A stretch of 64,000 nt of DNA from Nitrosovibrio tenuis (GTDB lineage: Bacteria; Pseudomonadota; Gammaproteobacteria; Burkholderiales; Nitrosomonadaceae), in NCBI RefSeq assembly GCF_900109785.1, contig NZ_FOBH01000002.1:124001-188000 (forward strand), given 5' to 3'. The notes below the pieces were generated by a model that was not told the origin of the DNA, searched no databases, and worked only from the letters and a program-made list of their open reading frames with translations. This document shows, piece by piece, positions 1-64,000 of the stretch. Position 1 is the first letter of the stretch, and each line of letters starts with the position of its first letter. Both the position numbers and the translations under genes were made by a program.

Positions 1-37
1 GTTCGCCATCCATCAATGCCGATATTTTTTCTTCCAT
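1..37 (-). CDS. rseA: RseA/MucA-type anti-sigma factor, N-terminal fragment
   Basis: Only the first 12 codons are inside the window. They read MEEKISALMDGE, the typical opening of RseA/MucA anti-sigma factors, which hold RpoE at the inner membrane until envelope stress triggers proteolysis. The ATG lies one base after the stop of rpoE, so the two genes are tightly coupled. Identification rests on this short N-terminus plus the position directly downstream of rpoE; the rest runs off the left edge. Confidence 0.75.
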   Translation of the reverse strand, partial: MEEKISALMDGE

Positions 38-38
38 G

Positions 39-644
39 CTACCACCTCTTATCTTTGCCGGTCCCTAGCAAGGGCCGTAGTTTTTCCGCTATTGCTTCAC
101 GGGCACGAAATATCCGTGAGCGCACTGTACCAATGGGGCAATTCATGATGGCTGCAATTTCCTCATAGCTCAGCCCCTCGATTTCTCTTAATGTAATTGC
201 CGTGCGCAATTCCTCAGGCAATTCCTCCAGGGTCTGATTTACCGTTTGAGCGATCTGTTTACTCGTCAGTTCGCTTTCCGGAGTATTCATCTCCCGTAAA
301 TGGCTGGCCTCCTCGAAGCCCTCGGCATCCTCACTATCGAATCCCGCATTTGTGGTGGTGGGCGCCCGCCGCCCTTGGGCCACAAGAAAATTCTTCGCGG
401 TGTTGATGCCTATCCTGTACAGCCAGGTATAAAACGCGCTATCACCACGGAAAGACGGCAACGCGCGGTAGGCCTTGATAAAAGCTTCCTGGGTTACATC
501 TTCAACTTCTGTCGAATCGCGTATAAACTGTGATAGCAATCGTGCGAGCTTGCGCTGATACTTGACCACCAGCAAATCGAACGCATGCTTATCGCCATGT
601 TGCGCGCGCTCCACCAGTTGCTGATCAATTTCACGGTCACTCAT
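39..644 (-). CDS. rpoE: RNA polymerase sigma factor RpoE (AlgU), ECF family
   Basis: This ECF sigma factor of 201 residues directs RNA polymerase to envelope-stress promoters. Region 2 is visible as VEDVTQEAFIKAYRALPSF followed by FYTWLYRIGINTAKN. Region 4 is the C-terminal helix-turn-helix GLSYEEIAAIMNCPIGTVRS. The length fits RpoE/AlgU. I chose the ATG at 644, which opens MSDREIDQQL as usual for the family; a TTG three codons upstream would add MGG. The next gene, starting one base after the stop, begins like RseA, so this is the standard sigma/anti-sigma pair. nadB lies 2.4 kb away on the other strand, as in the nadB-algU arrangement of other proteobacteria, but with metal-resistance genes between. 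Confidence 0.95.
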   Translation of the reverse strand: MSDREIDQQLVERAQHGDKHAFDLLVVKYQRKLARLLSQFIRDSTEVEDVTQEAFIKAYRALPSFRGDSAFYTWLYRIGINTAKNFLVAQGRRAPTTTNAGFDSEDAEGFEEASHLREMNTPESELTSKQIAQTVNQTLEELPEELRTAITLREIEGLSYEEIAAIMNCPIGTVRSRIFRAREAIAEKLRPLLGTGKDKRW

Positions 645-653
645 GCCGCCCAA

Positions 654-1335
654 TCCCTGAATTTGTGATTTTTACTTGTAACTGCTGCGTTGAGGCATCA
701 GCCAAGTATACCCGTTCAGGGGTGCATCGGGGAATCACGCGCACGCTCGCGATCCGTGACCTGAGTGAACAGACAACGCACAGTATAAATTAGTTCACTT
801 GAAAACGTGGTTATTGAACAAAGATGAGATGAGTGGCAGAAATCCATGGTGTTCGTTATAAGCGAATTAACGCGGCGTCGGGGCTATAGCCCCAAGCCAG
901 GCTTCGGCAGGGCGTATGCCAGGGGTTCATTTTTATGGGAAGCGGCTATGTCCAACATTCTGTTCCACGCGCTAGCCGGGCCAAACATGCTTGAAACATG
1001 GATGGGCAACAGACAAAACAGCTGAGGAGAGCCGGGCATGCCCACTGTTGCTCACCGCGCCACCCGCTTCCGTAACCCAGCGCCAGCAGGCTGCTTGATG
1101 GATATGCTGGCGATTGAGGCGCGTACCCAGCTGCGGGGTTCGGGGTGGGCCTGGCTGGCGAATAGGGCAGGCTGACCGCGCCGGCAAAGGGCTGGCAGAG
1201 CCACGACAACCTGGGGCAACGCAATTCCAAGTCATCGGCGTGCCTCCTCAGGGAGAACCGAGGGAGAACCGAGAGGGGGGAGCGGCGGCCTGCCCGGAGT
1301 GTCCTCAAGTGTACATTCAGCTCAGGTGCCGCACT
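654..1335. other. Intergenic stretch without a convincing gene
   Basis: About 680 bases between rpoE and the copper-protein gene. Open frames on both strands are proline- and arginine-rich, have no ribosome site and match nothing I recognise. The AT-rich part near 780-870 could carry the rpoE promoter, but I cannot assign -35 and -10 boxes with confidence. No repeat or strong hairpin was seen. Confidence 0.4.
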
Positions 1336-1671
1336 CTACATACTACGGCAATTTCTGGCACATTCACGACAGACTTTGGCACAATCTTCCATGCCGTCCA
1401 ACTGATCACAACTTTCCGCACAAGCGTCACAAATTTCAGCGCATACCGCGCAGATCTGTTCGCTGAACTCGGAATTGCTTAGCATGAAATTAAGCGACGT
1501 CTGGCAGATCTCCGCACAATTCATCATGAGGCGGAAATGACCTGGCTCAACATGTTTGCCGCCTGATTCGAGGCACTGGGTCATGGCGGACTGCAAGCAG
1601 ATCCGGTGACACTGATCGCATGCATCGATGCATGCCTCCATGTTTTGAGTGGTGGTAGTAAACATGAACAT
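1336..1671 (-). CDS. Four-helix-bundle copper-binding protein (Csp-like)
   Basis: This small protein of 111 residues has 16 cysteines spaced mostly as CxxC and CxxxC along predicted helices, as in CIDACDQCHRIC and CAVCAEICDACAESC. That pattern is typical of the DUF326/Csp copper-storage family, in which cysteines line the core of a four-helix bundle and bind many Cu(I) ions. No Tat or Sec signal is visible, so a cytosolic Csp3-like role is more likely than the exported Csp1 type. The start is set by AAAGGAG eight bases before the ATG at 1671. The frame stays open further upstream to 1863, but that part looks non-coding. A CDF metal exporter diverges from it, which suggests a small metal-handling locus. 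Confidence 0.85.
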   Translation of the reverse strand: MFMFTTTTQNMEACIDACDQCHRICLQSAMTQCLESGGKHVEPGHFRLMMNCAEICQTSLNFMLSNSEFSEQICAVCAEICDACAESCDQLDGMEDCAKVCRECARNCRSM

Positions 1672-1928
1672 GAGATGTCTCCTTTGTTTCAGGATTAATA
1701 AGGATCCGAAATTTGCCACGGGATCCGAAATTCTCCAGGCAAAAATCAGCACAACAAATAAGGTGCGCTCATATCGCTGCAGATTCTGTACGGCAACAGA
1801 CATAATCTTTTCAGCACTGGTGAATAAATCCCTTATCGAAATCCTTCTCGGACGCTCAGCCACAGCAGTGTTGGGCTAGACGGGAATCAAGCCGGGCCAC
1901 GATATCTCCCCAACCGCAGAGTCAGAGT

Positions 1929-2876
1929 GTGAGAGGAAATTATCACAACCATGAGCAGGATCCGCGTGGCCTGGCTTTGAAGGCGGAACCCGGCAGTCGC
2001 CGGCATGCCGCCATACATGGCAATGAGCGCGGCTTTCCCATAGCCATCGCTTTGAATCACACATTTGTAATGGTTGAGTTTGGGTATGGCTTTGCCGCCA
2101 ACTCCATGGCATTAATGGCCGATGCGGGGCATAACCTGTCGGATGTATTGAGCCTGATACTGGCCTGGGGCGCGAGCATTCTGGCGCGCAGGGAGGCAAC
2201 CGAACGCTATACCTACGGTTTGCGCAGCACGTCTATATTGGCTGCGCTGGCCAATGCCATGCTGCTGCTTGTGGTATGCGGTGCCATTGCGTGGGAGGCT
2301 GTCCAGCGATTTTCGCAAGCGCCAGTTGTGGCGGGTATCACTGTGACCTTCGTTGCTACAGCCGGGGTTATCATTAACGGCCTGTCCGCCTGGTTATTCC
2401 TGAAGGGGAGCCAAGGCGATTTGAACATCCAGGGTGCCTATCTGCACATGGCGATGGATGCTGCCGTTTCCGCGGGGGTGATAGCTTCAGGTATTGCGAT
2501 CATTTTCACAGGCTGGTATTGGCTCGATCCCGTTATCAGTCTGGTTATCGTAGCTGCAGTCATTTTCAGTACGTGGGGACTGCTCCGCGATTCAGTGCGC
2601 TTGATATTAAGCGCCGTACCAGCAAACATCGACATCGCTGCGATTGACGCTTACTTGCGGCAGCAGCCAGGCGTGGCCGACGTTCACGACCTGCACATCT
2701 GGGGCATCAGCACCACCGAAAGCGTATTGACCGTACACCTGGTGATGCCCGGCGGCTATCCCGGCGATGCATTTATGGAAGATATCAGGCGGACTCTCGA
2801 AAGCCGCTATGCTATCCACCACAGCACGATACAAGTCGAGCAGGGGACCGCCACCCATTTCTGTACAGTAAAATAA
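1929..2876 (+). CDS. Cation diffusion facilitator (CzcD/ZitB-like) metal exporter
   Basis: A proton-driven inner-membrane exporter of Zn/Co/Cd-type divalent metals. The 315-residue protein shows the CDF signature DAGHNLSDV (about residues 65-73) in TM2 and a second metal-site motif, HMAMDA, in TM5. The cytoplasmic C-terminal domain reads VADVHDLHIWGISTTESVLT. Relatives usually carry a long histidine-rich N-terminus; here only NYHNHEQ remains, and the first 35 residues look unlike the family. The start is a GTG at 1929 with no clear ribosome site; an ATG at 1951 is in another frame and stops after nine codons. The start, or an old frameshift near it, is therefore uncertain. It diverges from the Csp-like gene. 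Confidence 0.85.
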   Translation: MRGNYHNHEQDPRGLALKAEPGSRRHAAIHGNERGFPIAIALNHTFVMVEFGYGFAANSMALMADAGHNLSDVLSLILAWGASILARREATERYTYGLRSTSILAALANAMLLLVVCGAIAWEAVQRFSQAPVVAGITVTFVATAGVIINGLSAWLFLKGSQGDLNIQGAYLHMAMDAAVSAGVIASGIAIIFTGWYWLDPVISLVIVAAVIFSTWGLLRDSVRLILSAVPANIDIAAIDAYLRQQPGVADVHDLHIWGISTTESVLTVHLVMPGGYPGDAFMEDIRRTLESRYAIHHSTIQVEQGTATHFCTVK

Positions 2877-3052
2877 ATCTTCAGCCCGAGAACATCTTGC
2901 GTTTTCGCGCAACACCGCAGGCAGGGTTTGAGCTTGGCGATCTGCAATGTATGAGGCGGATAGCCTGGAGTTAGGTATAAGGTCAGCGACAGGTCTGTTA
3001 TCATTCCAAGGTTAAAGCAATAAAAATAACAGACATAAGTGACACAGATAAA

Positions 3053-4651
3053 GTGACGCAGCTCAATTTCGATACCCTGATTATCGGCAGCGGTCTGGCT
3101 GGGCTCACTCTTGCGTTGAATCTGGCGCAAAACAATAAGGTGGGGCTCATTACCAAAGGGGCGCTGCTGGACGGAGCCAGCGGTTGGGCACAGGGTGGTA
3201 TCGCCGCAACGTTGTCGGAGGAGGATTCGCCCGAGGCCCATATCCGAGATACGCTTGTCGCAGGCGCAGGCCTTTGCAACGAACGGGTTACCCGATATGT
3301 CGTCGAAAACGGTCCGCAGGCTATCCAGTGGCTTATCAATCAGGGTGTGCCCTTTACGCGTGATCTCGGGAATGGAACGGGTTACCACCTGACCCGGGAA
3401 GGCGGCCATAGCGTGCGGCGCGTCATTCACGCCGCGGATACCACCGGACAGGCGGTCCAATTGACCCTAAGCGAAAAGGCGCGTGCCCATCCCAATATCG
3501 CCGTGCTTGAGCATCATGTTGCGATCGATCTCATTACCAGCGCCAAATTGGCCCATCTGGGCGTTCGCTCCGGTGAGAAGAGCAACCGCTGCTACGGCGC
3601 CTATGTGCTGGACAGCGTGGCCGGCACCGTCCACACCATTGGGGCGCAGAATACGGTATTGGCGACCGGCGGCGCCGGCAAGGTTTACCTCTACACCACC
3701 AATCCCGATACCGCCACAGGTGATGGTATCGCCATGGGCTGGCGGGCGGGCTGCCGCGTGGCAAACATGGAATTCATCCAGTTCCATCCCACCTGCCTTT
3801 ATCACCCCCACGCTAAATCGTTCCTGATCAGCGAGGCGGTGCGCGGTGAAGGCGGATTGCTCAAGCTCCCGGATGGCTCGCGCTTCATGCCCTGGCACGA
3901 CGACCGCGCGGAGCTTGCGCCGCGCGACATCGTCGCGCGCGCAATCGATTTCGAAATGAAGAAGCGCGGGCTGGACTGCGTTTATCTGGATATATCCCAC
4001 AAACCGGCGAATTTTCTGAAGGGGCACTTCCCTAATATTTACAAGCGCTGCCTGGAACTGGGTATCGATATCACCAGGCAGCCCATCCCCGTCGTGCCCG
4101 CTGCACACTACACGTGTGGAGGCGTCGTTACCGATTGGAATGGCAAGGCCGACCTGGATAATTTATACGCAATAGGTGAAACCGCGCATACCGGCCTGCA
4201 TGGGGCCAATCGGCTGGCGAGCAATTCGCTGCTGGAATGTCTAGTTTTCGGTCAGGCGGCAGCCAAAGAGATAATGGATCAGCTTTTCACGCCCGTGGTG
4301 GAACTGCCCCAGTGGGACGAAAGCCGTGTTACCAATGCCGATGAAGAGATTGTCATTTCCCACAATTGGGACGAGCTGCGGCGGTTCATGTGGAGCTATG
4401 TGGGCATTGTCCGCACCACCAAGCGCCTGGAGCGCGCGCGGCGCCGCATCGAGCTGTTGCACGAGGAAATCAATGAGTATTACGCCAACTTCCGCGTAAC
4501 CAATGACTTGCTGGAACTGCGCAATCTGGTCGATACCGCCGACCTGATCGTGCAAAGCGCCATGCTGCGCCATGAAAGCCGGGGCCTGCATTACAGCCGG
4601 GATTATCCGGGGCTATTGCCTGAGGCGAAAGATACGGTGCTGAAGCGGTAA
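3053..4651 (+). CDS. nadB: L-aspartate oxidase
   Basis: This FAD enzyme oxidises L-aspartate to iminoaspartate, the first step of de novo NAD synthesis, with NadA as partner. The N-terminus has the dinucleotide-binding motif [16 protein letters not shown]. Other family landmarks are [41 protein letters not shown], the RGEGG loop and [16 protein letters not shown] near the active site. Length is 532 residues, close to E. coli NadB. The start is a GTG at 3053 with poor ribosome-site support. The gene stands alone on the plus strand; its proximity to rpoE is conserved in other proteobacteria. Confidence 0.97.
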
Positions 4652-4675
4652 AATCCTTCATGCAGGGAAGATAGT

Positions 4676-5098
4676 TCAGTTTCCGCATATTTTGCCCACA
4701 TTTATCGAGAAATCGCACGGCTCCGGCTTCCCAATCCAGCGTGCCCGATCCATCGGGCCGGTACAGCCAGCGTCTTCCAGTAAAGCATGTGTACCGGTCG
4801 CATCGCATATGAGTACAACCGAATGGCGATCCTGGCGCTGCACCTTGACCTTATAATTTTTGAAGTTTTCCAGCAGTATCGGATCATGCCTTGTTGCCAG
4901 CGCCAGCAATTCGCTGTCGCTCAGGTCTGGCGGGGGATTTTTGTAGCGGACCGTCGATTCCACCGCCGCGGATAATTTTGTCAGCGCAGACGCCTTGATA
5001 TACATTTCATCGCTGCCCGGGCGTTTGGGGCTGGCAGTGCAACCTGCTGTCAAGCAAACCGCAACCGCAATGGCAATGATCGTTTTATTTATGACCAC
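4676..5098 (-). CDS. Hypothetical lipoprotein
   Basis: A protein of about 140 residues with a clear lipoprotein signal: MVINKTIIAIAVAVCLTAGC, where the lipobox is LTAGC. The mature part has no family I recognise. It contains four further cysteines, some possibly in disulfides, and ends in SINVGKICGN. I chose the GTG at 5098 because it gives a compact signal peptide; a TTG at 5113 would add five residues and overlap the upstream gene. The stop of the phospholipase-like gene lies five bases before the chosen start, so the two are probably co-transcribed. Confidence 0.7.
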   Translation of the reverse strand: MVINKTIIAIAVAVCLTAGCTASPKRPGSDEMYIKASALTKLSAAVESTVRYKNPPPDLSDSELLALATRHDPILLENFKNYKVKVQRQDRHSVVLICDATGTHALLEDAGCTGPMDRARWIGKPEPCDFSINVGKICGN

Positions 5099-5103
5099 GC
5101 TTG

Positions 5104-6027
5104 TTAGGTCCAATATGCATATGTGCCGGAAGCGTCTCTTCCGGTATCCAGGTTCCAGTTGTTGATCGCCGTGATGTACCCGTTGTCATTCCTGAATACG
5201 GCATTGGCTATGGATGACCAAACAGTAAGAACATTTGCTATCGCACGGTCGAATATCTGGTCATACTCCATCGCCCCGAGCGGCGTGGCCAGCCCTTTCA
5301 AATACTGATTGTCAAGATCCGCAACAGCCGGGTAGGTCAAGCCGACATTGACGGCAACATGGCGTGCGAAGGGAGGAAGTCTATTGCCTTCCTCCGCCTT
5401 GTCGACGACAAATTTGAATGAACCATGCCAATTATCGATGAGGGGAGGATTGGCCTGGTATGATCCTGGGTAACAGTTCTTGAGCATGCTCTGCCAGGCG
5501 TTTACGATCGCCGGGTCGAGTTTTCCGCTGTCGGGTTTATCGCAGCATCCCCAGATTCCCGAATCCAGGTGTTCGGCCAGCCCGACCTCTCCAAGGTTCA
5601 ATCGCTGGAAGATATATGCATCCTGATGCATTTCGCATATTCTGTGCTTATCCTTGTTCTTTTGGTATTCGCCCACTTTCAGTTCGACGACGGGGTGAAT
5701 GGTTACATCCGTTACGACGTGGCTGGTGTATCCCAGCAGCCAGGAAAATACTTTCTGTTGCGATGCGCCTTCCATTTTCCTGATCAGGTTTATTCCAGCC
5801 TTGATCATATCGCCCGTTTTCTCGTAGTGCATTCTGTCCGCCCAATGACACGAATCGGGACGAGCGATATCGAGATATGGATAGTCGGGGCTGACCGCGC
5901 CAAGTTCGCAAAAGCGGAAATAATCCAGTAGTGGAACGATCGCTTCCGGACTGAAGCCATGGCTTTCCAGTCGGGCGGGCTCTCTGGCGAGATTGACTAA
6001 GGTAAGGTGTGCGTAAGCGCCGGGCAT
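5104..6027 (-). CDS. Zinc-dependent phospholipase C-like protein
   Basis: A protein of 307 residues resembling the zinc-dependent phospholipase C fold (Pfam Zn_dep_PLPC). Visible landmarks are the N-terminal PGAYAHLTLVN, then LGAVSPDYPYL, a histidine/aspartate stretch SCHWADRMHYEK and GYTSHVVTDVTIHPVVE, whose His and Asp would ligate zinc. No signal peptide is seen, so a cytoplasmic location is likely and the substrate is unknown. It is followed within a few bases by a lipoprotein gene on the same strand. The family is assigned from the pattern of metal ligands rather than from a detailed match. Confidence 0.75.
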   Translation of the reverse strand: MPGAYAHLTLVNLAREPARLESHGFSPEAIVPLLDYFRFCELGAVSPDYPYLDIARPDSCHWADRMHYEKTGDMIKAGINLIRKMEGASQQKVFSWLLGYTSHVVTDVTIHPVVELKVGEYQKNKDKHRICEMHQDAYIFQRLNLGEVGLAEHLDSGIWGCCDKPDSGKLDPAIVNAWQSMLKNCYPGSYQANPPLIDNWHGSFKFVVDKAEEGNRLPPFARHVAVNVGLTYPAVADLDNQYLKGLATPLGAMEYDQIFDRAIANVLTVWSSIANAVFRNDNGYITAINNWNLDTGRDASGTYAYWT

Positions 6028-6263
6028 GAGGTTTTCAAATTATCTGGCGGGTCGATTAAAGCTATTGTCCGTTTTTCTGGCTGATGCGCACCCAGCGACC
6101 GGCGCTAAGGGAAATCGATGCTATTGTATATTTTGCTTCAATTTCGGAGCCACATTGGTCATAGTCATCTTTATAGCATTTAAAAAGCCCGTGTTGGTCC
6201 GATGAACAGCATATTTTTAAATAGTTTTTAAATACCAAATATTCAAGTTAAATGTTTAGTTAA

Positions 6264-8093
6264 ATGTTCAAGTTTTTTGAGAAATTGATTCATCCCTATC
6301 CTGATTCCAAGGACAGGATACCGCCAAAGGGGTTTTTTGCCTTTATGTGGGAAGCTACCGAGGGCGTGAGGAGATATCTTGTTGCGATGACGTTGCTCAC
6401 CGCGGCCATCGGAGCGTTTGAAGCAATATTGTTTGCCATCTTGGGGAAAGTTGTTGACTGGCTGAGCCATATACCTCCCTCTCTTCTATGGCATCAGGAA
6501 CGGAATACTCTTCTCCTGTTCGCAGGGCTTCTCGCAGCTAGCCCATTATTGGTCGCAGTGCAAAATTTCTTTAAACACCAGGTATTGGGGGGGAATTTTC
6601 CGATGCGTCTGCGTTGGAATTTTCACCGGATGATGCTTAACCAGAGCATGAACTTTTACCAGGACGAATTTGCCGGCCGGGTAGCGGCCAAGGTCATGCA
6701 AACGGCCCTTGCGTTGCGCGATGTCTGCTTCATTCTGGGAGATATTCTCATTTATGTCACCATTTATTTCTTCACATTGGTTGCCGTGGTCGGCAGTTTT
6801 AATGTCTGGCTGTCGATACCGTTTATCGCATGGCTCATCCTGTATATCTTCGCATTGTGGTTTTTCGTACCGCGAATGGGCCGCGTTTCCCAATCGCAGG
6901 CCGATGCCCGTGCCCTGATGACAGGGCGCATCAGCGATGCCTATACCAATATTGCTACCGTAAAGCTTTTTTCCCATGCCGGCAAAGAGGCAGGGTACGC
7001 ACGATCGGCGATGCAGGAATTCCTCGAAACGGTGCATAAACAGATGCGACTCATCACTACTTTTGAAGTTGTGAATCAAATCATGGGAGCAAGTCTGATC
7101 ATCAGCGCGGTTGGCATAGCGTTGCTGCTCTGGACAAAGGACCTGATCGGCGTCGGGGCGCTGGCCGCCGTTGGTGCAATGTCGCTGAGGCTCAATGGCA
7201 TGTCGCATTGGGTCATGTGGGAAATGTCTTCATTGTTCGAGCATATCGGCACTGTGCGGGATGGTATCAATACGCTTTCGCGCGCGCACCTGGTCACCGA
7301 TCATCCCGGGGCAAAACCCCTTCAGATAGCGAAGGCGGATATCAAGTTCGAGGATGTCCTGTTTTGTTACGGAGGGGATACCGCGATAATAGATCACCTT
7401 TCGCTGCACATCGGGTCGGGCGAAAAGATCGGGTTGGTCGGTCGCTCAGGCGCGGGGAAATCGACACTGGTAAATCTTCTGCTTAGATTTTACGATGTTG
7501 AACAGGGGCGCATTTTGATCGATGCACAGGATATCAAGTACGTCACTCAGAACAGTTTGCGTGCCAATATCGGAATGGTGACGCAGGATACTTCGCTCCT
7601 GCATCGATCGGTAAGGGATAACATTTTGTACGGGCGCCCGGAAGCAACCGAGATGGATATGATAGCCGCCGCGAAAAAAGCTGAAGCGCATGACTTCATA
7701 GCCGGCTTGACGGACCCGATGGGCCGTAAGGGTTATGACGCCCATGTGGGCGAGCGGGGAATCAAACTATCTGGCGGGCAGCGTCAGCGAATCGCGATTG
7801 CCCGCGTCATGCTGAAAGATGCGCCTGTGCTGTTGCTTGATGAAGCGACCAGCGCATTGGACTCTGAAGTGGAGGCGGCCATTCAGTCGAGCTTATACCG
7901 CCTGATGGAAGGCAAGACGGTCATAGCCATAGCGCACCGACTGTCGACCATTGCGGCGATGGATCGCCTGATCGTCATTGAAAAAGGCCGCATCGTGGAA
8001 GAGGGCAACCATCAGAGCCTGATCGAGTTGAATGGCCTCTATGCTCGCCTGTGGGCTCACCAGAGCGGCGGATTCCTGGGTGCGGATGTGTAG
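6264..8093 (+). CDS. ABC transporter, fused permease and ATPase (exporter type)
   Basis: A 609-residue half-transporter of the MsbA/multidrug exporter class. The N-terminal ~340 residues hold a six-helix membrane domain (hydrophobic runs around LVAMTLLTAAIGAFEAILF, LIYVTIYFFTLVAVVGSF and SIPFIAWLILYIFALWFF). The nucleotide-binding domain has Walker A GRSGAGKST (about 393-401), signature LSGGQRQRIAIARV (about 501) and Walker B VLLLDEATSALD followed by the H-loop IAIAHRLSTIA. It probably works as a homodimer. The substrate cannot be told from sequence. The start ATG at 6264 has a weak ribosome site in an AT-rich leader; no partner gene lies next to it. Confidence 0.92.
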   Translation: MFKFFEKLIHPYPDSKDRIPPKGFFAFMWEATEGVRRYLVAMTLLTAAIGAFEAILFAILGKVVDWLSHIPPSLLWHQERNTLLLFAGLLAASPLLVAVQNFFKHQVLGGNFPMRLRWNFHRMMLNQSMNFYQDEFAGRVAAKVMQTALALRDVCFILGDILIYVTIYFFTLVAVVGSFNVWLSIPFIAWLILYIFALWFFVPRMGRVSQSQADARALMTGRISDAYTNIATVKLFSHAGKEAGYARSAMQEFLETVHKQMRLITTFEVVNQIMGASLIISAVGIALLLWTKDLIGVGALAAVGAMSLRLNGMSHWVMWEMSSLFEHIGTVRDGINTLSRAHLVTDHPGAKPLQIAKADIKFEDVLFCYGGDTAIIDHLSLHIGSGEKIGLVGRSGAGKSTLVNLLLRFYDVEQGRILIDAQDIKYVTQNSLRANIGMVTQDTSLLHRSVRDNILYGRPEATEMDMIAAAKKAEAHDFIAGLTDPMGRKGYDAHVGERGIKLSGGQRQRIAIARVMLKDAPVLLLDEATSALDSEVEAAIQSSLYRLMEGKTVIAIAHRLSTIAAMDRLIVIEKGRIVEEGNHQSLIELNGLYARLWAHQSGGFLGADV

Positions 8094-8213
8094 TGCGCTT
8101 TCCGTGGATCAATGCCCGACAAGCTGGAATAGTGATAGATACTGATAGATACTGATCGCATCGCCCCGCCTGCCGAAAGACAAAGACCGGGAATTCCATT
8201 TCGAGTATAAGCC

Positions 8214-9212
8214 GTGACAGAAACCAGTAGTCCGCCCTCTCAAGATTTTTCCATGCTGTCCCCTGATTGCGTACTCAACGCACTGGAAAGTGTAGGCTTC
8301 CGCAGCGATGGCCGCCTGCTGGCACTCAACAGCTACGAAAACCGCGTCTACCAGGCCGGCATGGAGGAGGGCGCGCCATTGGTGGCGAAATTCTATCGTC
8401 CCGGGCGCTGGACGGACGCCGCCATACTGGAAGAACATGCCTTCGTGCAGGAATTAGTGGAGTACGAAATTCCTGTCGTACCTGCGTTGGTGCTGGACGG
8501 AATAAGTTTGCACCGGTTTGAGGGATTCCGCTTCGCTGTTTTTCCGAATCATGGAGGCCGTGCACCCGAACTGGAAGACTGCCACACGCTGGAATGGATG
8601 GGGCGTTTCCTGGGGCGCATCCACGCCATCGGCGCGCTCAAGCCGTTCCGAGATCGCCCCAGGCTGGATATCTCCAGCTTTGGTGAACAGCCACGTGATT
8701 ATCTGCTGATGCATGAATTTATTCCAGCTGATCTCGATGCGGCCTATCGCAGCGTGGTGAATCAGGCGCTGGATGGTGTGCGCCACTGCCTGGCGCGTGC
8801 GGGTGAGGTGCGCGTATTGCGCCTGCACGGCGATTGCCACCCCGGCAATGTGTTGTGGACGGATGAAGGTCCGCATTTTGTGGATTTTGACGATAGCCGC
8901 ATGGGTCCGGCGGTACAGGATTTGTGGATGTTATTATCGGGCGAGCGTGCCCACAGTCAGCAGCAATTGCATGGCGTGCTGGCCGGGTATGAGGATTTTT
9001 GCGATTTCGACGAACGCGAATTGTATCTGATCGAACCGCTACGCACCCTGCGTTTGATTCATTACGCCGCGTGGCTGGCGCAGCGCTGGGACGACCCCGC
9101 CTTCAAACAGGCATTCCCGTGGTTCAACACACAGCACTATTGGCAGGATCGGATACTTGAATTGCGGGAACAGGTCGCCCTGATGGATGAGCCGCCGCTG
9201 TGGCAAGCATAA
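8214..9212 (+). CDS. srkA: Stress response kinase A (SrkA/YihE)
   Basis: A protein Ser/Thr kinase of the aminoglycoside-phosphotransferase fold; in E. coli SrkA protects cells from stress-induced death. Of 332 residues, the catalytic loop is LRLHGDCHPGNVLW (about 202-215) and the metal-binding motif is FVDFDDSRMGPAVQDLWML. The N-terminal LLALNSYENRVYQ is also typical. The start is a GTG at 8214. The 3' end abuts a serine-recombinase remnant on the other strand, whose missing end may have been lost at this junction. Confidence 0.93.
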   Translation: MTETSSPPSQDFSMLSPDCVLNALESVGFRSDGRLLALNSYENRVYQAGMEEGAPLVAKFYRPGRWTDAAILEEHAFVQELVEYEIPVVPALVLDGISLHRFEGFRFAVFPNHGGRAPELEDCHTLEWMGRFLGRIHAIGALKPFRDRPRLDISSFGEQPRDYLLMHEFIPADLDAAYRSVVNQALDGVRHCLARAGEVRVLRLHGDCHPGNVLWTDEGPHFVDFDDSRMGPAVQDLWMLLSGERAHSQQQLHGVLAGYEDFCDFDERELYLIEPLRTLRLIHYAAWLAQRWDDPAFKQAFPWFNTQHYWQDRILELREQVALMDEPPLWQA

Positions 9213-9233
9213 TGATTGTTTCCGTGCACCTTG

Positions 9234-9359
9234 TTCACGGATGACGCCACGTTCGAATTCGGTGAGTGCCGCAAAAATGCGGAAGACGAGTTTCCCGCTA
9301 GGTGAATGGGTATCGATAGGGTTTTGTAGGGATTTAAGTCCTTGGTGCGCCCCGTTGAG
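9234..9359 (-). pseudogene. Serine recombinase (resolvase) remnant
   Basis: A 42-codon stretch reads GLKSLQNPIDTHSPSGKLV, then FRIFAALTEFERGVIREQ. This matches the core of resolvase/invertase catalytic domains, where the family pattern is F-SL-E-IDT-TP-G-LVF-IF-ALAEFER-LIRER. No start, no catalytic serine region and no C-terminal helix-turn-helix follow; the frame runs on into the 3' end of srkA as nonsense. It is a fragment of a former mobile element's resolvase. I found no inverted repeats nearby. Confidence 0.75.
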
Positions 9360-9656
9360 AACGAAGGTAAGCGGGAACGCGAAGTTCGCCGTAACCATAA
9401 AGCGATCAACCGCTACAGTTATGATCTGACGAGGCCGAGCGGGAAGCTGCTTTGGATGTGCCTGGCCTACCGGGAAACGCCTATGCGATCAATTTGCAGC
9501 TGACGTGATGACCTATTTTGAAGGCCACGAAAAGAGTTTCGCGTCTATCAAGCCTGACGGTTCGCCGGCACCTCGTATTTAACAGCGGCTTGAATAGAGC
9601 AGACGATACGCTTCTGGATGCTGGGCGGCAGATCCATCATTCAAGCACTCTACCCT
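9360..9656. other. Non-coding stretch beside the resolvase remnant
   Basis: About 300 bases between the resolvase fragment and the RIO kinase gene. Short frames on both strands are interrupted, and I recognise no further piece of a transposon or integrase. It is probably the decayed remainder of the element that left the resolvase fragment. Confidence 0.35.
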
Positions 9657-10529
9657 TCATTTGCTACGTAATGAACGATAAAGTTGCCGAGCTTCTTCTT
9701 CCTTAAGCGTATCGTTAATTTCACGCATGACACTGTTCATGTCGATCGGGTTTTCAATGCGCTCGAAGCACCCGGTCAGGACGCTCTCCGGGTATAGCTG
9801 GTTGTTTTGGTAGAGCGACCATATCTCCATGCCATAGTTTTTGGTCAGCAATTCAGGCGCAAAGCGGCTGAAGTAAGTGGTCAGGTTATTGACATCCCGC
9901 AGCAGCATTTTGCAGGCCTGGTTATTGGCGGCCGCGTTGATGGCTTGAGGCAGGTCAATGATGACGGGCCCTGTGCTGTCGACCAGCACGTTGTATTCGG
10001 ATAGATCACCGTGGATGATCCCCGCGCAAAGCATGCGCACCACCTGCATAATTAATGTGTGGTGGTATTCGCGGGATAGTTCTGCCTTGAGCACAAGATC
10101 ATTGAGCCGCGGTGCGGCATTGCCCGCATTGTCGGTCACCAGTTCCATCACCAGCACGCCCTCATGGAAGTTATACGGCTTGGGCACGCGCACACCTGCG
10201 GCGGCGAGACGGTACAAGGCGTCCACCTCGGCATTTTGCCAAGCTTCCTCCTGCGATTTACGGCCATAGCGGGTGCCTTTTTCCATGGCTCGTGCACGAC
10301 GGCTGTTTTTTACTTTTCGGCCTTCGGTGTAATCCACACTCTGGCGGAAACTGCGCTTGTTGGCTTCTTTATAAACTTTCGCACACCGTATCTCTTCTTT
10401 GCAGCGAACCACATACACCGTGGCTTCCTTGCCGCTCGTCAACTGGCGGATAACCTCATCGACAAGGCCGTCCTGGATCAGCGGTTCAATTCTTTTTGGA
10501 GTTTTCATCGGGGTCGGTGCTGCGCTCAT
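9657..10529 (-). CDS. RIO1-family serine protein kinase
   Basis: A 290-residue atypical protein kinase of the RIO family. The ATP-binding segment is LTSGKEATVYVVRC, followed by the RIO1-type RSFRQSVDYTEGRKVKNSRR. The catalytic loop is IIHGDLSEYNVLVD and the metal-binding Asp lies in VIIDLPQAI. In eukaryotes and archaea RIO kinases act in small-subunit ribosome maturation; bacterial members are poorly characterised. I chose the ATG at 10529, preceded by GGAAAG; the frame is open further upstream but that part is low-complexity and phenylalanine-rich. It follows cysB on the same strand after about 240 bases. Confidence 0.88.
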   Translation of the reverse strand: MSAAPTPMKTPKRIEPLIQDGLVDEVIRQLTSGKEATVYVVRCKEEIRCAKVYKEANKRSFRQSVDYTEGRKVKNSRRARAMEKGTRYGRKSQEEAWQNAEVDALYRLAAAGVRVPKPYNFHEGVLVMELVTDNAGNAAPRLNDLVLKAELSREYHHTLIMQVVRMLCAGIIHGDLSEYNVLVDSTGPVIIDLPQAINAAANNQACKMLLRDVNNLTTYFSRFAPELLTKNYGMEIWSLYQNNQLYPESVLTGCFERIENPIDMNSVMREINDTLKEEEARQLYRSLRSK

Positions 10530-10772
10530 ATCTTTCCGTTTATCATGAAAGCAACTCATACCACGGAACGCATGGAATAAACAGAAAAAGAAATAAACTG
10601 AAAAAGAAATAAACAGAAAAAGGTAAGCCTGAACGTCAGCGGATATGCTCCCGGGCATCATGGGCCCGAGTCTTTCGCCGTGGGGGTGAATCCGGATAGT
10701 CCCCACTGATTGCTGGACGCCGAAATAATGCGATAAAGCCGGGGTATGAACTCGCGGCATCAATCTACGAGT

Positions 10773-11717
10773 TCAGTCGTTGAGCTCCACATCTGTCTCA
10801 GGCTTGACGCCCGACCGAATTGCGGCCTCGGTCAGTGATGGCAGGCACAGCTCGATGAAGCGATAGGCGTACCCACGGAGGTAATGACCGCGTCGCACGG
10901 AGATGTTTGTGGTATTTTTTTCAAAGAGATGTGAGCTGTCGAGCAGGTTGAGCCGAATGTCCCGCGCCGGATTGAACGCCATCGAGGCGACAATGCCCAC
11001 GCCCAGCCCAAGCTCTACATAAGTCTTAATGACGTCGGCGTCCAGCGCCGACATGGCGATGTCGATGATCAGCCCCGCTTTTGCAAATGCCTGGTCGATG
11101 CCTTTCCGGCCGGTAAAACCTTCATGGTAGGTAATGATGGGGAACTCTGCGACGGCCTCCAATGTAAGGGGATGTGTTGATTCCAATGGATGCCCGGGCG
11201 GCACGATGACCGCGTGGTGCCACGAATAATACGGAAACGATGCCAGCTCTGCCACCTCTTCCAGCGCCTCGGTGGCGATGCCGATGTCCGCCTGGCCATC
11301 CAGGAGCATCGATACAATTTCGCCTGGGCTGGCCTGGTGCAGGACGAGATGTACCTGCGGAAATGCCTTCTTGAATTGAGTTACTACCGGTGGCAACGCA
11401 TACCGTGCCTGCGTGTGGGTGGTGGCGATGGTTAGACGCCCCTCGGCCCGGTTGCTGTACTGCTCGGCCAGCCGCTTGACATTTTTCGCATCGAGCAGAA
11501 TGCGCGCAACGATCTCGACCAGCTCCTTTCCCGGATCGGTCAATCCAAGCAGCCGCTTGCCTTTTCGTACAAAAAGTTCCACACCCAACTCATCCTCCAG
11601 GTCTTTAATGTGCTTGCTGACCCCGGATTGGGAAGTGAAAAGAGCATTTGCCGCATCGGTCAGGTTGTAATTCTGCCGTACGGTTTCATGGATGATGCGC
11701 AGCTGCTGAAAATTCAT
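10773..11717 (-). CDS. cysB: HTH-type transcriptional regulator CysB
   Basis: LysR-type activator of sulfur assimilation. The 314-residue protein opens MNFQQLRIIHETVRQNYNLT, exactly the CysB style. Its winged helix includes ALFTSQSGVSKHIKDLEDEL, and the effector domain has TTHTQARYALPPVVTQFKK, where CysB/Cbl proteins bind sulfate, thiosulfate or O-acetylserine. FTGRKGIDQAF is another CysB/Cbl feature. It lies head to head, about 480 bases away, with a sulfate-binding protein gene that it may control. Confidence 0.95.
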   Translation of the reverse strand: MNFQQLRIIHETVRQNYNLTDAANALFTSQSGVSKHIKDLEDELGVELFVRKGKRLLGLTDPGKELVEIVARILLDAKNVKRLAEQYSNRAEGRLTIATTHTQARYALPPVVTQFKKAFPQVHLVLHQASPGEIVSMLLDGQADIGIATEALEEVAELASFPYYSWHHAVIVPPGHPLESTHPLTLEAVAEFPIITYHEGFTGRKGIDQAFAKAGLIIDIAMSALDADVIKTYVELGLGVGIVASMAFNPARDIRLNLLDSSHLFEKNTTNISVRRGHYLRGYAYRFIELCLPSLTEAAIRSGVKPETDVELND

Positions 11718-12193
11718 ATTGTTATTGTGCCGTGTTTCAGATTATTGGGATCTGTGCCTTGACAGCCACCAAGCTGCTGGGGAAGAGGTGTAGGCGCCAT
11801 GCGTCCATTATGTTCTACAGCGCCACCAAAGAAAAGGCGCCAACTGTGTCGGCGCCTTGGAAACCTCGGAACAAGTCAGAGGTTCGTCAGTTACACAACC
11901 GGAACGGAGAAGCTAACCTCAGAGAACAGAGAAACAGAGAAGCTACCCACGCGACGAAAAATATCATCTATTTTATCTTTGCGGAACCAATGACATTTTA
12001 TTTGCTTATCCGTTTTACGAATAAGCCATCGAGTCCGGTGTAGCGACTATCCGATAACTGCAGAAGGGTTGCGCGAGATGAGTAGCCAAGCGGAACGGGA
12101 ACCGCTTGATAAGCTATGCAGATTTTCTTGGTTTGAATAGGGAAGGTCGAATGCTAGATTTCTTCCTGGATTATCTTGATTGGAGGACGCAAA
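11718..12193. other. Divergent regulatory region between cysB and the sulfate-binding protein gene
   Basis: About 475 bases without a convincing gene. It contains a perfect inverted repeat, AAGGCGCC at 11834-11841 and GGCGCCTT at 11851-11858, with a nine-base loop; no T-run follows, so it is not a standard terminator. The region should hold the promoters of both flanking genes and is where CysB would be expected to bind, but I could not pick a specific CysB site. Confidence 0.4.
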
Positions 12194-13204
12194 ATGACTT
12201 TCATCAATTCTCGCCTCGTAGTCAGCCTATTTATTTTCCTGGTCAGCCTCGGCGCGGCCTATGCCACGCTGCATCCCTTCTCGCATGGCTCAGCCCACGA
12301 TCCTGCTCGAAGGCTGCATATGGATTTGAATGACGCGTTTGCCACGCACTGGAAGGGCCGGACAGGCGTCAACGTCAGCATCAGGCTAGCCCGGAATAAA
12401 TCGGGGGAACCGGTGCATGCGTTGGTCGATGGCCTCAATATCATCACGCTCGCTTTGTCCTATGACAAGACAACGCCGGATGGAAAACCCGGCATTATTC
12501 CGCTTCGGTGGCAACCCCTGCCGAGGAATTCGTCTTATGCTTCACCATATACTTCCACCATCGTATTTCTGGTACGCAAAGGCAATCCGAAGGGGTTGAG
12601 CGATTGGGATGACCTTGTGCGGTCCGGTACAGAGGTTATCACATCCAATCCCAAATATTCCGAGAATGGCCGCTGGAGCTACCTGGCTGCGTGGGGATAC
12701 GCGCTCAAGCAATCGGGCGGCGATGAGGCGGCTGCACTCGAGTTCGTGAAACGCCTGTTTGCGAACATCAAACCGTCCGATTCCAAATCCGGAAAGAGAG
12801 ACGCGACGGCAGCATTTGTCGAGCAGGGTCTCGGCGACGTGCTGTTAGTCTGGGAGAACGAAGCCCATCTACTCACCCATGAAAAAGGAGAGGAAAAGTT
12901 TGAGATTATCGTACCGCCAGTGTCGATTGTGGCCGAACGTCCCATCAGCGTCATCGCGAATGGCGGGAGTAGCGCATCTGACGTGGCGGTTGCCTATATT
13001 GACTATCTTTATACACACCCAGCGCAGGACATCGCAGCCAAACATTATTATCGGCCGCGGGATACGGCGGTTAGCGCCACGTACGCGGACCGGTTTCCCG
13101 CCACAGAGCTGTTTACCATCGACGACGTCTTCGGGGGGTGGCATAACGCTGAGAAAGTACACTTTGCCAGGGGTGGAGTTTTGGAACAGATTCAGAGCAA
13201 TTGA
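12194..13204 (+). CDS. Sulfate/thiosulfate ABC transporter substrate-binding protein (Sbp/CysP-like)
   Basis: A periplasmic protein of 336 residues with signal peptide SLFIFLVSLGAAYA after a short basic start. The body follows the Sbp/CysP pattern: VDGLNIITLALSYD, WQPLPRNSSYASPYTST, FLVRKGNPKGLSDWDDLV, SGTEVITSNPKYSENGRWSY and GDVLLVWENEAH. The N-terminal lobe is shorter and more divergent than usual, with HDPARRL in place of the NVSYDPTRELY segment. The start is set by GGAGG eight bases before the ATG at 12194. No cysT, cysW or cysA lies beside it, so permease partners must be elsewhere or absent. Confidence 0.87.
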   Translation: MTFINSRLVVSLFIFLVSLGAAYATLHPFSHGSAHDPARRLHMDLNDAFATHWKGRTGVNVSIRLARNKSGEPVHALVDGLNIITLALSYDKTTPDGKPGIIPLRWQPLPRNSSYASPYTSTIVFLVRKGNPKGLSDWDDLVRSGTEVITSNPKYSENGRWSYLAAWGYALKQSGGDEAAALEFVKRLFANIKPSDSKSGKRDATAAFVEQGLGDVLLVWENEAHLLTHEKGEEKFEIIVPPVSIVAERPISVIANGGSSASDVAVAYIDYLYTHPAQDIAAKHYYRPRDTAVSATYADRFPATELFTIDDVFGGWHNAEKVHFARGGVLEQIQSN

Positions 13205-13551
13205 GTTTCGGATGTTGGCGTAAAAGCGGGCGGCCTGCGTGCGTTCGTCACAATAATTGCTTGACACCATTTTTGGGATCACACTAATTTTTACGCGTGC
13301 GTTTGCGAAGCTGCCGAGCTGGCTGAATACATTGCGGCATTTTACTGCTGTGGCAGCATGCTGGAGTGTGTTCCCCCGATCCGAAGTGTGTTTGCCCGAT
13401 CTTGCCTTTTGAGGACCATGACCTATATTAATAACGGGAGCGGAGGTGCGGCACGTTTCCCGGACGTTTGGGTTGCCTTTCGTCCCGCTTCTGATGGGAT
13501 TATTGGGTAGTCTTTCAGGTGAACTAACGAACAGGGGACAGGGAGGCACAC
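13205..13551. other. Intergenic stretch without a recognised gene
   Basis: About 350 bases. Frames on both strands are short or look like shadows. A GGGAGG ribosome site at the right end belongs to the next gene. No repeat or terminator was evident. Confidence 0.35.
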
Positions 13552-13950
13552 ATGCAAGCAAACCAGGCTGCCAGCCAGCCGCCGAATTTGTACCAGCTCA
13601 GCGGCAAGCACCTCAACATTACGTACTCGACCAGTGGTATAGATGGAAAGCCGCATTTCAGTTACCAGGATCTGCAACAAACGCTGAGCTTTACCGGCGA
13701 TGAGATCCGTAGTGTCGAGACCGAGATCGGGACACTTGTCAGTGTCACCATCCGCATGACTGTCGATACCGGGGGAACGACTTTCAGTCTTCTGCTTCCG
13801 CGTGTGAACATACCGGGAGAGCAATCTGTACCGATACAGACTACCGGTATTACAACTCTTCACAGGTTTTCGATTCTGCCGATAAATGGACAACTGGACT
13901 TCTACACAGTAACCTGGCTTCACGGATCGGCCGCACGGGTGTTTTTTTAG
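13552..13950 (+). CDS. Hypothetical beta-rich protein
   Basis: A 132-residue protein with no signal peptide or membrane segment. Alternating hydrophobic residues (LNITYSTSGIDGKPHFSYQD, TLSFTGDEIRSVETEIGTLV) suggest an all-beta fold. I do not recognise a named family. GGGAGG stands a few bases before the ATG and codon use is like that of the neighbours, so it is very likely a real gene. It is not obviously linked to the flanking sulfate-binding or ygfX genes. Confidence 0.7.
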   Translation: MQANQAASQPPNLYQLSGKHLNITYSTSGIDGKPHFSYQDLQQTLSFTGDEIRSVETEIGTLVSVTIRMTVDTGGTTFSLLLPRVNIPGEQSVPIQTTGITTLHRFSILPINGQLDFYTVTWLHGSAARVFF

Positions 13951-14042
13951 ATCAGTCAAAAAAGCAAATAAAAATAGCGATTGACGGAAGCGGGAGCAAT
14001 CCGGCAAGCTGCATCAAGCAGCGCTGCAGGTACGATTTTGCA

Positions 14043-14540
14043 TCAATTCCGCCCAGGGTCGGTTGTTCTTTTTTGTTCTTTCACTTTTGGGTCTTTCCAC
14101 TTCCATCGCAACAGCACCCGCAGGCGGCGAAATTCGTCCGCATCGATTCCGTCCGGAAGAATTACAATGCTGCGAGCAAAGCGTCTCCTCCACGATTTCG
14201 GATGCACCAGCGGTCTAAGTTCAAGGACAGTCAGATAAGGTGCCACAAAGCTGCTGCCAAGCAGCACACAGGCGAAACGTTCACCGCTTTTTGTTTCAAG
14301 CGTGCAAGACATTTCATCCGAAGCCCCTGACTCCAGCTGCAGCCCCTTTATCGATCCCGGTGAGGTTAGCCAGGCGTAATATCGTTCGTAATAGACTAGG
14401 CTGGCAACCAGCAGCGTGCTCCCCACCAGCTTGACCATCACCGGCAATGTGAGCGGCCATAGCAGTGCGATAGCGCTGAAATGAGCGAAACCCAGTGCTA
14501 CTGCCAGGCGTTTGGAGGGTTTGAGGTGGACGATGAGCAA
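14043..14540 (-). CDS. YgfX/CptA-like membrane protein
   Basis: A 165-residue protein with two adjacent N-terminal membrane helices (LAVALGFAHFSAIALLWPLT and VMVKLVGSTLLVASLVYYERY), followed by a cytoplasmic beta-rich domain ending VILPDGIDADEFRRLRVLLR. This layout and the opening HLKPSKRLA match YgfX (CptA), the inner-membrane partner of SdhE in E. coli, described as affecting FtsZ and MreB. It diverges from ygfZ, as in enterobacteria, but sdhE is absent here. The only usable start seems to be the TTG at 14540; the frame is open about 45 bases more upstream without a better start. Confidence 0.72.
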   Translation of the reverse strand: MLIVHLKPSKRLAVALGFAHFSAIALLWPLTLPVMVKLVGSTLLVASLVYYERYYAWLTSPGSIKGLQLESGASDEMSCTLETKSGERFACVLLGSSFVAPYLTVLELRPLVHPKSWRRRFARSIVILPDGIDADEFRRLRVLLRWKWKDPKVKEQKRTTDPGRN

Positions 14541-14671
14541 AGGCGGAATGATAAGGAAGATAAAGCGAAAGCCATAACGCCATTATCTCATTCCAGGCAA
14601 TTAGCGGTTTATCGGGAACTGTATTGGCCGTATAATTGATTTTAAATTGTTTTCATATTGTATTGTCCTGC

Positions 14672-15745
14672 ATGAATCCCAACTGGCAAGCTTATCTGCA
14701 AAGCCGTCACGCAAGCATCCAGGACGGCCGGGCCATTCATTATGGAAATGCTGCCGCCGAGCTTGCAAGCATTGGGTCGGCGAGTGTGCTTGTCGATCTT
14801 TCGCATTTGGGTCTGATCAGTTTTTCGGGCGAGGATGCCCAGTCTTTCTTGCAAGGACAATTGAGTTGCGACGTAAGGTTAGCCACTCCCTCTGCTGCGG
14901 TCTATGGGAGCTATTGCAACCCGAAGGGCAGGATGCTGGCAAGTTTTTTGCTATGGGGCGACAATGGAGGGGGTTATGTCATGCAATTACCGGCGGCGTT
15001 ACAGCCAGCCATTCAAAAGCGCTTATTCCTGTATGTGCTTCGCGCCAAAGTCAGATTGGCTGACAGCAGCGACCCCCTCGTGCGCATCGGCGTGGCGGGC
15101 AGCGATGCCGATGCGTTAATCGCCAAGGTTCTGGACAAGGTCCCCGACCGCGACCTCGGCATGTTTCATGGTGAAAAGGGGAGTGTGCTTCGCCTTGCCG
15201 AGGATCGTTTTGAACTGCTTGTCAAGGCAGAGCAGGGCCCTGAGGTATGGGAAGGCTTGAGCAAGAACGCGGTGCCGGTTGGGGCGCCCTGTTGGGACTG
15301 GCTGCAAATAAAAGCCGGCATCCCGGTGATCACGCCCGCTACCCAGGAGCAATTCATACCCCAGATGGCAAATCTGGACGCCATCGGCGGAATAAGTTTT
15401 CAGAAAGGATGCTATCCTGGCCAGGAAATCGTCGCCCGTAGCCAGTATCTGGGTAAAATCAAACGCCGCATGTACCTCGCCAATGTTCAGCCGATGGTAC
15501 CGGAAACTCCCGTTGAAGCCGGGGATGAACTGTTCAGTGTGGACATGGGGGAACAATCCAGCGGTATGGTGGTCAACGCAACAGCATCGCCAAACGGGGG
15601 ATTCGATATGCTGGCTGTTATTCAGACCAGCAGTATCGAGGCCGGAAACATTCACTGGAAGGCCCTGGATGGTCCCGCGCTGGAGATTATGCCACTACCT
15701 TATTCACAAACCTTTAAGCCCGCCAATCCGCCTGCCAATCGTTGA
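14672..15745 (+). CDS. ygfZ: Folate-binding Fe-S cluster assembly protein YgfZ
   Basis: A 357-residue member of the glycine-cleavage T-protein fold (YgfZ/GcvT/IBA57) that uses tetrahydrofolate to help make or repair iron-sulfur clusters. The signature K-G-C-Y-x-G-Q-E is present as FQKGCYPGQEIVARSQYLGK. Other landmarks are FLQGQLSCDV and YCNPKGRMLASFLLW near the N-terminus. I chose the ATG at 14672; a TTG further up would add twelve hydrophobic residues that do not fit the family. It is divergent to the ygfX-like gene. Confidence 0.94.
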   Translation: MNPNWQAYLQSRHASIQDGRAIHYGNAAAELASIGSASVLVDLSHLGLISFSGEDAQSFLQGQLSCDVRLATPSAAVYGSYCNPKGRMLASFLLWGDNGGGYVMQLPAALQPAIQKRLFLYVLRAKVRLADSSDPLVRIGVAGSDADALIAKVLDKVPDRDLGMFHGEKGSVLRLAEDRFELLVKAEQGPEVWEGLSKNAVPVGAPCWDWLQIKAGIPVITPATQEQFIPQMANLDAIGGISFQKGCYPGQEIVARSQYLGKIKRRMYLANVQPMVPETPVEAGDELFSVDMGEQSSGMVVNATASPNGGFDMLAVIQTSSIEAGNIHWKALDGPALEIMPLPYSQTFKPANPPANR

Positions 15746-16067
15746 GAAACATACATAACCATGCGCAAGTTTTTCACCGCCATGCAATTGTTCAAAGGTT
15801 CTTCAAGGGTTTCCCCGGGATAAATACATCACTACCCTGGGGTTAGCTTAGTCAAATATTCCGTCGTATAGGCCAAGCGCGTCAATGACTCGTCTGGAAC
15901 TATGTCGATGTGGGACAGCCATGCGGAAGAATATTCCTGAGAACCTTGCTTAAGCCCATACCGCAGTATTTTTAGTGCTCCGCGGCGGGAAATCGAAAAG
16001 ATAGCGAAAAAAGCGTTCTAGAGAATAAAGCGTTCTCTTATTTTCCCCCATCCGATGCATACTGAAG
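15746..16067. other. Intergenic region upstream of the pel locus
   Basis: About 320 bases between ygfZ and pelA. It probably holds the pel promoter. The sequence is AT-rich near 16000-16040, but I could not assign promoter boxes, and I saw no FleQ-like or other known operator. No gene is apparent. Confidence 0.35.
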
Positions 16068-18860
16068 ATGCATGCCAAAAGTAAACAGAGGTGCGTTCAA
16101 CGCGATATGTTTTCCACTCGTTTCCGTATGTGGTGGCTTTTATTGCCATTCATATTGATGACATCGGCTGTATCTGCCGATGTGCTCGAACAGCGTGATA
16201 TTGCTTTTTACTATGGCAGTCGCCCGCCTGTCGATGATTTGCGTCACTTTGACCAGATTGTCATTCAGCCGAGCCAGGTGTTGCCGCATGAGAAAGCAGC
16301 ATTATTAAAGCTGGATTCGCTGATATTTGCCTATGTTTCATTTGGTGAGATTGCCCGTAATAGCGAGGATATGCCGCGCATCAAAACGAGCTGGTCAATC
16401 GGCGTGAATCCGGCATGGAACAGCCTGGTGATGAATATGAACGATCCCGGCTGGCACGAATACCTTCTGGAACATCATTTCGCCCGCTTGTGGCGTGAGG
16501 GCTACCGCGCGTTTTTCCTGGATACTGTCGACAGTTACCTGATTGTAACGGCTGAAGGCAAGCAACGCGAGGAGCAGGAGACGGGACTGGTTGCGTTGCT
16601 GGCGGAGGTAAAGCGCCGCTTTCCCGGCTGCAAACTCATTCTCAACCGTGGTTTCGAGGTGCTGGACCGCGCCAGTCAATATGCCGACGGTATGGTTGCC
16701 GAATCGCTTTTTCACGGGTTTGACCCGGTTACTGGAAAGCACGCGCCGACCAAGGAGGAAAACAGGACATGGCTTCTCAATCAGTTGTCACGCGCGCAAA
16801 ACGAATTCAAGGTGCCGGTTACGGTGCTCGACTACGTCGAGCCGGGCAACTGGGCTGAAGCGGAAAAGACGGCGCGCGAAATCGTCAAGCTCGGGTTCAT
16901 GCCGTGGGTTGCCAATGGCGATCTGACGTGGCTGGGGCAAGGCCGGTTGCGTCTGGCCCCGCGTAAATTGCTGGCTATCGTCAACGGTTCGCCGGCTCAA
17001 CAAATGGATCATGAGCTATTCCGGCATGCAGCCATGCCTCTGGAATATCTTGGCCTGGCGCTGGACTATTGGTATATCGATCAGCTTTCGTTGCCCATCG
17101 AGCCGCTTGTTGGACGCTACGCGGGAGTTATCGCATGGCTGGGAGAAGACAGCAGTATCAGTATCGGCGAAAGTAGTACTGGCCGCTATGAGAGTACCTG
17201 CGCGCGTTTGAAAGCCGAAGTCGATGCCGGATTGCCCATGGTATTCATGGGCCATTTGCCGGCCGGGGACGCTTGCAGGAATCTGATCGATTATCAGGGA
17301 GAACTGCAGCCCACCACGCGCGCGCTTAAGCTGGGCAGCGCGGGCGAGCGGCTGGGACGGCCCAACACGGCGCCGGTCGTAGGTAGCGGCACGCCGGATA
17401 TCCGTGTTCGGGACAGGAATGAGGCATGGCTGACGTTGAGCGACGGCGACAAACTGTTTCACCCCGTTGCGGTGGGCGCATGGGGAGGCTATGCACTGCA
17501 CCCGCACATCCTGAGCGAAAGTGCGTCGGGTCGCCGCGAATGGCTGCTGGATCCCTTTTCTTTTTTTCAGGCGGCGCTGCGCCTGCCCGCGCAGCCCGTA
17601 TTCGACCTGACAACCGAAAATGGCCGTCGCCTGGGCATTATAGAAGTGCGCGGCGATCGCCTGTTCGAAAAAGACGAGCATGGTGTTGAAGCAATCGACC
17701 GGCTTCGGGCATGGGTGGAAAGAAATGGCGCTCCTGTTACGCTGGGTGTTATCGAAGCCGAAGCGGATAATGAAGAGCGGCGTAGCAAAGTTCGGCACCT
17801 GGCTTCCATGCCGCAGGTCCGCTTGGCGAGCCACACGTACAGCCATCCTTTCTACTGGGGAGTGTTCGAGGGAAAGACGGATGCAAACCAGCAGCCTTAT
17901 CGCTACAGTGTTTTTATGGACGGCTATGCGGCGGATATCACGCGGGAAACAGAGGGTACCGTCGAATTTCTAAAGTCGATGGCGCCTGATTCACCATTAC
18001 TGCTGATATGGTCCGGTGACGGCAGACCCGGGCCTGCGGCCCTGGCGGCAACGCACAAGGGAGGCCTGCCTCATTATGGTGGAGGCGGCTTGCGCTGGCA
18101 GAGCGGTTCGTTATCTTTAGCTGATCTTTCTCCCGCACTGCGGCCCACCGAGTGGGGTACACAGATCCTGACACCCCTGACGGGCGAACCGTTGTTCGCA
18201 CAGCTCTGGTATGGGGAAGCTTTGAATTTCGGCAAGATAAGCGAATGGAACAGGCAGCTCGATTCCGCGCGGCGGCTGCGCATCTCGTCCATATCCGTTC
18301 ACGCCGATGCGCTATTGCATGCGCGCGGCATGGAGCTTCTCGACGCGCTTGCCGATGAGCAGCGCAAGGAAAATACGCTGAGTATCTGGGTCGACGAATA
18401 CGTCACGCGTGCGCGGGCTTTTCAGACAGCAAGCGTCGCGCGCGACCTCAATGGCAACTGGATGCTTTTCGGCGATGCGCTCAGGACGGTTCGATTACCC
18501 GCTTCGGAAATGCTTCCCGAAATCTCAACCGATGTCGTGGGATATTCCGACCGCAACAGCGATCGCTATATCTACCTTGCACGCAATCATGCGATTCTCA
18601 AGCCCAGGCGCGAAGGGCAGACTGATGCCCCGGTTTTGCGACTGCTTCACGCCAGCGCGCCCTTGAAATCATGGCATCTCAACGCCGATGGCACGGCCAC
18701 GATTTTATTTGAGCCGCGCGGGGATGTGACGCTTGCGGTTCCTGCTTCCTGCCTGCTCAGTTCGGATGGTGAAATGCTGTCGGCTGTGCGCCAGGGTTCA
18801 CATTCCCTCTTCAATGTCTCCACCGCTAACGCCTCAGGGGAATTTCGGCTTGAGTGTTGA
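16068..18860 (+). CDS. pelA: PelA: Pel polysaccharide hydrolase/deacetylase
   Basis: A periplasmic enzyme of 930 residues that trims and deacetylates the Pel polymer. A signal peptide, WWLLLPFILMTSAVSA, follows the start. The hydrolase domain (about 35-290) has DIAFYYGSRPP, FFLDTVDSYL and MVAESLFHGFD, where E212 is the likely catalytic acid. The deacetylase domain (about 520-800) has metal-binding histidines in ASHTYSHPFYW (H589, H593). At the site of the usual Asp-x-Asp, it reads VRGDR, with Arg at 528 and Asp at 530. The ATG at 16107 is an alternative start giving a shorter signal peptide. pelB overlaps the 3' end. Confidence 0.92.
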   Translation: MHAKSKQRCVQRDMFSTRFRMWWLLLPFILMTSAVSADVLEQRDIAFYYGSRPPVDDLRHFDQIVIQPSQVLPHEKAALLKLDSLIFAYVSFGEIARNSEDMPRIKTSWSIGVNPAWNSLVMNMNDPGWHEYLLEHHFARLWREGYRAFFLDTVDSYLIVTAEGKQREEQETGLVALLAEVKRRFPGCKLILNRGFEVLDRASQYADGMVAESLFHGFDPVTGKHAPTKEENRTWLLNQLSRAQNEFKVPVTVLDYVEPGNWAEAEKTAREIVKLGFMPWVANGDLTWLGQGRLRLAPRKLLAIVNGSPAQQMDHELFRHAAMPLEYLGLALDYWYIDQLSLPIEPLVGRYAGVIAWLGEDSSISIGESSTGRYESTCARLKAEVDAGLPMVFMGHLPAGDACRNLIDYQGELQPTTRALKLGSAGERLGRPNTAPVVGSGTPDIRVRDRNEAWLTLSDGDKLFHPVAVGAWGGYALHPHILSESASGRREWLLDPFSFFQAALRLPAQPVFDLTTENGRRLGIIEVRGDRLFEKDEHGVEAIDRLRAWVERNGAPVTLGVIEAEADNEERRSKVRHLASMPQVRLASHTYSHPFYWGVFEGKTDANQQPYRYSVFMDGYAADITRETEGTVEFLKSMAPDSPLLLIWSGDGRPGPAALAATHKGGLPHYGGGGLRWQSGSLSLADLSPALRPTEWGTQILTPLTGEPLFAQLWYGEALNFGKISEWNRQLDSARRLRISSISVHADALLHARGMELLDALADEQRKENTLSIWVDEYVTRARAFQTASVARDLNGNWMLFGDALRTVRLPASEMLPEISTDVVGYSDRNSDRYIYLARNHAILKPRREGQTDAPVLRLLHASAPLKSWHLNADGTATILFEPRGDVTLAVPASCLLSSDGEMLSAVRQGSHSLFNVSTANASGEFRLEC

Positions 18861-21570
18861 GGCACAGCGCGAGTCCCTGTTGAATGCGCCTGCGCTGATG
18901 TTCATGAGCGCAGTCCTCCTGATCGCATTCTGGGTATTATTTCCGCGCCAACCCGCGTTCAGGGATCCATCCAATCTGTCGGCAAAGGACGCGTTGTCGG
19001 TAGCCTACCTCCGCGTCCTGGTTCAGTCCGATCCCGGCAATGCTCCATTACGCCTGTCATTCGTTCAATTGCTGACCGAAGCGGGAATGATCGATGAGGC
19101 GGCCCTGGCCATTGCTCCGCTGCAACGCGCCCCTGAATCCAGCCTGACTTATGAAATCCGCCTGGCGGACCTCAAGCTGTCGTTGCAACAGCTTTACCGG
19201 CATCCACCCGGCGATGTCGAGGCAGCGCTGCGCCAGCATATCGCTGCACTCGTTCCCCCACTGTTGGGAATTGCAGGTAATGACAAAGAATTAAATCAGG
19301 TCGTGGCATACGCGGAGCAGTTTGGCGAGCCTTCAGTATTGGCGGAAACCTTCGAGCAGTTGCTTGTTATACGTCATGAAAACGATGAAAAGAAGTCACG
19401 CTGGCTGGTCTTTGCCGCAAAACAGCGCATGGCGGCTGGCCAGCCGGAATTGGCCGCCCGAAATCTGTTGAGGGCGTTCATGCTCGAGCACATGCCGCAC
19501 AAAAAAACGGAAATAGCGAAGTCCTGTTTGCACGCTTACCTTCAGGCAGGTATTGATCAGGAGGCGTTAAAGGCAGCAATGCGGGTGCAGGAAAGCGTCA
19601 AAGGCGATGCCGCACTTTCGATGCTTGCCGCCGACATTGCCGAGCCGCTTGCGGACCAGGAGCATGCGCTGGCCTGGCTGGAAGAAGCGAGCCTGCTTCT
19701 TCCTAACGACCAGGCGCTAGCCGAACGTATTGTACGGCTGCAAATATCGATGGGCTTGCTGAGCGAGAGTCTCCCGAGAATTGCTCAACTGCGTAACCAC
19801 CTGGTCCTGGGCAGTGATCGCCACCGTTTGCTCGCCCATGTTTATGACTGGAACGGCCAACCCGACGAAGCCCTGGCTCTTTGGCTGTCATTTGCACGCC
19901 ACAAGGCCGATCATGAGGCGGAGGCCCGAGCCTTTGAATTGAGCCAGGCAAAAGCGGATAACAAGGCGTTGGTACAGTTGCTGGAAGCTATCATGGCTCG
20001 CCGCATACTGACGACCGCCGAAGCGGAAGCGTATGTCAAGGCCGGCCTGCGCGTTGCCGAACCCTCTCATGTGGAGCAGCAATTGCGGCGTCATGCCGAA
20101 CATTTCCAGAACCCGGCCACGACGTTGAAAGCATTGGCTGATGTACTGGTTCTGCAAGGCAAGCCCCGCGCGGCATTAGCTGTGTACCAGGAAATGCCCG
20201 GCGTGGAGAGTACCCGGCAAAGGATGGATCTGGCTCGGCTATACGACGAAGCGGGGAACGCGCAAAAGAGTTTCGAGTTACTGCTTCAAGAACTCGATTC
20301 GCCCGGCCAGGCTCATGCCGAAGAGTACTGGCTATTGCTCGGGAGAATCTCCACGCAATTGGGACAGGATGCCTATGCAAGCAGAGCCTATGAAAAAGCG
20401 CTTATCTTGCGGCCCAATGATGTGGAAATAATTGAAAATCTGCAACGCTTGGCAGTGCGCCATCGCGATGATAAAAAAAGTGAACGCCTTGCGCGTTATG
20501 GATGGGATCATTTACGGCGCATCGAGGATCTGCAACGCCTCATGCGTTTTTCCTGGAAGCGGCAAGATTGGGAAGAACTCGACCACTGGCTATCCCTGGC
20601 CGATGAAATGCAATCGGCCAAGCCATCGGCATTAGCCCAGGCGACAGACTACTGGTACTTTCAATCAATGCGCAAAATGGTAAACGGGCAGCGCGAGGCC
20701 GCTCACGATGCGTTGCGCCAAACTCTGCGGTTGCGTGGCGCGGATCCGGAAATTACCGAGGCAATGATCTGGCTGTTGCTATCGGATAAAAAAGTCGACC
20801 ATGGGCCGCTTGATGCACTCGTTCAACCTTTCCGGAACCAATCGGGCAGCCAGTCGGGGGTAAGCCCGCCTCTGGCGGAGGCCTTGGCCGCGGCGGAGCA
20901 GATGTTGGGTAAACCCACTCAGGCGGCAGCCTGGTATTTTCGATCACTGGCTACAAGACCGCGGGATTTTTTGTGGACATTGACATTGGCCGATAATATG
21001 GAATGGGCAGGCTGCCTCGGCAATGCCAATCATGCCCGGCTTTCGGCGCTGAAGTTGTTTGCATCCCATGGTTCCCATCAGGCTGAAGTGATGCACCCGG
21101 TGCGCCTGGCGGAGTATTTCTCCCCGTCCAAGGATGTGCCGGCACAACGGGGCAATGGCCCTGGACTAAAGAAGAGCGAGAAATGGCAATCCATGCGGGA
21201 GCACTGGGGTTTCACAAAAACTTTGGACAATGCGAGCTTTTTTGCGCTGCAGCGCCAGCGTGAGCGCCTGTCTTCACCAGCCTGGGAAAAGTTTGCCGAT
21301 GCGGTCAGGCGCAAAGATCAGCAAGCGGTCGCCGCGCAATTAAAAATAGTTTCCGATCATTTGCAGCATCGGCCGGACGAACCCCTCCCTCCGGATATGC
21401 TGCCGTTATCCCTGAACGACGTCGACCAGGCTAATCGTTGGCTGCCCGGAGAATCCGTGCCTGATCGAAGCGACTTGAATACCGAAGCGGACATATGCCG
21501 TCAAACGCTTGCAAAAATCCGCGACTTGCAGCGGCTGCCTGTGGCGGCTGGGGAGCAACCCGCGTTATGA
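18814..21570 (+). CDS. pelB: PelB-like tetratricopeptide protein, without outer-membrane barrel
   Basis: A protein of about 918 residues. One N-terminal membrane helix (LMFMSAVLLIAFWVLF) anchors a long helical-repeat region with TPR-like units such as HAEEYWLLLGRISTQLGQDA. In P. aeruginosa, PelB ends in a beta-barrel that exports Pel; here the sequence stays helical to the end (QTLAKIRDLQRLPVAAGEQ) and no barrel strands or terminal aromatic are seen. The start is uncertain: ATG at 18814 overlaps pelA by 47 bases, while a TTG at 18850 has AGGGGAA before it. The stop overlaps the pelD start (ATGA), so the two are translationally coupled. Confidence 0.85.
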   Translation: MSPPLTPQGNFGLSVEAQRESLLNAPALMFMSAVLLIAFWVLFPRQPAFRDPSNLSAKDALSVAYLRVLVQSDPGNAPLRLSFVQLLTEAGMIDEAALAIAPLQRAPESSLTYEIRLADLKLSLQQLYRHPPGDVEAALRQHIAALVPPLLGIAGNDKELNQVVAYAEQFGEPSVLAETFEQLLVIRHENDEKKSRWLVFAAKQRMAAGQPELAARNLLRAFMLEHMPHKKTEIAKSCLHAYLQAGIDQEALKAAMRVQESVKGDAALSMLAADIAEPLADQEHALAWLEEASLLLPNDQALAERIVRLQISMGLLSESLPRIAQLRNHLVLGSDRHRLLAHVYDWNGQPDEALALWLSFARHKADHEAEARAFELSQAKADNKALVQLLEAIMARRILTTAEAEAYVKAGLRVAEPSHVEQQLRRHAEHFQNPATTLKALADVLVLQGKPRAALAVYQEMPGVESTRQRMDLARLYDEAGNAQKSFELLLQELDSPGQAHAEEYWLLLGRISTQLGQDAYASRAYEKALILRPNDVEIIENLQRLAVRHRDDKKSERLARYGWDHLRRIEDLQRLMRFSWKRQDWEELDHWLSLADEMQSAKPSALAQATDYWYFQSMRKMVNGQREAAHDALRQTLRLRGADPEITEAMIWLLLSDKKVDHGPLDALVQPFRNQSGSQSGVSPPLAEALAAAEQMLGKPTQAAAWYFRSLATRPRDFLWTLTLADNMEWAGCLGNANHARLSALKLFASHGSHQAEVMHPVRLAEYFSPSKDVPAQRGNGPGLKKSEKWQSMREHWGFTKTLDNASFFALQRQRERLSSPAWEKFADAVRRKDQQAVAAQLKIVSDHLQHRPDEPLPPDMLPLSLNDVDQANRWLPGESVPDRSDLNTEADICRQTLAKIRDLQRLPVAAGEQPAL

Positions 21571-22847
21571 AAAAGCCGTGGCTCGAGGGTATCGAAATCA
21601 TCGATGTTAATCAGCCCGTGCCGGCATGGAGTGGATGGGCCGAAACGTTTGCATTGACCGCAATTGTGCTCGTTGCGTCGTTCGTTACCCGGCAGGATGA
21701 TCCTTTTCGGTTGGGTATGGGTTTCCCATGGCCCATCCTGGCTCCTTTATTGGCCGCGTTACGGTACGGCTTCATCCACGGTTTTGTCAGCGCCTTGCTG
21801 ATATTGGCCGCGTTGGGCATATCCATTAATCAGCATTGGCAAACCTCACCCGAGTTTCCGCTGGCGTGGGCCATTGGGGTTATTGTCATGGCAATGGTGG
21901 CGGGTGAATTTCGGGATATGTGGCAACGCCGCTTACATCGACTGGAGGGCGCTTATCAATACCGTGCGGAACGTCTTGAGGAGTTTACGCGCAATTACCA
22001 GCTGTTGCGTCTCTCCCATGATCGCCTGGAGCAAACCGTGGCCAATAGCGGATTCTCCTTACGTGAAGGAATTATGCATTTGCAGTCCGTGCTTGATGGG
22101 ATTGACGGCGCCAATGGCCTGACGAACACATCGCTGCAAAGATTGATCGAATTTGTGGCCGAGTATGGGGCATTGACGCAGGCATGCATAGTGGGCATAC
22201 AGGGTGACCGCATCAATGCGACCAGAATATTGGCCCACGTCGGGGAACAGTTTGTAATTGACGACAATGACCCTGTATTAATTACCGCGCTTGAAAGCGG
22301 GGAGCTGGCAGCAGTAAACTTCACCACGGGGATCGCAATGGATCAAAACCAGTTGCTGGCGGCTATTCCTATCTCCGACTCAACCGGTGACATCCATGCG
22401 ATGTTATTGGTGAGATCCATGCCTTTTTTTGCTTTTCACGAAAATAACTTGAAGCTCATCGCGGTACTTGTTGCGCATGGTGTCGATCATCTGCGTTTTG
22501 GAACAGCCATGCCCTCCATTGCGCGGTTTCTCGCCGCATTTGAGCGCGTGCATCAGGATTACTTGAAGTTCAAGCTCGATGCAGCACTCCTGAGGTTGTC
22601 GGGCACCAATGCCAATGTCATGGTGGCGTACGAAAAACTGCGGACTTCAGTCCGCGCCATCGATCTGATTTGCATTGCTCGTGATAATGGCCAGCCGGTT
22701 GTCTGGGTACTTCTGCCTTTGACCGATATCGCGAATGCGCGCGCGTGGATGCAGCGGGTGGATACCTTTCCAGCGGCGGTGACAAGCGAGTTGTCAGCCA
22801 TCAGCGATATCGATCTCCAGAGGATCCGCTCCCTGGAGTCGTGCTGA
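21567..22847 (+). CDS. pelD: PelD: c-di-GMP receptor of the Pel system
   Basis: An inner-membrane receptor of 426 residues that couples Pel synthesis to cyclic di-GMP. Four hydrophobic helices occupy about residues 25-115. A helical linker (LHRLEGAYQYRAERLEEF) leads to a GAF domain (about 170-310), then a degenerate GGDEF domain with no catalytic GGDEF motif. The inhibitory-site motif RxxD is kept as VRAIDLIC (R363, D366), which in PelD binds c-di-GMP. The ATG shares ATGA with the pelB stop. The next gene on this strand, pelE, is 2.8 kb away beyond three reversed genes. Confidence 0.93.
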   Translation: MKKPWLEGIEIIDVNQPVPAWSGWAETFALTAIVLVASFVTRQDDPFRLGMGFPWPILAPLLAALRYGFIHGFVSALLILAALGISINQHWQTSPEFPLAWAIGVIVMAMVAGEFRDMWQRRLHRLEGAYQYRAERLEEFTRNYQLLRLSHDRLEQTVANSGFSLREGIMHLQSVLDGIDGANGLTNTSLQRLIEFVAEYGALTQACIVGIQGDRINATRILAHVGEQFVIDDNDPVLITALESGELAAVNFTTGIAMDQNQLLAAIPISDSTGDIHAMLLVRSMPFFAFHENNLKLIAVLVAHGVDHLRFGTAMPSIARFLAAFERVHQDYLKFKLDAALLRLSGTNANVMVAYEKLRTSVRAIDLICIARDNGQPVVWVLLPLTDIANARAWMQRVDTFPAAVTSELSAISDIDLQRIRSLESC

Positions 22848-22935
22848 CAGGTCGCCGCTCCTGCAATTAAAATAACATTCCTGTCCTCATCTCTATTGGA
22901 ATTGTCCAGAAAGACTGGCTAGCCAATGAGCCCGT

Positions 22936-23307
22936 TTAGATCCCCCTTCCGTAAAGGGTTACTGTTGATCCTGCCGCATCGCCGGAACGTGCGAGAACTC
23001 TTACGGATTCGAGCGCCCTTACGTCCATGATGAACCAACCCGACCCGACCGCTTGCGTCGTAAGATCTCCGCTCGCTCCGATCAATAGCCCGGCAGGGGC
23101 AGTATAGTTACCCGCTGCGGAATAGAGCGTGATGTAATCGCCGCTCGCGTGAAAGCGCACCTGAATTTTAAAGGCAGCGAGCGGGAATTTCTCCACCTTT
23201 ACCTGTATGGCCAAGCGTTCCAGGGTGTCTATGGATATCGTTTCCAACGTCTGGTCCCCGGCATTAGTGAGAACCGCGACGCGATTTATATTTTTAGGAG
23301 TATTCAT
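22936..23307 (-). CDS. Small beta-rich protein, phage-tail-associated type
   Basis: A 123-residue protein with strongly alternating hydrophobic and polar residues, e.g. FKIQVRFHASGDYITLYS and GSGWFIMDVRALESVRVLAR, ending STVTLYGRGI. It has no signal peptide. Proteins of this look occur beside tail-fibre genes in prophages; that link is from general recall, not a search. The ATG overlaps the stop of the upstream frame by four bases, so it is coupled to it. It points towards pelD, within a reversed insert in the pel locus. Confidence 0.6.
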   Translation of the reverse strand: MNTPKNINRVAVLTNAGDQTLETISIDTLERLAIQVKVEKFPLAAFKIQVRFHASGDYITLYSAAGNYTAPAGLLIGASGDLTTQAVGSGWFIMDVRALESVRVLARSGDAAGSTVTLYGRGI

Positions 23308-23763
23308 GGGACCTCCGTATAGTGATACATCGACTGATATTCATCATTAATATGGTGGTGCTGCGAAGGTAAAGTAAGCACGATCTCAGACATATGAATG
23401 TCGCCTTCTGGGCGATAAGCACATGACTGCGTTGCCGCTATTAACCGGACAGCGAGCAGGATGCGGTAGGTAATTGGCTGCGGATGAACGGTTCTGGTGA
23501 CTTCATCTTCAGCCCCAAGGTGCAACTGCGGCGTCGACCCGGTAACCACTTCATATGATTAAATCCGAAGTATTATGCGCGGCGTCAGGCATAAGCTTGT
23601 CTTCTATCATCAGTGCGTCCGGTTCGACTGAAGGGGCTAGTCCAATGACCGCTACTCCTATATAGCGTATCTGATAGAGAATACAACTCGCGCCGGTCTG
23701 CCGAATCGCCTCAGTAAAAAATGATTGAAGAAGTGTAAACGGTGCTGCCGCTATCTCAATCAC
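23304..23763 (-). pseudogene. Frameshifted hypothetical gene in the pel insert
   Basis: Two frames read as one protein if joined by a single-base shift near 23551-23556. The first opens MIEIAAAPFTLLQSFFTEAI and ends NTSDLII; the second continues YEVVTGSTPQLHLGAEDEV and ends SMYHYTEVP. Both have normal codon use, the second frame lacks its own good start, and its stop overlaps the next gene's ATG. The joined product would be about 150 residues. I do not recognise it; position suggests a small accessory protein of the tail-like module. A sequencing error would look the same. Confidence 0.55.
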
Positions 23764-23860
23764 CTCGATGCACTTGATGCCTCATCCGTGCCGCCCCTGT
23801 TATCTCATCCGTTCACTACACCCGACATTCAGCTTGGCAAAACACACCTGATACGCATAT

Positions 23861-25408
23861 TCAGCACGTGATAACGGAGTAATCATCCCAAACGCCCGCA
23901 CTTGGCAGTGCAAATACGCCACAGGATACGCCGCACTTAACGCCGTCCAACGCATGAAGCGTATCGGGTATTTCCTCGCAGAAATTCCCGTTGATATACA
24001 GCCGGAACCGGCCGCCGCGGCAAACAACTTTCATTATCGATCCCGCAGGCAGTTGTGCCTCAACACCGTCCGGTCCTACCACCGGCCTGTCGAGGGAACC
24101 GACATTGCCCGCGACGATAGACTGTATTACGTTTCCTGTACCTAACGCGCCGGGTACTCCCCATCTATAATAATTAGCGGCGTCGGCGCCCCTGAATAGT
24201 AGCCACGTATTATTTCCGGAAACTATAGTAGCCTGTACCGAGTAATCAACAGACGGGCATGTGACCAACCCCCTGTTATTGCCCACCGTGCCAAAGGACA
24301 GTTGCCTCGTCTTTATGACGAGCGATCCGACATCAACAGTCATAGCCGATCCGACAACGGGGGTACCGACCGCACCATTGGCTCTGTTGTAATTATCCAG
24401 AAAGACGAACTTGCTATCGGCAGCGCCCGTAACCATTGCGGTTACTGCCTTGCTTCTGGACAGGGCTTCAAGGCCTGACTTCCAGTCTTCCCTTAACATC
24501 TGAAAGCCCCCATTAATCTCGCCGATATACAGACTCATACCCAAACTTCCGGCGAGATCTTGAGTCAGGCAGATCGCCGACCTGTAGTATCCCGATTCCG
24601 TTGACACCCTGCGCACACGAAAAGTGGCCCCATCGTCAAGCGATTCCGCGAACCATATATCGCCGCCGGACTCATTCCCGTCTGTGCATACACCTAGAAT
24701 ACGGCCGTCCGGGACTCTTTGGAAATGAGAATGCCACCAGCCCCGACCTAGAGGCTGAACCATTGTAATGGCGCTAAATGCCCCCCAGCCCGAATATATG
24801 CTGGAGCCCGATGTGGCGGCGACTTGGACAACTGCCGGGCCGCCTAAAGCACCGCCCGCCGTAGCTCTGTTGTGGACAATCAGCTTCCAGTTAGTCCCAT
24901 TGAACCACACGCATGGGGTATATAATGTATTGGCCGTAGCGCCGGTACTTTCCGGAAGGTCAACTATGCTGACCGGTGCGGACCAGCTAATCCCATTAGT
25001 GGATTCGGACACTTTTACCTGAGAGTGACCTGATGCATCGTGTTGTGAACTCCATATTAGATACAATGTCATCCCATCAGGGGCCTGCGCGAGTGATGTA
25101 TCCATGTTATTTCCCACGGCAGGTTTTGGTATCAATGGATTGGTTACCCCAGCCGGGACAGACCAATTCCATCCGTCATTGGAGACAACCAGGCAGGGAT
25201 TTTCATACTGTACGTCTGAGGAAGGGAATGGCGTGAAAATTCCCCAATATCTATACCCATTCCAGCCATCGGAGAAAAACAACGGTGCCAGGTATAAATT
25301 GGAGGTGTTGGAGGATATGTTTGACGGTTGGGGCAGGCGCAGCCGTTCTCGATCGGACGCCCGCATTTGATCGAAAAGGTCAAATGTGGGTGCGGTTTTT
25401 GTAACCAT
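23861..25408 (-). CDS. Sialidase-like propeller plus LamG-like protein (tail-fibre type)
   Basis: A 515-residue protein with no signal peptide. The first ~330 residues look like a beta-propeller of the sialidase/GH43 kind, with Asp-box-like motifs SLDDGATF and weaker SNDGWNWS and STNGISWS. The last ~180 residues resemble LamG/concanavalin-like domains of phage tail proteins, beginning FLDNYNRANGAVGTPVVGS and including LLFRGADAANYYRWGV and GGRFRLYINGNF. Such proteins bind or cut glycans. AGGGAGA precedes the ATG. It heads a reversed three-gene set between pelD and pelE, so a role with surface polysaccharide is possible but unproven. Confidence 0.7.
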   Translation of the reverse strand: MVTKTAPTFDLFDQMRASDRERLRLPQPSNISSNTSNLYLAPLFFSDGWNGYRYWGIFTPFPSSDVQYENPCLVVSNDGWNWSVPAGVTNPLIPKPAVGNNMDTSLAQAPDGMTLYLIWSSQHDASGHSQVKVSESTNGISWSAPVSIVDLPESTGATANTLYTPCVWFNGTNWKLIVHNRATAGGALGGPAVVQVAATSGSSIYSGWGAFSAITMVQPLGRGWWHSHFQRVPDGRILGVCTDGNESGGDIWFAESLDDGATFRVRRVSTESGYYRSAICLTQDLAGSLGMSLYIGEINGGFQMLREDWKSGLEALSRSKAVTAMVTGAADSKFVFLDNYNRANGAVGTPVVGSAMTVDVGSLVIKTRQLSFGTVGNNRGLVTCPSVDYSVQATIVSGNNTWLLFRGADAANYYRWGVPGALGTGNVIQSIVAGNVGSLDRPVVGPDGVEAQLPAGSIMKVVCRGGRFRLYINGNFCEEIPDTLHALDGVKCGVSCGVFALPSAGVWDDYSVITC

Positions 25409-25680
25409 TGTTATTCTCCCTGTATGTTGGTGGGTTCGTAGCGAATACCTTACTCGTTACTTCGGGATGCGGGCAATAGGCACATGCGTCGCTTCTCTAT
25501 TTCTAGCACAGATCTCAAGAGACTAAGGAGTTCTGGTGGGGGTGGTTACCCCATGTTTACCTTATGCTTGTGCGAACCACACCAAAAGGTTTCGTTTGAA
25601 TTAAGGAATCACTTGCTATTCGAAAAAGGACAGGCTTGGTTGCAAATGCATTTGAATATTTATTCATTTTCCACCCTTTG

Positions 25681-26691
25681 ATGCACCGTCTGCCCCTATT
25701 GTTGGGAGTTGCAGCGGAGGCTCTGGCAGCCCTACAGCTCTGGCTGAGGCCGGACAGTTTGGTTGTTGTGCTGCTCGCCGTTGTTTTTCACACTCTCGCA
25801 TCCTTTTTTTTTGCACAGGGTTTCTGGCAACTCCTCCCGCGTCGGTACAGGCTGCCCCCGCGGAGAAGTCTGGGTTTTTTATTTTTAATTTTGTGGGTTT
25901 TGCCGGTACTCGGCGTGCTGGGCATACTATGGAGTATAACCAGCGCCCTGAAACGTCCACGTAGCCGTTCCGCACGAAATATAAAGACTATTCCCTCGCC
26001 TGAGCTGCCATTTTCGCCGCCTGTCATTTTTCCGATGCCGCCCTACAGCCAGGGTGCGTTGCGCCAGATCGTGCACTTTGCCGAACGGCCCTTGAAGCGC
26101 CTTAAAGCAGTCATGGCTACGCGATATATGTCTCCGCGCGACGCGATGATGGTATGGGCCAAGGCCTCGCGTGATCCTGTCGATGATGTGCGGCTGCTGG
26201 CTTATGCCATGAAGGATGACAATGAAAAAGCACTTACTGGCCGTATCCTGGCTTTGACAGAAGCATTGCCGGACATGCCCTCGCATATGCAGGTCGCCTG
26301 TCATAAAACAATCGCCGCGTTATGCTGGGAACTGGTGTATCACCGTCTGGTGCAAGGCGCGCTCAGGCAACACTGGTTGAAAACCGCACGGCGTCATCTG
26401 GAGCTTGTAGTGGCTCCATCCACATCCGCTGCAGCCGATTCGGTCGATCCGGATAGCTGGCTATTGTATGGACGAATTCTATTGGATTCGGGCGAACTCG
26501 CCTCCGCAAAAGCGGCTTTTGCCAACGCACGGGCCAACGGCATTGACGAGCAGAAAATTCTTCCATGGTTTGCCGAGATCGCCTTCGAGGAGCGAAAATT
26601 TGACGAAGTGAAGCGCTATCTATCGGCACTCGGCCGTTCCGGCGAAAAAGGAAGGGGGCTGGCCCAGATAAAGGCGTGGTGGAACACATGA
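25681..26691 (+). CDS. pelE: PelE: inner-membrane TPR protein of the Pel system
   Basis: A 336-residue protein with an N-terminal pair of membrane helices (LLLGVAAEALAALQLWL and LLAVVFHTLASFFFAQGFW), a third hydrophobic run (LFLILWVLPVLGVLGILWS), then a cytoplasmic helical-repeat region with LLYGRILLDSGELASAKAAF. In P. aeruginosa, PelE joins PelD, PelF and PelG in the synthase complex. I chose the ATG at 25681; the frame is open 15 codons upstream. Its stop overlaps the pelF start as ATGA. Upstream lies the divergent promoter region shared with the reversed insert. Confidence 0.85.
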   Translation: MHRLPLLLGVAAEALAALQLWLRPDSLVVVLLAVVFHTLASFFFAQGFWQLLPRRYRLPPRRSLGFLFLILWVLPVLGVLGILWSITSALKRPRSRSARNIKTIPSPELPFSPPVIFPMPPYSQGALRQIVHFAERPLKRLKAVMATRYMSPRDAMMVWAKASRDPVDDVRLLAYAMKDDNEKALTGRILALTEALPDMPSHMQVACHKTIAALCWELVYHRLVQGALRQHWLKTARRHLELVVAPSTSAAADSVDPDSWLLYGRILLDSGELASAKAAFANARANGIDEQKILPWFAEIAFEERKFDEVKRYLSALGRSGEKGRGLAQIKAWWNT

Positions 26692-28283
26692 ATACTTTCG
26701 GGTCCGGGGCGGGCAAGATGGCTGTACAACTGGAGGCAGTATCAGTGGATGCAACGGTTGCGGACATTGCTTTGCTGCTGGAAGGGACCTACCCGTATAT
26801 CCGGGGGGGTGTGTCGTCCTGGGTGCATCAAATTATTAGTGGTCTGCCGGAGATCAGGTTCGCTGTAATTTTTATGGGCGGCACGCAGGAAATGTACGGC
26901 TCTGCGCAGTATCAATTCCCACCCAACGTCACCCACGTTGAAACACATTATTTGCTGCGCCAAGACAAACACTTCAAGCCGAGTGCGCGCCAGGGAAATC
27001 GCGGAGCTTTTGAAGCTATGGACGAGCTGCACGGGTACTTGCGGCAAAGCGGAAAAATGCCGGACGAGCAAATGATCAGCGCCTTAACCAGACTGGGTTC
27101 GGCGGAAGGAATCAGCCACGAGGATTTTCTATATAGTAAAGCTTCATGGGACTACATTACGCGGCAATACCGGGAGCATTGCACCGAGCCTTCGTTTATC
27201 AACTATTTCTGGGCCGTGCGCGCCATGCATGCGCCCTTGTTCGTACTCACGCGTATCGCGACCGGGCTGCCGTCCGTACGCGCCGTTCATGCCATTTCAA
27301 CGGGGTACGCGGGTTTGCTGGGCGCGATGATCCGGCTGCGGCGCAATATTCCGTTCCTTCTAACCGAGCACGGCATTTATACCAAAGAACGGAAGATCGA
27401 TCTGGCTCAGGCAACGTGGATTCATGATCACAATGATGACGTATGTAACACCCTGCACGACGAAATGGGGTATATCCGCGGACTCTGGATTAAATTTTAT
27501 GAACAGATCGGCCGCATGGCGTACGCGCAAGCGTCCCCCATTGTCAGCCTGTATGAAGGCAACCGCCTGAGGCAAATTGCGGATGGCGCGGCTGCAGAAA
27601 AAACACGTGTTATTACCAACGGCATCAACCTGCAGCGCTATCAGGTCGCGTTTGAGAAACGCCCGAACGATATCCCGCCTATTCTGGGGTTGATCGGACG
27701 CGTTGTACCCATCAAGGATATAAAAACATTTATTCGGGCATTGCGGATCCTGATCGATGAGCGACCCGACGCCCAAGGCTGGATTGTGGGTCCGGAAGAT
27801 GAAGATCCCTCGTATGTAAGCGAGTGCAAGGAATTGGTTGTCAGTCTGGGCCTGGAAAATCATGTCCGATTTCTGGGATTTCAAAATGTGCTTGAAATTC
27901 TTCCCCAACTGGGGTTGGTCGTATTGACCTCGATCAGCGAGGCGCTACCTTTGGTGGTACTGGAGGCGTTTGCCAGCGGTGTACCGTGCATTGCCACGGA
28001 TGTCGGTTCCTGCCGGGAGCTCATCGAAGGACGTGGTGAGGAGGATCGTGCCCTCGGTACAGCGGGAAGCGTTGTATTCATCGCGGACCCTGAAGGGACC
28101 GCAAAAGCAGCGCTTAAGCTGCTTGATGACCCGGAGCGTTGGCGCGCCGCGCAGCAGGCAGGACTTCAACGCGTGAAGCGTTACTACGACGACAAACTAA
28201 TGTTTTCTTCCTATCGCGATCTTTATGCACAGGCTCTGAACTCAGATCCTCAACCCCTGGCACAGCGGAGGGCAGGTACCTGA
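26688..28283 (+). CDS. pelF: PelF: GT4 glycosyltransferase of Pel synthesis
   Basis: A cytoplasmic glycosyltransferase of 531 residues that polymerises Pel from UDP-sugars. The N-terminal lobe has the PelF hallmark LLLEGTYPYIRGGVSSWVHQ. The C-terminal GT4 lobe has PPILGLIGRVVPIKDIKTFI, then the ALPLVVLEAFASGVPCIATD stretch with the E-x7-E nucleotide-sugar site. It starts at an ATG overlapping the pelE stop and ends two bases before pelG, so the three are one translational unit. Confidence 0.96.
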   Translation: MNTFGSGAGKMAVQLEAVSVDATVADIALLLEGTYPYIRGGVSSWVHQIISGLPEIRFAVIFMGGTQEMYGSAQYQFPPNVTHVETHYLLRQDKHFKPSARQGNRGAFEAMDELHGYLRQSGKMPDEQMISALTRLGSAEGISHEDFLYSKASWDYITRQYREHCTEPSFINYFWAVRAMHAPLFVLTRIATGLPSVRAVHAISTGYAGLLGAMIRLRRNIPFLLTEHGIYTKERKIDLAQATWIHDHNDDVCNTLHDEMGYIRGLWIKFYEQIGRMAYAQASPIVSLYEGNRLRQIADGAAAEKTRVITNGINLQRYQVAFEKRPNDIPPILGLIGRVVPIKDIKTFIRALRILIDERPDAQGWIVGPEDEDPSYVSECKELVVSLGLENHVRFLGFQNVLEILPQLGLVVLTSISEALPLVVLEAFASGVPCIATDVGSCRELIEGRGEEDRALGTAGSVVFIADPEGTAKAALKLLDDPERWRAAQQAGLQRVKRYYDDKLMFSSYRDLYAQALNSDPQPLAQRRAGT

Positions 28284-28284
28284 C

Positions 28285-29655
28285 ATGGCGGGCATAGGCT
28301 TCGAAATTCGCAAAATTCTGGAGCGCGACAGTTACTGGTCGGTATTGCGCGCCTATGGTTATGCGGGCCTGGTGAGCGGTGGCCCCTGGGCCCTCTCGAT
28401 ACTGAGCATCATGATGATTGGCGTTCTTGCCGTCACCCTGGATGTTGCGCAGCAGGAAGTCAACGCCTTCCAGATTTGCGTAACCTACCTCATGGCCACC
28501 TCGTTGATCTGGAGCGGCGGCATGCAGCTGATGTTCACGCGTTTCGTGGCGGATCGGACTTACGCGGGCGAACAAGCCGAGGTGCTTCCCAACCTTTTCG
28601 GGGTCCTGATGGTCACCATGGTCGGTGGTTTCGCCTGGGCCGCGCCCATCATTTTCTGGCTATTCGATGGGCCGTTTTTCCAGCAGTTATTGCTGCTGTG
28701 CAATTTCGTGGCACTGAGCGGCTTGTGGATCGCCCTTATCTTTTTATCGGGCATGAAAGCATACAGGCGGATCGTTTGGACGCTAGCGAAGGGTTACTCC
28801 CTAGGAATTGCGATAGCGCTTGCGGCGGCGTCATGGGGGCTGAATGGCCTGTTACTGGGCGTGTTGATCGGGCACAGTTACCTGTTATTTTCGTTTTTAC
28901 ACCACATAGTGCGCGAATATCCGGGAAACGCGCTGCTTAAATTCGATTTTCTCAACCGCAACCGGAGCTTTTACAGTTTATTTGCCGTCGGCACTCTTTA
29001 TTACCTGGCCGTGTGGGTCGACAAGTTCATTTTCTGGTTTATCCCGCATACCTCCGAAGCGGTGATTGGTCCGCTGAGAGCTTCCATCATTTATGATCTT
29101 CCAATTTTTCTGGCTTACCTGTTCATCCTGCCCGGCATGGCAGTATTTCTGGTCAGCATGGAAGCCGATTTCGCCGAACAGAACGAGCGTTTTTACCGTG
29201 CCATCCGGGAGGGAGACACGCTTATGCATATAGAATACAGGCGGGACCGGATGGTTTATGCCGCGCGGCAAGGCATTTACGAGATCTTCAAAGTGCAAGG
29301 CATAACGGTTGCGCTATGCCTCCTGTGGGGCAGGGACCTTCTGCATGCAATCGGCATTTCTCCGCTATACATACATTTATTTTATATCGACGTCGTGGCA
29401 GTGAGTGTGCAGGTACTGCTGATGGCGATACTCAATGTGCTCTTTTACCTCGACGCCCGCCGGGAAGTGCTGATCATTACCACATGTTTTTTTGTTACTA
29501 ACCTGGTATTCACTGGAGCCACCCTGCAACTCGGCGCTGAGACTTTCGGCTACGGCTTTGCTGCTTCTGTCACGCTGTCCGCCTTTCTCGGCCTGTTTAT
29601 CCTCTCGCATAAATTCAACCGGCTGGAGTACGAAACATTCATGCTGCAGAATTAG
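28285..29655 (+). CDS. pelG: PelG: Wzx-like Pel membrane protein
   Basis: An inner-membrane protein of 456 residues with about twelve hydrophobic segments, related to polysaccharide flippases. It opens MAGIGFEIRKILERDSYWSV, the characteristic PelG start, and has YAGLVSGGPWALSILSIMMI as the first helix. It works with PelD, PelE and PelF to make or translocate Pel. The ATG follows the pelF stop by one base. The locus ends here; the following 200 bases before the converging regulator gene hold no gene I can support. Confidence 0.95.
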   Translation: MAGIGFEIRKILERDSYWSVLRAYGYAGLVSGGPWALSILSIMMIGVLAVTLDVAQQEVNAFQICVTYLMATSLIWSGGMQLMFTRFVADRTYAGEQAEVLPNLFGVLMVTMVGGFAWAAPIIFWLFDGPFFQQLLLLCNFVALSGLWIALIFLSGMKAYRRIVWTLAKGYSLGIAIALAAASWGLNGLLLGVLIGHSYLLFSFLHHIVREYPGNALLKFDFLNRNRSFYSLFAVGTLYYLAVWVDKFIFWFIPHTSEAVIGPLRASIIYDLPIFLAYLFILPGMAVFLVSMEADFAEQNERFYRAIREGDTLMHIEYRRDRMVYAARQGIYEIFKVQGITVALCLLWGRDLLHAIGISPLYIHLFYIDVVAVSVQVLLMAILNVLFYLDARREVLIITTCFFVTNLVFTGATLQLGAETFGYGFAASVTLSAFLGLFILSHKFNRLEYETFMLQN

Positions 29656-29858
29656 CGAGGGAGGGATTATTCAGAAAGAAGGCGGGCAATATCGCTGTGG
29701 ACCGAGCGTGCCGGCTGCGTCCGTGGTTGAGAAGCGGATTCGGGATACGAAGCGCTTTCATCCTGTCTGTCAGCATTTACGAAGCGCTAAAAGGCCGTAA
29801 TGGGGCCGCAACGGAGCTGCCAATGGGGCCTCTGCCAACAGGGCTGGTAGCCAGGCAG

Positions 29859-32800
29859 TCAGGCAGCGTCGACAAGATTTACATTCAAGCCGGCTTGGCG
29901 CGGGGTTATCTGGACCGATCCATCGATCACAACCGGAACATTAGTTCCCGTTGAACTCCATAAATGTTCACGTAATGGATCAGAATCCTGAAGTGAGCCG
30001 AGCAGCTTTTTGATTGCTTGCTGTTTTTTGTACTGGCAGACGTGGGCTGTTCCTATATTGCCCAGTCGATGATCCAATTTTTCTGCGGCTCCGTATACGC
30101 GCCAGGCAGCAAGCGGAACTTCCGAACTCTCTACAATGTTGAGGGCATTGGTAACATGCAGACTAGCCTCATTCAACGCTTCTTCTTTTATGGCAATCTC
30201 TGCAAATAACCAATAACTGAGCGCCAGATAAGTATTTTCAGGTGCGCCCGCCGCAAGGTCGTGCAACCGTTGGGCATAATGCCGCGCTTTTTCGAAATCT
30301 CCCACCGATAACCAGGCTTCGCTCGCTCCCTGGCAGGCGGGAAAGGAATAGTTACGCGATATGGGAAGTGAGTCGTTTTCCTCCGCTTTGAAAAAGGTTT
30401 CGAAGCAGCGGATGGCACCCGCGTAGTCTCCTATCCCAAGTAATGCCTTTCCATATATGGCCGAAAAATGGACCGAGATAAACACAGCCCAAGGCCCAAG
30501 ATTTGGCGGCAACGCTTCTTCACAGTATGTTTTGGCACTTTCAAAATCGCAGGCCTCCACGTACAGCCAAGCTGTCAGGATCTGGCCGTGCAAACGCAGG
30601 GGTAGAGTTGCATCGTTACAGTTGCGTTCAAACGCACGCCGGCTTTCCTCTGCAATCTGGCGTAATTTTCCCCACTCGCCCAAATGCAGCAAAGCCAATC
30701 CATAATAGTAATGCCCAACCATAAATATATAGCCATCGCCCAACGTACGGGATAATGCCAGGGCCTCTTCAGCCGTCGTACAGGCACTTCTATAATTCGA
30801 GGCCAGCAACTCGATATAGATATGCTGTGTTAGTCGCGAGTGCAGTACAAGCGGGTTCGAGCTGGTGCGAGCCACATTCATCGCCTTATGGCAGGCCCTG
30901 GCGTAATCTGCGCACCATGGACCAAACAAGAGGTTCAGCCCGCCCCACATACCCTTGACCAGCGACTGAAGAATTCCGTCATCAAGATCTTTACTGCGCG
31001 CCATCGCTTGTTCCGCCAATTCAAGACATTCCCGACGATCCAGCCATACCGAGACACGGCTCAATTCGAGAAGGGCCAAAACCTCTGCCCGGCGGTTGCC
31101 CGAGGCTTTGGCCGTGGCGAGCATATTTTCCAGGTCGGCTTTAGCGCCAGCTATTTCACCCATGGAGCGGCGTATTGCCGAAGAGTGTTTCAGGAGATCG
31201 ATGCGTGTTTCGGCCTGCTTTTCCTGCGGCAGCCGCTCAACCATGCCCAACGCACGGACGAGATAGTCGTAGGCCTCGCGATTCGCGAACCGCTGTGCCG
31301 CATTGGCCGCTGCTTGCGTCAGATAACCAACTGCTCGATTCCAGTCCCATCCCTTTTCAAAATGCAGGGACAATTCAGCGGCATACTTCAGATCCTGTTT
31401 GCCGTGCAATCGTTCGAGGCATTCACCAATGCGTAAATGCAACCTTATGAGCTCGCCGGCGGAAAGCCGTTGATAGAGCACCTCGACATATAAAGCATGG
31501 CGGAACGCATAGTTACAGACAGCCTCGCCCTGTACACCCCGCTCCATACCATCCGAAAGCAATATGTGGCCACGCCTGACCAATGTATCGCAGCAGCGAT
31601 CTACCTCGGCCATCTGAATATCGAGTACCGCACTGAGCAGTATCGCCGAAAAGTGAGAGCCTATTGCGCTGGCGACTCCCAACAGGTGTTGCTCATCAAA
31701 GCTCAATCGTTCAATCTCGCGTTCGATCACGCGGCGGATGGTATCCGGTAGCGCCTTATCCACTACTATATCCGGGGACAGGGGCCAGCCCTGGTGTTGA
31801 CTTACCAAATACTCGGTCAGATTGGAGACAAACAGGGGGAGCCCACCGGTCCTGGTGAAAAGCGCCTGGCTTACTGAATCCGGAATTTCGATATCAGGGA
31901 AACGCCGGATCAGGTAGCCCTTGACCTCATCCAGGGAGAAGGGATCCACAGCGATCTCGGAGCTGACGCCGCGCATCTGCAGCTCATCGTGGATCAAGGC
32001 AATAGGGTGAGTATGCAGGCTGGCATCGACTGGCCGATAGCTTGCCACAATCATAATGGGCACCGGCTCATTGCGGCGCGCGAGTAAGCTGAGAAAGTCC
32101 AGGGTCGCGTGGTCGCTCCAATGTAGATCCTCCAGCACCGCAATCAACGGCGTATCCTTGCTTAAGGCTTCGAGCAGCTCGCATCCTTCCCTTACCATGC
32201 GCTCACGGCTCGCGCCGAAGATTTCGCGCTGGAGCGCTTCTCGCTCTTCCAGTTTCAGTACTGACGGAAATTGCGCAAGCCAGACCGGCGCGTGGCGACG
32301 TAGAGACTCGATCAGTTTGCTGCCTCCTGGTGCACGGCAATGTTTTTCCATTGCCTCGATCATGGGAAGCAGGGCCTCACCCTGACCAAAATGCTTGACA
32401 CAACGCATGCGTAAGACCATCGGAGCATAGTCGCCCACCTGGTCGAGAAACATTTCAATCAGGGTTGTTTTGCCGATTCCAGGCTCGCCTGTCAGGAAAA
32501 CAACCTGGCGCAAGCGTTCCAGCGATTTTTGCCAGATAGTCAGCAATTTGGCTTGAACCAAATCGCGGTCGATCCAGTAGCCTGATCTGTTGGTTAGCCG
32601 ATCCTCACGGCGAGCGCTGATTGCAGACTCTTCCGTTTTCTTCGCAGGTTGAATTTCAGTAACCGGCGCAGCAAAGCGGTAGCCGCGTCGAGCGGCGGTT
32701 ACCAGATAGGTTGGAGCATGGGCATCATCTCCCAATACCTGGCGCAGCTCGTTAATGCAGACTTTCAGCACCGCCTCGCCGACGCAACGATGCTGCCACA

Positions 32801-32969
32801 CGGCGTCCAGCAACTCATCCTTCGTCACGAGCTGGCCGTGCCGTTCAATCAAATAACACAACGCAGCAAAACTCTTGGGCCGCAATGGCACCACCTGATC
32901 GTTGCGCCAAAGCGTGGCATTGGCTTTGTCCAACCTGAAAGGGTGGAATTCCCAGCAATTTATCTGCAT
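29859..32969 (-). CDS. Large transcriptional regulator: winged helix, ATPase and TPR-like domains
   Basis: A 1036-residue protein in three parts. Residues 1-102 are an OmpR-type winged helix (LRPKSFAALCYLIERHGQLV to TAARRGYRFA). Next is a STAND-like ATPase with Walker A GEPGIGKTT (about 161-169) and Walker B LIAVLEDLHWSDH. The remaining ~550 residues are helical repeats of the TPR kind (HYYYGLALLHLGEWGKLRQI). Such proteins are cytoplasmic regulators that sense a ligand through the ATPase/repeat region; the target is unknown. It converges on pelG, so it is a candidate regulator of the locus, though position is the only evidence. Confidence 0.85.
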   Translation of the reverse strand: MQINCWEFHPFRLDKANATLWRNDQVVPLRPKSFAALCYLIERHGQLVTKDELLDAVWQHRCVGEAVLKVCINELRQVLGDDAHAPTYLVTAARRGYRFAAPVTEIQPAKKTEESAISARREDRLTNRSGYWIDRDLVQAKLLTIWQKSLERLRQVVFLTGEPGIGKTTLIEMFLDQVGDYAPMVLRMRCVKHFGQGEALLPMIEAMEKHCRAPGGSKLIESLRRHAPVWLAQFPSVLKLEEREALQREIFGASRERMVREGCELLEALSKDTPLIAVLEDLHWSDHATLDFLSLLARRNEPVPIMIVASYRPVDASLHTHPIALIHDELQMRGVSSEIAVDPFSLDEVKGYLIRRFPDIEIPDSVSQALFTRTGGLPLFVSNLTEYLVSQHQGWPLSPDIVVDKALPDTIRRVIEREIERLSFDEQHLLGVASAIGSHFSAILLSAVLDIQMAEVDRCCDTLVRRGHILLSDGMERGVQGEAVCNYAFRHALYVEVLYQRLSAGELIRLHLRIGECLERLHGKQDLKYAAELSLHFEKGWDWNRAVGYLTQAAANAAQRFANREAYDYLVRALGMVERLPQEKQAETRIDLLKHSSAIRRSMGEIAGAKADLENMLATAKASGNRRAEVLALLELSRVSVWLDRRECLELAEQAMARSKDLDDGILQSLVKGMWGGLNLLFGPWCADYARACHKAMNVARTSSNPLVLHSRLTQHIYIELLASNYRSACTTAEEALALSRTLGDGYIFMVGHYYYGLALLHLGEWGKLRQIAEESRRAFERNCNDATLPLRLHGQILTAWLYVEACDFESAKTYCEEALPPNLGPWAVFISVHFSAIYGKALLGIGDYAGAIRCFETFFKAEENDSLPISRNYSFPACQGASEAWLSVGDFEKARHYAQRLHDLAAGAPENTYLALSYWLFAEIAIKEEALNEASLHVTNALNIVESSEVPLAAWRVYGAAEKLDHRLGNIGTAHVCQYKKQQAIKKLLGSLQDSDPLREHLWSSTGTNVPVVIDGSVQITPRQAGLNVNLVDAA

Positions 32970-33130
32970 GTCGGTATCCCTAAAAATGGTTTTGCCATCT
33001 TAAAAATCTATTTGGAGTCGGTCCAAACACGATTTAACCAATATTTAACCTTTTCGTTACTACTTTTTCGTTGAATTTGCATATCGTTCAATTCCCCAAC
33101 CCCGATTATTAAAATTCGGAGGAGCAGATA

Positions 33131-33307
33131 ATGAAAAAATCACCACTTATAGATCTGTTCGGCTTAAGCGAAGATCCGCTGGATAATAACCGGCTGGATG
33201 AGTTATTTTATCGCCTCGAACTGGAAATTATCACCTCGAATTCCATGCCCGACAACGCCCTTTTCGATCCTGAAAGGCAGGTCATCGACAGCTTCATCAT
33301 TATCTAA
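33131..33307 (+). CDS. Small hypothetical protein
   Basis: A 58-codon frame opening MKKSPLIDLFGLSEDPLDNN and ending RQVIDSFIII. It is preceded by GGAGGAG seven bases before the ATG, one of the strongest ribosome sites in the window. The protein is acidic, with no signal peptide or membrane helix. I recognise no family. It reads towards the GAF gene 500 bases downstream. The ribosome site makes translation likely; the function is unknown. Confidence 0.6.
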   Translation: MKKSPLIDLFGLSEDPLDNNRLDELFYRLELEIITSNSMPDNALFDPERQVIDSFIII

Positions 33308-33807
33308 CGTCATCGCCGAACCGGAGGTTTATTGGCGTCTTTTTTTGACATTTGTGAACTGCTCATCCCAACCAACCTGTTACTGCACGACTCGTGGAAA
33401 GACTTAAATATCGTCGGATTCGCGGGAAGTCCGTAGACTTCTTCCTAGAATTTCCTTCGCGGGTTTGAACGACCATATACCTGCTAATCCCCAACGCGTC
33501 GAATTGCCGTTTTCCACTTTCTAGGATTTCCTTGGTCTTAGCATCGATCTTTGCACCGATTCATTACGACCGGGACCGGCGGGCTATCGAATTACTCGTC
33601 AAGGGTCGCCTTAGCTTGTGCCCGGTTCATATTATTCGCTCCCATGTTCCTAAGCCAATCGCGGCCTTTGCGTTTTCCGCATGGCGAAAACCGACCTTGG
33701 AATTGACCTGTTTTCTTGACAGTGTTCCTTGTTCTAAAAATTTTGTTACAGAGCTAAGCTGACACGCTGTTATAAAAAAATTGCTGGTCATTGCGATGAG
33801 GTTTCAA
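33308..33807. other. Intergenic stretch upstream of the GAF gene
   Basis: About 500 bases with no gene I can support. It holds a small inverted repeat GAAGTC-CGTA-GACTTC near 33427-33442. The last 80 bases are AT-rich and may hold the promoter of the GAF gene. Confidence 0.35.
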
Positions 33808-34596
33808 ATGGACGTTACCAATGGTGTCGAAAATCAGCTCATCAGGCTTCAGGATATATCCGGTTTTCTGGAAGCGGACAGTCTCGACGACAATCTTATG
33901 CAGTTGGCGGAAAAGACGGCCCAAATTCTGGAAGCTCAACATTGTTCGATTATGCTTTTGAATGAAGGCGAACCTGAAAATCCGCGCATGAGAGTTTGCG
34001 GCAGTTATGGCTCGCTGGCAGCAGCCGCATACAAGGAATCGGTGCATAAGGGAGAGGGTATTGCCGGGCATGTAGTTGCCACCGGAAAATCCCTCTTTAT
34101 CGAAAATATAGACGAATCCCAGTTCGCCGATCGGGCTCGCCGCGGCAAGGATTCACACAAGAGCCTATTGTGCTCGCCGATAAGAATTGATGCCGGGATT
34201 GTGGGGGTGGTCAATGTGACGGGTTACAAGAACGGAAAATCGTTCAGGCCGGGTGATCTGAATTTGCTGGATGTCGTAGCCATGTTCATAGGTAAATCGA
34301 TTCAGACGCTACAGCTTCAGAGTATTTTGAATTCCCGTTTCGCACAAATGGCTCTGATACAGGAGATGCAACAAAATGTCGGCAGCTCATTGAAAAACGT
34401 TTTGCATAAACCCGATCAAATAGCGAAAATCATGGCGAAATCCTTTTATAAGGAAATGACGCGCGCGGGCTTCGGCTCAAGTCAGGTAATCAACGTGGCA
34501 TCGGACATCATTTCCCAGCTAAACAGCAATTTGCAGCGGCACGGTAAACGGGTTGCGCGAACGATTGGAAGCGCGATGCCGTCAGTTGGCGATTAG
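33808..34596 (+). CDS. GAF domain protein
   Basis: A cytoplasmic protein of 262 residues. A GAF sensory domain fills about residues 15-175, with CSIMLLNEGE, KGEGIAGHVVATGKSLFIEN and LCSPIRIDAGIVGVVNVTGY. The C-terminal ~90 residues are helical (FAQMALIQEMQQNVGSSLKN) and contain no recognisable kinase, GGDEF or HTH domain. It may therefore be a single-domain sensor acting through a partner. I chose the ATG at 33808, preceded by TGAGG; an ATG at 33796 is in frame too. A hairpin with arms CGCTCCCG and CGGGAGCG follows the stop at 34604-34623. Confidence 0.82.
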   Translation: MDVTNGVENQLIRLQDISGFLEADSLDDNLMQLAEKTAQILEAQHCSIMLLNEGEPENPRMRVCGSYGSLAAAAYKESVHKGEGIAGHVVATGKSLFIENIDESQFADRARRGKDSHKSLLCSPIRIDAGIVGVVNVTGYKNGKSFRPGDLNLLDVVAMFIGKSIQTLQLQSILNSRFAQMALIQEMQQNVGSSLKNVLHKPDQIAKIMAKSFYKEMTRAGFGSSQVINVASDIISQLNSNLQRHGKRVARTIGSAMPSVGD

Positions 34597-34603
34597 ATCC
34601 ACT

Positions 34604-34623
34604 CGCTCCCGAACGCGGGAGCG
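34604..34623 (+). terminator. Possible hairpin after the GAF gene
   Basis: Perfect eight-base stem CGCTCCCG / CGGGAGCG with loop AACG, seven bases after the GAF gene stop. There is no T-run behind it, so it is not a standard intrinsic terminator; it may only stabilise the 3' end. Confidence 0.35.
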
Positions 34624-34790
34624 GGTTGTACGCGCGGGACTTCCTACGCACGAGGAACGGTTCCACGCTGATTTTACGGTCTTCCAGACCTTTTTGGTGT
34701 CCAGTTTGCTGTCCAGTAACGAAGCGTCCAGTTTAGATTGGGCTTGCTTTTTATTGGTGGTCGTTCGAAAAATCCGGTTCGTCTATCCAT

Positions 34791-34816
34791 AGGCGTTAAT
34801 GCGGCGTAACCCGACG
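34791..34816. repeat. Dispersed imperfect palindrome, copy 1
   Basis: GCGTTAATGCGGCGTAACCC followed by GAC. It belongs to a family of imperfect palindromes with a GTCGGRTTA...TAAYCCGAC core seen five times in intergenic DNA of this window (also at 40536, 40622, 41432 and 61557). Confidence 0.5.
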
Positions 34817-34828
34817 TGAAGCACTTTG

Positions 34829-35083
34829 CTATTCGTTCACCTCTTTCCATTTTGCCGCGGCGAGGCAAACCGCTTCGCGCAGGGTGGCGCCGCTGGTTTT
34901 GATTTCATTACAGTACACGATAAAGCCGCCCCGATAGTGTGGGGTAGGGCGGTTATAAATTGCCTGGTCGCAGTATTCGCCCAGCCAGTCCAGTATTTCT
35001 GTATCGGTAAGGCCAAGAGGGGCCGGATGGCGTTCGATCCACAATTCTTTCCAGCTCGACTGCCGTCCGACCCTGTTTCCCAT
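34829..35083 (-). CDS. Hypothetical small phage-type protein
   Basis: An 84-residue protein opening MGNRVGRQSSWKELWIERHP and containing YRGGFIVYCNEIKTSGATLR and EAVCLAAAKWKEVNE. No signal peptide or named domain. I chose the ATG at 35083; a TTG at 35125 would add 14 residues. About 225 bases upstream are two copies of the palindrome ACAAG-N5-CTTGT that also fills the repressor promoter near 37.3 kb, so it may be under the same repressor. It marks the left edge of the phage-like region as I see it. Confidence 0.55.
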   Translation of the reverse strand: MGNRVGRQSSWKELWIERHPAPLGLTDTEILDWLGEYCDQAIYNRPTPHYRGGFIVYCNEIKTSGATLREAVCLAAAKWKEVNE

Positions 35084-35601
35084 AGTTAAGCGCGTTCCCC
35101 TGATTTTATTGCATTGCCCTTTCAAGTCGGGCGAAGTTCCGCGCCAGGCACGGCCTGGGCATTTCTTTACGCCTTTCCCTTCCCTAACCGCTTGTCTTTC
35201 CGCGCCACCGGGGACTTATCGGATCGAGGCTATGCCGGGTTGGGCTACGCATCTGTTTCACGGTCTTTCAATCTGCCGCGATGTGATGCGGCATTGAGGG
35301 GCATGTTACAAGCAATTCTTGTAGTTGTCAAGGATAACTTGTAAACAGACGGGCAGCATTCGGTTTCACAGTCGAGCGGGGTCGCCGAGAGTGAGGAGGG
35401 GAGGCATACAGAGAGAGAGCGGGAAATTCTGGCGCAGTAAGCTTGACTGACTGCGCTTTCGCGGAAAATGAGCCGCTGGTTCGAGCTCTACCGGTCAGGA
35501 ACAGAGGTGTTCTTGATTCGCGGTATATATCAAGAAGACGGTGCTTTTTTATTAGACGTGGGCTCTGCTCTGTTTTACACAAAAGGGCCGCATTTCAATG
35601 C
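35084..35601. other. Intergenic region containing two operator copies
   Basis: About 500 bases. The two palindromes at 35307-35342 are the only clear signal. A plus-strand frame starting at 35468 opens MSRWFELYRSGTEVFLIRGI, but its second half overlaps the 3' end of the reversed lipoprotein gene and it has only a weak ribosome site, so I do not call it. Confidence 0.4.
35307..35342. promoter_or_regulatory. Two palindromic operator sites, remote copy
   Basis: ACAAG-CAATT-CTTGT at 35308-35322 and TCAAG-GATAA-CTTGT at 35328-35342. Their centres are 20 bases apart. They match the three sites at the repressor promoter 2 kb to the right, so the same repressor probably binds here. The minus-strand gene ending at 34829 is the nearest candidate target. 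Confidence 0.7.
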
Positions 35602-35934
35602 CTACCTGACTGGGACACGAATGAACGGGGTGATATTGGGATCGCGCTCATGCGTTCTGCCTGGGCCATATTCGACAACGCGGCCGTCTTTCAGTATGAC
35701 CGAATAATCGACGAGATCCTGCATGGCGCCTGAAAAATATGACCAGGCGCTGGTACGCCGCTCAAGATAGAGCAATACTTCATAATCGCCGTTTCGCTGA
35801 TAACCATCCGGATCGCCTGCAACGTTTATAACTTCGGCTTTGGTCATACCTTCATGCAGGCCGGTCATCTTGCCTCCCATGACGCATGCGGAAAGGATCA
35901 TGGCGCTTAACAGGGAAAACACGACCGATTTCAT
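35602..35934 (-). CDS. Lipoprotein with SmpA/OmlA-like domain
   Basis: A 110-residue lipoprotein; signal MKSVVFSLLSAMILSAC with lipobox LSAC. The mature part has GMTKAEVINVAGDPDGYQRN, the helix-turn typical of SmpA/OmlA (BamE-like) domains, then EVLLYLERR. It probably sits in the outer membrane facing the periplasm. It is not known to be BamE itself, being shorter and lacking BamE's other motifs. It sits between phage-like genes but looks like ordinary host coding sequence. Confidence 0.75.
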   Translation of the reverse strand: MKSVVFSLLSAMILSACVMGGKMTGLHEGMTKAEVINVAGDPDGYQRNGDYEVLLYLERRTSAWSYFSGAMQDLVDYSVILKDGRVVEYGPGRTHERDPNITPFIRVPVR

Positions 35935-36026
35935 AATTTTGCTCCAGAAATAATACAGTGAATCTATATTATAGGCTCAGGAGAACGGGAGCGGCACGAA
36001 CGGTAGCGGTACCTCTGGGAGCGAGA

Positions 36027-36248
36027 TTAACTCTCCAGTTCCTTGATGAGCAAAGCCACTTCCGCCACTTCCCCCAGGACCGCCTTTACCGCCTTTTCAA
36101 GGGGAAACTTGCGCGTTTCAATTTCGTGCAGGTGTTCGGGAAATTGGGAGATATATTGCTTCTGCATTGCGCGAGCCTTTTCCGAAACGTGGAAGGCGAA
36201 CAGCATTTCCACAGCATCGTAAGGTGCGGAGCTCATCGCGCCTTTCAT
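36027..36248 (-). CDS. Small helical hypothetical protein
   Basis: A 73-residue protein, mostly helical: AVEMLFAFHVSEKARAMQKQ, then FPLEKAVKAVLGEVAEVALL. No known domain. Its start overlaps the stop of the preceding 35-codon frame as ATGA, so the two are coupled. The order repressor, tiny gene, small helical gene is usual for phage early regions. The function is unknown. Confidence 0.6.
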   Translation of the reverse strand: MKGAMSSAPYDAVEMLFAFHVSEKARAMQKQYISQFPEHLHEIETRKFPLEKAVKAVLGEVAEVALLIKELES

Positions 36249-36352
36249 GACATTTCTTCCTGCGATGCGTGAGCGCTGACTGCGCCGGAGCCGCCCGAGC
36301 CTTCCTCCTGGAGTGATCTCTTACCCTTGCCGTAATCGTTATTGAATTTCAT
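36245..36352 (-). CDS. Very small hypothetical protein
   Basis: A 35-codon frame opening MKFNNDYGKGKRSLQEEGSG and ending SQEEMS. It is charged and glycine/serine-rich, and probably unstructured. GGGGAGA stands just before the ATG at 36352, and the stop overlaps the next start, which supports real translation. No family recognised. Confidence 0.5.
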   Translation of the reverse strand: MKFNNDYGKGKRSLQEEGSGGSGAVSAHASQEEMS

Positions 36353-36705
36353 ACAGTCTCCCCGAATACTCATCTGATCTTGTTGATTGACGCGTTTGAG
36401 TACGCCTTGATCGGTTGCGCAGAGACTTCTCAACACGTTTTTCAGGCTCGCCCCGTGGCCAATTCCTCATTTGGCAGCTTAGCCGCAACGTATTTATCCC
36501 TCCGATTTACCAGCCATGTGGTCAACCATTGCCACCACCATTACCACCCCCATTGCCAACTGATTTGCAACCAAGCTGCGAATTCAGGTTTCGGTTTAAT
36601 CGTGGATCAGCTATGGGAACGATCAATTAGCCGGTTTTGTAACCCAAGATTCTGCCACGCCTGTCGAGCTTACGGCGGTCTGGCTGGTGTCTGTGGTGTC
36701 GCCGT
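36353..36705. other. Gap between the repressor and small genes
   Basis: About 350 bases. A minus-strand frame of about 35 codons ends in glycine/asparagine repeats (GNGGGNGGGNG at roughly 36525-36560) but has only a TTG start and no ribosome site. It may be the remains of a secreted glycine-rich protein. Nothing else is supported. Confidence 0.35.
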
Positions 36706-37251
36706 CTATCTGCCGATTGCCGTCTTTCCTCGAACCTTTGTTCTGTCCCCGGACAGCCGACGCGGAGGAAATGCGGGGGGCGGGTGAGGAGCCAGATCCG
36801 GTGCAAGCAAAGGTTTCCGGTCTTTGGGGGCCGCCTCCTCAATTTGCTCTCCGCCAACAAGAGCCTTGCTTATTGTCACCAGACGGACGGCATCTTCCGG
36901 CGACATGCGCCGCATCGCTTCGATAACCTGATTGATGAGAGGATCATTAGCTGAAAGAGTTTTTGCAGGCAGACTCGCCGGGGCTGCTCCCCCGGATTCG
37001 GGCCACTTGGCTTCGGCTGGCGCGGCCCCTTCCAATTTTCCCGGCTCCTCCGGAACGATGCCAAAAAGCATTAGCGCGGGCGGTAGATTGAGCACTTCCG
37101 CAATCTTGTTCAATCTTTTTCCCCGCGGCTGGGTTGCTCCGGCTTCCCATTGCTGGACAGCCTGAGGGGAGACGCCAACCAGTTCGGCCAATTGCGACTG
37201 ATTCAGGTTAAGTTTCTCGCGCGCCTCGCGGATGATCTTCGCAATGTTCAT
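36706..37251 (-). CDS. XRE-family repressor
   Basis: A 181-residue DNA-binding protein. The N-terminal helix-turn-helix reads LNQSQLAELVGVSPQAVQQW, as in Cro/CI-type regulators. The rest is proline- and alanine-rich with a helical piece, LINQVIEAMRRMSPEDAVRL; there is no LexA-like peptidase, so SOS self-cleavage is not expected. Three palindromes fill the space between this gene and the divergent DUF1376 gene, the usual layout of an autoregulated phage repressor. The ATG at 37251 gives the standard MNIAKIIREAREKL start. Confidence 0.85.
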   Translation of the reverse strand: MNIAKIIREAREKLNLNQSQLAELVGVSPQAVQQWEAGATQPRGKRLNKIAEVLNLPPALMLFGIVPEEPGKLEGAAPAEAKWPESGGAAPASLPAKTLSANDPLINQVIEAMRRMSPEDAVRLVTISKALVGGEQIEEAAPKDRKPLLAPDLAPHPPPAFPPRRLSGDRTKVRGKTAIGR

Positions 37252-37262
37252 GGTTTCATGAT

Positions 37263-37320
37263 ACAAGCAAAGCTTGTGATCTGTTTACAAGAATTACTTG
37301 ACTATACAAGTCATTCTTGT
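37263..37320. promoter_or_regulatory. Triple operator of the XRE repressor
   Basis: Three copies of a 15-base palindrome: ACAAG-CAAAG-CTTGT (37263-37277), ACAAG-AATTA-CTTGA (37287-37301) and ACAAG-TCATT-CTTGT (37306-37320). A further half-site CTTGT is near 37328. Centres are 24 and 19 bases apart. They lie between the repressor and the divergent replication-type gene, as in phage right operators. Confidence 0.82.
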
Positions 37321-37431
37321 AATAATGCTTGTATTGGAGGTTGGGAACATCAAAAAGTTGCAGCTCACTGGTAGAGGCGCGAATTTAGCCGGCCCAATGC
37401 ATAAGTTCATATCCAAACAGATGGAGCTATC

Positions 37432-38562
37432 GTGAATTATTACGAACGATATTGCGGCGATTATCAACGCGACACGGCGCACCTTTCTCTCGCTGAGCAT
37501 GGCGCATATACGATGTTGCTGGATACATATTTTAGCGTGGAAAGGCCGCTGCCCAGCGATCTCACCAGCCTCTACAGGGTCTGCAGAGCAATGACGCGGC
37601 TTGAGCAACAGGCTGTGATGGCGGTTGCCGAGCAGTTTTTCCCCATTTCGGAGGTTGATGGATTGCGCCACAACCAGCGTGCGGATCGTGAAATCGCCAA
37701 AGCAAGGCCGAAAATAGAAGCAGCCCGGATTAACGGCAGAAAAGGGGGCCGCCCCTCCAGGCAGGACACCTTCCGGGAAGCCCGGCAGGAGGCTTCCCGC
37801 ATTCCTGATGGGTTACCCGTGGGTTCGGGCAATTTAACCGACGAAATATGTTCCGGCCAACCCGACGGCAAAGCTCGCCAATTCCAGCACCAACTCCAGC
37901 ACCAATTCCAGCACCAACTCCAGCACCAACCTGATAAAGGCCCGAATACAGGTTGTACCCCGGCTATTTGTTTAACCGGGGAGCAGGGGTGCGAACCGGG
38001 CCGTGCGCCTGATTTCATTTCAGCCTCAACAATTGGTGACCGCTACACCGAACACACCGAACACACCGAACCGTCTCTCCCCGAAGCCCCCCAGACCGAA
38101 TCCCCTCTGATCAAATCCTCGCATACCGAGTCCTCTCCTACGGAATCCTCTCATACCGAATCCCGTGACAGCAAAATTTTCCATTCAGCGCCACCCGGCA
38201 TGGCGGGAACATGCTGCAAAACGCTGGTCCGTAACGGCGTGCGGGATTGCAACCCTCATCACCCGACGTTTGTGGCGCTATTGCAGGCGGGAGCAGTGGA
38301 GGAAGAGTTTCTGCACGCCGCACAACACGCTGCAGCCAGGGGAAAAGCCAGTTTCGCTTATGTCGTTGGCACAGTGAAGCGGCAGCGCGAGGAGGCCGCC
38401 AAACTGGTTTTGCACCAGGGCCGCATGCCCAACAGGCAGGAATTGCTGGAGTCCTCCAACAGGGCGGCCGCCAATGGCTGGCGACCCCCGGAGCTGAGAG
38501 AACCAGAGCTGGGGAAGACAGAGCCGGGGGGACCAAGGGAAGTACAGCATGCGGATCGATGA
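37432..38562 (+). CDS. DUF1376 (YdaU-like) phage replication protein
   Basis: A 376-residue protein. The N-terminal DUF1376 domain (about 1-90) reads YYERYCGDYQRDTAHLSLAE then HGAYTMLLDTYF, as in YdaU of the Rac prophage, which sits in the replication region. The middle (about 150-245) is low complexity: HQLQHQFQHQ from a 12-base unit repeated four times at 37879-37926, then repeats of TEH and SHTES. The C-terminal part has HPTFVALLQAGAVEEEFLHA, as in phage replication proteins. The start is a GTG at 37432 after GGAG. It is divergent to the repressor and overlaps the next gene. Confidence 0.8.
   Translation: MNYYERYCGDYQRDTAHLSLAEHGAYTMLLDTYFSVERPLPSDLTSLYRVCRAMTRLEQQAVMAVAEQFFPISEVDGLRHNQRADREIAKARPKIEAARINGRKGGRPSRQDTFREARQEASRIPDGLPVGSGNLTDEICSGQPDGKARQFQHQLQHQFQHQLQHQPDKGPNTGCTPAICLTGEQGCEPGRAPDFISASTIGDRYTEHTEHTEPSLPEAPQTESPLIKSSHTESSPTESSHTESRDSKIFHSAPPGMAGTCCKTLVRNGVRDCNPHHPTFVALLQAGAVEEEFLHAAQHAAARGKASFAYVVGTVKRQREEAAKLVLHQGRMPNRQELLESSNRAAANGWRPPELREPELGKTEPGGPREVQHADR
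37879..37926 (+). repeat. Four tandem 12-base repeats inside the DUF1376 gene
   Basis: Unit CAAYTCCAGCAC, alternating T and C at the variable base, encodes HQL/HQF-type repeats. It stays in frame, so copy number could vary without breaking the gene. Further repeats encoding TEH and SHTES follow at about 38045-38165. Confidence 0.8.
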
Positions 38563-39226
38563 TTTTCAGAAGTTCCATGATGGAATTGCCGGTGTCATGA
38601 GTTTTTATGGCAAAAGTGTATCCGGCTTCGCACTGGATGTCTGGTGGACAGCGCTCAAGGTATACGACCTGGCTGCGATCGTGGATGCTTTTAATCGTCA
38701 TTTGGCAAACCCCGATGCCGGGCAGTTTGCGCCAAAGCCCGCCGACATCATCCGCATACTGCAGGGCTCATCGCAGGATGCGGCGCTGAGAGCGTGGGCT
38801 AAAGTCGATCTCGCGGTACGCCGCGTCGGAACGTATTGCGATGTGGTGTTCGACGATGCACTGATTCATCGCGTGATCCAGGACATGGGCGGCTGGATTG
38901 CGCTGGGTACGAAAGCCGAGAATGAATGGCCGTTCGTGGCAAAGGAATTCGAAAATCGTTATCGGGGATTCTGTTCGCGTGGAGAACTTCCGCAGTATCC
39001 GGCGACCTTGATTGGGCTCGCGACCGCGCACAACTCCAGGAAAGGCTTCAGAAGCGGCACACCGGTGCTGATTGGTCAAGAACAATTGGCGAGGCAGATA
39101 TGGCGCGGCGGCACGGATCAGCCCGTGCTTGGCCTGAAACGCATGAGCGACAATCTGGATGGGATCGTGGACGGGGCACGGGAAGAGCAGACCGCCCGCA
39201 AAACACTACGGGTAAAGCGGGAATAA
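38549..39226 (+). CDS. DUF6475-type phage protein
   Basis: A 225-residue cytoplasmic protein opening MRIDDFQKFHDGIAGVMSFY. It contains ALDVWWTALKVYDLAAIVDA, and PKPADIIRILQGSSQDAALR followed by AWAKVDLAVRRVG, a pattern I associate with the DUF6475 family in phage replication modules. The biochemical role is unknown. It overlaps the DUF1376 gene by 14 bases and is probably expressed with it from the promoter next to the triple operator. Confidence 0.7.
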   Translation: MRIDDFQKFHDGIAGVMSFYGKSVSGFALDVWWTALKVYDLAAIVDAFNRHLANPDAGQFAPKPADIIRILQGSSQDAALRAWAKVDLAVRRVGTYCDVVFDDALIHRVIQDMGGWIALGTKAENEWPFVAKEFENRYRGFCSRGELPQYPATLIGLATAHNSRKGFRSGTPVLIGQEQLARQIWRGGTDQPVLGLKRMSDNLDGIVDGAREEQTARKTLRVKRE

Positions 39227-39302
39227 GCAGCAGAATTTAATCGAGCGAGCAGGAGATGGCAGGTTCAAACGAGGTCTTGGAAAGCACACAGGGAGTAATG
39301 AG

Positions 39303-39908
39303 GTGAAAAAATTCAAATCAGCAACAGCCAGACGAGTATCCATAGCCGTGATTTTTCTTTGTGCGCATGTTGGAGCCTGGGCGAGCGATCCGCTCTCGCC
39401 GGAAATCATCCTGGGCCTGGGCAATACCGCCCAAGCCGCGGCAGCCGCGGGGGCTTCTGCCTCGTCCAATCAGGCTCAGACGCAAAGTCAAATACAAACG
39501 CAGGCCCAGACTTCAACATCCACTGCAACAGGAGGGCAGGGCGGGTCCGCCAACAATGCCGGAAACAGCCAGACCGTGAATCTAAACGGCTCGCGGGCGA
39601 CCTATAACCCCAACATAGGGCTTGGACTAATGGTCCCTACGGCACCCTGCCGGGACACCTATTCGGTTGGGGCTTCGGCTGCAGGCATGGGCGGAGCGCT
39701 CGCCTGGTCGAAAGCCGACCGGGAGTGCCGCTGGCAGGACATTGGCGCTGCGTTTATCCGCGCGGGCTTTGTGGAAGACGGGCTCGCCATGTGGTGCGCT
39801 ATCGAAGGGGTGGAGGATATCGCTCCGACATGCAGGCGATTGAAGACAGCAAAACAGCTCCCGTTGCATGCCGAGGAGATAGCAGGGCGCCTACTGGAAG
39901 AATATTAA
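39303..39908 (+). CDS. Secreted alanine/glutamine-rich protein in the phage-like region
   Basis: A 201-residue protein with signal peptide RVSIAVIFLCAHVGAWA. Residues about 40-90 are low complexity (QAQTQSQIQTQAQTSTS). The C-terminal part has several cysteines and SKADRECRWQDIGAAFIRAG, repeated in style by DGLAMWCAIEGVED. No family recognised. The start is a GTG after GGAGTAATGAG. The position after replication genes suggests a phage-encoded exported protein, but it could be host-derived. Confidence 0.65.
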   Translation: MKKFKSATARRVSIAVIFLCAHVGAWASDPLSPEIILGLGNTAQAAAAAGASASSNQAQTQSQIQTQAQTSTSTATGGQGGSANNAGNSQTVNLNGSRATYNPNIGLGLMVPTAPCRDTYSVGASAAGMGGALAWSKADRECRWQDIGAAFIRAGFVEDGLAMWCAIEGVEDIAPTCRRLKTAKQLPLHAEEIAGRLLEEY

Positions 39909-40002
39909 TGACAAAGTAATAAACCCGGAAGCATAAATCTACACTCACGTTTTTACCGACCAGGAAACCTGAGCCAATTAACAATCGAAAAAGGAATATG
40001 AC

Positions 40003-40527
40003 ATGAAATTCAGCAATGCCGAGCATGCTCTCAGATGGTCTTATGAAACCAGCAATAAGCCAATTGTAAAAATCTCGTCGGTCAATGAAATGCGAGGGCC
40101 GGAGAAGATAGATGGGGGGGCTTCAAGCGACGAGCTGACCGCACATGACTATCATGCCCAGGCGGCGCTGATATTGGGATTGTGCGAGCGCGCATTATCT
40201 CCATTGCATATGGCGTACGTGAGAGTGCAATTCGGCCGTGAAGCAAGCGGATTCGATATGCTTGCCCGCCACCTGGCCGCGAATTTCGGCACAGGGGTAC
40301 ACAGCCGCAGAGGCATCGAGCAGATCATTCGCGCCTACTGCGGGCAAAAAATCGGGCTGCGCGAGATGAGAAAATCCATGTCATGCGGAATGCTCAAGGC
40401 GGCGACCCTGCGCAACCAGGGGTACGACGTGCTGGATAAGATCCACTTACAGGCGATGGATATTTTATATAGAGAAATGGAGAACCGTGGCTTATTGCGG
40501 AGTGCCGTTACGCGCGAGCTGGCTTAG
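40003..40527 (+). CDS. Hypothetical protein, possible phage late regulator
   Basis: A 174-residue protein, largely helical and basic towards the end. Segments include HDYHAQAALILGLCERALSP and SRRGIEQIIRAYCGQKIGLR. The layout (a helical N-terminus then a helix-turn-helix-like SRRGIEQIIRAYCGQ) and the place at the end of the early operon recall Q-type antiterminators, but no motif is decisive. AAGGA precedes the ATG at 40003. Confidence 0.6.
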   Translation: MKFSNAEHALRWSYETSNKPIVKISSVNEMRGPEKIDGGASSDELTAHDYHAQAALILGLCERALSPLHMAYVRVQFGREASGFDMLARHLAANFGTGVHSRRGIEQIIRAYCGQKIGLREMRKSMSCGMLKAATLRNQGYDVLDKIHLQAMDILYREMENRGLLRSAVTRELA

Positions 40528-40535
40528 TCAGGAGC

Positions 40536-40560
40536 AGTCAGATTAGCGCAGCGTGGTCTG
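40536..40560. repeat. Dispersed imperfect palindrome, copy 2
   Basis: GTCAGATTAGCGCAGCGTGG then TCTG, a degraded member of the GTCGGRTTA palindrome family, just after the 174-residue gene's stop. Confidence 0.45.
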
Positions 40561-40621
40561 TGAAGCTCATCATCATTACTGTAGCTCGTCCGACGCCTGG
40601 CTGATGGGTGTGGTGAAGCAG

Positions 40622-40646
40622 GTCGGATTAGCGATAGCATAATCGA
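40622..40646. repeat. Dispersed imperfect palindrome, copy 3
   Basis: GTCGGATTAGCGATAGCATA then ATCGA. Same family as the other four copies. It lies 85 bases after copy 2, in the gap before the EexN-type gene. Confidence 0.5.
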
Positions 40647-40783
40647 TGGAAGAGATGCGTTCGCCGGCGCACAGACCCCCCATGCCCTATCATGAAATGC
40701 TGGTAGCCCTGTTGGCAACAGTAAGCGGGATATCAAATTTCCGACGTTGCCAAGACGGTGATTTCCTTTTGAAGAGCTCGACC

Positions 40784-41071
40784 ATGAAAGAAAACACAGT
40801 CATTGTTTCAGCGGCGGCGAGCGCGCTGTTCATAATATTGACCGGGTGCGAAAGCCAACAGCCGCACGAGGAAGTCCGACCCGTCGATTGGTACGAGGTA
40901 AATTCAGCCGAGCGGGCCGCAAAGCTGGCCGAATGCAGAGCCAATCCGGATCAACTCGATGCGACACCGAACTGTATAAACGCCAGCCGTGCCGAAAATA
41001 ACGTAAAGGCCCCTGCCAAATGGGGAACGGAAAAAGAAGGCGTAAGAACTCCTGCAACAATTTATGATTGA
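40784..41071 (+). CDS. EexN family lipoprotein
   Basis: A 95-residue lipoprotein; lipobox LTGC in ASALFIILTGC. The mature part follows the EexN pattern: VRPVDWYEVNSAERAAKLAE then CRANPDQLDATPNCINASRA. EexN proteins are known from conjugative elements, where they act in entry exclusion, but many stand-alone copies exist. No conjugation genes are seen here. I chose the ATG at 40784 because the longer frame has no signal sense. Confidence 0.8.
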   Translation: MKENTVIVSAAASALFIILTGCESQQPHEEVRPVDWYEVNSAERAAKLAECRANPDQLDATPNCINASRAENNVKAPAKWGTEKEGVRTPATIYD

Positions 41072-41343
41072 GATCGGCTAACGAGTTAGCTGTCCGCAAT
41101 TGCCCCATTGACACCGGAGATCGATGAGGCCGCAGAACTCTTTGTGGAAAAAAAGAGTAAGAGTGGGGATCGGAACGTCCTCTGCTGAATATGCCTCGGA
41201 TATGCCTTCGGAAATATTCTTTAAGGATATGGCCATGCGCGGCGTTCGCAGGCGGCCTCCGAAACGACCAAAACGGGTCATGAATATAGCGTTGGGAGCT
41301 CTGCCATTGACTTCTTGCGCAAAAATTGCCGAATCCAGGCCAG

Positions 41344-41403
41344 ATTTTTGGAATGAGCAGATTTTACCGATCATCGGTGTGCCAGACAGTACGAACGGCA
41401 GAC
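41344..41403 (-). pseudogene. Degraded copy of the pssA 3' end
   Basis: Aligned by eye with 42885-42944, the 3' end of pssA, about 47 of 59 bases agree with one single-base gap. The translation reads FVLSGTPMIGKICSFQKS against FVLSGSLMISKTLRIPKI in PssA. The two copies are in the same orientation and bracket the HAF-repeat gene. Confidence 0.65.
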
Positions 41404-41431
41404 CGACAATCGGCCAGCAGTAATCCTGTGG

Positions 41432-41456
41432 GTCGGATTAACGAAGCGAATAATCC
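41432..41456. repeat. Dispersed imperfect palindrome, copy 4
   Basis: GTCGGATTAACGAAGCGAAT then AATCC, with a second AATCCGATTA half 4 bases further on. Located 19 bases after the stop side of the HAF-repeat gene. Confidence 0.5.
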
Positions 41457-41474
41457 AAATAATCCGATTATCCT

Positions 41475-42608
41475 TCAGCAATTCCGGGCGAGCAGCCTGC
41501 GGCGCCGCGACATGACCGCGGCCACCAAACCAAGGCCAGCCATGAACATCGCATAGGTTTCCGGTTCAGGAATCGGGGCGAGCAGGAAGGCATGATCTAC
41601 ATTCGAGACGGAATTATGCGCATCCCCCACGATCCAGCCATTGTCATTTATACCGTATGCTCGCACCAGCACCCAGCCGGCATTCACCGCGCTGACATCG
41701 AGAAAACTGTTGAGGTCGGTTGCGGTGGAGCCATTCCACAGGGTGGCGTGCGTAATGCCGTTGGCAGTCTCGGCCCATCCGGCCATCAGGCCAGCCGCAT
41801 TGATCGCATGAGCTTCGCTTAATCCCCCACCCAGCGTACCGAGGTCGGTTGCGGTGGTGCCATTCCACAACGTGGCATGATAGGAGGAGTCACCAGTGAG
41901 ATATGAAGAGCCCACCACTTGCCCGGCATTGTTGATGCCGTAGGCTTGGCTGGACTGCCCTCCAAGTGTGCCCAGGTCGGTCGGTGTGGTACCATTCCAG
42001 ACGGTGGCACGTTTAGTGGAACCGTCGGAGAGATAGGAATCGCCTGCCACTTGTCCGGCACTGTTGATGGCGTAGGCTTGGCTGGTCTGTCCCCCGAGTG
42101 TGCTCAGTTCGGTCGGTGTGGTGCCATTCCAGAGCGTGGCGTGCCGGGGGGCGCTCGCGGAAAAGGTAGCTCCCGCCACTTCACCGGCGTCATTGATCGC
42201 CAAGGCTTCGCTGTGATACCCCGCGGGTCCTGCCAGGCCGGTCGCTATAGTGCCATTCCACACGGCTCCATGTTGTGTGCGGAAGTCAGGAAGTTCAGAA
42301 TCGCCCACCACCTGACCTGAATTATTAATGCCAAAGGCATGGCTGTAGCTCCCGCCCAGCGTACCCAGGTCGGTCGCCGTAGCGCCGTTCCAGAGCGTGG
42401 CGCGGTAGGCGGAGCCACTTGCACCGGATGGAAGGGAATATCCGGCAACTTGGCCAGCATTATTGATCGCGCGGGCAAAACTTTGCCCACTTGATGTCCC
42501 AAGGTCGGTAAAGGAATAGGGAGTATCGGCGGCGCCGGCCTGGCTCACGCCAGCCAGCAACACACCCATGGTAAGTAAGGCAAGACTGGAGAATTTGTTC
42601 GTATTCAT
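41475..42608 (-). CDS. HAF-repeat PEP-CTERM protein
   Basis: A 377-residue exported protein. Signal peptide: LALLTMGVLLAGVSQAGA. Six or seven HAF-type repeats follow, e.g. TDLGTLGGSYSHAFGINNSG and TDLGTLGGQSSQAYGINNAG, forming extended beta-sheet repeats. It ends in a PEP-CTERM sorting signal: PEPETYAMFMAGLGLVAAVM then RRRR. Such proteins are processed by exosortase and are often found with exopolysaccharide genes. GGGGA precedes the ATG at 42608. It is flanked by two copies of the pssA 3' end. Confidence 0.9.
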   Translation of the reverse strand: MNTNKFSSLALLTMGVLLAGVSQAGAADTPYSFTDLGTSSGQSFARAINNAGQVAGYSLPSGASGSAYRATLWNGATATDLGTLGGSYSHAFGINNSGQVVGDSELPDFRTQHGAVWNGTIATGLAGPAGYHSEALAINDAGEVAGATFSASAPRHATLWNGTTPTELSTLGGQTSQAYAINSAGQVAGDSYLSDGSTKRATVWNGTTPTDLGTLGGQSSQAYGINNAGQVVGSSYLTGDSSYHATLWNGTTATDLGTLGGGLSEAHAINAAGLMAGWAETANGITHATLWNGSTATDLNSFLDVSAVNAGWVLVRAYGINDNGWIVGDAHNSVSNVDHAFLLAPIPEPETYAMFMAGLGLVAAVMSRRRRLLARNC

Positions 42609-42880
42609 TTTTAATCCCCTTGATAACATTAAAAAAACCTACAGTTCAGAAAAGCTCGGATTGAAGATGCCAATCGTCTCCTCCAGGTATTCCTGAGGTT
42701 CAGAACGGCGTTACCAGTTCTAGTTATAGCTTATCCGTGAGCAAGTTTTCTTTTTGTGGGACAAAAATCGAATTTTTCCGCATATTCTGTTTCGGCATGA
42801 GCCAGCTATAGCCCGGAAGATCCAATATGCGGATACCCGTCATGCTGACGTCATAGGTAAGGCTCCACATTTATTCTTTC

Positions 42881-43510
42881 CTAAATTTTTGGTATGCGCA
42901 GCGTTTTGCTGATCATCAGCGAACCAGACAGTACAAACAGTAGAGCCAGCGGATGCAATTTCCACGGCCCGACCGTCCACACTCCCCAGTAAAGGTCTTC
43001 GCCGAGCCGTCCCGTCCAGGCAGCCAGCAGGAGCACCCCGACCAGAACAATGCTGGTGGGAATGGGCGTGCCCTCGAAATAGGCGACTTTATCAGCGCCT
43101 GCCGAGAGCGTCTCCGCGGTGACATTGAATCGCGCCAGCCGGCTGACACCGCAGCATACGAAATAAGTCAGCGCTATCCAATCCCAGCCGCCATGCAGTC
43201 CCGCTGCGAAACCCAGCGCCGCCGGTGCAATGCCAAAGGAGAGGATGTCCGCCAGCGAGTCGAGTTCTCGTCCAAAAGGGGAGTGCTGATGCCGCCATCG
43301 CGCAATGCGTCCATCGAGCACGTCAAATATGAATGCTCCCGCCATCATCCCCGCCGAGCTGAAGAAATGAACGACCGACCGGCTTTCAATGTAGAGCATG
43401 GCGAAAAATACGGCGACTACACCGCAGGCCGCATTGCCCAGCGTGAAGAAGTCCGCAAGCTGAAAGCTGCGTATCATCGAGAAATGCTTGGGACGCTCGG
43501 AGGAGGGCAT
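42881..43510 (-). CDS. pssA: CDP-diacylglycerol-serine O-phosphatidyltransferase
   Basis: An inner-membrane enzyme of 209 residues that makes phosphatidylserine from CDP-diacylglycerol and serine. The CDP-alcohol phosphotransferase motif is complete: DVLDGRIARWRHQHSPFGRE then LDSLAD. Six or so hydrophobic helices surround it, e.g. LGNAACGVVAVFFAMLYI. The class (type II PssA) fits the length. A related enzyme, phosphatidylglycerophosphate synthase, has the same motif but a different context of helices. The 3' end exists as a degraded second copy at 41344-41403. Confidence 0.88.
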   Translation of the reverse strand: MPSSERPKHFSMIRSFQLADFFTLGNAACGVVAVFFAMLYIESRSVVHFFSSAGMMAGAFIFDVLDGRIARWRHQHSPFGRELDSLADILSFGIAPAALGFAAGLHGGWDWIALTYFVCCGVSRLARFNVTAETLSAGADKVAYFEGTPIPTSIVLVGVLLLAAWTGRLGEDLYWGVWTVGPWKLHPLALLFVLSGSLMISKTLRIPKI

Positions 43511-43750
43511 CGAGTTCGTTTAATATTTGAGTAAGCCGTGTGCGGCGTATGCGTATAGCGGGCGTACAACCAGCGCAAAAACAAACGGCGGATAATTCAT
43601 TGTAGTCAATGATGAGGCGAGCAGCCGGAGCTCAGGCAGATGACGATTTGCTTTTTGGCATGGAACCCGGCGCCCTGTATCGATTGTCCATGTCCAATGG
43701 TTCCATGCTTTATGTTGAATGCACTGGTTACAGGGTTATAGAAGGCGCTG

Positions 43751-44524
43751 GTGGACATATCGACAGTAGTGAACAATGGTGAGCTTGACGATGGGCGGCG
43801 CCGATGGCTGCGAACGTTCGTCGCATGCACCACGGCGATGGCTATGGATGCATTCGGCGCAACCTCCCCGAGCAGGATATTCACCCTCTTTACGTTCGGC
43901 GATTCAATCCTCGACTGCGCCCGATATAATGAATATGGCGTGCATCCGGGGCAATTGATTGTACGCAATGATGACTGCCTGTTCCCCGGCTTCAAGGGCC
44001 GCGATCTGTTTTCATTCGGACCTGCGCAGCTCGATCACCGCGCACAGGACGGCGCCCTGGTCGATGATCTTCGACGGCAAGCACGAGGGCTTCAGGTGGC
44101 GGGGCCGGCGGTCGCGTTGGTAACAATCGGAGGCAACGATCTTATCGAAGGGCTTGCAGCGGATCGTGGCGAGGGCATCGAACGCTTCAGACAACGGCTG
44201 GACGCATTCCTGCGGACGCTGCCCGTGCGACCAGTTCTGCTCGGCACCGTTTACGATCCGACGTTCGGCGACGACTCACGCAATTTTCTGAATGTCGATC
44301 CGCGAATTGCCCGCCCAAACTTTAACCGGATGAATCAGGTAATCAAAGAACTCGCTTCGCGTTACGGGCAACTCATCGATATTCATCAGCATTTCCTGGG
44401 TGGTGATCCCTCCTGGTTCACGCAGACGATCGAGCCGAGCCTTCGAGGCGCATCAGAAGTGCGCGCGGCGTTCCTTCCGGCTGTGCTGAAGGTCCGCGAT
44501 GAACAATGTGGAGGTGCTGCTTGA
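43751..44524 (+). CDS. SGNH/GDSL hydrolase
   Basis: A 257-residue lipase/esterase-like protein. Block I with the nucleophile Ser is TFGDSILDCARYNEYGVHPG; block III is VTIGGNDLIEG. A likely C-terminal region is DIHQHFLGGDPSWFTQTIEP. The substrate is unknown. The start is uncertain: relatives begin just before SRIFTLFTFGDS, so an internal ATG at 43838 may be the true start and the first 29 codons from the GTG at 43751 may be untranslated. No signal peptide is convincing. Confidence 0.78.
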   Translation: MDISTVVNNGELDDGRRRWLRTFVACTTAMAMDAFGATSPSRIFTLFTFGDSILDCARYNEYGVHPGQLIVRNDDCLFPGFKGRDLFSFGPAQLDHRAQDGALVDDLRRQARGLQVAGPAVALVTIGGNDLIEGLAADRGEGIERFRQRLDAFLRTLPVRPVLLGTVYDPTFGDDSRNFLNVDPRIARPNFNRMNQVIKELASRYGQLIDIHQHFLGGDPSWFTQTIEPSLRGASEVRAAFLPAVLKVRDEQCGGAA

Positions 44525-44707
44525 TGCAGATGATAGACATCGGGTTTCAGCCTGCGCTGAAAGTGGCTCATTATCACGGAGTCCTCGGTCCTCACGGCTC
44601 GGCCCCGATGGCGGGCCACCTGTTGATCGATTCTATCGGACTATACTCCCTGTGGGTGCCTGGATGATCACATCGCCCAAGGGACCTCAGGTCTATCGTG
44701 AGATCAC

Positions 44708-45118
44708 TTATGTCAAATACGCCTTAAGCGCATATTTTTCACGGTCTATTTCGCGACGCGTGCGAAAGCCAAGACGGCGCAGTATGGGTACGGGCGGACA
44801 CCAGCCTTGCAGCCCATGCTGCAACAGGAACGAAAGAACGGTACCCGACAGCGCAAACCACCTTTTATCGACGGTGAGACCCAGCACAAGCCCCGTCAAA
44901 GCCAGCGACGAAGCATTGACTTCAATTACCCGTTCGATGTCCCACTCTTTATCCAACTGATGAATACGCGCAAGAATGGCCTCACGGCTGGCTCCGATGT
45001 AGCGCCGGATATTGCGGTCAGTCTGGCGATCAATTTCAACGTTGCTATGTGATGGAGTGGAACGTCGTACCCGGTCGGCGGCAGATATGGTAGCGTCTGC
45101 CCGATTTGGTGAATTCAT
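44708..45118 (-). CDS. DUF2892-type inner-membrane protein
   Basis: A 136-residue protein. A charged N-terminal half with QLDKEWDIERVIEVNASSLA leads to two membrane helices (LTGLVLGLTVDKRWFALSGT, VLSFLLQHGLQGWCPPVPIL) and the C-terminal RRLGFRTRREIDREKYALKA. The membrane pair and the WCPP motif resemble the YgaP membrane domain (DUF2892). The role is unknown; such proteins occur in stress-related clusters. The ATG at 45118 has GAGAAAG before it. Confidence 0.8.
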   Translation of the reverse strand: MNSPNRADATISAADRVRRSTPSHSNVEIDRQTDRNIRRYIGASREAILARIHQLDKEWDIERVIEVNASSLALTGLVLGLTVDKRWFALSGTVLSFLLQHGLQGWCPPVPILRRLGFRTRREIDREKYALKAYLT

Positions 45119-45248
45119 GACTTTCTCAAATTGAAGTATTTGTGTCGTAGGTAGAAGGTACTCAGAGGGTACTCCGAAGTACTCAGTTTTCCATGAACAC
45201 CTTCTACCTTTCCGCCATCCAGGCGGTAAAACTGCACGATGCCTCGTT

Positions 45249-45323
45249 TTAACGCAATCCGAGAAAGCTTAAGATAGCGAGAAGGATGACAATAAAGCCT
45301 ACCCACCAGATAATGCTGTTCAT
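45249..45323 (-). CDS. Small single-helix membrane protein
   Basis: A 24-residue protein, MNSIIWWVGFIVILLAILSF then LGLR, essentially one membrane helix with a short basic tail. GGAGGAGAAA stands seven bases before the ATG. Tiny proteins with this pattern are common in proteobacteria and of unknown role. It lies between the DUF2892 and NhaA genes on the same strand. Confidence 0.7.
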   Translation of the reverse strand: MNSIIWWVGFIVILLAILSFLGLR

Positions 45324-45546
45324 GAGGTTTCTCCTCCAATGTCGATTTATATGAAAGCGAACAAGCCGCTGGTAGCCACTGGTCCGACTAGTCCGCTCAC
45401 TTGACGCCCATTGTCTCCTCGTTTGAAATGGTTTTCTGCTCGCCAGCGCACATACAGCCTTAGCCAAGCGTCGGTTTCGGTTACACCTCAAAATCAAGGC
45501 TGCCAGTCATCGTGCAGGAGAGGTGCTGGCTTTTTTTGCGGTTTCA

Positions 45547-47388
45547 TTACCCGTCCTTTCGTCCGCGCTGCCCGTCCGCGTTCCACAAGATCGCCACGCC
45601 AAGGACTGCTGACGCTATCGAGCCGGCGAACACAGCAATCTTTGCAGCAGAGAAATCGGATTCGACTGGAAATGCCTGGCTAGCAATGAACAGCGACATG
45701 GTGAAGCCGATGCCGGCTAGTGCGCCGGCTCCGATTAATTGGCGCCACGAATATTCATCAGGCTTGGTGGCGATTCCGAGCCACACAGCGATGACTGATG
45801 CCGACACCAATCCCAGGGGCTTGCCGATCACCAATCCGACGATAATCGCAAGCATAAGCGGTTCATGGCCGGTGAGTGCATCCGCCGTAACCGCGACTCC
45901 TGCATTGGCCAAGGCGAACAGCGGCAGCACAATGTAGCTCGACGGGCCACCAGCATTTCGCAGCAGGCGATCGGCCGGCGATTCCAGGCGATCGTGGATT
46001 GCGTCGAGCGCTCGCATCGCCGGAAGCGAGGGGCCGTGCCGCAAGACCTCGCCGCTACGTCGTGCCTCTGTAGTCAGGATCGCATCCGCCTGGACCATCA
46101 TTGCCGTCAGATTCGGGGGCGGCCTTGTCGGAATGAACAGCGCCAGGATCACGCCCGCCATGGTGGCGTGAAGTCCGCTTGCGAGCACGCAGGCCCAGAG
46201 CAGGACGCCCAATAGGACGTAGGGCGTGACGCTGTAAATATGGAAACGGTTGAGGAGAGCCAGCGTCGCAACTATGGCCGAGGCCCCCGCGAGATAGCCG
46301 AAGTTCATCGTGCCGGAGTAAAAGACCGCCACGACGATGATCGCGCCGATGTCGTCGACGATAGCCGCAGCCGTCAGGAAGACGCGCAGCTCGGCCGGCA
46401 CGCGGTTTCCCATCATTACGATCAATGCCACAGCGAACGCTGTGTCGGTCGCCATCGGAACCCCCCATCCGTGCGACCAGGCTCCCGCAGGAATCACTAA
46501 CAGGTAAAGGATCGCCGGCGCCACCATGCCGCCGACGGCCGCCGCAACGGGCAGGGCTCCCGATCGTACACTGGCTAGGCGGCCGACTGTAAATTCGCGC
46601 TTGATTTCCAGCCCCACGACTAGAAAGAAGATCGTGAGCAGACCATCATTGATCCAATGGAGTAAGGACATCCTGAACTCGGCGTCACCGAGTGAAACGC
46701 CCAGATACAGCTCCCACAGCGCCACGAAGCTGGCGCCAAGGCTGGAATTTGTCAGAGCCACAGCAAGAATCGTCGCCAGCAGGAGCAGGACGCCCGCCGA
46801 GGGCGCCCAGTCGGCAAAGTCGAGCGCTACGCCCCGCAACCTGTGCCCTGGGGCACCGAGCATCGCATCAGCGAAAGAGCTTTCATCCCACGGGTCATCA
46901 TAGCGGCGACCATTGATAAAGAATGTCGGCGTGACCAAGGCGTGGCTGACTTGGGCGCTCTTTACATCGGCGTGGACGCGCGCCTTGGCACGCTCGTCGG
47001 CCTCCCTAGCTTTATCAGCGTCTGGTAGCGGCACCTCCAGATCGCGGGCAACCGCAATCAAATCCTCCTCTGTCAACGTCTCCGAACGTGTCATCAACGC
47101 GATGTGGGCGTCCCAAAAGCTTTGGGCGTCTTTCGCATGCTCCACTAACTCGGCGGCCCTCAGAGCAATATCGCTTCCAGTTAGCGGGTAATGCCGGAAT
47201 ACATAACGAAGACGATCGCCCAGCTGATCACGAACCTGAGCTATTCTCTCATTCGCAGCACGGCAGTACGGGCATGCGTAGCTTCCGTACTCTACCAAAG
47301 TTATTTCAGCGTTCGCTGGACCGAGCGTGTGGTCGTAGTCGTTATCGACCCGACGATCGAGCCTGCTGCTAAGTTTCACCTGCGACAC
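45547..47388 (-). CDS. NhaA Na+/H+ antiporter fused to an N-terminal DsbA-like domain
   Basis: A 613-residue fusion. Residues 1-185 are a thioredoxin-fold domain of the DsbA/FrnE type with active site CPYC at 39-42 ([18 protein letters not shown]) and the cis-proline loop [20 protein letters not shown]. Residues 195-610 are a full NhaA antiporter with about twelve helices; the ion-binding region is [20 protein letters not shown]. NhaA exports sodium in exchange for protons. The DsbA-like domain has no signal peptide, so it may lie in the cytoplasm. The start is a GTG at 47388. A free DsbA-like protein at 56960 resembles the first domain. Confidence 0.92.
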
Positions 47389-47440
47389 AGAATGGGCTCA
47401 TCTTCGCTTCACGTTTATATTTCGGCCAAATTGCGTCAAC

Positions 47441-47671
47441 CGGCTGGCCGTCAAGATGGGTAAGCCGTGGTTCCAGCTAAAGGAACTGGCAGAAAAGCAC
47501 AATATCGTCGCGCTCTCTTCTAACTATAGTCTCTACGACGATATGTCGAACCAGTTCATAGCGATTCTGCGAGACTATAGCCCTAATGGAGAAACGTATT
47601 CCATTGATGACAGTTTCCTCAGTTTAAATGGCTTGAGCAAACTCGGGCCAACTGCTACGGATATGGGGTAG
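47441..47671 (+). pseudogene. umuC fragment (DNA polymerase V catalytic subunit)
   Basis: About 75 codons matching the N-terminal part of UmuC: VKMGKPWFQLKELAEKHNIV, then ALSSNYSLYDDMSNQFIAIL and ETYSIDDSFLSLNGLSKL, which includes the palm Asp. The preceding ~45 residues of UmuC and everything after TDMG are missing. It is a decayed fragment with no umuD beside it. Confidence 0.8.
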
Positions 47672-47943
47672 TCGATTAGTCATCGAGTGCGCATCTGGAC
47701 AGGCTTGCCGGTATGCCTGGAGGAGGCAATGCAGGAATGGCCCATGACATACGGCGTTGGAGAATAGGATGGGTTGCAGCTTTTAGCTCGACACATCCTG
47801 AAAACTGTCAGGGCTGGGGGCGGGGTCTTCATAAAAACCGCTATGAGGCGCCAGGCGTCGCCAGCTATTGATTTGCGCGAGCATTGGGGAAAAGGAGGAA
47901 AAGAAGAAGGAAAATAATTCGCCCTGGCACATGCCTGATGAGC

Positions 47944-48528
47944 TTATTTCGGATCGGCGTTCTGCGGCTGTGGGGACACCTGTTCCCAGCCATCCGGGCA
48001 TTCCTGCACCTGGGGATAGTAGCCTTCCGGTTCCCGGCAATAGTGCCAATAGCCGGGCTGTGCTCCGGTGCCGGAGTGGGGTGTATTCTGCTTTTGAATA
48101 TACACGGGCGGCGGAGCGGGCGGGACAATTATAGGTGCATAGTATATAGGGCGGTAATCATAAAAAGCGGAAGGATAATAAGGCGAACTGTAGCCGAACG
48201 CTCCAAAGCCTGGACCTCCGAAACCATCGAGGCCAACGCCAAAACCCCCGAAGGCTGGAGCAAAACCCCATCCTGGTCCCCATCCGGGCCACGCATGGGC
48301 ATAATGAGGGCCATCTCTTTCATGATGGCCTTGGCCCTCGGCTCCCTGGTGCCCCGCGCCGCTGTCATCTCCGCCGTCGGTACCGGCGTCATCTCCTTCA
48401 TCGTGACCATCATCATCCCAGCTATCAAAGTCGCCATCGTGCCCATCAAATGCGCACGCCGGGTCACCAGGAGTCAGTCCCAGCAGAAGAACCGTAAAAA
48501 ATGGAAGAAATAATCGCCTAATCTTCAC
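47944..48528 (-). CDS. Secreted glycine/proline-rich hypothetical protein
   Basis: A 194-residue protein. Signal peptide: LFLPFFTVLLLGLTPGDPAC then AFDG. The mature part begins with an Asp/His/Gly-rich stretch (DGHDGDFDSWDDDGHDEGDD) that could bind metal, then Gly/Pro/Tyr-rich sequence. It ends in WHYCREPEGYYPQVQECPDG then WEQV, a short cysteine-pair motif found at the end of many proteobacterial exported proteins. The GTG at 48528 with AAAGGC before it gives the best signal peptide. The function is unknown. Confidence 0.75.
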   Translation of the reverse strand: MKIRRLFLPFFTVLLLGLTPGDPACAFDGHDGDFDSWDDDGHDEGDDAGTDGGDDSGAGHQGAEGQGHHERDGPHYAHAWPGWGPGWGFAPAFGGFGVGLDGFGGPGFGAFGYSSPYYPSAFYDYRPIYYAPIIVPPAPPPVYIQKQNTPHSGTGAQPGYWHYCREPEGYYPQVQECPDGWEQVSPQPQNADPK

Positions 48529-49100
48529 GTAAGCCTTTGTTCCAGGCCATGTGGTGCCGACGCTCATCCTCGTTTCTGGTCGAGGCATATTGATAAGGGC
48601 CCCGTGCAACCATGTCTATCCAATCATTACGATGGATTTCCCGTCCGCCACGAGTGCCAACCGATGAGTACGGTGTGGACGCAAATCAAATAACGCACGG
48701 TCCGGCTATGCGATGACATTTTGCAGGGCTTGCCTGAATGCCGAAAGCATAGGAGAATCCAAAGCTTCGAGGGAAATCGGCGTCGGCCTTACGCACATTG
48801 GCACTATACGTTCACCGGGGCCATTACACAGCCATCCGGCATCCAGGCGGGCTTATCCATTCCGAATACCGAACTTAACCGGGGAGGAAAAATCAAAAGG
48901 ATCACGCCTGACGATATGACCCGAGCGAGATGATGGCGTAAGAGTCATAGAAGGTAATAGAGGTTACCCGAAGGTTTATCTGCCAAGCGATGATAGAAAC
49001 GTCGCGCGGCGAGAAGATTTTAAGTAATTGCAGGCTTGGTTGTAAAATCCGAGGCTCCATCGTGACATGGAAACTCGTTCAATAATCGGAGGAAAACTGA
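48529..49100. other. Intergenic region without a supported gene
   Basis: About 570 bases. Two overlapping plus-strand frames near 48713-48933 lack good starts and family matches. GGAGGAAAA at the right end is the ribosome site of the next gene. No repeat was noticed. Confidence 0.35.
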
Positions 49101-49547
49101 ATGAACATTTCCAGACGTCATCCCTTGCTATTAGGCAGCGCCGTTGCCATCGCGATATTTTCGGGTTCTCTTGCAGCCCAGGGCTTGGGGCAGTTGAAAG
49201 ACATCACAGGCGGGGGCGGCCTCGGTGGCGCAGCTTCGTCATTGGGATCATTGTCATCCATAACATCCGGAAGCACAGGCAATGCCGCGGGAATTATCGA
49301 ATTCTGCATGAAGAACAATTACCTGAGCGGCGATACCGCCTCTTCGGTCAAGGACCAGTTGATGGGAAAGATCACGAGTGAGGGGAATCAACCAGCCCAG
49401 AGTAACCCCGACTATATCAGCGGGGCGCAGGGTATTGTGACCGGCAGCGGTGGTCAGAGCGTCGATTTGAGTATGGCCGGCCTGAAAGCTGCGGCAGTGA
49501 AAAAAGTATGCCAGAAGATACTTGACCAGGCCAAGTCCATGTTTTAA
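49101..49547 (+). CDS. DUF2501 (YjjA-like) exported protein
   Basis: A 148-residue protein with signal peptide LLLGSAVAIAIFSGSLAAQG. A Gly/Ser-rich linker precedes the DUF2501 core, TGNAAGIIEFCMKNNYLSGD then VKDQLMGKI, with a second cysteine in AAVKKVCQKIL. E. coli YjjA belongs to this family; its role is unknown. GGAGGAAAA before the ATG is a strong ribosome site. Confidence 0.88.
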   Translation: MNISRRHPLLLGSAVAIAIFSGSLAAQGLGQLKDITGGGGLGGAASSLGSLSSITSGSTGNAAGIIEFCMKNNYLSGDTASSVKDQLMGKITSEGNQPAQSNPDYISGAQGIVTGSGGQSVDLSMAGLKAAAVKKVCQKILDQAKSMF

Positions 49548-49757
49548 TTGCCGGTCTCCGAAATACGGTGACCATGCTGGTATTTTGCGGCGGGCTTTGG
49601 AATTATCGCCCGCCCGCCTGCAGGTACCAATGAGCAAAACGGAGCACCTGTAGGAATGGACGGATGAGCGCTACCCATCTACCCATCTGCCCATCTGGGC
49701 ATCTGGTCGAAGATGGCGGTTTAGGCCTGTAAGCCCGCACCCTTCCTAATGCTCAAA

Positions 49758-52607
49758 TCAGGCAGAAATAGGGGCTGCTTTCCGGGTCGCTCCCCGCGGG
49801 TTTCTTATGCGTGTGACGAGTTTGCTCAATTCGCGCAACCAGAGCACTGAACTGGCTACAAGCATGCAAAATAGCCAATCCTCCCATCTCAACGCAACGG
49901 TTGAGAATGCTTGTTGCAGGAACGGGACGTAAACCACCGCCGCTTGCAGCAGAATCGCCAGGAGAAGCGAGCCCCAGAGCCATTTGTTCGTGAACATTCC
50001 AATGAATGCGCTTTGTTCGTCGGAACGTGCGTTGAAAACGGTGAAAACCGAAAACAGCACCAAGGTAGTAAATGCCATGGTCTGGGCGTAGCGCATGCTG
50101 CCTGAGCCTTCTATGAAGCCGCCGGGCAGGCTGGCATCCAGTACCAGCAGCGTTCCGACAGCCATGATGACACCGACAAAGAGGATACCGAACCACATTT
50201 CGGGTGTGATAACGCCTTCGCCCTGCGGTCGGGGTGGTGTGCGCATGACATTTTCCCCCGGCGGATCGACGCCCAGGGCAAGTGCCGGCGCGCCATCCGT
50301 CACGAGATTTATCCAGAGGAGTTGCGTCGCAAGAACCGGCAGCACAATCGTTTGGCCTTCGGGCTTCAAACCGATAATATCCGCTAACACCACGCCGAAG
50401 AACATCGTCAGCACTTCACCGATGTTGGACGAGAGCAGGTAGCGCAAAAACTTTTGAATGTTGGAGAAGATGGCGCGCCCTTCCTCAACAGCGGCGACGA
50501 TGGAGGCAAAATTGTCGTCGGCAAGCACCATGTCGGCAGCTTCTCTGGAAACATCGGTTCCGGTGATCCCCATTGCTATACCGATGTCTGCAGTTTTAAG
50601 GGCGGGCGCATCATTAACCCCATCGCCCGTCATCGCCACGACCGCGCCGCCGCGCTGCAACGCCTGGACGATGCGAAGCTTATGTTCGGGGCTGACGCGC
50701 GCATAGACCGAAACTTCCCTGACCGCTTGATCCAGAGCCTCGTCCGTCATCTTTTCCAGTTCGGCACCGTTGATTGCGCGCGTCTCCTTGATGATTCCGA
50801 GCTGGGTGGCGATAACAGCCGCGGTGGTAGGATGATCGCCTGTTATCATGATCGGCCTTATCCCCGCCGTTTCCGCGCGAGCCACCGCTTCTCCCGCTTC
50901 GGGACGAGGGGGGTCGATCATGCCAATCAATCCGGCGAATACGAGATCCTGCTCGATACGTTCGTCAACTTCATCAGCCGAGAGCGCGTCGACGGGCAGC
51001 GAACGGTAGGCAACACCGATGGAACGCAGGGCATCGCCCGCAAGCTCTTCGTTCGCCGTGGCGATCGCGGCGCGGCGGTCCGCTGTCAACGGCCGCGTTT
51101 CTTCGCCCACGAGCTCATGCGAGCATCGCCCGAGCAAAAGGTCGGGTGCGCCTTTGGTGAAAATGAGCAGGTGTTCGTGCTTATGAGCATCGGTATGAAC
51201 CGTTGTCATGAGTTTGCGCGCGGATGAGAAGGGAACTTCTCCAATACGCTTGAAGCGCGCATCGAGCGCTTCAGCTTCCAGTCCCGCTTTACGCGCCGCG
51301 ACTATCAGCGCGCCTTCTGTCGGGTCGCCCTGGACCATCCAGCGCCCGTCGCGCTCGAACAGCACGGCGTTGTTGGCGCGGTCGGCGACCGCAAGCGCGC
51401 GCTCCAGTTCGATGCGCAGTGCCCCGGAAATGGCTTCCGGCGCGCCATTGCCGTCCTGCCGCACTTCACCTTCGGGCGAATATCCGCTGCCCCCCATCGT
51501 GACGCGGCCGCTCGCAGTAACCACGACGCGCACCGTCATCTCGTTCTTCGTCAGCGTGCCGGTCTTATCGGAAGCAATAACGTCCGCCGAGCCGAGCGTT
51601 TCAACTGCCGGGAGCCGCCGCACGATGGCATGGCGCCGGGCCATGCGCTGAACGCCAATCGACAGGACGGCAGTGGTGACTGCCGGCAGTCCTTCCGGTA
51701 TCGCGGCCACAGCCAGCGCCACCCCGAGAATGAGTACATCGAAAATCGCCGCAAAGCCGGTCACATGCTCAACGATCATGATGGTCGCGATCATAATGGC
51801 CGCGATAACAACAACGATCACCCCCAGCAGCTTTCCGATGTGGGCGAGTTCCTTTTGCAGTGGCGTTACCTCTGCGGCCGCTTGCTCTAATAACCCGGCG
51901 ATGTGGCCCATCTGAGTCTGCATTGCGGTCGCAACCACTGTTGCGTGCCCCCGCCCAAACGTCACGTGGGTGCCGCTGAAGACCATGTTGTGGCGATCAC
52001 CCAGCTCGGCGTCTTCGGTAATCGCAAGCGTGTCCTTTGCTACGGGCAGGCTTTCCCCGGTGAGCGCGGCCTCCGCGGTTTGCAGGGCCGCCGAATGTAT
52101 CACGCGCGCATCGGCGGGGACAGTATCACCCTCTTCAATTACTATGATATCGCCCGGCACCAATTCCGCTGCGTCGATGCTTCGCTGCTTGCCGTCCCGG
52201 ATCACTTTGGCCTGTGCTGCAGACATCTGGCGCAGCGCCGCTACCGCTTCCTCCGCTCGCGACTCCTGTATGTAGCCCATGACCGCGTTGAGCAGTACGA
52301 CCGCGAAGATAGCGATGGCTTCATAGGGCCAGGCCGACTCCCGCTCAAGCAACCAAATTCCCGCCGAAATGGCCGTCGCGACCAATAGAAGGATAACCAG
52401 CACATTCTGGAACTGGGCCAGGAATTTTTTCCACTTGGGTATGGGCTTTTCCGAGGCCAGTTCATTCCTGCCGTACCGACTCAGCCGGGCTCGCGCTTCA
52501 TCTTCGGTCAAACCCCGGTGAGCATGGGTGGCGAATGCCGCCACGAGGTCTTCAACGGATTGCTGATAGGGATGTTTTTGGGCCTGCCCGGCATTTGAGG
52601 AAACCAT
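49758..52607 (-). CDS. P-type cation ATPase (P2A, calcium-type)
   Basis: An inner-membrane cation pump of 949 residues. The actuator has TAEAALTGESLPVAKD, TM4 has VAAIPEGLPAVTTAVLSIGV, the phosphorylation site is VIASDKTGTLTKNEMTV and the hinge is VAMTGDGVNDAPALKTADIG. The N-terminal GLTEDEARARLSRYGRNEL is the cation-ATPase domain. The PEGL motif and length fit Ca2+ or Mn2+ pumps like PacL rather than heavy-metal CPx pumps; the exact ion is not certain. It sits alone on the minus strand beside small hypothetical genes. Confidence 0.93.
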   Translation of the reverse strand: MVSSNAGQAQKHPYQQSVEDLVAAFATHAHRGLTEDEARARLSRYGRNELASEKPIPKWKKFLAQFQNVLVILLLVATAISAGIWLLERESAWPYEAIAIFAVVLLNAVMGYIQESRAEEAVAALRQMSAAQAKVIRDGKQRSIDAAELVPGDIIVIEEGDTVPADARVIHSAALQTAEAALTGESLPVAKDTLAITEDAELGDRHNMVFSGTHVTFGRGHATVVATAMQTQMGHIAGLLEQAAAEVTPLQKELAHIGKLLGVIVVVIAAIMIATIMIVEHVTGFAAIFDVLILGVALAVAAIPEGLPAVTTAVLSIGVQRMARRHAIVRRLPAVETLGSADVIASDKTGTLTKNEMTVRVVVTASGRVTMGGSGYSPEGEVRQDGNGAPEAISGALRIELERALAVADRANNAVLFERDGRWMVQGDPTEGALIVAARKAGLEAEALDARFKRIGEVPFSSARKLMTTVHTDAHKHEHLLIFTKGAPDLLLGRCSHELVGEETRPLTADRRAAIATANEELAGDALRSIGVAYRSLPVDALSADEVDERIEQDLVFAGLIGMIDPPRPEAGEAVARAETAGIRPIMITGDHPTTAAVIATQLGIIKETRAINGAELEKMTDEALDQAVREVSVYARVSPEHKLRIVQALQRGGAVVAMTGDGVNDAPALKTADIGIAMGITGTDVSREAADMVLADDNFASIVAAVEEGRAIFSNIQKFLRYLLSSNIGEVLTMFFGVVLADIIGLKPEGQTIVLPVLATQLLWINLVTDGAPALALGVDPPGENVMRTPPRPQGEGVITPEMWFGILFVGVIMAVGTLLVLDASLPGGFIEGSGSMRYAQTMAFTTLVLFSVFTVFNARSDEQSAFIGMFTNKWLWGSLLLAILLQAAVVYVPFLQQAFSTVALRWEDWLFCMLVASSVLWLRELSKLVTRIRNPRGATRKAAPISA

Positions 52608-52839
52608 CTGCGTGCTTTATACCGCCATTTGTGGCTGATAGCCGGCTCCAATCTCATGGCCGAAGAAATCAAAGGCGGGAATCTGAAAGAGGCAAACTTC
52701 AGCTCGTTTCCGCGCCATGAATATCAGTTTTAAGTAAGGCGATAAGATGTAGCGGCGAAGCCGGGCCCTACCGGAATGCGCTCCAATTAACTCATGCAAT
52801 ATGGTCGCTTTGCTATACGGAAGAATCTTCCCGCAAAGC

Positions 52840-52953
52840 TTAGTGTTCTGCCGCAGTCCGGCGCATTTTGCGCGTCATCCATGTCGCGCATTCCACAAAT
52901 GCCGCGAACGCCGGGGCGATCAATCCTGCCCCCAATAAGGAATAGATTTTCAT
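52840..52953 (-). CDS. Small hypothetical membrane-associated protein
   Basis: A 37-residue protein, MKIYSLLGAGLIAPAFAAFV then ECATWMTRKMRRTAAEH: one hydrophobic helix and a basic tail. GAGGGA lies a few bases before the ATG at 52953, and the gene follows the 113-residue gene by 22 bases on the same strand. No family recognised. Confidence 0.55.
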   Translation of the reverse strand: MKIYSLLGAGLIAPAFAAFVECATWMTRKMRRTAAEH

Positions 52954-52975
52954 GGAAATTCCCTCGGGAAAAGCA

Positions 52976-53317
52976 TTATTTGGTGTTTTTTTTCGCGCCG
53001 GGAAGCGTAATGACGATTTTGGGCGGGCTGGAAACCTTCACGGCGGCGTGCGCTGCGTCGAGGGGTGCGATTAATCCTTGAAGTTCTTCCAGCCCCTTGA
53101 CAGACGCGAGGTTCGCGAGGAGCCGCGGGCCACCTGAAATATCAATTTCTTCCAACTGAGCCGGAGGCGCATCGGGATGCAACAGTCGAAACAGGGAGTG
53201 GTTATAGCCGGCAGGCAGGTCAATTTCTATCTGCTCAGCGCGATCGAGCAGCGGGGGCACGGCTTCGACCGTTTCACGGCCACGCCAAGTCAACTTCGTC
53301 AGAGGCTCTTTTTCCAT
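52976..53317 (-). CDS. Hypothetical protein
   Basis: A 113-residue protein without signal peptide or membrane segment. It contains ETVEAVPPLLDRAEQIEIDL, LLHPDAPPAQLEEIDISGGP and a lysine-rich end, SPPKIVITLPGAKKNTK. I recognise no family. Codon use matches the neighbours. It is followed by the small 37-residue gene, probably in one transcript. Confidence 0.6.
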   Translation of the reverse strand: MEKEPLTKLTWRGRETVEAVPPLLDRAEQIEIDLPAGYNHSLFRLLHPDAPPAQLEEIDISGGPRLLANLASVKGLEELQGLIAPLDAAHAAVKVSSPPKIVITLPGAKKNTK

Positions 53318-53589
53318 TATTCTGCTCGTGGTTAAGGCTCAATCTTTGGGAAAACGCATCTCAGTTTCCGTTCGCTGCCGTACATAACTGCCTGTGCTGG
53401 CGAAGCACTTGGACAGTCCAAATGAAGGGACTCAAATTTCTGTTCAGGCTGCATTCTGTGAGTGTCCCGAGCGTTTGGAAGTAGCGGTTTGGTATCAGGG
53501 CGAGGTTATTGTAGGCTTGGTAGTGCGCTCTAAATAACAGATTAAAGGGCTCCTGAAGCCCCTACAGCGTTTTTATCCTCAGGGGCCCA

Positions 53590-54444
53590 TTAAATATTAG
53601 AAGCGGTTTTGCCGGCCGATTGTTCCAGCTCGTCAATGGCTTTATCGAGCGCCTCGGCATCTTCACCACTTTCGATTCTGAGTATATTGAGTGGCTCGAA
53701 ATAGACGTTTGCAATGTTTTCGCTGGTAATGACCAGGAAGGGTTTTGTCGTCCGCACGCCGGATTCGACATCGAGCGGTATGGAGTTTTTCGAGTGCGCC
53801 GGGCCGCTTGCGGTAATTTCCATGGCCGAGGTGTTGGCATCGTGCAGAACAATATAACTGATGGTGCCGTCCGCCTTGGCAAAGAAATCCTGTAGTATGC
53901 CGTCGTAAAATACGACGGTGTTCAGGTTCTGGGTACGGGACAGGACGTACGCGCGCACAAGCTCGGATTCTTCGCTTTTTCTTCCTTTCTCCAGCAGAAA
54001 CAGGTACCGGTGACGGGTAAAGCCGCGGAGATGGCCGTGTTCGATCAGTTTGCCGGCTCCGAATCCAGCCAGACCTGTTAGAGCTCCCGTTGCAAGAAAA
54101 TAGAGGAGGATCCAGAAAATATACCGGTCCAGCATGGCGCGGAATGTGGGGTGGGGGGTGCCGGGCAGGGTGAAGGCATCGATGCGGACCAGAGCGGAGA
54201 GTTCATCGAAATCCACGCACGGTACGGCGATCGGCGGGAAATTCACGCAAAGTGCTGTGTTGATGGTGAGATAAGCGAACGCATGGACGAAAAAGCTGAT
54301 AATCACCACGCCGGCCAACTGCGCGAGGGGGCTGGCGGGAGAGACTTCCCGTGTGACCTGGTTCGGGGCGTAGAGTCCCCAGAAGAAAGCGAATCCGGGC
54401 AGCAGCAGGACAACGATGACTACCGTCGCCCAGGCTATGGACAT
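53590..54444 (-). CDS. Predicted inner-membrane protein (DUF6338-like)
   Basis: A 284-residue protein. Three membrane helices: WATVVIVVLLLPGFAFFWGL, LAQLAGVVIISFFVHAFAYL and FWILLYFLATGALTGLAGFG. The C-terminal ~140 residues are soluble and beta-rich (NLNTVVFYDGILQDFF, FLVITSENIANVYFEPLNIL). This layout resembles DUF6338 proteins; the role is unknown. It starts six bases after the stop of the 85-residue gene, so the two are probably co-transcribed. Confidence 0.7.
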   Translation of the reverse strand: MSIAWATVVIVVLLLPGFAFFWGLYAPNQVTREVSPASPLAQLAGVVIISFFVHAFAYLTINTALCVNFPPIAVPCVDFDELSALVRIDAFTLPGTPHPTFRAMLDRYIFWILLYFLATGALTGLAGFGAGKLIEHGHLRGFTRHRYLFLLEKGRKSEESELVRAYVLSRTQNLNTVVFYDGILQDFFAKADGTISYIVLHDANTSAMEITASGPAHSKNSIPLDVESGVRTTKPFLVITSENIANVYFEPLNILRIESGEDAEALDKAIDELEQSAGKTASNI

Positions 54445-54450
54445 GCCGGG

Positions 54451-54708
54451 TTATACGGTTGCCGCTTGGGGCAGGGAGGGAGCGGTAGCGGGTTTGTGAA
54501 TATTGCGAAGCGCTTCAATTTCCTTGATTGCCGTTTTGAGGTCAACGGAAGACCTATGCGGATTTGATAGAACCTTTATGACAATTCCCGAGTCGCCACC
54601 CGCCAATCGCACCAGCTTGTCATACAGAATCCGGTCTTTTTCCTTTAGAACTCTCATATTAGCTCGCATATTATCAGTGAAATCTGATACAGGAGTTCTA
54701 ATTATCAT
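54451..54708 (-). CDS. Small helical hypothetical protein
   Basis: An 85-residue protein, MIIRTPVSDFTDNMRANMRV then LKEKDRILYDKLVRLAGGDS; a charged helical N-terminal half and an Ala/Pro-rich tail. No domain recognised. No clear ribosome site is seen at either in-frame ATG, so the start is uncertain. It is followed within six bases by the membrane-protein gene, which suggests a pair. Confidence 0.6.
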   Translation of the reverse strand: MIIRTPVSDFTDNMRANMRVLKEKDRILYDKLVRLAGGDSGIVIKVLSNPHRSSVDLKTAIKEIEALRNIHKPATAPSLPQAATV

Positions 54709-54738
54709 ATTGCCCGATTGGCGTCAAGATTTTTTGAT

Positions 54739-55131
54739 CTAATCCTCCCAAGTCCGATTGGCGCGGTCCAGCGCCTCAAGCCTTTCCCGAAGCGCTTCGA
54801 TCTCATCCAGCAATTGCAGGGCCAGTGCCACGCCGGCAAGGTTGATACCAAGATCGACTTGCAATCTGGATGCCCTGCGGGCACGGCGCATCTGGGCCCC
54901 CGTAAAACGCCAGAAGTGAGGTGCTTCCCCGGGGCTGATCTCCGGGCCGCTTTCAGGAGTCAGCAAACCTTCGTCGACCAGCTCGATGATATAGCCGGTT
55001 TGCACGGAGCAGGCCTGGCTGATCTCGGTCAGCGTCAGAAGGTGTTCCTCGTCCAGAATGACTCCGCTCAGTTTTGGGCCATGTGGCTGGTCCTGCCCGC
55101 CTGCCTCCCGTTCACTTTCGCCTGTCATCAT
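54739..55131 (-). CDS. cbpM: Chaperone modulator CbpM
   Basis: A 130-residue MerR-like protein that binds the J-domain of CbpA and inhibits it. The helix-turn-helix-like part is LLTLTEISQACSVQTGYIIE followed by LVDEGLLTPE and FTGAQMRRARRASRLQVDLG. The C-terminal helix LALQLLDEIEALRERLEALD is typical. Its ATG overlaps the stop of cbpA as ATGA, the usual cbpAM operon. Confidence 0.9.
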   Translation of the reverse strand: MMTGESEREAGGQDQPHGPKLSGVILDEEHLLTLTEISQACSVQTGYIIELVDEGLLTPESGPEISPGEAPHFWRFTGAQMRRARRASRLQVDLGINLAGVALALQLLDEIEALRERLEALDRANRTWED

Positions 55132-56111
55132 TTCACCCCCAATCCGGCTCGCGGGTTGTAAGATTTGAATTGCTCGGCCATTTTGCGGTAAAACGCTTTA
55201 TCTGCCTCATCGGAGGCGGGGGGGGTGTCGATGCGCAGCACGACAAAAAAATCGCCTGGCGTTTTGCTGGGTATACCACGGCCTTTCAATCGCAGCTTCC
55301 GCCCCGTAGTGGAGCCCGCAGGTATCTTGAGCTCGACGACCCCGCCGGGGGTCGGCGCTTTTACGGTTGCCCCCAAGGCTGCCTCCCACGGCGCGACCGG
55401 CAGATCGAGATAAACATCGGCGCCGTCCACACGATAGTATGGATGCGGCCGGAATTCAACTTCCAGGTACAGATCGCCGCGCTTGCCTTGTCCTCCCGCC
55501 GAAGGTGCGCCTTGCCCGGGAAGCCGGATATACTGCTTTGCGCGAATTCCCCGGGGAATAACGACGTTGAGCCTGTGTTCGCGAGTCGTTAAATGTCCCT
55601 GCGCGTCCACTTCGGGCACCTGGAGCGTTATGGTGCGGGTCGCCCCCGTATAGGAATCTTCCAGGTCGATCATTACCTTGGCATAGTGATCCTCGCCTGG
55701 GGCGTGAAAATCGTGGGTGCCTCCGCGGCCGGGTGCGGCTCCCTCTCTGCCGGCTTGGGTAAAACGGAAAGAACGGCCGAAGAGAGATTCGAAAAAGTCG
55801 CTATACTGCGACGCATCACCGCCTGCAAACCCCCGCTCCGAAAACTCGAAGCCCGCGTTCCAGTCTGGCGGCGGCCGAAACTCCTGATTCTCTTTCCAGT
55901 TGGTGCCAAGGCGGTCGTAGGCCACGCGTTTTTCCGGATCTTTTAGCACTTCATAGGCCTCGCCCAATTCCTTGAAGCGCGCCTCCGCCTGGGGTTCCTT
56001 GCTTACATCGGGGTGATATTTGCGTGCGAGCTTCCGGTAAGCCCGCCTGATGTCGTCCTGAGACGCATCCCGTGGCACGCCCATGATTTTGTAATAATCC
56101 TTGAATTCCAT
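55128..56111 (-). CDS. cbpA: DnaJ-like co-chaperone CbpA
   Basis: A 327-residue J-protein (class II) that stimulates DnaK. J-domain: MEFKDYYKIMGVPRDASQDD then YRKLARKYHPDVSK with the HPD motif. A Gly/Phe-rich linker (FEFSERGFAGGDASQYSDFF) leads to two C-terminal beta domains with VVIPRGIRAKQYIRLPGQGA and LRLKGRGIPSK. It is followed by cbpM with a 4-base overlap. In E. coli CbpA is induced in stationary phase. Confidence 0.93.
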   Translation of the reverse strand: MEFKDYYKIMGVPRDASQDDIRRAYRKLARKYHPDVSKEPQAEARFKELGEAYEVLKDPEKRVAYDRLGTNWKENQEFRPPPDWNAGFEFSERGFAGGDASQYSDFFESLFGRSFRFTQAGREGAAPGRGGTHDFHAPGEDHYAKVMIDLEDSYTGATRTITLQVPEVDAQGHLTTREHRLNVVIPRGIRAKQYIRLPGQGAPSAGGQGKRGDLYLEVEFRPHPYYRVDGADVYLDLPVAPWEAALGATVKAPTPGGVVELKIPAGSTTGRKLRLKGRGIPSKTPGDFFVVLRIDTPPASDEADKAFYRKMAEQFKSYNPRAGLGVK

Positions 56112-56375
56112 CTAATTTTGGGCAGGGGAGAAAACAAAAACTTCTGGATTTCATGCAAGATACCGGCAACTCTCTTCTGTTACAAGCGGATTTCGGCTTA
56201 TATCGGCATCGGCGGGGCGAAAGCGCCAACCCGGAGCCTCACGGCATTTTATTGCGGCAGCTCATTGCGCGGCGACGGTATTCACCGGGCAGACGGCCGT
56301 CATGGGCGAGAGCAGCCACGTGGTGAATCTACTTGACTGCTCTCATACTTCTATAACTTCCTATACTGTGACCAG

Positions 56376-56804
56376 CTACTGTGCATAAACGAAGGTGGGC
56401 AATTTTTTGAGCGCTCCTTTGGTAGCACCGGGAAGTATTGCCTTGGGTGCGATCTGGGTGAATTGGCGCACGGGTATTGCGACCCGGTGTTTACCCACCC
56501 CAAGGAAGCCTCCAACGTCCACGATAGCCACGGATAGGGTTCCGTCCGGCGCCAGGATCAAGTCCTCGATTTTTCCGATCTTATCGCTGGACTCATTATA
56601 GACGTCGGCACCAATCAGCTTTGACGCTCGCCAGCCGGTGGCGATGAGCTCGGTCTCAACTACCGTGACACCCAGCATAACCTTACCCGCGGGTACCGGT
56701 GGTACGACAGTTTCCTTTTTTTCTTCGGCGGCGAAGGCAGAACTACTCAATGCCATGCTGCAAAGCGCGGCGATGACGATGTTTCTTCCGAGTTGCATAT
56801 TCAT
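56376..56804 (-). CDS. Exported PRC-barrel domain protein, copy 1
   Basis: A 142-residue protein with signal peptide IVIAALCSMALSSSAFA. The PRC-barrel is VVETELIATGWRASKLIGAD then YNESSDKIGKIEDLILAPDG and GGFLGVGKHRVAIPV. PRC-barrels bind RNA, cytochromes or metals in various contexts; the role here is unknown. AGGAGC sets the start at 56804. A clear paralogue lies at 58863-59333, with the stretch GKHRVAIPV shared. Confidence 0.88.
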   Translation of the reverse strand: MNMQLGRNIVIAALCSMALSSSAFAAEEKKETVVPPVPAGKVMLGVTVVETELIATGWRASKLIGADVYNESSDKIGKIEDLILAPDGTLSVAIVDVGGFLGVGKHRVAIPVRQFTQIAPKAILPGATKGALKKLPTFVYAQ

Positions 56805-56959
56805 GATATAGCTCCTATTGAAGTTCACTTTCTACTACGTTCACTTACTACCATAGCGCGCCAGCATAGGCTAACCGCGCCACCTCCTCGCAGCCCCCAG
56901 GTTGCATGAGTGCCTCATCGCACGTTTCATCGCACCAGGCGGCCGCGAATTCATAATGC

Positions 56960-57478
56960 CTATGCTGTCGCCTTTAGCGCATTCACGAGGGAAGGTTCGT
57001 CCCAGCTGCCTTCATAACGCTCTCCATTGATGAAAAACGTTGGGGTCCCCGCCACGCCACTGCGTACGCCGCCCATGAAGTCGCGTTTAACGTGCTCGCG
57101 GAATCGCCGGGACGCCAAGTCCTTTTCGAAACGCTCCATATCGAGCTGAAGTCCCTGCGCAAGAGCTCCTATCAATGCTGGACTCAGCGCTGGTTGATTT
57201 TCATAAAGCGCGTCATGCATTTCCCAAAACATGCTTTGCGCGCCAGCGGCTTCAGCCGCTTCGGCAGCGAGTTCCGCCTGCGGATGAACCTGGCTGAGCG
57301 GAAAATTTCGGAATACGAAGCGGAGGAGGGGGCCAAGCTGATGCTGGACCCGCTTGACGATCACATACGCATTTGCGCAGTATGGGCATTGGTAATCGCC
57401 ATACTCGACCAAGGTAATCGGCGCGGTCTCAGGGCCTTGTATGTGATCATCCGCACCCACAGGGATAGTCAGGCTCAT
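56960..57478 (-). CDS. DsbA-family thiol oxidoreductase
   Basis: A 172-residue thioredoxin-fold protein without a signal peptide. Active site CPYC at residues 31-34 in VEYGDYQCPYCANAYVIVKR; cis-proline region [20 protein letters not shown]. It closely resembles the first domain of the NhaA fusion at 45547. Its ATG overlaps the peroxiredoxin stop by four bases, so a cytoplasmic thiol-redox role with the peroxiredoxin is likely. Confidence 0.88.
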   Translation of the reverse strand: MSLTIPVGADDHIQGPETAPITLVEYGDYQCPYCANAYVIVKRVQHQLGPLLRFVFRNFPLSQVHPQAELAAEAAEAAGAQSMFWEMHDALYENQPALSPALIGALAQGLQLDMERFEKDLASRRFREHVKRDFMGGVRSGVAGTPTFFINGERYEGSWDEPSLVNALKATA

Positions 57479-57948
57479 GATGCGCTCCGCGGAAGTGATT
57501 CCAAAGCGTGCAAAACGCCGTCCACGCCTGGGTTAACGCCAATCGGCGACACATGGCTCCAATGGATCACACCATCGGGTTTGATGACGAACAGAGCACG
57601 CTCGCATACGCCTTCCTTGCTTCTGTAGACCCCATACTGGCGCGCCACTTCGCCCTTGGGTTCAAAATCGGCTAGCAGCGTCATATGGTAGCCCCGATCT
57701 TTGGCAAAGGCGGTATGGCACCACGCTCCGTCCACGGAAATTCCCAGCAGCGAGGCGTCGAATTTGGCGAACTCATCGCGAAGCTCGTTGAACAGCGCGA
57801 GTTCGTCGCCGCACACGGGGCTCCAATCGGCCGGGTAGAAGATCAGTACAACGGGCCGTCCGCGTAACTCGGAGAGCGCGACGCGCTGGTCGGGGGTGCT
57901 CGGTAATGAGAATTCGGGGGCGGATGTGCCCGCCTTGAGTGCATCCAT
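57475..57948 (-). CDS. Peroxiredoxin (AhpC/TSA family)
   Basis: A 157-residue peroxidase that reduces peroxides with a thiol. Peroxidatic Cys is C46 in LIFYPADWSPVCGDELALFN. Further family residues lie in SVDGAWCHTAFAKDRGY and CERALFVIKPDGVIHWSHVS; two more cysteines may resolve the disulfide. I chose the ATG at 57948 because MDALKAGTSAPEFSLP is the usual start; the frame is open 23 codons more. The downstream DsbA-like gene is coupled by a 4-base overlap. Confidence 0.9.
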   Translation of the reverse strand: MDALKAGTSAPEFSLPSTPDQRVALSELRGRPVVLIFYPADWSPVCGDELALFNELRDEFAKFDASLLGISVDGAWCHTAFAKDRGYHMTLLADFEPKGEVARQYGVYRSKEGVCERALFVIKPDGVIHWSHVSPIGVNPGVDGVLHALESLPRSAS

Positions 57949-58070
57949 AAGGTTCTGCCCTCCAATAATATTCAGGTCGAATGGAGACAAGCGAGGAAAC
58001 GAGAGACCAGCGTCCACTCATGTCGATACCAGTACGTGCATGCATGCTTTGCCGGCAGCGGGTCGCTGAG

Positions 58071-58724
58071 CTATGGACTTATCGTGATTTTATTTACCAC
58101 TTTTGTTACGCCCGGGGCCAACCATGCAACTCTTTCCGCTTCCTGGCGTTCCGCCCAGGAACGAACGGTGCCCCGCAGGGTGACCTCACTTCCATCTGTA
58201 ACGACTATGATGTTCTTCGCATCAACTTCCGCGTTCCGCTTGAAGGCATCTTCGATCTTCTGCTTGATGTCGGTCGGCTGAGCCTTCGGCAGCAGACCGA
58301 TCAGATTAGTGACGCCTGTAACTCCCCTCAGCCGCTGTACCGCCCGTTCAGCGCTTTTTCGCTCTGAGTCCCACTCGACATTGCCTTCCAGCGTGACCCA
58401 TCCGTCTCTGACAATTACCTTGATGCGTTCCGCAGAACCGGGCACGTCTAGCTGAATCGCCGTAATAGCGTCCCGCGCGATTTCAGGGTCTGGTCTCTTG
58501 CTGCTGCTGGGCAACCGCACCTCAATATCGTTTGCCACTCCGCGCACGCCAGCAACGCGTTTGGCGTCGATTTCCGCAAGAGATTTGTCAACGTAGGCTT
58601 TTACGTAGCCGGTCAGGGTGACTATGCCGTTTTTTACCGCCACGGCGATATCAGTCGGGTCGATGTCGTGATCCAACCTGAGTTCCAGTTCCACGTCGTG
58701 TTTGATGTCACTATCAGATCTCAT
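58071..58724 (-). CDS. Triple BON-domain protein (OsmY-like)
   Basis: A 217-residue protein made of three BON domains at about 5-70, 78-145 and 148-215, each with a [20 protein letters not shown]-like core ([32 protein letters not shown]). BON proteins bind phospholipid and protect the envelope. No signal peptide is visible, unlike E. coli OsmY, so the location is uncertain. GGAGGCAAC precedes the ATG. Confidence 0.9.
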
Positions 58725-58823
58725 GTTGCCTCCTAAAATATTTTCATGAAACGGTGTTTCATTTCAGATTTTCATGGAGCATACAATCGCGTTTCATCTG
58801 CCCAAACCGGGGATGTGGCAAAA

Positions 58824-58865
58824 ATAACGGGGTCGTCATAAAGGGTGGTCATAACGGGGTCGTCA
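58824..58865. repeat. 15-base direct repeat
   Basis: ATAACGGGGTCGTCA occurs at 58824-58838 and 58851-58865, 27 bases apart. The second copy overlaps the last codon and stop of the PRC-barrel gene that follows. It may be a local duplication; no function is clear. Confidence 0.6.
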
Positions 58866-59333
58866 ACGAACGTATTCAAATTCAGGCATATTTTTCAACG
58901 CAGTCTTGCTGGCGCCGGGCAGGACCGCCTCAGGGGCGAGCGGACGGAACTGGCTCACCGGGATGGCAACCCGATGTTTACCCACCCCCCCAAGGAAGCC
59001 CCCTACCTCGACAATTGCCACCGATAAATCTCCCTTGGGTGTGGTAATCACGTCCTCGATCTTGCCGATTTTCTCTTCGCTGTCGTTGTATACCGGGGCG
59101 CCCATAAGCTTGGAGACACGCGAACCGATGGCAATGAGGTCGGCCTCGACCACGTCGACCCCAAGGACCATCCTGCCCGCTACTGCCGGGGGTATGACGG
59201 CTTTTTTTTCCGATTTGGACTCCGGCGCCTTCTCCGTAGTCTTCTCCCTGGGCTCCTGTGCGATGGCGCCTCCTATCAGTGCAACGCTGCAAACAGCGAA
59301 TACGACGGTTATTTTGACGAGTTTCAAGTTCAT
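58863..59333 (-). CDS. Exported PRC-barrel domain protein, copy 2
   Basis: A 156-residue paralogue of the protein at 56376. Signal peptide KITVVFAVCSVALIGGAIAQ, a charged linker (KTTEKAPESKSEKKAV), then the PRC-barrel with VVEADLIAIGSRVSKLMGAP, YNDSEEKIGKIEDVITTPKG and GGFLGGVGKHRVAIPV. AGGAG before the ATG at 59333 fixes the start. It is probably from a local duplication with the BON, DsbA and peroxiredoxin genes between the copies. Confidence 0.88.
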   Translation of the reverse strand: MNLKLVKITVVFAVCSVALIGGAIAQEPREKTTEKAPESKSEKKAVIPPAVAGRMVLGVDVVEADLIAIGSRVSKLMGAPVYNDSEEKIGKIEDVITTPKGDLSVAIVEVGGFLGGVGKHRVAIPVSQFRPLAPEAVLPGASKTALKNMPEFEYVR

Positions 59334-59548
59334 GATTAACTCCTGTTGAAGTTCCTTCCCTACCATGCAACCGCATAGCTGGCGGCGCCTCCTGTGTGGC
59401 TGGCGCCTGCCGGCACATGACCTTATGCCGAATCAGGCTCCTCCCAAGTCCTTTTTCATGCGCTTGTCATCCCCATCTCTTTCCCTACATTCCTAAATAT
59501 CTTGTGTCTCGTGGCTCTCGGTCGGCTCGCGGTCGGCGTTCGCCAATG

Positions 59549-60124
59549 TTAACCGTGAGCCGGGAGACTCTCCGGGGGTGTCCCGTGTTCGCTTGTCCAG
59601 CTGCGCACGCGCCAGGCCAGCGCAAGAAGCAGCATTCCCGTGACGATCGCATACATGCTGATCAGCCATACCATGGCCAGCGCTCCCGCACCGGGAAAGA
59701 AGAAAACAAATACGCCAAACAGGATGGAGACGATGCCGTTCAGAATCAGAAACCCCTCGCCCTGAATGACTTTGCGCAAGCGGATTGCCATGGCAATATC
59801 GACAATGCCACTTGCCAATGCCGTTGCACCCATCAAGAGCACCAGCATCAGCGCCGTCAATCCCGGATAAAGGATCGTGGTTGCGCCAGCCGCAAGCCCT
59901 ATAAGTCCCAACACGAGCAACATCCACCAGTCATCATTGCTTTTCCGATTTCGCACAGCAGCCGACATGGATACCGCACCCCAGATCAGCGCGTATGCGG
60001 CAAACATGACGATCAACCACATGAGCGTAAGACCTGGCCACAATGCCGCCAGGACACCGAACAACAGCGAGACTGCGCCACGCAAGGCCAATACTTTCCA
60101 GGATTTCAAGAGTAGTTCATTCAT
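59549..60124 (-). CDS. HdeD family acid-resistance membrane protein
   Basis: A 191-residue inner-membrane protein with six helices in three pairs (LALRGAVSLLFGVLAALWPG, LMWLIVMFAAYALIWGAVSM, and so on), the HdeD (DUF308) pattern. In E. coli HdeD aids acid resistance at high cell density. AGAGGTGAC precedes the ATG at 60124. It belongs to the stress island. Confidence 0.88.
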   Translation of the reverse strand: MNELLLKSWKVLALRGAVSLLFGVLAALWPGLTLMWLIVMFAAYALIWGAVSMSAAVRNRKSNDDWWMLLVLGLIGLAAGATTILYPGLTALMLVLLMGATALASGIVDIAMAIRLRKVIQGEGFLILNGIVSILFGVFVFFFPGAGALAMVWLISMYAIVTGMLLLALAWRVRSWTSEHGTPPESLPAHG

Positions 60125-60972
60125 GATGTCACCTCTCAGTTTTGGTAGTGCAAGGGAGCAGGTTAGGGAGTGATAACCCTACTTTCTGTACGGAAACGAA
60201 CGTAGTGGATGTTTCAAAAACGACCGGTCACGCCGCATCGCTCTTCCTAAAGTGGTCCCGTAAATGGGTCGCTGCACGTCGGATGGTGACGGCTTTACTC
60301 ATAATCCAGGCTACAAGGCGGAGACAAAAGCAAAGCCTGACGAAGAGAACAAAGCCACAGTCAGGGAGTCACATCAAACTTGCATATAGCGCTGCGCGGC
60401 GATAAAACGCTGATCAAAATAGTGCATCGAGACGGCAATTGCTGGAACGAGCCGGATTTGAAGGGCGGAGATTGGGTAGCAGGCCTGGAGATCGATCAGT
60501 ATGAGGAGTTAAATATGCGCCTACGAGCCAGGACGTGCCGCGCGCGGCGAGATCAGACCGATCTGGTTTACAATGCCGCCAGGTCCATACAGTGCGCTTG
60601 ACGGTAGCACACCGGATGCGTTTTACTCTGGATGGTATTATGGACAGCCATCCGTGCTGGAACATGCGCCGTAGGTCGATAGACCGGGCACCCTGCGCGC
60701 AAGCTCTTGCCCTGCACAGAGGCAACGCCCTGTATAGCCTTACATCAGGTTCTGCTGTTCCACGACTCTTACACGACATTATTCCCCGCCTCACCTCAAG
60801 TTTGGCGCGAATTCAATTCAACTCATTTCTTACGTATGTTATGTATGACACCGAACGGAAGCCGGGTGCGGGCCATGAGACTATCCACTTTTTTCCTTGG
60901 ATGGGGTTGAATATATATTTATTCATTGTGATGCATGCCTGTGAACTCATAATTCTTTGATAGGAGGAACAC
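60125..60972. other. Long gap without a supported gene
   Basis: About 850 bases. Frames on both strands are short, cysteine- and arginine-rich and without ribosome sites. Sequence from 60600 to 60860 looks mixed in composition and may be a decayed gene, but I recognised no piece of one. TAGGAGG at the right end belongs to the next gene. Confidence 0.35.
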
Positions 60973-61500
60973 GTGGCTGAATTAATCGTACTGGGCTTCG
61001 ACAATACTGAAGAAGCCGATCGGGTTTTGCTGAAACTCAGCGAGTTAAAAAAGGAATATCTGATAGATATTGAGGATGCTGTCGTTGCCGTCCGCGACAA
61101 GGAAGGCAAGGTTCACCTCAAGCAAAGCATTAATACTGTCGCAGCGGGAGCAACTTCCGGTTTTCTTAGCGGCGGTTTATGGGGCACTTTAGTCGGACTG
61201 CTATTCATGAATCCAGCTGCCGGCTTTTTACTCGGTGGTGCAGTCGGCGCCGGGGCGGGAGCGCTGACTGGCTCTCTCGTCGATTACGGTATCAACGATG
61301 ATTTTATCAAGTCAATAGCCGAAACGCTTCCGGTCAACTCATCGGCGCTTTTCATTCTGGTGCGCAAGGTACAACCGGAAAAGGTTCTGGCTGAACTCTC
61401 CGGCATTAAAGCCAAGGTGCTGCGGACCTCCCTATCACCTGAGCAAGAGAGAAAGCTTCAGGAAGCACTGGAAAGCCAGAGGGCGGCAGGCCCGGCATAA
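60973..61500 (+). CDS. DUF1269 family protein
   Basis: A 175-residue protein opening MAELIVLGFDNTEEADRVLL. The central hydrophobic, Gly-rich stretch (GGLWGTLVGLLFMNPAAGFL then LGGAVGAGAGALTG) and the end SSALFILVRKVQPEKVLAEL match DUF1269. These proteins are membrane-associated and of unknown role. The start is a GTG after AGGAGG. Confidence 0.9.
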   Translation: MAELIVLGFDNTEEADRVLLKLSELKKEYLIDIEDAVVAVRDKEGKVHLKQSINTVAAGATSGFLSGGLWGTLVGLLFMNPAAGFLLGGAVGAGAGALTGSLVDYGINDDFIKSIAETLPVNSSALFILVRKVQPEKVLAELSGIKAKVLRTSLSPEQERKLQEALESQRAAGPA

Positions 61501-61911
61501 TATCGCCAGATTTGTAACCACGAAGCTGCGGGTCGCTCAAGAGGTATGAAATGATTGTCGGGTTAGCGGGCGTAACCCGATAATCCGCCTATACACATAC
61601 ACCGCTTCCCTTTTTCTTCCTCTTTGCTTCCCTTTGCTTCCTCTTTCTTTTCCATTTAAACGGCTGGGAAATGGATTAAATATGCGGAAGTGAACAGCAA
61701 CATGGGTGAGGAGCGAGCGGCGCCGTGAATAATCCTATATCCGCAACGCGCACTTATCGACGCAACTATTAACTGCAATTCCTGTCCAGGCAACCGGGCT
61801 GCCTCTTCCGATCTGCATGAGCCTTGCTACTAATTTTTGCTACCCTATGTTTGGCGGTGCGCAGCGGGCAGGTGAGATAGTCAGAACATCCTCAAAGGTT
61901 GAGTTGAGCAC
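61501..61911. other. Gap with a dispersed palindrome and pyrimidine-rich tract
   Basis: About 410 bases. A palindrome copy lies at 61557-61581 and a C/T-rich tract at 61600-61655. No gene is seen. Confidence 0.4.
61557..61581. repeat. Dispersed imperfect palindrome, copy 5
   Basis: GTCGGGTTAGCGGGCGTAAC then CCGAT, the best-preserved palindrome of the family seen in this window. It lies about 55 bases after the DUF1269 gene stop and could act as a transcript-end structure. Confidence 0.55.
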
Positions 61912-62325
61912 ATGAGCGATCGGAACAGAAAGGGAAACAGCGGTAACGTCATCCCGCCTCAAAAGGAACATCCAAAGGAGCTTCAAAAGGAGTCTCAAGA
62001 GGAGATTCAAGGGGAAACCGGTATACGGACACCGCGGGTGGACTTACCCAATCCGAACCCGCAGGCACCGCATCAAACAGAGGAACAACCGTTATTGCCC
62101 CACGAGCGGGATCAGACAACCCGGCCCACGGGCACCAGTCTGGGTACTTCGAATAAGCAATCCCAAGACGTCATTGAGCAAGCCAGGGAAGATACCGAGC
62201 ATGGGCTCAAGGATACGGATCGGCGCGGCATCCCGTCGGATATCATCGCATCGGATGCTTCCTCAAATAATGGCAAAAGCGCCAGCAAACGAGACGATAA
62301 AAATGGGGACAAAAAGAAGAAGTGA
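61912..62325 (+). CDS. Disordered stress-type hypothetical protein
   Basis: A 137-residue, highly charged, Pro/Gln-rich protein with no hydrophobic core, ending in a Lys-rich tail. The motif LLPHERDQTTRPTGTSLGTS followed by VIEQAREDTEHGLKDTDRRG recurs in small betaproteobacterial proteins of unknown role. The ATG at 61912 has a poor ribosome site. It is probably a soluble, unstructured protein. Confidence 0.65.
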   Translation: MSDRNRKGNSGNVIPPQKEHPKELQKESQEEIQGETGIRTPRVDLPNPNPQAPHQTEEQPLLPHERDQTTRPTGTSLGTSNKQSQDVIEQAREDTEHGLKDTDRRGIPSDIIASDASSNNGKSASKRDDKNGDKKKK

Positions 62326-62372
62326 CGGCTCTTGGGTAAAATCAACCCATCTTTACTGGAGGTGATTCTGAC

Positions 62373-62819
62373 ATGAAAACTGCTCTTACATTCCTTGTTC
62401 GACTATCGATCATCCTGGCGAGTGTTTTCCCTACTTTAGTTCTTGCTCAGGATAAAAGCTCATCGCTTCCGCCAGTGCAAACACAAGGTCAGACTGAGTT
62501 TCTTACCGGCGGAATCGGACAAGACGAGGCGGAGGCGATATCGCGGGCAGCAAGCTCATGGCCATTAACGATTGAATTGTCGCAGGCGGCGGCTCCTCGA
62601 GCCGAGTACATCAGTGATGTTCAGATAACGATCAAGGATAAATCGGGCAATATTGTTCTGGACACGAATGCCGAAGGGCCGTACGTCCTGGTGAAGCTCC
62701 CCCCCGCCAAATATTCCCTTGACGCCGTTTATGGTTCCAAAACCCTTCACCGGGATATCACGCTCCAGAAAGGACGCAGCAAGAGAATCTCATTGATGTG
62801 GCCCGCCGCTCCCCAGTGA
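62373..62819 (+). CDS. Exported carboxypeptidase-regulatory-like domain protein
   Basis: A 148-residue protein with signal peptide LVRLSIILASVFPTLVLAQD. The C-terminal half has ISDVQITIKDKSGNIVLDTN then GPYVLVKLPPAKYSLDAVYG, a beta-sandwich of the carboxypeptidase-regulatory-like kind. It is probably periplasmic. GGAGGTGATT precedes the ATG, close to a perfect ribosome site. Confidence 0.78.
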   Translation: MKTALTFLVRLSIILASVFPTLVLAQDKSSSLPPVQTQGQTEFLTGGIGQDEAEAISRAASSWPLTIELSQAAAPRAEYISDVQITIKDKSGNIVLDTNAEGPYVLVKLPPAKYSLDAVYGSKTLHRDITLQKGRSKRISLMWPAAPQ

Positions 62820-63111
62820 TGAGATGAGCGCCGACCGAACCGGGCCCGATAGCAGATCGCATCGAGTTCGAGTGAAGGCGGCCCAAGCCCGTTTATAAGC
62901 GTCGCCTCCTCATTGATGTTAAATGAGTTTGCGTTCAAGGCGGTCGACCACGTCATCGGCGGCGATCCCCGGCGTCTTGTCCTGTAGCGCTTCGTGTCAA
63001 AGATGGCGCAGTTCGCGATTCCCTGTTCTCGCAGGGTGCGCTTGTATGTCCAGTCTTCCGCTATTTTGCAATCCGCTGTCGAGTAGAGTTCGATAGTGCT
63101 CTTAACTTAGC
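62820..63111. other. Gap with a possible antitoxin tail on the minus strand
   Basis: About 290 bases. On the minus strand near 62922-62990 a frame reads EALQDKTPGIAADDVVDRLE then RKLI and stops. It resembles the end of small antitoxins, but a stop precedes it and there is no start. It is too weak to call as a gene. Confidence 0.3.
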
Positions 63112-63540
63112 CTAGTCGTCATGCAGCATCTCGAAACGCTGTGCGAGAAAATCAATTAACGCGCGCACAGATGGCAGAAGACCGCGTCGGGACGGAAACA
63201 CTGCATGAATGATTTCCCTGCGCGGCCCAGTCGGGTACCAGCCTAACCAATAAACCAGCCGTCAGCTGGTCTCGTGCCATGACCACTGGGCAGTTGCACC
63301 ACGCCAACACCGGCCACAGCAGCATTTCTTAGCGCAATCATATCCGTCGTCACGAAGCGTGGCGTATGATGAAGTGTTGCTTGTGCGCCATCCGGCCCAT
63401 GCTGCACCCAGCTATGGATTTGTTGTGAGGTCCCCAGGCCCAGGCTCGGCCAATTGCTCAAAGTCGCTGGTACAGCGGGAAAGCCGAGCCGCTGTACAAG
63501 GGCGGGGCTAGCCACCAAACATTGGCCCACCGGGATTGCC
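63112..63540 (-). pseudogene. LysR-type regulator remnant
   Basis: The effector-binding half of a LysR regulator in two frames. The first covers QCLVASPALVQRLGFPAVPA to TDMIALRNAAVAGVGVVQLP. After a frameshift near 63240-63250, the second gives PRREIIHAVFPSRRGLLPSV then RALIDFLAQRFEMLHDD and a stop at 63112. The N-terminal DNA-binding domain is missing. It is therefore a decayed gene. Confidence 0.78.
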
Positions 63541-63810
63541 CAGGTGCTCCTCCCATTTTTTGGCGTATTCGGGGGGAAAACTGCAGTTAGGACTTAAGGT
63601 CCGTAATATATAAACAGAATATTATGATAACAATCAAAACACGTGACTTTTATTTATAGTAATACTGAGTACAATTATGAAGCTTCTTCATGCATGTGCA
63701 TCAGGGTTCCACCGAGTATAAAACCAGTGTTTCCCTAATGTTCCAATGTCACGGACCGCATTAGGATGGAGCGGCTATCCCTTCATCCATTTCATTGGAG
63801 TCTACCTATC

Positions 63811-64000
63811 ATGGAAAAAGAAATAATGAAGTTTGTAGCGGCTATATCCATGCTGGGCCTACTAGCAGCCTGCTCGGAGAACGGTGCAATCGAAGCAAAG
63901 AAGGATGACGCGAGTGTGTCCGTACAAAATATCAGGTCTTTTGTCGACCACGACGGCCTCGCCAGGCGGTATGAAAACCGGGCCAGGAAACTGCTGGAAA
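63811..64000 (+). CDS. Lipoprotein, N-terminal part (runs off the window)
   Basis: An open frame from the ATG at 63811 to the window end. Lipobox LAAC in SMLGLLAACSEN marks a lipoprotein; MKFVAAISMLGLLAAC from an internal ATG at 63826 would be the more standard signal. The visible mature part includes VQNIRSFVDHDGLARRYENR. No family can be named from 63 codons. Confidence 0.7.
   Translation, partial: MEKEIMKFVAAISMLGLLAACSENGAIEAKKDDASVSVQNIRSFVDHDGLARRYENRARKLLE

Follow-up and report, generated by a model that had tools for sequence, protein, structure and literature searches.

The window analysed here comprises 64,000 nucleotides of Nitrosovibrio tenuis DNA and lies inside a contig of 441,940 bases, in a draft genome of 3.10 Mb and 32 contigs. 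It carries a pel locus in which pelA, pelB and pelD, and further on pelE, pelF and pelG, are all located on the plus strand (Table 1). This arrangement had been proposed in a sequence-only reading of the window, and the ORF map and the family matches agree with it. The match of PelD to the Pfam family PelD_GGDEF was weak (E 8e-4, under Pfam's cut-off); the pel gene set was traced by tblastn across 22 same-genus loci. pelB and pelD overlap at 21495-21570, leaving no space for pelC between them, and the overlap is the same in the relatives as far as the alignments show (the G002 contig is without pelB). Downstream of pelG, a large minus-strand ORF (29859-32969) is convergent with pel and looks by eye like a regulator with a winged helix and an ATPase domain.

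A second, divergent pel locus was observed elsewhere in the same genome (L061, G000:C22:433326-434816; PelF 51%, PelG 48%) with the gene order D-E-F-G-A, and it could act as a back-up for the split operon described below. Second copies of PelF are also present in G001, G015, G016 and G022, and a duplicated pel operon is mentioned for Nitrosospira multiformis in PMC7112194.

Table 1. Features of the pel locus and its insert, in window coordinates.
Feature	Position	Strand	Remarks
pelA	16068-18860	+	ORF; GH114 match (E 1e-14), polysaccharide deacetylase match below threshold; same order in relatives
pelB	ORF to 21570	+	TPR match; same order in relatives
pelD	21495-22847	+	PelD_GGDEF E 8e-4 (below Pfam cut-off); aligned to 22 relatives; ancestral stop TGA 22845-22847
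Insert, about 2.83 kb	22848-25678		Within the ancestral TGATG stop/start overlap of pelD and pelE
25-nt stretch	22891-22915	-	88% identical to 24382-24406 (FLDNYNR-coding stretch of the 515-aa gene); VFLDNSNR in one frame
123-aa ORF	22936-23307	-	Preceded by GGAGG; homologous to a phage protein
Small gene, probably interrupted: C-terminal part	23304-23427	-	Stop overlaps ATG of the 123-aa ORF by 4 bases
5-bp duplication ATGAC	left 23423-23427, right 23645-23649		Flanks the IS remnant
IS remnant, 217 bp, internally deleted	23428-23644		Both terminal regions present; matches ends of the G007 element
Small gene, probably interrupted: N-terminal part	23645-23763	-	ORF map; no relatives found
Block shared with G022	23857-25509	-	G022:C1:2197662-2199304, 91% DNA identity
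515-aa ORF	23861-25408	-	N-terminal propeller (about residues 20-310), 6n1a GalNAc-deacetylase family; C-terminal domain (about 325-515)
Terminator-like hairpin	25358-25392	+	15 pairs then T-run, facing in the pel direction; within coding sequence
Right end of insert	25510-25680		G+C 0.409; contains TTG 25636, which is preceded by AAGGA and lies in the pelE frame
pelE	25681-26691	+	Ancestral ATG 25681; open frame extends up to TTG 25636
pelF	26676-28283	+	NCBIfam PelF E 3e-232
pelG	28285-29655	+	Pfam PelG E 2e-148

Site and specificity of the insert

The insert between pelD and pelE contains minus-strand ORFs of 515 aa and 123 aa, together with two short ORFs (70 and 81 aa). At the site, TGA is followed by about 2.83 kb and then by TGATG, with the pelD stop and the pelE ATG both preserved. 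A foreign segment sits in the pelD/pelE overlap without damage to either gene. TGA is found at both edges (22845-22847 and 25679-25681), which is possibly a 3-bp duplication and possibly chance. No IS was found at the edges of the insert. A 25-nt stretch just downstream of the 123-aa ORF repeats part of the 515-aa gene with a few changes (Table 1) and is possibly the stub of another phage gene.

Comparison of the locus with related genomes, the check named in the sequence-only reading, covered 22 genomes of the same genus, none of them above about 84% PelF identity. pelD and pelE overlap at stop and start in all 22, as TGATG or TAATG in 20 (by script) and as ATGA in two (by eye), and the insert is absent. 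The minus-strand insert described in that reading is thus real and, in the set of 23 genomes examined from the genus, occurs at pel only in N. tenuis. That the genes might be normal pel members, forming an accessory module of the genus, was refuted among the genomes examined: none of the 22 loci has them and nothing was found in favour, so this explanation is regarded as extremely improbable. A clade-specific form of it, carried by closer relatives, could be conceived.

The other objection raised beforehand, that the insert is a wrong join made during assembly, is also very improbable. The genome is a draft of many contigs and the insert was seen in its own genome only. Against this, the insert lies well within one long contig, and since both edges fall in the same five-base TGATG site and the flanking genes are intact, a single misjoin cannot explain it.

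The 123-aa ORF and a probably interrupted small gene

The 123-aa protein was matched at 44% to gp5 of the uncultured Caudovirales phage LR797314 (residues 21-119, E 2e-15), the gene of which comes after a terminase subunit gene, with capsid and head-completion genes close by. A further match was found at a site in G369, in a region that is phage-like by eye (matches in at least 2 of 399 order genomes, counting its own). The order-wide counts are lower bounds, because the sample of 399 genomes omitted the match in G022 that is described below.

The four-base overlap (23304-23307) between the 123-aa ORF and the gene preceding it was confirmed. The preceding gene had been described as frameshifted. 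A broken gene is probably located there, but the cause is most likely a 217-bp IS remnant flanked by an ATGAC duplication and not a frameshift. The two pieces on either side of the remnant are probably one small gene; neither piece has significant relatives, and its status as a gene is for this reason inferred. The remnant matches both ends of an element of 1320-1323 bp that is repeated in G007 and has two transposase ORFs (HTH_Tnp_1; HTH_21 and rve), an organisation which we take to be of IS3 type. Target duplications of 5 bp were found at five of five distinct complete G007 copies and were absent from the one G011 copy tested. The remnant shares with such elements the terminal regions and the 5-bp target duplication, but at 217 bp it is without both transposase ORFs.

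The 515-aa protein and its GalNAc deacetylase homology

No functional name was obtained for the 515-aa and 123-aa proteins from Pfam, NCBIfam or PHROGs; the 515-aa protein does match phrog_37952, a family given without a function. The propeller of the 515-aa protein was found to be homologous to the metallo-GalNAc deacetylase of Flavonifractor plautii (6n1a/6n1b; phmmer E 1.9e-15 for 6n1a). The two share the same fold, with about 20% identity over it, whereas the C-terminal half of the 515-aa protein is unmatched in the F. plautii enzyme. Residues E69, D103, H226 and R276 are invariant across 18 aligned rows, comprising the 515-aa protein and 17 of 19 genome loci and including the F. plautii enzyme. 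E64, D100 and H252, which correspond at an offset of 20, are presumably the active-site residues of the F. plautii enzyme. By a simple hydrophobicity check neither intact protein of the insert has a signal peptide, the hydrophobicity peak of the 515-aa protein being 0.62 compared to 2.27 for PelA.

The sequence-only reading had called the 515-aa protein propeller/LamG-like. The propeller was confirmed by the 6n1a homology; the LamG-like C-terminal half was not, and must be considered an impression, since searches with this domain alone gave nothing beyond its own genome and its structure model had a mean pLDDT of 34.6. The C-terminal domain alone had no match in the phage collection, and its sole match among 150 order genomes was its own genome. 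The structure model was rejected as of no use. The suggestion that the insert is glycan-binding cargo is better worded as glycan-modifying enzyme-like, because the nearest match of the propeller is a GalNAc deacetylase.

Phage relatives of the 515-aa protein

Six of 50,697 phage records match the 515-aa protein. Five are annotated as minor tail proteins and one, from Vibrio phage HY01, as hypothetical; two pairs among the six are near-identical. The proteins of Arthrobacter phages Ingrid (gp21) and Ranunculus (gp34), Microbacterium phage Leaf (gp77) and Vibrio phage HY01 have 26-32% identity over 43-50% of the query, corresponding to the propeller. These four, three with the minor tail annotation and the hypothetical one of HY01, range from 523 to 1332 aa and come from phages of unrelated hosts.

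Alignment A2 as query matched 19 virus contigs; a scan of viral contigs with the single 515-aa protein, and likewise with the single 123-aa protein, gave no relatives. In three of the matching contigs (L140, L141 and L143) the similarity is near full length, so that propeller and C-terminal domain are both shared with the 515-aa protein, at 26-34% identity over most of the length. The genes of these relatives stand among phage structural genes, shortly 3' of portal or head-tail adaptor genes, whereas the window copy sits within a pel operon. In L141 the head-tail adaptor gene directly precedes the relative, and in L140 and L143 the relative comes after the portal gene with small ORFs between. 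The relative in L142 is also nearly full length, on a contig of 5.7 kb. No relative of the 123-aa protein was found in the L140, L141 and L143 records, and the two ORFs of the insert therefore need not share one phage.

The 515-aa protein matched 1 of 72,556 plasmid records, by a partial domain match. In a search of the phylum 22 of 398 genomes matched at E <= 1e-5, eight of them strongly (E below 1e-50, own genome included), and the weaker matches may be other propellers. Among the matches listed from titles and abstract openings of open-licence papers there was no report of the insert or of a phage member of the deacetylase family. The proposal that the insert is phage-derived material is supported by three virus contigs in which relatives of the 515-aa protein are encoded shortly after a portal or head-tail adaptor gene, by domain relatives in annotated minor tail proteins and by the capsid-region homologue of the 123-aa protein.

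A second copy in the genus

The 515-aa gene is present in two of the 23 genomes of the genus, N. tenuis and G022. The G022 copy, with 91% DNA identity and 91-92% protein identity, is located about 1.8 Mb away from G022's own uninterrupted pel locus. The shared block extends about 4 bases beyond the stop codon on one side and about 100 bases ahead of the ATG on the other. By eye, the gene is flanked in G022 (L035:9663-11305, G022:C1) by a repeat protein whose end is PEP-CTERM-like on one side and by transposase-like debris on the other, with IS and YedK-like fragments near.

Over 508 codons the two copies differ at 29, 16 and 78 sites in codon positions 1, 2 and 3, respectively. The dN/dS ratio was 0.18 (NG86) and 0.25 (YN00), and from these values the gene has been under purifying selection somewhere. 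This was possibly the case after capture; selection before and after capture are both compatible with the ratio.

Purifying selection between two chromosomal copies, together with the phage relatives and the intact ORFs, fits a retained anti-phage trait, in which the phage-derived protein or its small partner would block related phages, for instance by altering a receptor glycan or by occupying it. The lack of a signal peptide in the simple check, and the presence of the gene in just two of 23 genomes, in differing settings, argue against such a trait, and we consider it unlikely.

Expression signals around pelE

In the relatives, the ribosome-binding region of pelE must fall within the end of pelD; in the window this region is 2.8 kb away. 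No Shine-Dalgarno sequence is recognisable for the pelE ATG (25681). Fifteen codons upstream of this ATG and in the same frame, TTG 25636 is preceded by AAAAAGGACAGG, and on these grounds TTG 25636 is the likeliest start of PelE here. Both intact ORFs of the insert also have good upstream ribosome-binding sequences.

A promoter scan gave five sites compared to 3.5 +/- 2.1 expected, three of them on the plus strand (22844, 23834 and 24200) and none on that strand between 25410 and 25636. A hairpin scan gave six compared to 3.2 +/- 1.7 expected. The terminator-like hairpin in the 515-aa gene could further hinder read-through towards pelE. It may also be due to chance, since it lies in coding sequence and has a shorter form in G022.

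Is there a link to Pel?

Pel is described in PMC12022489 as a partially deacetylated GalNAc polymer, and the PelA deacetylase as founding family CE21. The PelA deacetylase domain is there likened to CE4 and CE18 enzymes and deacetylates GalNAc oligosaccharides (PMC12022489). Since Pel is partly deacetylated GalNAc, and PelA deacetylates it, the presence of a GalNAc-deacetylase relative within pel is a striking coincidence.

An explanation could be that the 515-aa protein was captured and kept in order to deacetylate Pel or its oligosaccharides, adding to the PelA deacetylase. The composition of Pel and the CE21 activity of PelA (PMC12022489), the closeness of the propeller to a GalNAc deacetylase, the invariance of E69, D103 and H226 in the 18 aligned rows and a dN/dS of about 0.2 are all consistent with such a putative role. 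The protein is however without a signal peptide by the simple hydrophobicity check, its gene is located on the strand opposite to pel, and the sole other copy in the genus lies away from pel. Furthermore, tblastn with the window proteins as queries matched none of pelD, pelE and pelG in the flanking sequence retrieved for 45 homologue loci (19 genome, 7 proteobacterial and 19 virus loci), and the earlier suggestion of retention for a role in pel is not borne out by them. These 45 loci are partly redundant (L094/L095 and L150/L157 look alike, and L090 and L155 have contigs of equal length), the gene is close to a contig end in several cases, and the genome loci are mostly from Gram-positive bacteria, where pel proteins are more divergent. 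In three of the 19 genome loci a portion of PelF was matched weakly, as expected from other GT4 enzymes. Capture of a Pel-modifying enzyme is on balance quite unlikely.

A more specific version would be that a GalNAc deacetylase of a phage virion was captured in pel and tunes the acetylation of Pel or Pel fragments as a second, unrelated Pel deacetylase, possibly giving resistance to Pel-using phages. This proposal is decidedly improbable.

Origin and fate of the insert

The best explanation of the whole, to which we assign a probability of about 0.72, is that the insert is a fragment of a phage or a decayed prophage and a passenger in the pel operon. Neither an integrase nor a cluster of phage genes was seen within the insert, and it is not an intact prophage. 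The fragment would have been joined into pel by illegitimate recombination, IS-associated or other, and its genes now run against pel as those of a passenger. The two intact ORFs with their good ribosome-binding sequences, and the dN/dS of 0.18-0.25, stand against the passenger reading. In the phage, the 515-aa protein was probably extracellular and may have bound and deacetylated a GalNAc-containing surface polysaccharide during adsorption.

As a consequence of the insertion, translational coupling of pelD to pelE would have ended. pelEFG would probably be translated from the new start at TTG 25636, supplied with its preceding AAGGA by the insert. Its transcription would have to depend either on read-through of the 2.8 kb or on a promoter that was not recognised. 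The pel operon is thus probably split into two transcription units.

Significance

A conserved exopolysaccharide operon has been split by phage-derived DNA with its genes undamaged. A propeller family with one GalNAc deacetylase in the PDB (6n1a/6n1b) is now tied to proteins of the phage structural region. As these proteins share the propeller family with the GalNAc deacetylase, they may remove acetyl groups from GalNAc polysaccharides. Should one of them act on Pel, it would represent a new type of phage enzyme active on biofilms, and the 515-aa protein is a concrete candidate sequence for it.
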